Shown: positions 1-36,141 of the stretch, in pieces
Layout of the letters: each line of letters starts with the position of its first letter
How positions within the stretch are numbered: position 1 is the stretch's first letter
DNA from: Planctomycetota bacterium
GTDB taxonomy: Bacteria > Planctomycetota > MHYJ01 > WSZJ01
Reading direction: 5' to 3'
DNA: 36,141 nt
Assembly (NCBI GenBank): GCA_021413805.1
Contig: JAIOPR010000187.1
Span: 1 to 36,141, forward strand
Position numbers and translations under genes: made by a program
The notes under the pieces: generated by a model
What the model was told of the DNA's origin: nothing
Databases searched by the model: none
The model's input: the letters and a program-made list of their open reading frames with translations, nothing else

Positions 1-64
1 CCGCGCAGAACGCGGCCGTGCCGCCGCCGAAGAAAACGAGGATCGCGACGACTAGGAGGGTCAT
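1..64 (-). CDS. N-terminus of a membrane protein, cut by the window edge
   Basis: An ATG on the minus strand at 64 lies 7 nt after the stop of the EIIA-like gene and opens a frame of 21 codons to the edge. The visible residues are almost all hydrophobic (MTLLVVAILVFFGGG and onward), as expected of a first transmembrane helix. The close spacing suggests co-transcription with the EIIA-like regulator. PTS EIIA domains do occur next to ion antiporter or proton-translocating membrane subunits, but too little is visible to name this protein. Confidence 0.5.
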   Translation of the reverse strand, partial: MTLLVVAILVFFGGGTAAFCA

Positions 65-71
65 GGAGACG

Positions 72-761
72 CTAGGCCTTCGCGCCCGGAGCCGCCTCCG
101 CTTCGACCCTGCGAGCCTCCGCCAGAAGCGCATCAAAAGAGGCCTTCTGGAGAACCGCCGCCTTGAAACCGGGGTCGTTGAGCGCGGCACAGAGCCGCGA
201 GAGGAGGTGAAGGTGGGCGCGCGGGGTCGGGCTGATGAGGGAGAACAGGGTGTGCACGGGTTTCCCGTCCACGGATTCGAAGTCGATCGCCTTCTCCAGG
301 AAGCAGACGGTGACGCAGGGCTCCGCGACGTGCAGGACGACGGGGTTGCGGACGTGCGGGATCGCAATCCCGTCGCCGATCCCCGTGGACCCGATCGATT
401 CGCGGGCCATCAGCACCGAGAACAGAAACTCGCGCTCGATCTCGGGCGGAAGCCGCAGCCGCTCCACCATCGACTTCAAGACGCTGGCTTTTTCGGTCCC
501 CGGCACGTGGTAGTACGCGCCCCCGGCTTCCAGTGCTTTGGAGAGGGGCGGAAGCGGCCTTCCGGCGGAATCGGGCTCCTGGAACATGTCGCCGGAGATG
601 CGGATCTTGTTGGCGGTCGCCCACTCGAGAAGCTCGGCCTTCGAGATGCGGACCTGGTCGTTCACCTTGTAGACGGGAAGCTTCTTGTCGTCGACCCAGC
701 GGTAGAGGGTTTTTTCCGACACATCGAGGAGTTTCGCGGCGTCGCGCACGGTCAGTTGCAT
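72..761 (-). CDS. HTH-PTS EIIA fusion protein (EIIA-Ntr-like regulator)
   Basis: A 229-residue protein. Residues 3-50 form an excisionase/MerR-type helix-turn-helix (motif LTVRDAAKLLDVSEKTLYRW). Residues about 80-220 form a PTS EIIA type 2 (fructose/nitrogen) domain. The phospho-acceptor is His136 in GIAIPH, preceded by the typical ES.G.TGIGDG stretch. EIIA-Ntr proteins normally take phosphate from NPr and regulate by binding partners; here the domain is joined to a DNA-binding module, so direct phosphorylation-dependent transcription control is plausible (inference). It is divergent from a paralogue of the same architecture at 893. No EI, HPr or sugar permease gene is visible nearby, arguing against a transport role. 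Confidence 0.85.
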   Translation of the reverse strand: MQLTVRDAAKLLDVSEKTLYRWVDDKKLPVYKVNDQVRISKAELLEWATANKIRISGDMFQEPDSAGRPLPPLSKALEAGGAYYHVPGTEKASVLKSMVERLRLPPEIEREFLFSVLMARESIGSTGIGDGIAIPHVRNPVVLHVAEPCVTVCFLEKAIDFESVDGKPVHTLFSLISPTPRAHLHLLSRLCAALNDPGFKAAVLQKASFDALLAEARRVEAEAAPGAKA

Positions 762-819
762 GATGAAACCTCAGGTAGTCTGCGAAACGGACGCCCTACG
801 CGGAATGCAATGCAATGTA

Positions 820-848
820 TTGACATCGGACGTATTCTGACGTAATAC
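820..848 (+). promoter_or_regulatory. Candidate sigma70 promoter for the second HTH-EIIA gene
   Basis: TTGACA at 820-825 is followed after 17 nt by TAATAC at 843-848. The -35 box is a perfect match; the -10 box matches only 3 of 6. It lies in the 131-bp divergent region between the two HTH-EIIA genes. A short direct repeat, GACGTATT then GACGTAAT, overlaps the -10 region and could be a regulator site (inference). Confidence 0.45.
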
Positions 849-892
849 TCCACTTCCAGTCAAGCGGAATCCGGCCCCGTTTGGAGAGGATG

Positions 893-1606
893 ATGGACGA
901 CCGGCTGATGACCGTAAAGCAAATCGCCGCTTACCTTAGCGTCAACGAGCGCACAGTCCTGAAGCTCGTCTCGGACGGCTCCATCCCGGGGGTCAAGGTC
1001 GGCAACCAGTGGCGCTTCCGCAAGGCCATGATCGACACCTGGCTCGACGACCAGATGCTCGGCGTCACCCCCCGGTACGTCGAACGCACCCGCCCCCCCG
1101 ACCCCTCCCGCCGAATGCTCGAACTCGATTCGTGCTTCCAACCCGACCACATTCAGCCCGCGCTGGCGGCCAGGACGAAAGACGGCGCCATTGAAGAACT
1201 TGCGGCCCTCTCCCATCGCCTCGGCCTCGTCCGCGACAAAACCTGGTTCATGGGCGCCCTCATCGAACGCGAAAACATCATGCCGAGCGCCATCGGCAAC
1301 GGGATCGCCTTCCTCCACACCGTCCGCCGCCACCCCGAACAGGTCACCCGCCCTTTCATGGTCCTCGGCCGCTCGCGCGAAGGCGTCGATTTCGATGCCC
1401 TCGACGGCCAGCCCACGCACCTTCTCTTCGCTCTCGGCCTGAAATACGACGAACTCCACCTCCCCTGGCTCACCAAGCTCTCCCAGATGTTCGCCAGGCC
1501 GGAGGCCGTCCGCGAGCTGCTCGATGCCCCCGACGCCGCCGAAATCTACCGGTCCCTGTCCGAAGCCGAAAAGCGGCTCTCCCCCGCTCCCGATTCCCCC
1601 CTTTAA
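893..1606 (+). CDS. HTH-PTS EIIA fusion protein, second paralogue
   Basis: A 237-residue protein with an excisionase-type helix-turn-helix at residues 6-53 ([20 protein letters not shown]) and an EIIA type 2 domain at about 85-225. The predicted phospho-histidine is His142, but the usual GIAIPH motif reads GIAFLH, so the proline before the histidine is lost. I chose ATG 893 because GGAG at 883-886 is 6 nt upstream; ATG 890 is also possible. It is divergent from the paralogue at 72-761 and lies 91 nt upstream of PEP carboxykinase in the same direction. A role in carbon-flux control is suggested only by this context. Confidence 0.82.
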
Positions 1607-1615
1607 AGAATTCTC

Positions 1616-1632
1616 GCCCCTTCAACCGGGGC
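1616..1632 (+). terminator. Short hairpin between HTH-EIIA gene and pckG
   Basis: GCCCC and GGGGC flank a 7-nt loop just after the stop at 1606, followed by an A/T-rich stretch (AATTTAAT). The 5-bp stem is short, so this is a weak terminator candidate, and read-through into the next gene is possible. Confidence 0.3.
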
Positions 1633-1697
1633 CGAATTTAATACCGCCACCCTGCGGTCCCCCGCGGGCCTCCTCTCACAAGACGGAGCCCTTCACC

Positions 1698-3497
1698 ATG
1701 CCGAAGCCCACGACTGCCTCCGACGCCAAGCCCCACACGAAGAACAAAGCGCTTCTCCAGTGGGTCGCCGACGCCACTGCGCTCACCAGGCCCGACCGCG
1801 TCGTGTGGTGCGACGGGACCGAGAAGGAACACGAACGGCTCACGAAGGAAGCGGTGGACCAGAAGGTCCTGATCGCCCTGAACCAGAAAAAGCGCCCGGG
1901 GTGCTACCTGCACCGCTCGAACCCCAACGACGTCGCGCGGGTCGAGCACCTGACGTTCATCTGCACGCCGACGAAGGAAGAAGCCGGGCCGACGAACCAG
2001 TGGATGGCGCCCGACGAGGCCAAGGCCAAGCTGACAAAGCTGTGCGATGGAGCGATGAAAGGCCGCACGATGTACGTCGTCCCCTACGTCATGGGCCCCC
2101 TCGGTTCCCCGTTCTCCAAAATCGGCGTCGAGATCACCGACTCCATCTACGTCGTCCTCAACATGCGCATCATGACCCGCATGGGCAAGGCCGCCCTCGA
2201 CATGCTCGGCGACTCCAACGACTTCAACCGCGGCTTCCACGCCCTCCTCGACGTCAACCCCGAGCGCCGCTACATCACCCATTTCCCGCAGGAGAATTTC
2301 GTCTGGTCGGTGGGAAGCGGCTACGGCGGGAACGCGCTTCTCGGGAAGAAGTGCCTGGCGCTGCGCATCGGGAGTTACCTGGCGAACCGCGAAGGATGGC
2401 TCGCGGAGCACATGCTGATCCTCGGCGTGGAATCGCCCGAGTGGCAGAAGACGTACGTCGCGGCGGCGTTCCCGAGCGCCTGCGGCAAGACGAACTTCGC
2501 GATGCTCCTCCCGCCGCGCCGGTTTGACGGCTGGAAGGTCTACACGGTGGGCGACGACATCGCCTGGCTCCGCGAGGGCTCGGACGGCCGCCTCTGGGCG
2601 ATCAACCCGGAGAACGGGTATTTCGGCGTCGCGCCCGGCACGAGCTATAAGTCCAACGCGAGCGCCATGAAGTCGATCGAAAAGAACACGCTCTTCACGA
2701 ACGTCGCCCTCACCCCCGACGGCGACATCTGGTGGGAAGGGATGGATAAGGAAGCCCCCGAGGGGACGGTGGACTGGCAGGGGCGCCCGTGGAAGAAGGG
2801 CGGGACGGAAAAGGCGGCGCACGCGAACAGCCGCTTCACGGCCCCGATGGCGAACAACCCGGTGCTGTCGAAGCACGTGGACGACCCGGAAGGCGTGCCG
2901 ATCAGCGCGATCATTTTCGGCGGTCGGCGGGCGACGACGGTGCCGCTGGTGCTGCAGTCGTTCAACTGGAACCACGGCGTCTACATGGGCGCGACGATGG
3001 GAAGCGAGACGACGGCGGCAGCGACGGGCGAGGTGGGGGTGGTGCGGCGCGACCCGATGGCGATGCTTCCGTTCTGCGGCTACAACATGGGCGACTACTT
3101 CCGCCACTGGCTGGAGATGCGGGGCAGGATCGCGCATCCGCCGCGCATCTTCATGGTGAACTGGTTCCGGAAGGGCAAGGAAGGGCAATTCCTCTGGCCC
3201 GGGTATGGCGAGAACATGCGGGTGCTGCGCTGGATCGTGGATCGCGCGCACGTGCGCGTGGGCGGGCAGGAGACGCCGATGGGCTGGGTGCCGCGCGAGG
3301 GCGACATCGACCTCTCGGGCCTGGACATCTCGAGCGACAACTTCAAGGCCGCGACCACCGTCAACCTCGACGAATGGAAGCGCGAGCTGGAGAGCCAGAA
3401 AGAGTTCTTCGACAAGATCGGCCCGACGATGCCGACCCCGATCAAGTTGCAACGCGAACTCCTGCTTGCGGTCATTGACTCCGTCAAAGGTAAGTGA
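1698..3497 (+). CDS. pckG: Phosphoenolpyruvate carboxykinase (GTP)
   Basis: A 599-residue protein, the usual length for the GTP-dependent family. It interconverts oxaloacetate plus GTP with PEP, CO2 and GDP, linking the TCA cycle to gluconeogenesis in the cytoplasm. The nucleotide-binding P-loop FPSACGKTN is at residues 258-266, with the family's reactive cysteine at 262. The metal-binding VGDDIAW motif has Asp286 and Asp287. Other recognisable stretches are [20 protein letters not shown] and PGTSYKSN. The ATP-dependent form has a different P-loop, so this is clearly the GTP type. ATG 1698 is preceded by GGAG at 1686-1689. The frame stays open upstream but without family similarity. Confidence 0.97.
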
Positions 3498-3501
3498 CTG
3501 C

Positions 3502-3700
3502 GGCGAGCGGCGAGCGGCCAGCGGCGAGTGGACGGCAACGGCGTGAGACGACCCGGGAGCGGGAGATCGCCTGACCGAGGTCAACAAGGCCGTTTCTCAC
3601 GGTCACGCGTTGTCCCTCGGTCGCGTTGAACTGGTCTCGGCTTCCCACATTCGTCCCACGCCGTTGCTTTTCACTCGCCGCTGGCCGCTCGCCGCTCGCC
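3502..3700. repeat. Long intergenic palindrome with GGCGAGC heptad arms
   Basis: The 29-nt segment 3502-3530 is perfectly complementary to 3672-3700. A further 11-bp match pairs 3535-3545 with 3657-3667. The arm is a degenerate 7-base tandem repeat: GGCGAGC, GGCGAGC, GGCCAGC, GGCGAGT. The loop of about 110 nt has weaker internal complementarity. This fills nearly all of the 290-nt gap after pckG. It could end pckG transcription or fold as RNA, but it is far longer than a normal terminator. Confidence 0.85.
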
Positions 3701-3787
3701 ACTCTCACTCCGTTTCACCTTGTGCGGACGGGACCATGAGAGCTAGAGTAGTGGTGTCAGGGGGCCCTACAACTCACGAGGTGCAAC

Positions 3788-4816
3788 ATGCGAGCATTCC
3801 TGTTCGCCCTCGCGATCTCTCTTCCCGCTGCTGCTCTCACAGTCGAAGAAGTAACGCAGCTGGCGGACGCAGGGGTCGCGGAAGACATCATCCTTGAGCA
3901 GCTGAGATCGGACGGCAGCGTTTTCGAACTGTCGGCCCGGGAGATCGTGGATCTCCAGAAGAAAAAAGTGCCTCCCGCGGTGATCAAGTACATGGTCACT
4001 TCGCGCGGCAAGGCGCCCGCGAAATCCGAAGGCAAGCCTGCGCCGGCCCCGAAGGCGGATGTGCCGAAGGGCGCCGACGAGGAACGCGACGCGGTCCTGA
4101 CGGTGCGCAACCTGGGGAAGGGGATCATCACCGTGCTTCCCTACGTCCGCGAACGCGAAATCGCGCTCGTCCAGGGCGAGATCACCAGCGGCACCGTCCT
4201 TATGAACGGCTCCCACGCCGAGATCAAGGTCCCGAGCGGGCTCTACCGCGTCCGCTGGGCCAATGAGGAGTCCTTCCGCGAAATCGCCGTCGCGAAAAAC
4301 GTGACGACCGAGCTCGAGTTCCGCGAGGACGAACGCGCCTGGCGAGGCATCCGCGCCGTCGCCATCACGGACGGCAAGGAAGAGCCCGACCCGAACGCGC
4401 CGCGTGTCGTGACGCCGCCGACGCGCGAGGAAGAAATCGCCAACCCGCCGACGCGCGTCTACCAGTCCCCGACGAATTCAAGCGTGACCGTGATCCGCGA
4501 CATCCAGCAGGTCCCGACCCGCGTCGTCATCGTCCCCGGGAACTCGTGCAGTTCGTATTCGTACGACTCCTGCCCGCCGACCTACTCGTACCTTTCCGAC
4601 GACGGCTACTATTCCTCGGGCTACTACAGCCGCCCCCGCGTCAGCGTCGGGTTCTCGTTCGGGTCGTCCTGGTCGCACGGGTATTCGCACTATTCTTCGC
4701 CGAGCTACTACCACGGCGGACACTCCTGGGATGACCACGGCGGCCACCACTACAACCGCGTGGCGGACAACATCCAGTATTACCTCAGGTGGCCGTTCGG
4801 GCATCGGCACAGGTAG
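3788..4816 (+). CDS. Secreted protein of unknown function, Ser/Tyr/His-rich C-terminus
   Basis: A 342-residue protein with a short cleavable-looking signal (MRAFLFALAISLPAAA) and a good Shine-Dalgarno (GAGGTG at 3778). Residues about 18-70 form a helical segment (VEEVTQLADAGVAEDIILEQL) like a small domain common in exported Planctomycetota proteins. A beta-rich region at about 98-180 follows. The C-terminal 100 residues are rich in Ser, Tyr, Gly and His (YYSSGYYSRPRVSVGFSFGS, then HGGHSWDDHGGHHYN) and end in GHRHR. His clusters could bind metal, but no known catalytic motif is seen. I do not recognise a named function. Confidence 0.75.
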   Translation: MRAFLFALAISLPAAALTVEEVTQLADAGVAEDIILEQLRSDGSVFELSAREIVDLQKKKVPPAVIKYMVTSRGKAPAKSEGKPAPAPKADVPKGADEERDAVLTVRNLGKGIITVLPYVREREIALVQGEITSGTVLMNGSHAEIKVPSGLYRVRWANEESFREIAVAKNVTTELEFREDERAWRGIRAVAITDGKEEPDPNAPRVVTPPTREEEIANPPTRVYQSPTNSSVTVIRDIQQVPTRVVIVPGNSCSSYSYDSCPPTYSYLSDDGYYSSGYYSRPRVSVGFSFGSSWSHGYSHYSSPSYYHGGHSWDDHGGHHYNRVADNIQYYLRWPFGHRHR

Positions 4817-4844
4817 GGCGCACGATCAGCTTGAACCCCTTCCC

Positions 4845-4868
4845 CGCCCCGGCGAACACGCCGGGGCG
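4845..4868 (+). terminator. GC-rich hairpin terminator candidate
   Basis: A perfect 10-bp stem, CGCCCCGGCG with CGCCGGGGCG, closed by an AACA loop, lies 28 nt after the stop of the secreted protein. No T-run follows, only CTATTT a few bases later. Confidence 0.55.
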
Positions 4869-4889
4869 GCGCTATTTCCGGGTCTCCCC

Positions 4890-4909
4890 CCCGTCATTTC
4901 CTTGACGGG
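4890..4909. terminator. Second intergenic hairpin
   Basis: CCCGTCA and TGACGGG form a 7-bp stem around a TTTCCT loop, 21 nt after the first hairpin. It may be a second terminator or a leader structure for the gene at 5024. Apart from these hairpins I see nothing in 4817-5023. Confidence 0.35.
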
Positions 4910-5023
4910 TCTGGCCGCTCGAGGCGCAGAGTTCCTCCCTCGCGCCTGTACTGGGATCCCCGGGAGGGACACACGGCGCATTCGAGGGGGAATGTCATCA
5001 TTCACTTTTAGGGAGGGCGCTAC

Positions 5024-5968
5024 ATGAAAGCACGGTGGACTGCGAAGTGGTGGCTGTGCGTTGCCAGCTTGGGCATCGCGTCGGTGGTCATCGCCGACAA
5101 GGGCATTACGGAGATGATCGAGGCCAACAAGGCCTTTGCGATTGACATCGACGACGACATCGTGGCCCAGATCAGCGCGGTCAACAGCTTCGCGAAAGAG
5201 GGCGACGCCGCGAACGCCCGGCTGCAGGGGCTTCTGAACGCTGTGAACCAGGAGCTCGTGCTGATCCAGCAGCGCCTTCAGCAGGAACAGTCCAGTCAGA
5301 ACCCCGATCCGCATGTGATCGATATCCTGCAGGACAAGCTGAGTATCCTGTCGGGCACTGTGGGAGCGATGTCGGCTGCCACAGCCTCGGATAGCGCTCT
5401 CATCGCCGCACTGGACGCCCTTCGCGTCAAGCTCGTGGAAGTGAAAAACCAGGCCATTCACTTCGAAAACGCGATGCGCACCATCCTGGGGAACCCGACG
5501 ATCCCGGCTTTCACGGATCCCGGAAGGACACCGCAGGGCGTCCCGACGTATACCCTTCCGAACTCCCCCGGCCTTGGCGATTTCGTCGACGACAATTCGG
5601 TGCTCTTGAACACCATCGCCGATGCCGTCGACGACGGCAAACCAGCCAAGACGGGCACTACTCCGGATAAGGCCGACGTCATCGTGGACAACAAGAAGGT
5701 GCTCGACGACCTCAACAAGAAGAAGGACGGACTGATCAAGAAGATCAACAAGGAGATCGGAAAACTCGAGGATTCCGTCGTATCTGGCGACCCTCGGATC
5801 ACGACCAAAATAAATGAGCTCCGCGCCCTGAGGAATTCCTTGGGTACCATTGACACGGCCGCCTCTGACGTTGCGTTGGACGTCGATGCGATCAACGTCT
5901 CCGCCCTTCGGGATGCGATCGCAAAGGCCATCCAGGACATGAAGGATCTTAGAAAGCGCACGCCGTAG
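5024..5968 (+). CDS. Exported coiled-coil protein of unknown function
   Basis: A 314-residue protein with a strong Shine-Dalgarno (AGGGAGGG) before the ATG. The N-terminus has Lys/Arg residues and a hydrophobic stretch ending ASVVIADKG, typical of a signal peptide. Residues about 55-150 and 220-310 are predicted helical and coiled-coil-like (QELVLIQQRLQQEQ; LNKKKDGLIKKINKEIGKLE). A Pro/Thr/Gly-rich linker at about 155-190 separates them. No enzyme motif is present. It is followed after 21 nt by a membrane-anchored HEAT-like gene and appears to head a three-gene operon (5024-7823). Confidence 0.75.
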   Translation: MKARWTAKWWLCVASLGIASVVIADKGITEMIEANKAFAIDIDDDIVAQISAVNSFAKEGDAANARLQGLLNAVNQELVLIQQRLQQEQSSQNPDPHVIDILQDKLSILSGTVGAMSAATASDSALIAALDALRVKLVEVKNQAIHFENAMRTILGNPTIPAFTDPGRTPQGVPTYTLPNSPGLGDFVDDNSVLLNTIADAVDDGKPAKTGTTPDKADVIVDNKKVLDDLNKKKDGLIKKINKEIGKLEDSVVSGDPRITTKINELRALRNSLGTIDTAASDVALDVDAINVSALRDAIAKAIQDMKDLRKRTP

Positions 5969-5989
5969 GCCGATTGAGGAGCCACGCCC

Positions 5990-6849
5990 ATGACGACCGG
6001 TCAGCGAGCGGTCCTTACCACGATGTCCCTGGTGGCCATCGCCGGCGGCATTCTTGTCGCGGGCGAGATTGGCCAAAAGACGCGAACCGGTCGTAAGAAT
6101 GACGCTGGCCGCTCAACGACAGGGGCTTCTCCGGAAAAAGACGGAGCCCATTCGGACGCAACAGTCGCTGCGGGAGGGGACGAGAAGCCTTCGTCCTCTC
6201 CCGATTTCATAAAACAGCCCCGCGGCGAAGCGGCCAGCAGATTTTGCGCCCTGCTTCAAGGGTCTTTGGTGGACGCTAGGGAGGCGTGGGAAATCTTCAT
6301 GCGCCTTGGCCGCGAGGATCCTGAACGAGCAGAATCCCTGAGCTTTGATTTCCGCCTGCCATCGTCCGAGAGATTTCGATGCGCTGCCTCGCGCGTGTCG
6401 GCGGTGACGAAGCGGTCCAAGCCTTGGTTGGTGCGTACGACGCCGATACGGACATCGACGAACGGGAAACGATCCTCGAACTTCTTGGTCGGTTTGCAGC
6501 AGATCCGCGGGTTGCAGATCGGCTCAAGATCGCCGCGGAGAATCCAAAATTCAGCTCGTCCGTGGCCGTGAAGGGACTGAGTCAGACCGGCGATCCCGAA
6601 GAACAGGCGGACTACTTCATCAGCAAGCTGCTGTCCTCGACAGGCTCCGTCGCCAAGGACACATGGATGGATGGGCTGGGGCGTCTCGCGCAGAGAGGAT
6701 CCTCGAAAGCCGAGGCGGCTCTCGTGAATGTCATCCGGACTTCCCCATCGGCGGGCGATCGACTCATTGCATTTCGCGTCCTTAGCAGCGCAGGAAAACT
6801 CGCTTCGCTCTCTGCGAATGAGATATCAGAACTCGAGGCGAACAAATGA
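5990..6849 (+). pseudogene. Frameshifted membrane-anchored HEAT-like protein
   Basis: ATG 5990 has a good Shine-Dalgarno (GAGGAG at 5976-5981) and encodes an N-terminal membrane anchor (VLTTMSLVAIAGGILVAG) and a linker. Helical coding then switches to another frame, which is open only after a TGA at 6346-6348 and runs to 6849. The change lies between about 6349 and 6378: the first frame gives an implausible Arg/Ser-rich tail, while the second gives regular alpha-helical repeats (ISMRCLARVGGDEAVQALVG). The change equals one missing base. I see no classic slippery heptamer, so a real mutation or a sequence error is more likely than programmed frameshifting. The intact product would be about 286 residues and resembles the next gene. 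Confidence 0.65.
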
Positions 6850-7823
6850 GGTTTTCGTGGGCCGCCTGTGGACTTGGTCTCGTGATCGCCATCGAGGGCG
6901 GGATCCTGCTTTGCTCACGATTCGAGCGGGCCGGCTCAGCAGAAGGCGGAACAAAGCCCGCGGGCGTCGACGCTGAGCATAAACCGTCAGCGCCGTCGAA
7001 GACCGTCACCACCGACTCCGGGCCGACCGGCAACGGTGCCCCCACAACTCCCGCGTCAATTGTTGACGACTACCTCCGGCTCATGGCCACTCGGGGAGAC
7101 GAGGTCGCGGACGGACGGCCGACGATGGCGCAATTGAGAGACAGAATTCTCCGCGATCCAAAATCATTTCTAGAAGAAGCATCGAAGATCGAGAAGCTCG
7201 AAGGACGCGAGGCATGGCAGTGGGCTGACACCTTACTCATGATGTTGGCTAGGTTGTCCCCGGAGCAGTGGGTGTCGCTTCTTCCGGTGTCGGACGACCT
7301 CGTCCGCAAGCTCCGTAGCGACCAGGCCCAGGAGCGCTATCTGTGGGCGGCGCTGGCGCGCGTGTCAGATCAGGAATCGGTCCGCGTCGAAGTCCTGCGA
7401 ATGGCGAGCAGTGATCCCGAGGCTTGGGTCCGAGCGAAGGCCCTCGAAACTTGCGCTGCCCTCTCGGCAGACGCGCGCTTCGGGGCGGTCGTGCTCCAAG
7501 CTGCGCGGGAGGGATCTCCTGCGTGCCGACCCGCGGCGATCCGCGGATTGTCGAGCGTCAATTTGCCCGGAGCCGTTGCAGCCATTTGCTCTGGGCTGGA
7601 TTCCCCAGAGGTGAATATTCGCAGCGCAGCCTACGAGTCGCTCGTGGAACGAGCTCGAAACGATCCGGATGCACTCGCAGAAATCTCAAGACTTACCAAC
7701 TCTCCCCTAGACACCGAGGACGCCAAGCGTCTCTGGAACGAATTGTCGCGAAAGTCGGTCTTGTCGAAGATCTCGAGGGAGGACTTGGCGCGCCTGGAGT
7801 CTCTGACCGGCGCGCGCCGCTAA
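6846..7823 (+). CDS. Membrane-anchored HEAT-repeat-like protein
   Basis: A 325-residue protein whose ATG overlaps the previous stop (ATGA at 6846-6849), so translation is probably coupled. Residues about 5-24 form an N-terminal membrane anchor (CGLGLVIAIEGGILLC), followed by a Gly/Ser/Thr/Pro linker to about 75. From about 95 onward are helical pairs typical of HEAT-like repeats (PEAWVRAKALETCAALSADA; PAAIRGLSSVNLPGAVAAIC). Such repeats usually mediate protein contacts. It shares its layout with the frameshifted upstream gene, suggesting tandem duplication. No catalytic motif is visible. Confidence 0.75.
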   Translation: MRFSWAACGLGLVIAIEGGILLCSRFERAGSAEGGTKPAGVDAEHKPSAPSKTVTTDSGPTGNGAPTTPASIVDDYLRLMATRGDEVADGRPTMAQLRDRILRDPKSFLEEASKIEKLEGREAWQWADTLLMMLARLSPEQWVSLLPVSDDLVRKLRSDQAQERYLWAALARVSDQESVRVEVLRMASSDPEAWVRAKALETCAALSADARFGAVVLQAAREGSPACRPAAIRGLSSVNLPGAVAAICSGLDSPEVNIRSAAYESLVERARNDPDALAEISRLTNSPLDTEDAKRLWNELSRKSVLSKISREDLARLESLTGARR

Positions 7824-7989
7824 AACTTCCGCGCTTCTCAGGTGCGCGGAGCGCGGAGGCGCCACGCCATCGGGACGAATCACCGAGAGCCGAAGGCCGG
7901 GCCTCAAGGACTCGGCGGAAAAAGCCGCGTCTGGAAGAAAAGCATCGAAGCGAGACGAGCGCCGACGCGGAACGACAGGGCCCCTGAAT

Positions 7990-8006
7990 TTCGCAGAAAC
8001 TGCGAA
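7990..8006 (-). terminator. Hairpin directly after the AAA/DUF4143 gene
   Basis: TTCGCAG and CTGCGAA form a perfect 7-bp stem with a 3-nt loop, immediately downstream of the minus-strand stop at 8007. It is followed by ATTC on that strand. It may serve both converging transcripts. The rest of 7824-8006 shows nothing recognisable. Confidence 0.45.
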
Positions 8007-9137
8007 TCAGAGCCACTTCTCCAGTTCCACCACAACGTCCACGAACGGGACGACGTCGATTCCGCGTTCATGCCATCGCCGGCTGCCCAGGTGGAGGAGA
8101 CAGGCCTTTGCCTCCGGGAATACTTTCAGGAACTCAAGCAACCCGGCAAAGTCTTCGCTTCGCACGCGCTCCGACGCCTTGACTTCGAAGGCGCGCAGAC
8201 CGCGCTCGCCGTAGAGGACGAAATCGACCTCTTGTTCCTGCGGCGTTCGCCAATAGTGAAGTGAATAACCAAGATTGCTGTAGTCGTTGTGGGCGCGGAG
8301 ATGCTGGAGGAAGAGCGTCTCGAGCGCCGGACCGCGGATTTCCGCCGGGGCGTCGAGCGGGCCGCGCGGGCGCACGGCCTGGAAGACACCGGCGTCGAAG
8401 AAATAGAACTTCGGGTGATGAGCGATGCGTCGTTTGGCGCGCCGCGAAAAGACGGGAAGGCGGAAGGCCACGAGGAGGTCTTCCAGGATTTCAAAGTAGT
8501 CCTGGACGACCTTGGCGTTGATGGAGCAATCGCGGGCGACGGAGGCCATGTTGAGAAGGGCGCCCTGCGAGTAGCTGGCTGCCTCGAGGAATCGCGCGAA
8601 GCTCCCCAGGTTCCTGGCCAGTCCCTCTTCCCGAATTTCTTCCGTCAGCCAGGTAGCCACATAGCTCTTGAGATAATCGCGGGGGGCGGAGCCGGTGCAG
8701 GCGCGAGGCATGCAGCCGAATTCCACGGCTTTCTTGAGATCGAAGTCGGCGCCGAGTTCGCGGGCGGTCAAGGGGTGCATGGCCCTGGTCACGGCGCGGC
8801 CCGCGAGCAGATTCACGCCCCGGCGGCGCAGTTTGCGGGCGCTGGAGCCGCTGATGGCGAAGCGGAGCCCGCGCGACTCGATGAGGCGGTGAACTTCGTT
8901 GAGAAGGAGAGGAAGTCGCTGGATTTCATCGAGGACGACCCAGCCGTGGTGGGACTTCGGGATCCTGTCGTCCAGGCGCGCCGGCGAGGCGAGCAGTTCG
9001 GTCCAGGTTTCGTGATGGAGGAGATCGAAGTACAGGGCATCAGGGAGCCGGCTTCTCAGCCAGGCCGTTTTTCCGACGCCCCGGGGCCCGAGCAGGAAGA
9101 AACTCCCTTGGGGAGGCTCCAGCGTTCGGGAATACAT
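8007..9137 (-). CDS. AAA ATPase with DUF4143 domain
   Basis: A 376-residue protein with a Walker A motif GPRGVGKT at residues 17-24 and a Walker B motif VVLDE at 67-71, then GSSARKL, a sensor-like Ser/Ser/Arg motif. The C-terminal half is the DUF4143 domain, with a PD-(D/E)xK-like pattern EVDFVLYGERGLRAFEVKAS. This family is abundant and patchily distributed in bacteria and archaea. Its function is uncertain; a link to mobile DNA or defence has been suggested. It stands alone, divergent from the giant kinase. The ATG at 9137 has almost no leader (see promoter). Confidence 0.9.
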   Translation of the reverse strand: MYSRTLEPPQGSFFLLGPRGVGKTAWLRSRLPDALYFDLLHHETWTELLASPARLDDRIPKSHHGWVVLDEIQRLPLLLNEVHRLIESRGLRFAISGSSARKLRRRGVNLLAGRAVTRAMHPLTARELGADFDLKKAVEFGCMPRACTGSAPRDYLKSYVATWLTEEIREEGLARNLGSFARFLEAASYSQGALLNMASVARDCSINAKVVQDYFEILEDLLVAFRLPVFSRRAKRRIAHHPKFYFFDAGVFQAVRPRGPLDAPAEIRGPALETLFLQHLRAHNDYSNLGYSLHYWRTPQEQEVDFVLYGERGLRAFEVKASERVRSEDFAGLLEFLKVFPEAKACLLHLGSRRWHERGIDVVPFVDVVVELEKWL

Positions 9138-9143
9138 AAGACC

Positions 9144-9171
9144 TATATATCAGGTTTTTAGGACTTGGCAA
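9144..9171 (-). promoter_or_regulatory. Candidate promoter for the AAA ATPase, possibly leaderless
   Basis: On the minus strand TTGCCA (9171-9166) is followed after 16 nt by TATATA (9149-9144). Transcription would start near 9137, which is the start codon, so the mRNA may be leaderless. A small inverted repeat ACCT...AGGT (9141-9154) overlaps the -10 box. Confidence 0.4.
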
Positions 9172-9334
9172 GACCTGAATTCTGGGTGCCCGGACGGGAC
9201 GGAGCCCGTTTCGCGTTGGCAAATCGCACACAATTCCACGCGTCCTCGCCCGTTGACTCCTCGGCTGGCGGCGCCCGCACCGGGCCGCTGCGCCCGCTTC
9301 GTGCCCTGCTATACTTCCGCCACGAGGGAACGAG

Positions 9335-12300
9335 ATGCCCGAAAACAAGCCACAGGCCGGCCCGGCGACAGGCGAATGCGAAGGATGCGGCTCGCGATTC
9401 AATATCGAATCGTGGCAGCCGGATCGGCGGTACCGGTGTTCGAAATGCCAGGGCGAGTTGCGGCGGCTGTCGGCGGAAATCCCCGTGGGCGTCCCGGTGG
9501 GGCGGACGACGGCCGGCGGCGCGGGGCATTCCGGGCTCGCGGGGCTGGTCGCGGATTCGGCGAAGGGCGCGAGCGAGGTCCCGCACGTGAAGCCGGCGAA
9601 GCCCGCCGCAAAGGTCAACAAGCTCGGCAAGGTCACGCTTCTCAAGGAACTCGGGCGCGGCGGGATGGGGATCGTCTACCTCGGGCGCGAGGAGGAGTTA
9701 CGCCGCACGGTCGCGGTCAAGGTGCTGCTCGCCGGCGACGACGAGAAGCTGCGGCTGCGGTTTCTGCGGGAAGCGCGGCTCGTCTCCAAACTGCGCCACC
9801 CGAATATCGTCGCCGTCCACGAACTCGGCGAGCACGAGGGCAAGGCGTATTTCACGATGGATTTCATCGAGGGCGGGTCCCTCGACGCGCGCATCAAGGA
9901 CGCGGGACTCCAGCTCCGCGAACTCATGCAGGTCGTCGCCACGGTCGCGCGCGCGCTCGACTACGCGCACGCGCAAGGCCTCGTCCATCGCGACGTCAAG
10001 CCGCAGAACATCCTCGTGACGCCCGACAAGACTCCCTACCTCACCGATTTCGGCCTCGCCCGCGAAGTCGAGTCCAACACGCGCCTCACCATGAGCGGCG
10101 CCGTGATGGGCACGCCCAGCTACATGTCCCCTGAACAGGCGATGGGAAGCGCCGACATCGGGCCGCGCACCGACATCTACTCGCTCGGCGCCGTCCTCTA
10201 CGAAGGCCTCACCGGGCGTCCGCCCTTTGACGGCATGGATCTCCTCACCCTCCTCGCCGCGATCGTCAACACCGACCCTGTCCCCCCTTCCCAGCGCGTC
10301 CCGGGCATCCCCGCCGACGTGGACACCATCTGCTTCAAGGCCCTTCAGAAACAGCCCGATCGCCGCTACCAGACCGGCACTGAAATGGCCGAGGACATCG
10401 AGCGGTGGCTGCGCGGGGAGGCGATTTCCGCGAAGCGCAGCGGCGCGGTCGAGCGAGCAGCGACGTGGCTTCGCCGCCGCCCCGCGGTCGTTGCGGGCGC
10501 TTCGGCCGGCCTCGCGGCGCTGTTCATCATCGGCCTCGTCATGCGGAATTCCGCGGCCACGACGCGCCAGCTGCAGGAGGAGCGCGAAGAGGAGAGCCGG
10601 GTCGCGGCGAAGAAAGCGAAGGAGCGGGACGAAGCGGCGGAGCGCGAGCGGGCGGTGATGCAGGGAAAGCTGCGCGAGCTGGAGGAGCGGCTTGCCAAGG
10701 CGGCGACGCCCGAGGACGCGGACCGGATCCGGCGGGAGATGGCCGCGCTGAATGGGGCGGCGGGCGGGTCGGAGTGGGACCGCGTCGCGGAGCGGGCGGG
10801 ATCGCTGGCGGCGGCGCCGGCCTGGGATTTCGCAGGCGCGATCGCTGCGCTCGAGGGATTCACGGCGACGACGGCGGCCGACGGGGACCGGAAGACGGCG
10901 CGATTGAAGGAAATCCGCGAAGCGGCGGCGAAGCGATTCGACACGGTCAGCCGCGAGGCCGATGCCTACGAAAGCGCCGGGGAAATCAGGTCGGCCGCTG
11001 ACAAGTGGCGCGGCCTCGAGAAAATCGGGATCCCCGAACTGGCGAAGAAGGCGAAGGACTCACGAGCCCGTCTCGAGGCGCTCGGGGAAGCGCCCGCCAC
11101 GCCGGGGTTGCGGCCCGATGTCGCCTGGCTCCGCACCGCGGTGGCCGGGCGGCTCCGGGCGCGGGACTTTGAAGGCGCGCGCTCGCTGATTGACGGCGCG
11201 ACGGGCGTGCCGAAGGCCGAGTCGCAGGAACTGGACTGGGCCCGCGCCGGTTTGCAGCGCTTCCATGAGGCCGTGCGCGCCGCGCTGACGGACCCGGTCG
11301 GTGTGCAGCTCGTGACGTGGGGCTCGGAAACGCCGGTGAAAGTGACGGGGTGGTCGGAAAAAGGAATCCGGGTAACAAAGGAAAGCGGGGCGCTGGCGCT
11401 GGTGGACTACACGGACGTGCGCCCCGAGGAACTCGTCCGGATCGCCGCGGCGCCGGCGGAGCCCGTGGCGCTGTTCTGGGCGTTCTGGGATTCCCCGCGC
11501 CTGGGAAAGACGGCGGCCGAGCGCGACGATGCCCGTGCCCGGAACGAAAAGCTCGCGCGCGCCGTCCCGCGGGTCGCCGCGCTGCTCGACGCGCTCGCCG
11601 CGGCCGCGCCTGCGGGCCCGGTCGAGGATTTCTCGAGGCTCTTTACCGTCGAGCCGTCGGGAAGCGGCGCTTCGCAGAAATGGACGTACGACTTCAGCGC
11701 GCCGGAGCAGTTGCGGGACTGGATTGCGGCGCCGCAGAAGTTCGAGGAGATGCAGGTGGGGTGGGGGGCGCGCGTCGAAGCGGGGCGGCTGCGGGTAGTG
11801 AACGCGACGGTGGCGTTCGCGGTGCTGCTTGATTTCCCCGCGACGCTGACGGTGCAGTTCGCTTCGGCCCAGCCGGCGGACCGGACGATTGTCGTGTTGC
11901 TCGACGGGTACGCGTGCGAAGTCCGCGGCGGCGGCGAGGTCGTGCTGCGGGCGCCGGACGGGCGGGAGATGAAATCCGTGCGGACGTCGCCGATCCAGGC
12001 CGGGCAGCCGTTCACGGTCGAGTTGCGCCTGCTGGACCGGAATTTCGCGGCGAGCGTGGCGGGGCAGCAGGCGGTGACGGCGGACCGCGGGAACGAGCTC
12101 GCGGTTGGACCGACGGGCGTGGCCTCGACGCGCGACGCGGTCCTCGAGATCGAGCAGATCGAAATCTCGGGGCGCGCGGACCGGACCTCCGCCGAGATGG
12201 TCCAGGCGTACCGCTCCTACCTCGGAAACGTGGACGCGCGCCGCGGCACCCTGCCTCCCGTGGACGGGTCCGCTGAAGACCAGCTCGCGAAATGGCAACG

Positions 12301-13327
12301 CCCGGCCGACGGCGCGTGGCAGGCGATCCCCCATGGATTCCGCGGCACCGTGAAATCCCCGGGCGAAGCGCTCCTCGACGGCCCGCGAAACTTCCGGTTT
12401 CAGTTCGACTACTGCGTTCACTCCGGCAAGGCCGCGCGTTTCCGTGCGCGCGGCAACACCGGGCTCGAATGGCCTCTTCCCTCCGACCGCGCCGGCGAGT
12501 GGCGTTCGGCGGAAGCGATTGCGATCGAGGGATTCGTTTTCCTGCGCATCGACGGCGTCCTGGCGCTTCGCATGCCGGTCATTCCCCCCGCGGCGGGCGA
12601 AGGGCGCTTCGCACTCTCCATCGGCGACGGCGACGTCTCCTTCCGTAACTTCCGCATCCAGACGTTCGCGCCGGGCGCGGTCGGCGACGAACCGGCGATG
12701 CCCTGGATCGACGCGCGGCCGGGCGGCGCCGGGCCCGGACGCCCGCCGACTCCCGAGGGCTGGACCGAGCTTTTCGACGGCCGCACGCTCACGAACTTCA
12801 ACAAGAAGGAACACGTCTCGGTCTCGCTCGCCGAAGGCGCGATCCTGGTGGACTCGAGCGAACTCCTGACTTCGCGGGCGTGGAAGAGCGTCGAGGTGGA
12901 GATCGACTTCGTCCTCGACCAGGCCGGGCAGGTCTCCGGCGGCCTGCGCGGCTCGTGGTTCGGCAAGGACGAGGCCGGCCCGGGCCAGCACCGCCTCTGG
13001 ATGCGCAACACCGGCGACAAAATCGAGGCGAACATCGACGGGCGCCCGCTCGGCGGCCTTCCCTGGAGTCCTTCGGGGTCGGGGTGCATCAAGATCCGGA
13101 TCGAATCGACCCAGGCCCACATCTCGAGCGTCCGGTGGCGTCCGGTGACGGAGCCCGAAGCGATCCAGAAGCCGCCGGACAAACCAGGCCCCGACAAGCC
13201 GGGCCCCGACAAACCGCCACCGGACAGGCCGCCGCAGCCGGGGCCGGGGCCGAAGCCGCCGCCGCCCAAGGGACCAGGGCCCGGGCCGGGTCCCGGACCC
13301 GGGCCGGGACCGAAGCAGCCCAAGTAG
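9335..13327 (+). CDS. Giant membrane Ser/Thr protein kinase with zinc ribbon and lectin-like C-terminal modules
   Basis: A 1330-residue protein. Residues about 14-42 form a Cys4 zinc ribbon (CEGCGSRFN...CSKCQGEL). The kinase domain spans about 100-362: glycine loop GRGGMG, Lys129, catalytic VHRDVKPQN with Asp220, DFG with Asp238, GTPSYMSPEQ. One transmembrane helix lies at about 384-402, then a charged coiled coil to about 470. The rest is outside the membrane if the kinase is cytoplasmic. It has successive beta-rich modules, the last (from about 1142, EGWTELFDGRTLTNF) resembling DUF1080. It ends in a Pro/Gly/Lys tail with GPDKP repeats. The outer modules may sense a ligand (inference). GAGGGA precedes the ATG. 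Confidence 0.93.
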   Translation: MPENKPQAGPATGECEGCGSRFNIESWQPDRRYRCSKCQGELRRLSAEIPVGVPVGRTTAGGAGHSGLAGLVADSAKGASEVPHVKPAKPAAKVNKLGKVTLLKELGRGGMGIVYLGREEELRRTVAVKVLLAGDDEKLRLRFLREARLVSKLRHPNIVAVHELGEHEGKAYFTMDFIEGGSLDARIKDAGLQLRELMQVVATVARALDYAHAQGLVHRDVKPQNILVTPDKTPYLTDFGLAREVESNTRLTMSGAVMGTPSYMSPEQAMGSADIGPRTDIYSLGAVLYEGLTGRPPFDGMDLLTLLAAIVNTDPVPPSQRVPGIPADVDTICFKALQKQPDRRYQTGTEMAEDIERWLRGEAISAKRSGAVERAATWLRRRPAVVAGASAGLAALFIIGLVMRNSAATTRQLQEEREEESRVAAKKAKERDEAAERERAVMQGKLRELEERLAKAATPEDADRIRREMAALNGAAGGSEWDRVAERAGSLAAAPAWDFAGAIAALEGFTATTAADGDRKTARLKEIREAAAKRFDTVSREADAYESAGEIRSAADKWRGLEKIGIPELAKKAKDSRARLEALGEAPATPGLRPDVAWLRTAVAGRLRARDFEGARSLIDGATGVPKAESQELDWARAGLQRFHEAVRAALTDPVGVQLVTWGSETPVKVTGWSEKGIRVTKESGALALVDYTDVRPEELVRIAAAPAEPVALFWAFWDSPRLGKTAAERDDARARNEKLARAVPRVAALLDALAAAAPAGPVEDFSRLFTVEPSGSGASQKWTYDFSAPEQLRDWIAAPQKFEEMQVGWGARVEAGRLRVVNATVAFAVLLDFPATLTVQFASAQPADRTIVVLLDGYACEVRGGGEVVLRAPDGREMKSVRTSPIQAGQPFTVELRLLDRNFAASVAGQQAVTADRGNELAVGPTGVASTRDAVLEIEQIEISGRADRTSAEMVQAYRSYLGNVDARRGTLPPVDGSAEDQLAKWQRPADGAWQAIPHGFRGTVKSPGEALLDGPRNFRFQFDYCVHSGKAARFRARGNTGLEWPLPSDRAGEWRSAEAIAIEGFVFLRIDGVLALRMPVIPPAAGEGRFALSIGDGDVSFRNFRIQTFAPGAVGDEPAMPWIDARPGGAGPGRPPTPEGWTELFDGRTLTNFNKKEHVSVSLAEGAILVDSSELLTSRAWKSVEVEIDFVLDQAGQVSGGLRGSWFGKDEAGPGQHRLWMRNTGDKIEANIDGRPLGGLPWSPSGSGCIKIRIESTQAHISSVRWRPVTEPEAIQKPPDKPGPDKPGPDKPPPDRPPQPGPGPKPPPPKGPGPGPGPGPGPGPKQPK

Positions 13328-13352
13328 CGGCCGCCGCGGGGCAGGAACGAAA

Positions 13353-13375
13353 CCGCCCCGCGCGAGGCGGGGCGG
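13353..13375. terminator. Bidirectional terminator between convergent genes
   Basis: CCGCCCCGC and GCGGGGCGG form a perfect 9-bp stem with a GCGAG loop. It lies between the kinase stop (13327) and the DUF1326 gene stop (13398), so it can serve both strands. Confidence 0.6.
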
Positions 13376-13397
13376 CGTCGATCGTTTCACCTCGGGC

Positions 13398-14207
13398 CTA
13401 CTTGTGGTCGCCCAGCTGCTCTTCGTACGGCGCCTTGTCCCCGTACGTCGAATGCGCCGTCCAGCATCCCCAGCCGCCCCCGGCCGCCTGCTTCTCGGGC
13501 GTCATGTGGAACATCGCAAAGTTCGCCTGGCGCCCGGACAGGTCCCACGAATACCCGCTGACCTTGTCGCTCAGCGTGTGCGTCAGCGCTTCGCAGTGCG
13601 TAAACGAATCTCCCCACGCGTCCATGATTCCCGTGCTCCGGACCGGCTCGGTCCGCCCCGGGTTCACGATCGCCTTCGTCTTGAGCGTCAGGATCCCCGG
13701 GATCTCGCAGCCGTACGTCAGGCCGTCCGCGCCGAGCGTCGTCTTCATCGGCACTTTCCGCATCCCGACGAACTTCCCGGCCAGGTGCGCCGCCTTGTCC
13801 CCCCAGCTCTTCACGTCGCCGTTCAGCATGTCCCCGAGCGTCTTGAACTGCGCTTCCGTCGCCGTGTCCGATACGTAGACGTACACCCAGTTCGCGGCCG
13901 TGTCCTCACCGAACCCGCGGCCCGTGATCACCCAGCTCATCCCCGACATGTCCACGTCCCCCGCGTACCCCTTGTCGATGTGCACCACGTCCGTGTGGTC
14001 GCACCCGTGACAGCTGTACGGCTTCTTGTTGATGCGGCACGGGCACGGAGACCCGCAACAGCAGCCGATCAGCCGCCACCCTTCCAGGTCAAATGCCGCC
14101 TTCGCGACCGGTTTACCGGAAGATTTCTCCGGGGCGGTTTCGCTCGAAGAGCACCCGCAAGCCACCAGCGCCATTCCGGCAAGGACGACCGCGACGGACA
14201 TTTTCAT
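13398..14207 (-). CDS. DUF1326-domain lipoprotein
   Basis: A 269-residue protein. The N-terminus is a lipoprotein signal (MKMSVAVVLAGMALVACGCS) with lipobox LVAC. The mature part starts with the Cys-rich DUF1326 signature: WRLIGCCCGSPCPC, then CHGCDHTDVVHI. The family's function is unknown; the clustered cysteines suggest metal binding or redox activity (inference). ATG 14207 is chosen over an upstream start because GGGAGGGG precedes it and the signal begins there. A palindrome identical in layout to the one before the neighbouring TetR gene lies 13 nt upstream, so control by that regulator is likely. Confidence 0.85.
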   Translation of the reverse strand: MKMSVAVVLAGMALVACGCSSSETAPEKSSGKPVAKAAFDLEGWRLIGCCCGSPCPCRINKKPYSCHGCDHTDVVHIDKGYAGDVDMSGMSWVITGRGFGEDTAANWVYVYVSDTATEAQFKTLGDMLNGDVKSWGDKAAHLAGKFVGMRKVPMKTTLGADGLTYGCEIPGILTLKTKAIVNPGRTEPVRSTGIMDAWGDSFTHCEALTHTLSDKVSGYSWDLSGRQANFAMFHMTPEKQAAGGGWGCWTAHSTYGDKAPYEEQLGDHK

Positions 14208-14220
14208 GGCCCCTCCCTTT

Positions 14221-14238
14221 CTACCTATGAGTAGGTTG
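14221..14238. promoter_or_regulatory. Operator-like palindrome before the DUF1326 gene
   Basis: CTACCTA-N4-TAGGTTG. The arms ACCTA/TAGGT are a perfect 5-bp inverted repeat with a 4-nt spacer. The same 14 fixed bases recur at 14851-14868 before the TetR gene. It abuts the Shine-Dalgarno of the DUF1326 gene. Confidence 0.7.
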
Positions 14239-14267
14239 ACAGCACCCAAGGCAAAAAAACACGTCCT

Positions 14268-14840
14268 TCAACGCGTCACCGCCTCCACCAGCCACTTCCC
14301 CGCCGACTCCAGCCGCCCCTCGTCCCCGAATGCCCTCGCGGACATCATGGCCCCTTCGAGTGAAGCGAACAGCACGCGGGCGGCCGCATCGGGCGTTCCT
14401 TCGAATTTCAGCGTCCGCGCACGTTTCCCCTCGTCCAGCACCCGCGCCAGCCACTTCTCGCTCAGGACGAAGAACGCCTTGACCTCATCCTGCACCGCGG
14501 CGGGAAGCGTGGAATACTCGACGGCGAGCATCCCGCAGAGGCACATGCGATCGCCAGCGCGGAGGGTGGAGCGGAAGAGATCGACGAAGGCCTGGAGGCG
14601 CCGGCGGGCATCCGTGGTGCGTTCGGAGATGGCGTCGAGGATGCCGGTGAAGCTCTCCCGGTAGCGCACCATGAGTTCGCGGCCGAGATCGCCCTTGGTG
14701 GGAAACCAGTAGTGGATGCTCGCGGTCTTGACGCCCACGCGATCGGCGAGGTCGCGGAAACTGAAGGCGTTATACCCGCGCGTCTGGGCGAACTCCTGGG
14801 CGACGTCAAGCAGGGCGGTGCGGGTATCGGCGTCGGGCAT
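14268..14840 (-). CDS. TetR/AcrR-family transcriptional regulator
   Basis: A 190-residue protein, typical for TetR. The N-terminal helix-turn-helix is at residues about 5-52 (LLDVAQEFAQTRGYNAFSFR, then DLADRVGVKTASIHYWFPTK). The C-terminal helical domain binds an unknown ligand and contains LRAGDRMCLCGMLAVE, with two close cysteines. It lies upstream of the DUF1326 lipoprotein gene on the same strand, and both genes carry the same palindrome at their 5' ends. This indicates autoregulation and control of the lipoprotein (inference). The frame is open further upstream, but similarity and the operator position support ATG 14840. Confidence 0.92.
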   Translation of the reverse strand: MPDADTRTALLDVAQEFAQTRGYNAFSFRDLADRVGVKTASIHYWFPTKGDLGRELMVRYRESFTGILDAISERTTDARRRLQAFVDLFRSTLRAGDRMCLCGMLAVEYSTLPAAVQDEVKAFFVLSEKWLARVLDEGKRARTLKFEGTPDAAARVLFASLEGAMMSARAFGDEGRLESAGKWLVEAVTR

Positions 14841-14847
14841 GGGTGGC

Positions 14848-14875
14848 AATCTACCTAGTGATAGGTTGGCGTCAA
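14848..14875 (-). promoter_or_regulatory. TetR promoter with operator in the spacer
   Basis: On the minus strand TTGACG (14875-14870) and TAGATT (14853-14848) are 16 nt apart. The palindrome CTACCTA-N4-TAGGTTG (14851-14868) fills that spacer and overlaps the -10 box. Bound repressor would block RNA polymerase. The predicted start site is nearly at the ATG (14840). Confidence 0.6.
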
Positions 14876-14887
14876 GGAAACAGCCGG

Positions 14888-16306
14888 TCACGGCACCGAG
14901 ATATCCGGCCGCACGCGGCTGATCACGACCATTTTGTCCCCGCGCTGCATGATGAAGTGCCCGGTAGGGTTCAGCGTGATTTCCCGGTGCTTCCCCGGCC
15001 CCGGCCGCTCCACCGCGATCAGGATCGATTCCTTCTTCGTCAGCGTCCCCACCGCTTCGCCGAAAGACTTGCCTTCGAGCCACGGCGGGCAGTCGAGCTT
15101 GAAGAACTCGTTCCCGTACTGCACGGAGAGCAGCTCGGCGATGATGGTGCTGATCCCGCTGTGGATCGCCATCGAGCTCATCAGGGTGGCGCCGTACTCG
15201 GAAGCGCAGACGACGTCCTCGACGCCGGCCATGCGGAGATGGGCTTCGTGTTCGCGGTTGAGGAGCTCGGCGCAGGTGTAGATGTTGCGGTTGAGTTTCT
15301 CGATCGTGAGGGCGGCGAGGATGGTGCGCGCGTCGCGGTCCTGGTCGCTCCGGTTGCCGGCCTTCTCGCTCATGATGATGGCCTTCGCGGCTCGGCGGAT
15401 CCCGGCTTTCTCGAGGATCTCGGCCTTCGTGAAGTCGCCCGTCAGCAGATACACCTTCTCGCGGTCCACGATCTTCCAGTTGAGCGGCGGGAGTTCCTCC
15501 AGTTCAGCGATCACGACGATGGCGCGGTGGCGTTCGTCCGCCGAGTGCTGAAGTTCCTCCAGCACGAGCGGCGCGCGACGGTCCCAGCCGCAGATGATGA
15601 TGTGGTCTTCGACTTCTTCCAGGTCCATCGAGTGATCCTCCAGTCGGCGGAGTCGTTGTGACATCACCGCCGCCGCGGTGCCGGTGACGATGGCGAAAAG
15701 GCAGAGGCCGGTCATGACGACGATCACCGAAACGATTCGCCCGGCAAACGTTGCGGGCACATGGTCGGCCGGCTGGTTGGACACCATGGAAAGTATCGAC
15801 CACCAGAACGCCTGATCGAAATTCGGAGCAAGACCCGTCGCCTTCTCGAATTCAGCCATGACTGACGCCGCAACCAGGACAACGACGCCCGCGATGGCAA
15901 AGATCACCACGAACTCGCCGCCGGAACCGGCGAGGTAGCGCCTCCGGACCTGGGTTCCAACCCGGAGCAGGCGTAGCAGCCTGGCCAGTCGCAGGAGGCG
16001 GAGGGGGGACGGAACCGGAAGAGGCACGGAGGCGATGATGTCCAGCCAGTACCGCGCGAAGAACCGGGAGCGGTTTCGGTAGGTCCAGCAACGCAGGCCA
16101 AGCTCGCCGAGAAACAACCCTGAGAACACTCCATCCACGAGCTGAAAGAACCGCTGCTGTCCGTCTGTGGGATTGACAATGTTCACCTGCCTGATGACCA
16201 CCACGCACGAAACCAGGATCAGCACCAGAAGCGCGAGCTCAAACCACGGCTGGTGCATGAAACGCCTCACCCAGGCGCGCCTCGGCTCGCCCGGTCGATG
16301 AGGCAT
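14888..16306 (-). CDS. Voltage-gated-type ion channel with RCK/TrkA domains and an atypical selectivity filter
   Basis: A 472-residue membrane protein. The S1-S6-like hydrophobic segments lie in residues 20-215. An S4-like arginine ladder spans about 101-116 (PLRLLRLARLLRLLRV), and the pore region follows at about 163-210. A Rossmann-type RCK/TrkA-N domain starts near 234 (DHIIICGWDRR), and a TrkA-C-like part lies near 400-470. In potassium channels the pore motif is TVGYGD; here the aligned stretch (residues 173-184) reads SMVSNQPADHVP, so the K+ filter is missing. Ion specificity is therefore unknown. The gene follows a Ser/Thr kinase gene by 23 nt, suggesting the kinase may regulate the channel. 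ATG 16306 has no clear Shine-Dalgarno; Met17 is an alternative. Confidence 0.85.
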   Translation of the reverse strand: MPHRPGEPRRAWVRRFMHQPWFELALLVLILVSCVVVIRQVNIVNPTDGQQRFFQLVDGVFSGLFLGELGLRCWTYRNRSRFFARYWLDIIASVPLPVPSPLRLLRLARLLRLLRVGTQVRRRYLAGSGGEFVVIFAIAGVVVLVAASVMAEFEKATGLAPNFDQAFWWSILSMVSNQPADHVPATFAGRIVSVIVVMTGLCLFAIVTGTAAAVMSQRLRRLEDHSMDLEEVEDHIIICGWDRRAPLVLEELQHSADERHRAIVVIAELEELPPLNWKIVDREKVYLLTGDFTKAEILEKAGIRRAAKAIIMSEKAGNRSDQDRDARTILAALTIEKLNRNIYTCAELLNREHEAHLRMAGVEDVVCASEYGATLMSSMAIHSGISTIIAELLSVQYGNEFFKLDCPPWLEGKSFGEAVGTLTKKESILIAVERPGPGKHREITLNPTGHFIMQRGDKMVVISRVRPDISVP

Positions 16307-16329
16307 GACGTAGGTGTCGCTTCTCACAG

Positions 16330-17148
16330 CTAAGGCGCGTTCTCCAGTTCCCACAGCAACTCGGCGGGAGTGCGGAAACGGCGTTCGCGGTCCTTCGCGA
16401 GCATCCGCGGCAGGGTCGCCTTCACCCACGGCGGGATGTGGAACGTCACGTCGTCGATGAACGGCTGCTCCTTCACCTGCGCGATCAGCACGTCTTCGCG
16501 CTTCCCCGTGAACGGCAGCCGGCCGAAGATCATCTGGTAGAGGATGATGCCCATGGAGTAGACGTCGGCGCGGAAGTCGAGGTCGAGGCGGCCGAGGGCC
16601 TGCTCGGGAGACATGAATTCCGGCGTGCCGGCGGTGGTGTCGCTCATGCCGGGCGACAGGTTGCCGATCGGTTCCGCGAGCCCGAGGTCGCACAGCTTGA
16701 CCTGGTCGTGCCCCGTCACGAGCAGGTTGTCCGGCTTCAGGTCGCAGTGGACGAAACCCTTCTCGACCAGCACCGAAAGCGCCTTCGCCGTGTCGAGCAT
16801 CACGCGCCGCGCGATCGGCCCGATGAGCGTGCCGTTGCGCTGGATCAGGTGCGAGAGCGGGATGCACGGCACGTATTCCATCACGAGGTACGGCAGCCCG
16901 TGGACGTTCCCGCGCTTGAGGCCTTTCACGATCCACGGCGAGTTCAGGCTGAGGAGGAGCTGCGATTCGGTGGTGAAGCGATGCAGGTAGGCGGGGTTCT
17001 TCGCCTTTTCGGGGTAGAGCATCTTGATCGCGACGACCTGGAAGGTCGTCATGTCCACCGCCTTGAAGATCGCGGCGAAGCCACCGGTCGCGACCTTGCC
17101 CTGGACCTGGTAGCCCGGGATTGTCTGCGTGTCGGCGGGGGGTTCCAT
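16330..17148 (-). CDS. Small cytoplasmic Ser/Thr protein kinase
   Basis: A 272-residue protein that is essentially only a kinase domain. The glycine loop is at residues 18-27 (KVATGGFAAI), the ATP-binding lysine is Lys42 (VVAIKML), the catalytic loop is HCDLKPDN with Asp136, and the metal loop is DLG with Asp154. Then come AGTPEFMSPEQ and RADVYSMGIILYQM. Two departures from consensus are HRD changed to HCD and DFG to DLG. HCD indicates a kinase not needing activation-loop phosphorylation (non-RD). The catalytic residues are kept, so activity is likely. No transmembrane helix is visible. It is upstream of and close to the channel gene. Confidence 0.92.
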   Translation of the reverse strand: MEPPADTQTIPGYQVQGKVATGGFAAIFKAVDMTTFQVVAIKMLYPEKAKNPAYLHRFTTESQLLLSLNSPWIVKGLKRGNVHGLPYLVMEYVPCIPLSHLIQRNGTLIGPIARRVMLDTAKALSVLVEKGFVHCDLKPDNLLVTGHDQVKLCDLGLAEPIGNLSPGMSDTTAGTPEFMSPEQALGRLDLDFRADVYSMGIILYQMIFGRLPFTGKREDVLIAQVKEQPFIDDVTFHIPPWVKATLPRMLAKDRERRFRTPAELLWELENAP

Positions 17149-17171
17149 CAAGGACAGGTTATCACGACGGT

Positions 17172-17293
17172 TGTATCAGCGGCCCTTTCCGCGTGATCCG
17201 TCTTCATCTGCGTCCGTCGTTCTTCGCCGTTTCTTTCAGAAAAAAGACGGACGCAGATAACGGCTGGATCGCGCTGAAACGGCCGCAGATACA
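17172..17293. repeat. Long intergenic palindrome, family A copy 1
   Basis: Left arm 17172-17220 is complementary at roughly 80% to right arm 17245-17293, with a 24-nt loop. Recognisable words on each arm are TGTATC, GCGGCC, GATCC and ATCTGCGTCCGTC. The same arm sequence recurs at 27743-27871. It occupies most of the gap between the kinase start and the HIT gene end. Confidence 0.85.
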
Positions 17294-17302
17294 GCTCACT
17301 CC

Positions 17303-17722
17303 TCACCGGGCCGACCCCGCCAGCAATTTCCGGATCTTCGTCACCAGCGCGTCGTGGTCCCGCGGCCCCAGCTTCTTCGGCGGGTGCGGGTGCGTCCAGA
17401 TCGGCTTGTTCCACGCCGGGTCGTCCGTCTTCCGCGGCACCAGGTGCCAGTGGATGTGCGGCTCCTGGTTCCCCAGCAGCTCGATGTTCATCTTCGTCGC
17501 GCCGAATCCCTGCTTCAGGATCCGCGCCGCCTCCGAAACCTCTTCCATCGCCGCCGCGCGCTCCTCCTTGCTCAGCTCGAAAATCTCCGTCGCGTGCTTC
17601 TTCAGCACCAGGATCGACCACCCCGGCCACGTCTGGTCCTCGGAGAGGCGCCAGACGTGGTTGGGCCACTCCTCAATGAAGTGCCCGTCGCGCTTGCTGA
17701 GGGAGTCGCACATCGTGCACAT
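17303..17722 (-). CDS. HIT-family (histidine triad) nucleotide-binding protein
   Basis: A 139-residue cytoplasmic protein. The histidine triad HIHWHLVPR has His89, His91 and His93. The N-terminal CTMCD suggests a zinc site, as in some HIT hydrolases. HIT proteins hydrolyse or transfer nucleoside phosphates from substrates such as AMP-lysine, aminoacyl-AMP or dinucleoside polyphosphates; the substrate cannot be read from sequence. The ATG lies 6 nt after the stop of the upstream aldolase-like gene, so the two form an operon. Confidence 0.92.
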   Translation of the reverse strand: MCTMCDSLSKRDGHFIEEWPNHVWRLSEDQTWPGWSILVLKKHATEIFELSKEERAAAMEEVSEAARILKQGFGATKMNIELLGNQEPHIHWHLVPRKTDDPAWNKPIWTHPHPPKKLGPRDHDALVTKIRKLLAGSAR

Positions 17723-17728
17723 GGCGGC

Positions 17729-18649
17729 CTACTTCCTGTGCTCGGTCCAGAGATCGACGAAGCCCTTGTAGTTCTTCGCGACCAGGTCCACCGCCGCTTC
17801 GCGCGTCAGCTTTTTCTCCTTGAAGCCGACGAGCGCGTCCCAGAACACGGTGCGGCCGACCGCGAAGCCGATGACGCCCGGGACTTTCGCGCCGACCTTG
17901 AGCCACTCCTTGACCTTCTCCGCGCTCTCGCCGCGGCCGAGCACGATGACGCCGACCTTCGAGCGCCCGCCGGACCTCGCCGCGTCCGCGACTTTCTTCG
18001 CGTCGGCGGGATTCTCGACGCCTTCGACCTTCCACACGTCCGGCTCAACGCCGGCCTTCTGAAGCGCCACGATCGCCTCGCACATCAGCCCCGGCCGGCG
18101 CTGCGTGTCGTACTTGCCCTTGTCGCCGCCGCACTCCTTGAGCTGCGCTTCCGTCGCGGGCACGAGCAACTCGAACATGAACTTCCGCCCGACTTTCTTC
18201 AGGTACTCCGAAAGCTCCTTGAGCTTCCCCGCCTGCCGCGCATTCATCGTCGCGTCGGCGCCGGTGTTGTAGCGGACCAGCACCTTCACGAGCAGCGGGT
18301 TGAACTTCTCGATGTGCGCCGCGTATTCCTTCCCGTACTCGAAATCGAACTCGTCCTGCCCCGATTTCTCCGTCGGCGTGCACGCCGCGATCCCGTTCTT
18401 CTTCGCGTCCATCAGGCACGCTTCGCCGAACTGCTCGTCCACGAGGATCGCGCTCTTGTCCTTCGGCACGCCCATGCTCAGCGCCTTCTTGAAACCGTCG
18501 TAAACGATGTCCTTGAAGCTGCAGACGACCTTCGTTTCCTCCGCCGTCGGCTGGCGTCCCTTGATCCCGAACAGCTTCTCAAGGAACGATCCGCGGTGGT
18601 CGAACGGCATGACGAGAAGGTCGCGCGTGTAGCCGAGTTCGCTTGCCAT
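17729..18649 (-). CDS. DUF2090 / 2-deoxy-5-keto-gluconate-6-phosphate aldolase-like protein
   Basis: A 306-residue protein resembling the C-terminal aldolase-type domain found fused to IolC kinases in myo-inositol degradation (DUF2090). It opens with MASELGYTRDLLVMPFDHRG and has a TIM-barrel pattern: ILVDEQFG, LLVKVLVRYN, KFMFELLVPA, DVWKVEG, VGVIVLGRG, GVIGFAVGRT. It would cleave a keto-sugar phosphate, but here it is free-standing with no inositol genes nearby, so the substrate is open. ATG 18649 is preceded by AGGAG at 8 nt. It shares an operon with the HIT gene and is divergent from the TGA-containing gene at 18799. Confidence 0.82.
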   Translation of the reverse strand: MASELGYTRDLLVMPFDHRGSFLEKLFGIKGRQPTAEETKVVCSFKDIVYDGFKKALSMGVPKDKSAILVDEQFGEACLMDAKKNGIAACTPTEKSGQDEFDFEYGKEYAAHIEKFNPLLVKVLVRYNTGADATMNARQAGKLKELSEYLKKVGRKFMFELLVPATEAQLKECGGDKGKYDTQRRPGLMCEAIVALQKAGVEPDVWKVEGVENPADAKKVADAARSGGRSKVGVIVLGRGESAEKVKEWLKVGAKVPGVIGFAVGRTVFWDALVGFKEKKLTREAAVDLVAKNYKGFVDLWTEHRK

Positions 18650-18798
18650 GTTGAATGCTCCTGCGGGAAGGACCTGAAATGTGATTGAATTAACGTGATT
18701 AAGCGTAGCGGTGGGCCCGGGGAGGGTCAAGGAAGCGCATCGAACCTCCCGTGCGCCACGCCGTTTGGAAGATTCTCACTGTATCCGGAGGGTTTCCC

Positions 18799-20352
18799 AT
18801 GCGTGCCCTGCGCGGACCGGCCCGCTTCCTCCTCTCTGCTGGCGTGCTCGCCGCGGCTTTGCTGTTCGCGATTCCTTCGGGCGCATGTTCCATCAATTTC
18901 CGGAGCCTCGACTGGATCGTCGGCCACTCGCCCCTTATCCTGGTCGGGACGGTCGAATCAATCGAAAAGCTTGAGCCGGGAGACCAGGATCGAGCACTGT
19001 TCGGGGGGCCGGAAGCGGGCACGGGACCCGTGCTCGCGAAGGTACGCGTCCATCGTGTTCTCCACGGAACCTGGACATCGGAAACAGTCCAGATTCGTTC
19101 GGGCCCTGTCGCTTCCTGAGCACCGCACCCCGAGTATTGCGGGCTCGAGGTCGGTCAGACCTCGGTCTTCCTTCTCGTGACTGCGCCGCACGCAGGCTGG
19201 ACGACCCTTGAATATGGCGGGTGCGTTCGTGGAATCGAGGATCTCGACGCCGTCCAATCCAGGCTCCTTCGCGCAAGGACCTGGAGGGCGGAGCACCTCG
19301 ACGAACTGCGCTCGACCGCGCCGAGACTGTTCAAGTCTGCCTCCGAACTCAACGACGAATTGCGCGCGATCGCAAAGAAATGGCCCATTTCCACGCGAGG
19401 CCCAAAGGAATTGCTCCGGCCAGGGGACATGGAAACGAGCGCACACGAGACTGCGGATCTTTCGAAGTCGCTCGAAGCAAGGCTGGCGGTGGTCGATCTC
19501 GACATGATGCTTGAGGCGCTGGCGCTTGACTGGCTGGACACTTCCGCTGAGCACTGGTCAGGCAGCTGGATCTGGCAGAGGGCGGCCGCCGGGGCATTTC
19601 GTGATCGCGGGATAGGGCTGGCACGCCGGAGAAAAAACGAGGCCGAGCGCCTGCTTCGGAGAGCAGGAGTGTCCAAGACCCAGATCGAACATTACATCGA
19701 AGCGATCCCGGATGAGTCAGTGGACGATGAACCGGACTTTCCGCTGAGCCCTCCGGAGCTCTTCGATCCAAAGGGACTTACTCCGGAACTGGCGACGACC
19801 GATTTCCTGCTTCGGTGCGAGGTCTACGACCGCGCCGATATGGCCGGATATTTTTCGATGGATCGTAAGGGACTGGCCCTGATCCAACCGGAACGCGTCC
19901 TCGACCGAATCCCCTCGATGGAGGTCAAGGGGCTTCACTTCGTCGATGCCATCCTGCGGCGGCAGATTGAGGGCGGCCGCCAGGGCATCGAAAGCTTGAA
20001 CTACTCCGACGACCCGGCCTGGCGGAATGATTTCCTCCGCGAGCTTTTCAAGAGGGCGCACGAGCACTGCCCTGAGTACGACCGGGAGCGGCTGTGGGGT
20101 TCCCTCGCCGGCTCGGGGCCGTTTGAGGATGTCTGCGTCGATGCCGCGCTGGCGGAACTGGAATCCGAAGAAAAGGCAGCTGCGGCGGCGCCGAAGGAAG
20201 GGGCCAGTTACTACGCCAAACAACTGCGGAAGAACCTGAAGTCCTTCCTGGCGGCCGCGCGGGCAAGCCGGGACTCGGAGGCCTCGCCGGACATCGACGT
20301 GAAGGATCTGCGCGACTGGTTCGCGAAGCACCCGCCCAAGCCGGAGAAGTAA
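18799..20352 (+). CDS. Predicted exported selenoprotein A with TIMP/netrin-like N-domain (in-frame TGA at 19117)
   Basis: ATG 18799 has a strong Shine-Dalgarno (GGAGGG at 18787-18792). The frame has one TGA at codon 107 and otherwise stays open to a TAA at 20350: 517 residues counting the TGA. A signal peptide ends SGA before Cys30, which would be the mature N-terminus. Then comes a beta-rich domain (PLILVGTVESI; VLAKVRVHRVLHGTW), then SGPVAS-TGA-AP and LEVGQTSVFLLV. In TIMP/netrin-like domains a cysteine sits where the TGA is, followed by a GxxYLV-type strand. Cys114 and Cys142 follow. Residues about 145-517 are helical with no recognised motif. No Shine-Dalgarno supports a restart at GTG 19177. 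A nonsense mutation is the main alternative, made unlikely by the neighbour. Confidence 0.78.
19146..19164 (+). promoter_or_regulatory. Bacterial SECIS-type hairpin in selenoprotein A
   Basis: CGAGGTC and GACCTCG form a perfect 7-bp stem, extendable by one G-T pair, with loop GGTCA. The loop starts 33 nt after the TGA (19117-19119). Bacterial SECIS hairpins have a small apical loop beginning with G; the E. coli fdhF loop, as I recall it, is GGUC. The distance is near the upper end of the range I recall for bacterial elements. Confidence 0.72.
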
Positions 20353-20385
20353 AGCGCCGGATCTGAAACCTTTCGGAGCCAACCC

Positions 20386-21939
20386 ATGCGTCGCCTCGCC
20401 CCGCTGGTCCTTCTCGTCCTGGCCGCCCTTTCTTCGCAAACCGCCCGGGCCTGTCTCGCCGAATACCGAAGCGTGGAGTGGATGGCCGAAACATCGCGCC
20501 TGGCCTTTGTCGGGCGCATTGAAAAGGTTGACCCCGTCGCCAACGGAGGCGGTGAGTACCAGATCGGGGTCCCGGCCGTCGCGACTGTCCGTATCGTGCG
20601 CATGCTCCGTGGCAAGTGGCGGAAAGCGACGATCGAGATCATGAACGGGCCCGTTCCCTCCTGAGCACCGAAAACCATCTATCGTGAATTTCAGGTCGGT
20701 CAGACCTGGATTTTCATGGTGAATGACCTGCCGGCGGCGGGTCCTGTCGGGGGCGATCACGCTTACCACCTGATGCCGGCAGACTCCTTCGAACTCGTCG
20801 AGGCGAGCCTCGCCCGCGCCGAGTCTTTCCGCAGCACTGAACTGGCCCAGATCTCCGCCACCGACCCTGAATCGATCGAGAAGGCCGGCAAGGTCCGTGA
20901 AATTCTCAGAAAACACTCTGCATGGTTGGCCGCAGAGACCGCGGAGGACATTTCAACGCTCTCTGGAGACAAGCTCGCGGCGGAACAGAAGCGCCAGGAC
21001 GATGCTCGCGAAAAGTTCGGCACAGAGGTGGCAGAGACCATCGCGACGGCGTCCGTCCCGACTGCCAGGGCCTTGCTGGCCCTCACCTGGCTGGAGCCGG
21101 AGGACTACGTCTGGCGACAGTCCGAGGATCTCGGTCGAGCCATCGACAAACTGTGCGACTCCCACGCCGGTGAGGTCCACGCGACCTGGGAAAAGCAGGC
21201 GATGGCGATCCTGCGCAAGGCGATGGTGTCGGAGGACGACATCGCCCAGTACCTCACAGACCTGAACACACTCGGATCCTCTCCCACGCTCTCCTGCCCC
21301 TTCGCCCCACCGGGCCGCTTCGGCAAACTCGGGAAGCTGCAGGGCCGTTCGTTCACCACCGATTTCATCCTTCGCTTCGAGTCCTTCGATCGGGGCGAGA
21401 TCTTCAGGCAGTACATGATGGATTCCGAGTCCCTCGCAGGCCTGGACACGGATCGGATCAGCGACCTGGTCGCGTCGCTGTGGCACAGCAGGGCGGACAG
21501 ACTTCGCACTGTTGCATTTCAGATCATCCGGAGGGCTCGCGGCACGAAGTTCGTCGACCTGGTCTGGCGAGACATGATGGATGCTCATCCTTTCGCCTGG
21601 CGCGTGTTCGATAAAAACGGAGCGCTGGGGACGGAGTGCGTCCGGAAGCTGGTGGAATTGGGCGACCAGGGTGAGCCCTCATGGGGGAGAGCCGTTTTCT
21701 GGACTGCGATGAAGTCCGGGGAGTGCTTCGAGCCCGAAGCCGTGGAGCGCGCAATCGGCTCGCTTCGGGAAGTCGAACGAGGCGAACCGGGCAACGATGA
21801 ACGTGCTCGCCTGGCTCGCGAACTGCTCTCATTCCTGAAGGCCGCCAGGGAGTCGCGCGGCGACCCCAAGGAAAGCCTGCTGAATGGGGAAGAATTCGAG
21901 AGGTGGTTCGGCAAGCGCCGCGAAGGCGGCGGGAAGTAG
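20386..21939 (+). CDS. Predicted exported selenoprotein B, tandem paralogue (in-frame TGA at 20662)
   Basis: ATG 20386 follows CGGAG at 20374 and lies 33 nt after the stop of gene A. With its single TGA (codon 93) read through, it is 517 residues, the same as gene A. A signal peptide ends ARA before Cys23. The N-domain matches gene A: RSVEWMAETSRLAFVGRIEK, then NGPVPS-TGA-AP and FQVGQTWIFMV. Cys23 and the TGA-coded residue are the only chalcogen residues of the N-domain, so a Cys-Sec bond is plausible. Residues about 120-517 are mostly helical, similar in layout to gene A and without a known catalytic motif. The part after the TGA lacks a Shine-Dalgarno of its own at ATG 20716. Confidence 0.78.
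20692..20708 (+). promoter_or_regulatory. Bacterial SECIS-type hairpin in selenoprotein B
   Basis: CAGGTC and GACCTG form a perfect 6-bp stem, extendable by a G-T and a T-A pair, around loop GGTCA. The loop again starts 33 nt after the TGA (20662-20664). The 15 bases AGGTCGGTCAGACCT are identical in genes A and B while flanking codons differ, so the structure is conserved more than the surrounding sequence. Confidence 0.72.
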
Positions 21940-22003
21940 TCGCTTCGGGGCGGTCAGGCAATCGGAGTGCAAATACGGGGAAAAGTGGCGGCCATGCTCG
22001 CCT

Positions 22004-23314
22004 TCATTTCCCCGCGGGAACGACGACATGCACCTCCGAGGTGATGACCCTCTTCGGATCCCCCCACTTCTCCTGCCGCTTCAGCATCAGCTCGAAATCG
22101 ACCTCCAGCGTCCCGTTGAAGACCTCCGCGCCATTCAGCTGCACCACGACCGGCTTCGAAAGGTCAACCATATCGGGGCTGACGCGGATGGTGAAGTCTT
22201 TCACGGCCTTCGTCGTGACCTTGTAGAGGTTGTCGCCCGCGTACTCCGCTTCGATGCGCGCTGTGTCGCCGCACTCGCCGAACTCGAGCCACCAGGCGCC
22301 CTTGAGCGGCGCGGTTTTGGGGAAGGTCTTGTACCAGAGGGCGTCCCAGCACCAGACGATGCGCGTCGGCCAGACGATGCGGCGTTCCTTTTCGACGACG
22401 CCGAGGACGACCTTCGCGATCTCGGCCTGGTCCTTGCCGAACCAGGAGTTGTGGTCGCCGCCCTTGTACTCGTGGTACCAGACGGGCGTGCCGAGTTTCT
22501 TGAGCCACTCGACGCCTTTGCGGTCGAGGTCCACGGGGACTTCCTTGTCCTCGTCGCCGTGCCAGATCCAGTAGCCGAGTTTCCCGGGCTGCTCGTACGG
22601 GCCGCGCTCGCCCCAGTTCGCCGGGGGGCCGCCCGCCATCGGCATCACGGCTGCCCAGAACTCGGGGTAGCGGAGAGAGAACCACCACGAGCCGAACCCG
22701 CCTGCGGAAAACCCGCTCAGGTAGATCCGGTCCGGGTCCACGTTGAACTTCGCGCGCCACGAGTCCATGAACGAAAAGAAAAACGACTCCTCGTAATCCA
22801 GCGGGTCCGTCGCGCCGTCCACCGGGTGCCAGTACGACTTGTTCGGCGAAACGGGCGCCACGCAGATCATTCCCTTCGACGACGCCCACGTGGACCACGG
22901 CTCCGTCCCCGCCGGCCCGTTCGAGCCGTGCAGGTAAATCCACAATGGCGTCGGCTTCGCCGGGTCGTACTTCGGCGGCAGGACCCACGCGTACTCCCGC
23001 TCCACCGTCCCCTGCTTGAACTTTTCCTGCCCCCGAAGCACCGGCAGCCCCTTCCCATCCTTCGGCGCCACCCGCACCGGCGCCCATTTGTGGATCAGCT
23101 CCAGGTCCTTCTTCACCGCCTCCGACCACGGCGCCCGCTCCCACTTCCCTGCCTCCACCAGCGCCTCTTTCCGCTTCGCCGGGTCCTCCGAAAGGAACTC
23201 CTTGATCCGCTTCTGACGGACCGGCGAGTCGGTCTTCAGTTTTTTCGGTGAAGGGTCTTCCGCGAAGGCGGCCAGCGCGATGGCGCAGAGAGCGGCGACG
23301 GGGAGGATCCTCAT
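22004..23314 (-). CDS. Secreted alpha/beta-hydrolase esterase (PHB-depolymerase-like)
   Basis: A 436-residue protein with signal peptide MRILPVAALCAIALAAFA. The alpha/beta-hydrolase core has LWIYLHGSNG (oxyanion region), the nucleophile elbow GFSAGG with Ser203, an acid in WHGDEDKEVP (Asp254 or Asp256) and His288 in GGDHNSWF. It resembles exported esterases of the polyhydroxybutyrate-depolymerase/feruloyl-esterase type, but the substrate is unknown. An N-terminal helical region (25-75) and a C-terminal beta domain (about 335-436) extend it. The gene is convergent with selenoprotein B, with 64 nt between stops and no clear terminator. No strong Shine-Dalgarno is seen before ATG 23314. Confidence 0.85.
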   Translation of the reverse strand: MRILPVAALCAIALAAFAEDPSPKKLKTDSPVRQKRIKEFLSEDPAKRKEALVEAGKWERAPWSEAVKKDLELIHKWAPVRVAPKDGKGLPVLRGQEKFKQGTVEREYAWVLPPKYDPAKPTPLWIYLHGSNGPAGTEPWSTWASSKGMICVAPVSPNKSYWHPVDGATDPLDYEESFFFSFMDSWRAKFNVDPDRIYLSGFSAGGFGSWWFSLRYPEFWAAVMPMAGGPPANWGERGPYEQPGKLGYWIWHGDEDKEVPVDLDRKGVEWLKKLGTPVWYHEYKGGDHNSWFGKDQAEIAKVVLGVVEKERRIVWPTRIVWCWDALWYKTFPKTAPLKGAWWLEFGECGDTARIEAEYAGDNLYKVTTKAVKDFTIRVSPDMVDLSKPVVVQLNGAEVFNGTLEVDFELMLKRQEKWGDPKRVITSEVHVVVPAGK

Positions 23315-23352
23315 CCGTCAAAGTGTATCAGGGCTGCCTTTTTGCCCTTCCG

Positions 23353-23484
23353 CACTTTGCGAGCGAGATATCGGCGTGCGAGGAGGTGCGTCCGGCGGCG
23401 GGACAGCGCGTGAATGTCCACAATGCTTCAACGACTCGCCGTCGGATGCACCGACGAGCGCGCCGATATCTCGCTCGCAAAGTG
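23353..23484. repeat. Long palindrome abutting the tRNA-Leu 3' end
   Basis: The 24-nt arm 23353-23376 (CACTTTGCGAGCGAGATATC and four more bases) is perfectly complementary to 23461-23484. A further 26 bp of arm pair at about 70% inside. The loop is near 30 nt. The right arm overlaps the last tRNA bases by 2 nt, so the palindrome forms the immediate 3' flank of the tRNA transcript. Confidence 0.85.
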
Positions 23485-23568
23485 GTCGGGGAGGGAATCG
23501 AACCCTCACGGCCCTTTCGGGCCACAGGATTTTAAATCCCGTGCGTCTGCCAATTTCGCCACCCAACC
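23483..23568 (-). tRNA. tRNA-Leu (anticodon UAA)
   Basis: 86 nt on the minus strand. Acceptor GGTTGGG pairs with CCCGACC; the D arm is GCG/CGC with the typical AAATTGGCAGA loop. Anticodon stem CGGGA/TCCTG encloses TTTAAAA, giving anticodon TAA. A long class II variable arm (GGCCC-GAAA-GGGCC) and T arm GAGGG-TTCGATT-CCCTC confirm leucine type. The discriminator is A. CCA is not encoded. Confidence 0.97.
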
Positions 23569-23582
23569 CGGAAAGACAATGC

Positions 23583-24350
23583 CTACCTTAATCGCTCGAA
23601 CGCGGCCGCGATCGGAAGGTGGTCGGAGGGCATGGCCGTCGACGGGAGGATTGAATCGTCGGCGAGGGGAGGCAGCGGGCGGGGCGTGGCCATGAGGTCC
23701 GCAGTATAGAGGATGAAGTCGATTCTTCGGGCGCGGCCGTTGGCGATGCAGGTTGCGGCTTGAGGAATCGTGGCGTAGGCGTCCTTCAGGCCGGCCTTGA
23801 TGAAGCGCGCGATGACCTCGTCGTCGGACGTCACGTTGAAGTCGCCGCAGATGATCCAGGGGATCCCGGCGGCGCTTCGGCGGAGAAACGCGAGGAGGTC
23901 GTCGGTTTCGCGAAGCGCGAACCGTTTCGCGGCGGGGGTGTCGGGCGGGTCCCATTTGAGGTGGGTGGTCGCGACGGCGACCTTCCCGATCCTCGTCGTC
24001 AGGAATGCGACGAGGGCGATGTGCCCGGAGCCGTCGGAGTACTTCACGGTTTCGAATCTGTCAGCGCGCACGGATCCGCGAATCCCGATGGCGCATCCGT
24101 CCGGCTTCCCGCCCGATTTCGAAGCGAACTCGAATGTCCCGATGCCCTGCGCCTTCACGATCGGCGCTTCGGCCTCCTGCAGGCAGACGACATCGGCATC
24201 GAGCGCGCCGATATGTCGCGCCACCTTCCCGGCGCGAAGCTCTGGATCAAGCGCCGCCGGCTCGCAGCCAGGGTACCGGTCGGGCCGGACATAGGCCTGA
24301 GCGAGCACGTTCCACGAAGCGAGGGTGAATGCCACGGCCCCATTATCCAC
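23583..24350 (-). CDS. Endonuclease/exonuclease/phosphatase (EEP) family protein
   Basis: A 255-residue protein with the EEP-fold motifs in order: SWNVLAQ (Asn14), VVCLQEAE (metal-binding Glu), THLKWDP, IICGDFNVT, RRIDFILYT and SDHLPI (catalytic Asp-His). No signal peptide is seen. The family includes DNA endonucleases, RNA deadenylase-like enzymes and phosphodiesterases; the LASWNVLAQAY opening resembles the CCR4-type group. The start is a GTG at 24350 with GGAG close upstream; a second GTG at 24335 is possible. It lies 14 nt upstream of tRNA-Leu on the same strand and is divergent from the phosphodiesterase gene. Confidence 0.88.
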   Translation of the reverse strand: MDNGAVAFTLASWNVLAQAYVRPDRYPGCEPAALDPELRAGKVARHIGALDADVVCLQEAEAPIVKAQGIGTFEFASKSGGKPDGCAIGIRGSVRADRFETVKYSDGSGHIALVAFLTTRIGKVAVATTHLKWDPPDTPAAKRFALRETDDLLAFLRRSAAGIPWIICGDFNVTSDDEVIARFIKAGLKDAYATIPQAATCIANGRARRIDFILYTADLMATPRPLPPLADDSILPSTAMPSDHLPIAAAFERLR

Positions 24351-24456
24351 AACTCCGCGCCCCGGCCGTCAGCCCCGTCCGTTAGCCCCGGCCGTCAGCC
24401 CCGGCCCCTCCCCCTTTCTCTGGATCGAGGTCCACGCAGGCCATAGCCTGCATCTC

Positions 24457-25797
24457 ATGCGCCCCGTCGTCCTCCTCAACATCGTCGGCCTCACACCCCG
24501 CCAGGTCGGCGAGCACACCCCGCGGATCCGCGACCTCGCCGCGGCCGGCTCGGGCCCTTCGCCCCTGAAAGGCGTCCTCCCCGCCGTCACCTGCTCCGCG
24601 CAGGCCACCCTCCTCACCGGCCTCCTCCCCCAGGACCACGGCGTCGTCGGCAACGGCTGGTTCCACCGCGACACCGGTGAAATCCGCTTCTGGCTCCAGT
24701 CCAACCGCCTCATCGCTGGCGAGAAAATCTACGAAGCCGCCCGGAAGAAAAATCCGCGCTTCACGTGCGCCAAGATGTTCTGGTGGTTCAACCAGGGGGC
24801 AGAAGTGGACTGGAGCGTCACGCCGAAGCCGCACTACGGCGCGGACGGGTCGAAGGTGTTCGACGTGCAGTCGTGGCCCGGGGAACTGGGCGCGGAGCTG
24901 GAGGGCCGGATCGGGAAATTCCCGTTTTTCAGTTTCTGGGGGCCGAAGAGCGGGCTGCCGTCGAGTGAGTGGATCGCGAAGGCGTCGGCGGACGTGATCC
25001 GGCAGCACAAGCCCACGCTGACGCTCGTCTACCTGCCGCACCTCGACTACGACCACCAGCGGTTCGGCCCCGGGAACCCGGCGCTTCTCCGCGAAATCGA
25101 TGCCTGCGCCGGGCTCGTCATTGACGCAGCGCGTCAAATCGGGGCGTCGGTGGCGATCGTTAGCGAGTACGGAATCGCCCCGGTCTCGCGGGCGCTCTTC
25201 CCCAACCGCCTGTTGCGGCAGCAGAAGTGGCTGTCGGTGCGGGGGGGGCCGTTCGGGGAAGTGCTGGACCCGTTTGAGTCGAAGGCGTTTGCGGTGGTAG
25301 ACCACCAGGTGGCGCATGTTTACGTGAGGGACAAGGCGAGCGTGTCGGCGGTGGCGGACCGGCTGCGGGAGATGGGGACGCCGGTCGCGGGGGCGGAGCG
25401 GAAGGCGATCGGGCTGGACTGCGAGCGCGCCGGGGACATCGTGCTGCTGGCGCCGCGGGACGCGTGGTTCGCGTACGACTACTGGCTCGACGACCGCCGG
25501 GCGCCGGATTTCGCCAGGACGGTGGACATTCACCGCAAGCCGGGGTACGACCCGCGGGAACTGTTCGCGGTCGCAGGGGCGGGGCCGAAAGTCGCCAGGC
25601 GGCTGATCCAGAAAAAACTGGGGATGCGCTACCTGATGGACGTGGTGCCGCTGGACGCTTCGATCGTGAAGGGCAGCCACGGCCTCGAGGCGGCGGACAA
25701 CGCGGACGGGCCGGTCTGGATCTCCTCCGAGCGGAGCCCGAAGCCCGCGGCGATGACCGAAGTGAAAGCCGAAATTCTGAAAATGATGCGCCTCTAA
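24457..25797 (+). CDS. Type I phosphodiesterase / nucleotide pyrophosphatase family protein
   Basis: A 446-residue alkaline-phosphatase-superfamily protein. The N-terminal MRPVVLLNIVGLTPRQVGEH is followed by PAVTCSAQATLLTGLLPQDH, whose Thr is the likely nucleophile. Metal ligands fit YLPHLDYDHQRFGP, SEYGIAPVS and GSHGL. No signal peptide is visible, so it may be cytoplasmic. Members hydrolyse phosphodiester or phosphonate bonds; the substrate cannot be inferred. The short divergent region (24351-24456) holds three near copies of CCGT(C/T)AGCCCCG. The frame is open upstream of ATG 24457, but similarity begins at this Met. Confidence 0.85.
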   Translation: MRPVVLLNIVGLTPRQVGEHTPRIRDLAAAGSGPSPLKGVLPAVTCSAQATLLTGLLPQDHGVVGNGWFHRDTGEIRFWLQSNRLIAGEKIYEAARKKNPRFTCAKMFWWFNQGAEVDWSVTPKPHYGADGSKVFDVQSWPGELGAELEGRIGKFPFFSFWGPKSGLPSSEWIAKASADVIRQHKPTLTLVYLPHLDYDHQRFGPGNPALLREIDACAGLVIDAARQIGASVAIVSEYGIAPVSRALFPNRLLRQQKWLSVRGGPFGEVLDPFESKAFAVVDHQVAHVYVRDKASVSAVADRLREMGTPVAGAERKAIGLDCERAGDIVLLAPRDAWFAYDYWLDDRRAPDFARTVDIHRKPGYDPRELFAVAGAGPKVARRLIQKKLGMRYLMDVVPLDASIVKGSHGLEAADNADGPVWISSERSPKPAAMTEVKAEILKMMRL

Positions 25798-25810
25798 CCC
25801 GGCCCCCCAG

Positions 25811-25853
25811 TTTTTTTTCTTTTTTCCTTTTTCCTTTTTCGTTTTCCTTTAAC
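25811..25853. repeat. T-rich tract after the phosphodiesterase gene
   Basis: A run of T8 followed by repeated CTTTTTC words. The vocabulary matches one arm of the palindrome at 35851-36014, but no second arm is found nearby. It may act as a terminator for the upstream gene or be a remnant of such a palindrome. Confidence 0.5.
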
Positions 25854-25892
25854 TTCCTTCCAACCTCACCCCCCTCTCGGAGATCACCGACT

Positions 25893-26117
25893 ATGTCTGA
25901 CCTCCCGAACGCCGCCATCAAGCGCATCCTCCTCGCCAATGGTGTTCCCCGCATCAGCGCCAGCTCGGTCGGCATCGCCGCCGACGCCGCCCAGGACTTC
26001 CTCGTCAAGCTCGCGAAGGGCGCCGTCGAGAACATGAACGCCGCCAAGCGCAAGACGGTCATGGACGAGGACATCCAGGCCGCCAAGGCCGCCATCAGCT
26101 CCGGCCGGCTCTTCTGA
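25893..26117 (+). CDS. Histone-fold protein (archaeal/bacterial histone type)
   Basis: A 74-residue protein spanning one complete histone fold. LPNAAIKRILLANG matches helix 1, PRIS matches loop 1, a long central helix follows (DAAQDFLVKLAKGAVENMNA), then RKTVMDEDIQAAK matches loop 2 and helix 3. The archaeal equivalents are LPIAPIGRIIKDAG and RKTIKAEDIELA. Arg20 and the Arg53-Lys54-Thr55 / Asp60 set are the usual loop and salt-bridge residues. It would dimerise and may bind DNA. The C-terminal SSGRLF is short, with no extra tail. GGAG at 25879 lies 10 nt before the ATG. Confidence 0.88.
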   Translation: MSDLPNAAIKRILLANGVPRISASSVGIAADAAQDFLVKLAKGAVENMNAAKRKTVMDEDIQAAKAAISSGRLF

Positions 26118-26160
26118 AGCCTGAGCGAGCCGGGAAAGCCAGAGCGACCGCCCTGCACGC

Positions 26161-26178
26161 CCCCGCCGAACCGCGGGG
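26161..26178 (+). terminator. Hairpin after the histone gene
   Basis: CCCCGC and GCGGGG form a 6-bp stem with a CGAACC loop, 44 nt after the histone stop. No T-run follows. Confidence 0.35.
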
Positions 26179-26200
26179 CGGCCCTTCCCGGCACCCGTCC

Positions 26201-26794
26201 ATGACCTATCGCGAATTCTTTCGCCTCCTCGAACGCCGCTGCTCGGCCCGGGGAAAGGCCCGCGAGGTCATCGACGAGCGCCTGCACGCCGTCGAATCCC
26301 CCGCGGCCGTGCTCGTCACCGACTACAAGAACTTCTCCCTCTTCACCGAGCTCTTCGGGATCCTCCATTTCCTCACCCTCATCGCTTCCGCCACCGAAAT
26401 CCTCAACGAGTTCGCGCGGAAGCACGGAGGCAACGTGCTCAAGTGGGAAGCGGACTCTCTGTTCGCTTCGTTCCCGACATCGAAGCTCGCGATCCAGGCG
26501 GCACTGGCGATGAACCGGGCGCTGGCGAAGCGGAATGCAGGGCGGCCCGAGGCGGAGCAGCTGCGGCTGTGTTGCGGGATCGGCTTCGGCCCGATGTACC
26601 ACGCCGGGCACGAGGTCTTCGGGTCGCAGGTCAACCGCGCCGCGAAACTCGGCGAAGACCTGGCGCAGGAGGAGCAGATCCTCGTGACGCAGGAAGCCGT
26701 GGCGGCGGCGGGAAGCGGGCTTCAGTGGAGCGGCCGGCGGCTGGCGCGGTTCGGGGCGGTGAAGGTTCCCTATCGCGAACTCGTTTGGGAATAA
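26201..26794 (+). CDS. Class III adenylate/guanylate cyclase-like protein with altered active site
   Basis: A 197-residue protein with one cyclase homology domain at about 35-190. VLVTDYKNFSLFTE carries metal-binding Asp41. VLKWEADSLFASF carries Lys81 and the second metal Asp85, where the usual GD is AD. FGSQVNRAAKLGEDL carries Asn145, but the expected transition-state Arg is Lys149. The metal residues remain, so activity is possible though doubtful. No sensor or membrane domain is attached. The downstream EamA transporter gene overlaps its end by 10 nt, suggesting joint expression. Confidence 0.78.
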   Translation: MTYREFFRLLERRCSARGKAREVIDERLHAVESPAAVLVTDYKNFSLFTELFGILHFLTLIASATEILNEFARKHGGNVLKWEADSLFASFPTSKLAIQAALAMNRALAKRNAGRPEAEQLRLCCGIGFGPMYHAGHEVFGSQVNRAAKLGEDLAQEEQILVTQEAVAAAGSGLQWSGRRLARFGAVKVPYRELVWE

Positions 26795-27738
26795 CTCGCC
26801 CGGCCGAGACCTTCACTGACGCCCAACGCCGCATCGCCGTCCTCGGGCTCACCGGCGCGACGTTCTTCTGGGGCGCGACGTTCTTCCTGATGAAGGCCGG
26901 GAGCGTCGCGATCGCAAAGCACCTCCCTCCCGGGACCGGCGCGTGGGCCGAGACCGTTTTCCTGATGCTGCGGTTCGCGGTCGCCTCGATCGGGTTCCCG
27001 CTGGTGTTTCCGGCCGCGCGGCGCGGCGGCTGGCCGGCGGTGAAATGGGGACTCGTCAGTTCGATCCCCTTCACCGCGGGATTCCTCCTCCAGATCTACG
27101 GCCTCGCCGATGTCGATCCGTCCATCTCCGCCCTCCTCACGTCGATGTTCGTCGTCTTCACCCCGTTCCTCATGTTCATGCTCTTCCGCAAGGCCCCGGG
27201 ATCCAACGTCGCAATCGGGATCGCATTCGCGGTGGGCGGGCTGTGGCTGATCACCGGCGCCAAAGGGGCGCATTTCGGAAGGGGCGAATGGCTGTCGCTG
27301 GGGTGCGCGTTCGTTTTCTCGATCCATATTGTCCTGACCGACTTCGCCACCCGGCGCGCCGAGCCGATCGCGATCGCCTGGCACACCTCGACCTTTGCCG
27401 CGATCGGATGCGCGTTGCCGCTGCTATTCGTCAGGCCTTCGCCCTTCCCCGCCATCCCCGCGGCGCTCCACGAACGGGCCGCCCTCGTCGGGATCGCCGT
27501 CACCGCTATCCTCGCCACGGTCGGCGCCATCGCCCTCATGAACCACTTCCAGCGCCGCGTCTCCCCCAACCGCGCCGCGGTCGTCTACACGCTGGAGCCG
27601 GTTTTCGCCGGGATTTTCTCGTGGATCTTTTTCGGCGAATCGTTCGGCGCGCGGAAACTGATCGGCGGGGCGATGGTCGTGCTGGGAAATCTGGCGTGCG
27701 GGTTGAGGGGGGAGAAGAAGGAGGAGGAGATGAAGTGA
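26785..27738 (+). CDS. EamA/DMT-family transporter
   Basis: A 317-residue integral membrane protein with about ten hydrophobic helices in two EamA repeats. The first begins LGLTGATFFWGATFFLMKAG and ends near TGAKGAHF; the second begins EWLSLGCAFVFSIHIVLTDF and ends VLGNLACGL. The motif EPVFAGIFSWIFFGESF is typical of the family. DMT proteins export or import small metabolites such as amino acids; the substrate is unknown. No ATG fits; TTG 26785, inside the cyclase gene end, is the best start. The C-terminus is charged (GEKKEEEMK). A family A palindrome follows 4 nt after the stop. Confidence 0.85.
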   Translation: MGITRPAETFTDAQRRIAVLGLTGATFFWGATFFLMKAGSVAIAKHLPPGTGAWAETVFLMLRFAVASIGFPLVFPAARRGGWPAVKWGLVSSIPFTAGFLLQIYGLADVDPSISALLTSMFVVFTPFLMFMLFRKAPGSNVAIGIAFAVGGLWLITGAKGAHFGRGEWLSLGCAFVFSIHIVLTDFATRRAEPIAIAWHTSTFAAIGCALPLLFVRPSPFPAIPAALHERAALVGIAVTAILATVGAIALMNHFQRRVSPNRAAVVYTLEPVFAGIFSWIFFGESFGARKLIGGAMVVLGNLACGLRGEKKEEEMK

Positions 27739-27742
27739 AGTT

Positions 27743-27871
27743 TGTATCTGCGGCCGTTTCCGCGAGATCGGTCGTTATCTGCGTCCGATGTTTTTCTGGA
27801 ACGGCGTTTACAAAACAAAAAGAACGACGGACGCGGATAACGACTGGATCACGCTGAAACTCCGCGGATTC
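27743..27871. repeat. Long intergenic palindrome, family A copy 2
   Basis: Left arm 27743-27797 is complementary to right arm 27817-27871, around 80% over 55 bp. Words on the arms (TGTATCTGCGGCCGTTTC; CGTTATCTGCGTCCG) match the copy at 17172-17293, 10.5 kb away. The right arm runs into the end of the GIY-YIG gene and supplies its last codons and stop. Confidence 0.85.
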
Positions 27872-28121
27872 GGCCTTTCTTCGCTTTCGCCAGCTCCACC
27901 TTCCTCGCCCGCGGCCACCCCTTGATCTCCGCTTCCCTTCTCAGCGCCGCCCCCTGCGTCCTTTTCATCTCCGTCCACATCACCCTGACCGGCCCGCGCC
28001 CCCTTGTGTACTTCGCCCCGCGGCCGGCGTTGTGCTGGCCGACGCGGCGGTCTAGATCGCGGGCGATGCCGGTGTAGAGCGACCCGTCGCGACAACGCAG
28101 GAGGTAGACGGTCCAAGGCAT
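27849..28121 (-). CDS. GIY-YIG nuclease-domain protein (YhbQ-like)
   Basis: A 90-residue protein, the size of single-domain YhbQ/UPF0213 proteins. It has VYLLRCRDGSLYTGIA (the GIY...YIG equivalent, here VYL...YTG), then DLDRRVGQHNAGRGAKYT with the conserved Arg, and TEMKRTQGAALRREAEIKGW with the conserved Glu. Such proteins act on DNA, possibly in repair; the role is uncertain. ATG 28121 is chosen because the domain begins there, though no Shine-Dalgarno is evident. The final residues (RIRGVSA) and the stop are encoded by the family A palindrome. Confidence 0.9.
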   Translation of the reverse strand: MPWTVYLLRCRDGSLYTGIARDLDRRVGQHNAGRGAKYTRGRGPVRVMWTEMKRTQGAALRREAEIKGWPRARKVELAKAKKGRIRGVSA

Positions 28122-28216
28122 TCTGAAGAGTCTATCGGCGGGAGGGGGAAGGAGAGTTTGAACTTTCGGGGTTTGCGCCAACCCGCGCCCTCGATCGCCC
28201 GTATCATTCTCCTCCC

Positions 28217-29272
28217 ATGAAACTCACCCCATTCCTCCTTTTCCTCGCCCTCGCCGCCGGCTGCGGCCAGGGGTCCGGAACCCCGGGCGAAGGCGCGGGG
28301 TCGAAGTGGGGAAAGAAGCCGGGCGGGGCACAGGAAGCAGTCCCGGTCCGCACGGAGAAACTCGGGCGCGGCCCCATCGCGCTTCGGCTTCTCACAACCT
28401 CCACGGTGGACGCCGTGCGCCGCGTGGAAGTGGTTTCGAAAGCGGCGGGGATCGTGAAGGAACTCCTGGTCGTGGAGGGCGGCACGGTCGAGGCGGGCCG
28501 CGTCATCGCGCGCCTCGACGACGACGAACTCGCCCTCGTGAAAAAGAAGGCGGACGTCAACCTCGCGAAGGCGAAGGACGATTACGAGCATACGAAGACC
28601 CTGCTCGCCGAGAAGTACGTCAGCGTGGACGAGTTCCGGAAGACCGAACAGGCGTACCAGACGGCGCAGCTCGAGGTGGAAACCGCGACGCTCGCGCTGG
28701 CCAACGCCACGATCAAGGCCTCCATCACGGGGACGGTGACGAGGCTCGACGTGCAGAAGGGCAAGTACCTCGCGATGAACGCGGCGTTCGGCGAAATCAC
28801 GGACCTGGGCGAGCTCGAATGCGCCATCTTCGTCCCCGAAAGGGATCTCTTCCGCCTCCACACCGACCAGCCGGCCGATGTCGCGAGCGAAACGCTGGGG
28901 CTGAAGTTCGAGGGGAAGGTCAAACGCGTGAACGCGGTGATCGACCGTTCCAGCGGCACAGCAAAGGCGTACCTGTCTGTCCAGGACCCGGAAGGCCGGC
29001 TGCGGCCGGGGATGTTCGTGGACGTGTCGATCGTGCTCGAGCCGCACGACCAGGCGCTGATCGTGCCCAAGAAGGCGCTCGTCTTCGACGAGGGGCGGCC
29101 GGGGATTTTCGTCAAAAAGGGTGAGGAGGCGAAGTGGTCGGAACTGGAGCTGGGATTCCAGGAGAAGGACCGCGCGGAGGTGATGAAAGGCGCGATGGAG
29201 GGGGATGAGGTGATTGTTGTCGGGCAGAATGGGCTCAAGGACGGAACAAAGGTCAAGGTCATGGCGGAATGA
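28217..29272 (+). CDS. RND efflux periplasmic adaptor (membrane fusion lipoprotein)
   Basis: A 351-residue protein. MKLTPFLLFLALAAGCGQ is a lipoprotein signal with lipobox AAGC. The lipoyl-like domain (GIVKELLVVEGGTVEAGRVI) flanks a helical hairpin at about 115-165 (LVKKKADVNLAKAKDDYEHT), and the second lipoyl half has ASITGTVTRLDVQKGKYLA. The beta-barrel and membrane-proximal domains follow (RLRPGMFVDVSI; ALIVPKKALVF). It links an RND pump to an outer-membrane channel. Two RND permeases lie downstream; no outer-membrane factor gene is in the window. A palindrome lies between it and the first permease. Confidence 0.94.
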   Translation: MKLTPFLLFLALAAGCGQGSGTPGEGAGSKWGKKPGGAQEAVPVRTEKLGRGPIALRLLTTSTVDAVRRVEVVSKAAGIVKELLVVEGGTVEAGRVIARLDDDELALVKKKADVNLAKAKDDYEHTKTLLAEKYVSVDEFRKTEQAYQTAQLEVETATLALANATIKASITGTVTRLDVQKGKYLAMNAAFGEITDLGELECAIFVPERDLFRLHTDQPADVASETLGLKFEGKVKRVNAVIDRSSGTAKAYLSVQDPEGRLRPGMFVDVSIVLEPHDQALIVPKKALVFDEGRPGIFVKKGEEAKWSELELGFQEKDRAEVMKGAMEGDEVIVVGQNGLKDGTKVKVMAE

Positions 29273-29286
29273 CGGCACAGGACAAT

Positions 29287-29424
29287 TGCAAACCCCAACT
29301 CCAAATCCCAACTCCAAATCCCAGCGGCGAGAGACGGACGTTGGACCGCTGCGGGGACGGAAACCCGGCCTGTGATGTTCGTGATTGGTATTTGGAGTTG
29401 GGATTTGGGACTTGGAGTTTGTCG
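29287..29424. repeat. Long palindrome with GGATTTG/GGAGTTG heptad arms
   Basis: A perfect 19-bp pairing joins 29301-29319 and 29390-29408, inside imperfect arms of about 37 bp. The right arm reads as 7-base words: GGTATTT, GGAGTTG, GGATTTG, GGACTTG, GAGTTTG. An inner stem, CAGCGG (29322-29327) with CCGCTG (29346-29351), makes a branched shape. It sits within the apparent RND operon, between adaptor and permease. Confidence 0.85.
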
Positions 29425-29456
29425 TTGACCTTCTCCCGGGTCTCCGTCGCCGCCCC

Positions 29457-32400
29457 ATGAAATCCACCGCCTCCGGCTTCTTTGGTTTCACTGTCTCCCG
29501 CCCCGTCGCGGTCTTCATGATCACTCTCTCATTCGCCGTCTTCGGCGCCGTCTCCTACCGCCGCCTCGCGCTCAACCTCATGCCGGACATCTCCTATCCC
29601 TCCGTCACCATCCGCACCGAGATGGAGGGCTCAGCCCCTGAGGACGTCGAGCGCGGCGTCACGGAACCCGTCGAGGAGGCCGTCGGCGTCGTCGGCGGCC
29701 TTGTCCAGCTCACCAGCACTTCCCGCGCCGGCATGAGCGAAGTCACCCTCGAGTTCGAATGGGGGACAAAGATCGAGAACGCGCTCCAAGAGGTCCGCGA
29801 GAAGCTCGACCACCTGCAGCTGCCGCGCGAAGCGAAGCACCCGGTGCTCCTGCGCTATGACCCCAACCTCGACCCGATCATGCGCGTGGGCCTGACCGGC
29901 GACCGCGGCCTGGTCGCGCTTCGGCAGCTTGCCGACGAAGAAGCGCGCCGTTCGCTGGAGAGCACGCCGGGGGTCGCGGCGGTAAAGGTTCGCGGCGGGC
30001 GGGAGGAAGAAATCCGCGTCGAGCTCCACCGCGCCGCGCTCGCCCAGCTCGGCCTCGACCCGCGCGCCGTCGCCGAACGCCTCGGGCAGGAAAACCTGAA
30101 CGCCGCTTCCGGCCAGCTCGTCGAGGGCGACATCCAGTATCTCGTCCGCACCCTGAACGAATTCCGGTCGGACGCCGAGATCGGGGAAATCGTCCTCCAG
30201 CGCAAGGGCGACGCCGCGGTGAAGCTCAAGGACGTCGCGACGATCCGGCGCGTCTCGAAGGACCCGAAGGTGCTCGCCCGGATCGACGGGCGCGAAGCCG
30301 TGCTGCTCGACGTGTACCGCGAAGCCGACGCCAACATCGTCACCGTCGCCGACGCGGTCCGCGCGCGGCTTGAAGGCGCACCCGATCCGTGGTGGAAGAA
30401 GTACATGAAAGGCAGCGGAGGTCCGCAGGAAGAACCGGAAGACGACGGCCGCCTCAAGCTCCCGGCCGGCGTCCAGGCGGTCGTCCTCACGGACCAGAGC
30501 GGCTTCGTCCGCTCTTCCATCGACGCCGTCTACTCCGCCGCCTGGCAGGGCGCGCTGCTCGCCGTCGTCATCCTTTTCCTCTTCCTCCGAAACCTGCAGG
30601 ACACGCTGATCATCGGCGTCTCGATTCCGCTCTCGATCATCACGACGTTCGGCGCGATGCACATTTTCGGCATCTCGCTCAACGTCATGTCGCTCGGGGG
30701 CCTCGCGCTCGGCGTCGGCATGATGGTGGACGCCTCGATCGTCGTCCTCGACTCGATCGACCGCTGTCGAAGCGAGGGCGACGACCGCGTCGCCGCGGCC
30801 ATCCGCGGCACCCGCGAGGTCGGCCTCGCTGTCTCCGCTTCCACCCTCACCACCGTCGTCGTCTTCTTCCCGATCGCCTTCGTCGAAGGGATCGCGGGCC
30901 AGATCTTCCGCGACCAGGCGCTCACCGTCTGTTTCTCTCTCATGGCCTCCATGGGCGTCTCGCTTTTCTTCGTCCCGATGCTGGCGTCGCGGGAGTGGAA
31001 GCGTCCCGATCCCGGGGAGAGGGTGTTCAAGCTGTTCTGCCTCGACTATGTGAAGCGGATCGGGGCGGGGTTCGGGTCGAAGACGATCGGGGGCGTGGTC
31101 GATGCGTGCCTGGCGATCCTCATCCTCCCCGTTGCCGTCGTGCTCGAGATCGTCCTCCAGATCCTGGTGTGGACAACGTGGGGTCTGACCTGGGTTCTCC
31201 TCTGGCTCTTCCGGATCCTCGGGTTTGCCCTCGGCGCGCTGGTCTGGCCGTTTCTCTGGGTCTTCACGAAGTTCATGGACGCCATGAACGAGCTTTACCC
31301 CGCCGTCCTGCGGGTCGCGCTTCGGAGCAAACTCGCGCTCGCGGCGATCTCGGTCGCGGCGGTTTTTGGGACGGTCAAGCTCGTGCCGCGGCTGCAGCAG
31401 GAGTTGATCCCGACGATGCACCAGGGGGAGTTCATCCTCGAGGTCAGCCTTCCCGTCGGGACGCCGATCGAGCGGACCGATGCGGAGGTCGCGAAGCTGG
31501 ACGAAGCGATCCGCAGGGTGCCGGGGGTGGCGCGGGTGGTGACGGCGGTGGGGGTTGAGGACGACGCGAACCGCCGGGAGAGTGAAGGCGAAAACACGGC
31601 GCGGCTCCGGGTCGCGCTCAAACCGGCCAAAGATCTCGCGGTCGCGGAGGCCGCGGTGCTCGAGGCGCTTCGCCAGCGCTTCAAGTCGATCCCCGACGTC
31701 GCGATCAAGGTGGCGCACCCCGTGCTGTTCTCGTTCCGGACGCCGCTGGAACTGGAAGTGCGCGGGCACGATCTCCCCGCGATCCGGAAGGCGGCGCGGG
31801 GGGCGGAGGAAGCGATGGCGGCAATTCCGCAGCTTGCGGACGTGCAGTCCACCGTCGGGCGCGGCAGCCCGGAAATCCGGGTATCGTACAACCGGGCGAA
31901 GCTGTCGGAGTACGGGCTCGACATCAACGCGGTGGCGACGATCGTGCAGCACGAGGTGCTCGGGACCGAGGCCACGAAGCTGGCGCAGGCCGAGCGCAAA
32001 GTGCCGGTGCGCGTGCAGGGCGCCGAAACCGACGTTGGGGAACTCGCGAAAATCGCGTCCATCGTCGTGAACCCGGGAGGCGCCGTCCCGGTGCGGCTCG
32101 GCGCCGTCGCGACGTTCGCGAGGGCGGAAGGGCCGAATGAAATCCGCCGCGTGGCGCACCAGAGGGCGGCGCTGGTCCGCGCGAACGTCAAAGGCTACGA
32201 CCTGGCGGGGGCGTCGCGGGCCGTCGGCGACGTCGTGGCGCAGCTTCCGCGCGACGCGGACGTGACGTTCGTGGTCGGCGGGCAGAGCCGCGAAATGGCC
32301 GCTTCCGGACGGTCGATGATGTTCGCGATCCTGCTCGCCGTGTTCCTCGTCTACGTCGTGATGGCGTCGCAGTTCGAAAGCCTGATGCACCCGTTCCTGA

Positions 32401-32804
32401 TCATGTTCACGGTCCCCATGGCCCTCGCCGGCGTCGTCCTCGCCCTTCTCTGGACCGCCACTCCCGTCTCGGTCGTCGTGGCCATCGGCGTCGTCGTCCT
32501 CGCCGGCATCGCCGTGAACAACGGGATCGTCCTCATCGACGCCGCCAACCAGATCCGCCGCGCCGGCGCCGACGCCACCGAGGCCATCATCCGCGCTTCC
32601 AAGTCCCGCCTCCGCCCCGTCCTCATGACAAGCCTCACGACCATCCTCGGCCTCATCCCCATGGCCCTCGGGATCGGCGGCGGCGCCGAACTCCAGGCGC
32701 CCCTCGCCATCACCGTCCTTGGCGGCATGGTCTCCAGCACTTTCCTCACCCTCGTGCTCATCCCTGCCCTCTGGCACGCCGTCGAATCGCGGAAGCCCGC
32801 ATGA
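29457..32804 (+). CDS. RND efflux permease 1, with an extra hydrophobic insertion
   Basis: A 1115-residue inner-membrane pump of the AcrB/MdtB superfamily. It starts in the usual way (VSRPVAVFMITLSFAVFGAV) with large periplasmic loops after TM1 and TM7. The TM4 proton-relay motif is GVGMMVDASIVVLDSIDR: one Asp, where AcrB has two adjacent Asp. An unusual segment between TM6 and TM7 contains three more hydrophobic stretches (ILILPVAVVLEIVLQILVW; LLWLFRILGFALGALVWPFL), lengthening the protein beyond the usual 1030-1050 residues. Its last 4 nt overlap the next permease start (ATGA), so both are translated together. The substrate is unknown. Confidence 0.94.
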   Translation: MKSTASGFFGFTVSRPVAVFMITLSFAVFGAVSYRRLALNLMPDISYPSVTIRTEMEGSAPEDVERGVTEPVEEAVGVVGGLVQLTSTSRAGMSEVTLEFEWGTKIENALQEVREKLDHLQLPREAKHPVLLRYDPNLDPIMRVGLTGDRGLVALRQLADEEARRSLESTPGVAAVKVRGGREEEIRVELHRAALAQLGLDPRAVAERLGQENLNAASGQLVEGDIQYLVRTLNEFRSDAEIGEIVLQRKGDAAVKLKDVATIRRVSKDPKVLARIDGREAVLLDVYREADANIVTVADAVRARLEGAPDPWWKKYMKGSGGPQEEPEDDGRLKLPAGVQAVVLTDQSGFVRSSIDAVYSAAWQGALLAVVILFLFLRNLQDTLIIGVSIPLSIITTFGAMHIFGISLNVMSLGGLALGVGMMVDASIVVLDSIDRCRSEGDDRVAAAIRGTREVGLAVSASTLTTVVVFFPIAFVEGIAGQIFRDQALTVCFSLMASMGVSLFFVPMLASREWKRPDPGERVFKLFCLDYVKRIGAGFGSKTIGGVVDACLAILILPVAVVLEIVLQILVWTTWGLTWVLLWLFRILGFALGALVWPFLWVFTKFMDAMNELYPAVLRVALRSKLALAAISVAAVFGTVKLVPRLQQELIPTMHQGEFILEVSLPVGTPIERTDAEVAKLDEAIRRVPGVARVVTAVGVEDDANRRESEGENTARLRVALKPAKDLAVAEAAVLEALRQRFKSIPDVAIKVAHPVLFSFRTPLELEVRGHDLPAIRKAARGAEEAMAAIPQLADVQSTVGRGSPEIRVSYNRAKLSEYGLDINAVATIVQHEVLGTEATKLAQAERKVPVRVQGAETDVGELAKIASIVVNPGGAVPVRLGAVATFARAEGPNEIRRVAHQRAALVRANVKGYDLAGASRAVGDVVAQLPRDADVTFVVGGQSREMAASGRSMMFAILLAVFLVYVVMASQFESLMHPFLIMFTVPMALAGVVLALLWTATPVSVVVAIGVVVLAGIAVNNGIVLIDAANQIRRAGADATEAIIRASKSRLRPVLMTSLTTILGLIPMALGIGGGAELQAPLAITVLGGMVSSTFLTLVLIPALWHAVESRKPA

Positions 32805-35800
32805 GCGAACGACGCAGCTGGCTCGCTTCCCTCAGCGTCGATAAACCCGTCACCATGGTGATGGTCACCCTCGCCCTCTTCGCCGTCGGCACCCTCGCCT
32901 ACCTCCGCCTCCCCGTCCAGCTCCTCCCCTCAGGGTTCACCCCGCCTTTCCTGTTCGTCCGCGTCCCTGTCCGCGACGGCACCCCCCGCGAAGTCGAACG
33001 CTTCGTTACCCGCCCTACCGAAGAAGCGCTGGCGACGGTGAAGAACATCGAGTCGATGAATTCGCGAAGCGGCGCGAACGAAGCGCGCGTCTGGCTCGCG
33101 TTCCGGAACGGGACCGACATGGACGCGGCGTACGCCGAGGTCCGGGACCGGATGGACCGCGCGATGGGGGAATTCCCCGCGGACGTGGACAAGTACAGCG
33201 TGTACAAATTCAACCCGAACTCCGAGCCCGTGATGGAAATTGCCGTCACCGTGCCCGACGACATGGACGACCTCGACCGCGTCGAGAAGAAACTCCGCCG
33301 AGAGATCGAGCGCCTTCCCGGCGTCGCCAACCTCGACTTCGAAGGGCTTCTCGACAAGTCGATCCGCATCGAGATCGACCGCGACAAGGCCAAGGCGGCC
33401 GGCATCAACCTCTACCAGCTCGTGACCCGCCTCCGCACCGAGGACTTCACCATGGGCTCGGGCACCGTCACCGAGGGCGGCATCAAGCACCAGCTGCGCT
33501 CCGTCGCGACGCTCGAAGGCCCCGCGTCCATCGCCGCGCTTCCCGTCCGCCCCGGCGTCGCGCTCGGCGATGTCGCCAACGTCCACCCCGCGCTGTCGCT
33601 GCGCGATGTCATCACCCGCATCGACGGCAAGACATCGATCACGATGTCGGTCTACAAGGAAAGCGAAGCCAACACGGTGGACGTCTGCAACGCCGTCCGG
33701 CACGTCGTGGAGAAGGAACTCCCGGGCGACCCCGACCTCCCCGGCGTGAACTTCTTCGTCCTCGAGGACGCCGGGATCCTGATCACCGACTCAATCCACA
33801 CGCTCAAGGATTCCGCCCTGCAGGGAGCGTTCTTCTCGCTCGTCATCATCTTCGTCTTCCTGCTCCGCCTGCGCCTCTCGATCATCATCAACGTCGCCGT
33901 CCCCGTCTCGCTGCTCTTCACCCTCATCGTCATGTACTTCACCCACGACTCGTTCAACATCGTCACGCTGATGGGGCTGACGCTTTCCATCGGCATGCTC
34001 GTGGACAACTCCGTCGTCGTGTCCGAGAACATCGACCGGTTCCGCCAGCTCGGGTCGCCTCCGCTCGAAGCGGCCGTCAAGGGCGCTTCGGAAGTCGCGA
34101 TGGCCGTCACGCTCTCGACCGCGACCACCGTCGTCGTCTTTCTCCCGCTCGCCCTCATGTCGGGAAGCGGGATGATGCAGTTCTTCATGGCGCGCCTCGC
34201 CATCCCCGTCTGCGTCTCGCTTATCGCCTCCCTGTTCGTCTCGCTCGCCCTCGTCCCCGCCGCGGCCGTCTTCCTCGCCGGCCGGCGCACACCGAAAACC
34301 CTCCCGCCGATCCGCTGGGCCGCGTCCGCTTCAGGCGCCATCACCTCCTGGTGCGTCCGCCACCGTCTCGAAACCCTCCTTCTTGCCGCCGGCGCCTGCG
34401 CCTCCATCTGGATCCCCGCCCAGCACCTGGAAAAATCCATGGAGCCCCGCGAGCAGAAGAATGACCTCGAGGTCTATTTCCGCTTCACCACCACCGGTTC
34501 CCTCTCCGAAAACGACAAGGCCGTCCGCCAGATCGAGGCCGCCGTCGAGCCCCACCGCACCGAACTCCAGGCCGCCAACATCCGCGTCCGTTTCCGCGAG
34601 GCCTGGGGACGCATCACCCTCTACCTGGACAAACGCCACCGCACCGACGGAGAACGCGAGAAGCTGATGGACAAGCTGAAAAGCCTGATCCCGGTGCTCC
34701 CCGGCGTCGAGGCGTCCACGTCATGGCGCGGCGGCGAGGGACGCGGCGGCCAGGTCGATTTCCAGCTCGTCGGCGACGATTCAGAAGCGCTCGCCGAACT
34801 GACGGACGAAATCAAACGACGCCTGAAGGCCCTGCCCGGCGTCGGCGACGTCACCACCGACCTCGAATCGGGGACGGACGAGATCCGGGTCCGCGTAAAA
34901 CGCGACCGCGCCGCCCGGGCCGGGATCGAATCCTGGGTCGCAAGCGGGACCGTCCAGACCGCGCTTCGCGGCTCCCGCCTCCCCGACCTCCGCGTCGGCG
35001 ACCGCGAGGTCCCGCTGATCCTCCAGTTCCCCGAGGACGACCGCGAGAACCTCGCCCAGCTCTCCCAGATTTCGCTCTACCCGCCGTCCGGCAGCGGGCC
35101 GGTCCCGCTCGGCGCCATTGCGGATTTCGAATTCGCGAAGGGGCTTGCCGCCATCAACCACGAGAACCGCAAGACGTCGATGGGAGTCCACGTGGTGGCG
35201 AAAGGCACCGACGTCCTCGGCCTTTCCTCGGCGGTCAAGGCGGAGATGGATCGCTTCGCCTGGCCGCAAGGCACGACATTCGACATGACGTCATGGTCGA
35301 AGCGATGGAAGCAGGAAGAGGGGGACTACTCGTTCTCGGCGATCCTGTCGGTGGTGTTCGTGTTCCTGATCATGGGGATCCTGTTCGAATCGTGGGTGCT
35401 GCCGTTCTCGGCGCTCGCTTCCATCCCGTTCGCGTTCGTGGGCGTGTACTGGTTCCTGTGGATGACGCACACGACGCTCGACCTGATGGGGATGATCGGG
35501 ATCGTTGTGCTGATCGGCGTCGTCGTGAACAACGCGATCGTGCTGATCGACCGGATTAACCAGATGCGCGGCGAGGGAATGGGGCGGGAGGCGGCGTGCC
35601 GCGAGGCGACGGTCTCGCGTTTCCGTCCGATCTGGATCACGGCGCTGACGACGATTGTTGGGCTGGTGCCGATGGCGTTCGGGGATGCCGGGGTGGGGGG
35701 AGTTCCCTACGCCCCGCTGGCAAGGGCGGTCGCGAGTGGACTGCTCGTTTCCACCGTCTGCACGCTGTTCGTCGTCCCCGTTGTTTATTCGATCCTGGAC

Positions 35801-35845
35801 GATATGCGGGAAGGGGCGAGAAGGATGGCTGCGAGATTGAGGTAG
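32801..35845 (+). CDS. RND efflux permease 2
   Basis: A 1014-residue RND pump of standard length. TM1 follows SVDKPVTMVMVTLALFAVG. TM4 has SIGMLVDNSVVVSENIDR, with Asp kept and the second Asp replaced by Asn. The C-terminal half has GIVVLIGVVVNNAIVLIDRI. Two different permeases encoded in tandem often form heteromeric pumps, as MdtB/MdtC do; that is likely here given the ATGA overlap and a single adaptor gene (inference). It is the last gene of the adaptor-permease-permease operon; a large palindrome follows 5 nt after the stop. Confidence 0.94.
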   Translation: MSERRSWLASLSVDKPVTMVMVTLALFAVGTLAYLRLPVQLLPSGFTPPFLFVRVPVRDGTPREVERFVTRPTEEALATVKNIESMNSRSGANEARVWLAFRNGTDMDAAYAEVRDRMDRAMGEFPADVDKYSVYKFNPNSEPVMEIAVTVPDDMDDLDRVEKKLRREIERLPGVANLDFEGLLDKSIRIEIDRDKAKAAGINLYQLVTRLRTEDFTMGSGTVTEGGIKHQLRSVATLEGPASIAALPVRPGVALGDVANVHPALSLRDVITRIDGKTSITMSVYKESEANTVDVCNAVRHVVEKELPGDPDLPGVNFFVLEDAGILITDSIHTLKDSALQGAFFSLVIIFVFLLRLRLSIIINVAVPVSLLFTLIVMYFTHDSFNIVTLMGLTLSIGMLVDNSVVVSENIDRFRQLGSPPLEAAVKGASEVAMAVTLSTATTVVVFLPLALMSGSGMMQFFMARLAIPVCVSLIASLFVSLALVPAAAVFLAGRRTPKTLPPIRWAASASGAITSWCVRHRLETLLLAAGACASIWIPAQHLEKSMEPREQKNDLEVYFRFTTTGSLSENDKAVRQIEAAVEPHRTELQAANIRVRFREAWGRITLYLDKRHRTDGEREKLMDKLKSLIPVLPGVEASTSWRGGEGRGGQVDFQLVGDDSEALAELTDEIKRRLKALPGVGDVTTDLESGTDEIRVRVKRDRAARAGIESWVASGTVQTALRGSRLPDLRVGDREVPLILQFPEDDRENLAQLSQISLYPPSGSGPVPLGAIADFEFAKGLAAINHENRKTSMGVHVVAKGTDVLGLSSAVKAEMDRFAWPQGTTFDMTSWSKRWKQEEGDYSFSAILSVVFVFLIMGILFESWVLPFSALASIPFAFVGVYWFLWMTHTTLDLMGMIGIVVLIGVVVNNAIVLIDRINQMRGEGMGREAACREATVSRFRPIWITALTTIVGLVPMAFGDAGVGGVPYAPLARAVASGLLVSTVCTLFVVPVVYSILDDMREGARRMAARLR

Positions 35846-35850
35846 GGCGG

Positions 35851-36014
35851 AACGGCAAACAGAAAACGGAAAACGCAAAACGGAAAGGAAAAAGGAAAAG
35901 CGAAAAACGAAAAGGCGAGTGGCGGGAGGGATGCCCGCGTGCACTTTTTGTTTTTCTCTTTTCCTTTTTCCTTTCCGTTTTGCGTTTTCCGTTTGTCGTT
36001 TGTCGTTTGCCGTT
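35851..36014. repeat. Long palindrome with GGAAAAC heptad arms
   Basis: A perfect 37-bp pairing joins 35864-35900 and 35958-35994, with an outer 10-bp match (35851-35860 with 36005-36014). The arm reads as 7-base words: CGGAAAA, CGCAAAA, CGGAAAG, GAAAAAG, GAAAAGC. An inner GCGGG/CCCGC hairpin (35922-35938) lies in the loop. It separates two convergent genes and could terminate both. Confidence 0.88.
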
Positions 36015-36025
36015 GTCTTCCCCCC

Positions 36026-36141
36026 CTATTTCTTCTCCCCCCACTTCTCCTTCACCTTCTTCACAATAGCTTCCCACCTCGGGTCCTTGTGCACGTTGTC
36101 GAAATCCGTGTCTTCCTTCTCCATATGCGTGATCTCGCCCG
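36026..36141 (-). CDS. C-terminus of an unknown protein, cut by the window edge
   Basis: The minus strand is open from the window end to TAG at 36028-36026, giving 37 residues: GEITHMEKEDTDF, then DNVHKDPRWEAIVKKVKEKW and GEKK. The pattern D.V..DPR...I...... K is common at the ends of TPR or thioredoxin-type exported proteins, but no family can be assigned. It converges with the RND operon. Confidence 0.6.
   Translation of the reverse strand, partial: GEITHMEKEDTDFDNVHKDPRWEAIVKKVKEKWGEKK

Follow-up and report, generated by a model that had tools for sequence, protein, structure and literature searches.

Selenocysteine (Sec) is inserted at UGA codons with a downstream hairpin, and most known selenoproteins are thioredoxin-like. 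In TIMP-1, the N-terminal Cys1 is disulfide-bonded to Cys70, and proteins of the TIMP type bind a metal centre via their N-terminal cysteine site. The constraints on bacterial SECIS (bSECIS) hairpins are a loop of 3-9 nt, a stem of 4-16 bp, a G in the first two loop positions, a spacing of 16-37 nt from the UGA and an MFE of -7.5 or lower (PMC13188914), and Cys homologues are the usual filter in selenoprotein searches (PMC13188914). Some selC* tRNA-Cys carry UCA anticodons (PMC7609411).

We analysed a window (the whole stretch of DNA studied here) of 36,141 nt and found in it two genes arranged head to tail, each interrupted by one TGA (Table 1). Like the SelB-dependent selenoproteins with an in-gene SECIS, for example SelD of the same genome and FdhF of E. 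coli, both genes had an in-frame UGA and, directly after it and still inside the reading frame, a hairpin whose small loop opens with GG, and SelA, SelB and SelD were encoded in the genome. The spacing was 33 nt in the pair vs about 17 nt in the SelD of the same genome. Unlike these selenoproteins, the pair had the motif GPVxSUAP without CxxU/UxxC or a thioredoxin-like signature. Sec insertion at both TGAs is by far the best reading of the two genes and in our view highly probable; the SECIS-grade covarying hairpin, the Sec machinery and the use of TGA as a stop elsewhere support it well, as the original prediction had proposed. A tandem duplication would have given rise to a pair of exported selenoproteins of one new family. 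The ribosome would meet UGA in the codon context TCC-UGA-GCA-CCG, SelB would bind the hairpin with the GGUCA loop 33 nt downstream and deliver Sec-tRNA-Sec, and insertion of Sec would yield the full protein of 517 residues.

Table 1 Features of the gene pair (positions in the window)
Feature	Position	Strand	Details
Gene 1, 517 codons, one in-frame TGA, predicted exported selenoprotein	18799-20352	+	Shine-Dalgarno GGAGGG 18787-18792; putative signal peptide ends SGA, before C30
Gene 2, 517 codons, one in-frame TGA, paralogue of gene 1 (27% identity), 33 nt downstream	20386-21939	+	Shine-Dalgarno CGGAG 20374-20378; putative signal peptide ends ARA, before C23
In-frame TGA of gene 1, predicted Sec107 (U107)	19117-19119	+	
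In-frame TGA of gene 2, predicted Sec93 (U93)	20662-20664	+	
Predicted bacterial SECIS hairpin, gene 1, 8 bp, loop GGUCA	19145-19165	+	-12.9 kcal/mol
Predicted bacterial SECIS hairpin, gene 2, 8 bp, loop GGUCA	20690-20710	+	-11.0 kcal/mol
N-terminal domain, gene 1, mature Cys30 to first long helix, holds predicted Sec107	18886-19278	+	low-confidence model
N-terminal domain, gene 2, Cys23 and predicted Sec93	20452-20826	+	weak Pfam NtA match, E=0.13

Each gene held exactly one in-frame TGA, and both fell in the same alignment column and the same context, GPVxS-TGA-AP, as had been claimed; read through, both frames indeed ran to 517 codons, ending with TAA in gene 1 and TAG in gene 2. The V-G-Q-T described after the TGA was common to both genes and began nine residues after AP (eight between). 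The motif GPVxS-TGH-AP-x8-VG[QEDH] occurred twice in the window, compared with 0.00 expected from shuffled windows. The genes were 27% identical overall and 34% identical in the N-terminal domain, and the longest identical DNA runs between them were a 15-nt stretch at the hairpin (AGGTCGGTCAGACCT) and the 12-nt TGA context (TCCTGAGCACCG). The window came from a fragmented MAG (4.57 Mb, 377 contigs, 82% complete), which might suggest pseudogenes or assembly errors in which a functional codon was lost to TGA; but a single error cannot account for an identical TGA in an identical 12-base context when the two genes differ everywhere else, and over 517 codons no second defect was present in either frame, so we consider this explanation hardly credible. 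Upstream the pair is flanked by a DUF2090 protein and downstream by a hydrolase; both were on the other strand and looked unrelated.

The coding pattern was said to continue unbroken past the TGA, and this was what we found. The halves after the TGA aligned in frame over 427 columns between gene 1 and gene 2 (23% identity, BLASTP E=1e-24), the halves before it aligned at E=1e-14, and neither the base composition nor the G+C by codon position changed at the TGA in either gene. The true starts were preceded by the Shine-Dalgarno-like sequences given in Table 1, and none was found before the first possible starts after the TGA (GTG 19177 and ATG 20716), in agreement with the original prediction. 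TGA had also been named as the normal stop of pckG, an RND permease and an ATPase; this was correct for the first two, but the named ATPase could not be identified. Several ordinary genes of the window ended in TGA, namely pckG (1524-3497), an ion channel (14888-16936), a hydrolase (22004-23314), HlyD (28217-29272) and the RND permease (29385-32804); hence there is no general reassignment of the codon.

If the TGAs were true stops, the genes would encode short exported proteins of 106 and 92 residues, and the hairpin would be a regulatory or partial-readthrough device without Sec. The first halves, which are continuous and have a signal peptide and a Shine-Dalgarno sequence, would fit such proteins, as would the failure to find an intact selC in the assembly. 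However, 410 codons in gene 1 and 424 in gene 2 stayed open in frame after the TGA and were conserved between the paralogues at the E-value given above, these downstream halves had no start signal of their own, and the position, loop and stem of the hairpin agreed with the SECIS model. We therefore regard true stops as quite improbable, and prefer Sec insertion.

The strands of the two hairpins were 5'-UCGAGGUC-GGUCA-GACCUCGG-3' in gene 1 and 5'-UUCAGGUC-GGUCA-GACCUGGA-3' in gene 2, and in both genes the loop started 33 nt after the UGA. All four bSECIS constraints held for both (loop 5, stem 8, GG, spacing 33, -12.9 and -11.0 kcal/mol). Only 46% of the identical amino acids in the whole gene pair shared their codon, and a coinciding hairpin 15-mer appeared in 0 of 20,000 synonymous recodings of the region; in 0.9% of these recodings, hairpins of such length arose at matching positions in the two genes. 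Three of the eight stem pairs differed between the paralogues, and all three were still paired (G-C/C-G, a full swap; C-G/U-G; U-G/U-A), with different residues encoded at the varying pairs (E/Q, S/W). When the partner was slid by one column, the pairing fell from 100% to 50% or less. The shuffling control of covariation gave 250/500, as two sequences cannot reach significance, and the free energy of the gene-2 hairpin was not unusual relative to synonymous recoding (28%), so what speaks for the hairpin is that the two genes agree. A SECIS hairpin could here be recognised from just two paralogues via covariation.

The hairpin 15-mer occurred at only these two places in the 4.57-Mb assembly. 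SECIS-like 15-mers elsewhere in the genome, with 1-2 mismatches, were rejected; they had no plausible in-frame TGA. The conserved ACCG right after UGA-GC and the CGGU that tops the hairpin were complementary in both genes, and a pseudoknot may form there (19122-19125 with 19152-19155; 20667-20670 with 20697-20700).

As for the Sec machinery, selA, selB and selD were present in the genome (SelA 453 bits, SelB 340 bits, SelD 355 bits), but an intact tRNA-Sec gene (selC) was not found in the 82%-complete MAG. SelD had one in-frame TGA of its own (SSCAG-U-ASK), at the usual, known Sec site of this protein, and a SECIS-like hairpin with a spacing of about 17 nt, a 3-nt loop and -8.2 kcal/mol. SelD is thus itself a predicted selenoprotein and serves as an internal positive control for Sec decoding. 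About 14 kb from this gene, on the same contig (C243:24809-25732, minus strand), lay a second SelD-like protein without in-frame stop, fused behind a pyridine-nucleotide-disulfide/NADH-dehydrogenase-like domain.

The sole tRNA candidate with a UCA anticodon (C376:10876-10975, minus strand, 41.9 bits) was a tRNA-Sec-like gene that lacked the 5' acceptor strand and whose D region contained insertions. It was homologous in its 3' half and downstream flank to selC of a genome of the same genus, and it appears to be a leftover of selC or else a tRNA-Sec that has changed strongly. Matches to the selC anticodon arm on other contigs were rejected, as they were not tRNAs. Intact tRNA-Sec with the anticodon UCA (72-77 bits) was found in all four genomes of the same genus, one of which had two copies, so a second copy that was not assembled would be the likeliest reason for the missing intact selC.

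Two other genes bear on whether the UGA might be read as cysteine through the selC*/SelB* system, in which a selC*-type tRNA-Cys works with a second SelB. One is a class-II tRNA (C10:4768-4858, minus strand) that scored 53.2 bits, over the tRNA-Sec cut-off, has the anticodon GCA and U73, and resembles the selC* tRNA-Cys of Mukai et al. 2017. The other is a second, divergent SelB-like protein (C338:3239-4291, minus strand, 194 bits), whose altered G-domain motifs (GLSGHGKS, DLPGSDRF, SRVD) suggest that its GTPase function was lost or changed. With a tRNA-Cys-like gene of class II and an additional SelB-like gene, the genome thus resembles the selC*/SelB* system, and the UCA anticodons of some selC* tRNA-Cys (PMC7609411) would fit a cysteine reading. 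However, the GCA anticodon of the tRNA on C10 does not read UGA, and the genome yielded no selC*-like tRNA-Cys that carries UCA. Whereas selC* is marked by an 8/4 structure, this tRNA showed none and folds as 7/5; neither it nor the SelB-like gene is linked to the pair. The presence of SelA and of a SelD in its Sec form shows that the genome encodes the genuine Sec pathway, which leaves insertion of cysteine a very slight chance and Sec the preferred reading.

The family had been called undescribed, and nothing that we searched spoke otherwise: there was no match above the cut-off in Pfam, NCBIfam, PHROGs or PDB sequences, and the prokaryotic inventory of 119 selenoprotein families (PMC13188914) contained nothing with the GPVxSUAP motif or a TIMP/NTR domain. 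Homologues beyond the pair were found neither in profile searches of 98 relatives and of all 23 genomes of the class, nor with the N-domain profile in 392 genomes across the phylum, nor by single-sequence and motif/pattern scans in 84,980 species, nor in plasmids and viral contigs. Five weak N-domain matches were rejected as noise, being non-homologous frames, some with internal stops. Given the strictness of the pattern scans, there may be more distant homologues outside the phylum. The original prediction also had Sec replacing a conserved Cys; beyond the pair, in which both genes have TGA at this column, no homologue with or without Cys was found, so no alignment offered a Cys/Sec pair that might bear on this proposal. 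The two genes very likely make up a new selenoprotein family, whose function we can only infer. Searches based on Cys homologues would miss a family that has none, and since genomes are annotated with UGA as stop, both proteins would be fragments in public annotation.

Export had been claimed as well, and the N-terminal sequences support it: read by eye, each begins with a putative signal peptide, whose last residue is followed by a cysteine (Table 1). Cleavage at this point would make the cysteine the N-terminal residue of the mature protein. Mature residues 1 to about 130 would then probably adopt an NTR/TIMP-like OB fold, with about 350 residues of helices after it. Only two sequences exist, so the AlphaFold models were weak, with a mean pLDDT of 44 for gene 1 and 48 for gene 2, too poor for distances. 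Nevertheless, the gene-1 model had the order of helix and beta-strands of an NTR domain, and its top seven Foldseek matches were all NTR domains (probability 0.96-1.00, E 5e-3 to 0.14), including agrin NtA, PCOLCE1, meteorin and TIMP-2. From this model, the N-terminal domain of gene 1 is probably an NTR/TIMP-like OB fold. The gene-2 model gave no NTR matches by Foldseek, only insignificant armadillo/HEAT-like ones, and the Pfam NtA match of gene 2 (12.5 bits) was below the cut-off of 25.1. A search of 99 genomes with Pfam TIMP returned nothing over the cut-off.

The pair resembles the NTR/TIMP-like OB folds (agrin NtA, the PCOLCE1 NTR domain, TIMP-1/2) in the predicted fold, in the mature N-terminal Cys and in a second Cys or Sec about 70 residues on. 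It differs from them in lacking significant sequence similarity, in the predicted Sec where the presumed disulfide partner would be, in the long helical region after the domain and in being bacterial. If the NTR assignment is true, the pair adds a fold and a Cys-Sec geometry that are unlisted among known selenoproteins.

Between the two N-terminal domains, no Cys/Sec residues other than mature Cys1 and Sec were conserved, and the gene-2 domain had no others at all; there the two lie 70 residues apart. Given the Cys1-Cys70 bond of TIMP-1, we propose, tentatively, that a Cys1-Sec selenenylsulfide could be the active redox pair of the N-terminal domain, an analogy that we would sooner expect to fail than to hold. 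The pair might accordingly represent a new class of exported selenoproteins, with Sec in an NTR/TIMP-like domain forming a reversible selenenylsulfide with the N-terminal Cys, as a redox switch at the site where TIMPs bind metal; this too is a speculative proposal with the odds against it. The chance that Sec is inserted but that the domain is not NTR-like and has no Cys1-Sec pair, Sec acting alone or with another partner, is considerable, if somewhat short of even; such an arrangement competes with the proposed mechanism and is compatible with Sec insertion itself. The low confidence of the models would agree with it, as would the NTR matches coming from one of the two models and the further cysteines near Sec in gene 1, C114 and C142. 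On the other side, the top matches of the gene-1 model were all NTR domains, the sole weak Pfam match of gene 2 in this region was to agrin NtA, which is of the NTR-type fold too, and the Cys-to-Sec spacing of gene 2 resembles that of Cys1 and Cys70 in TIMP-1.
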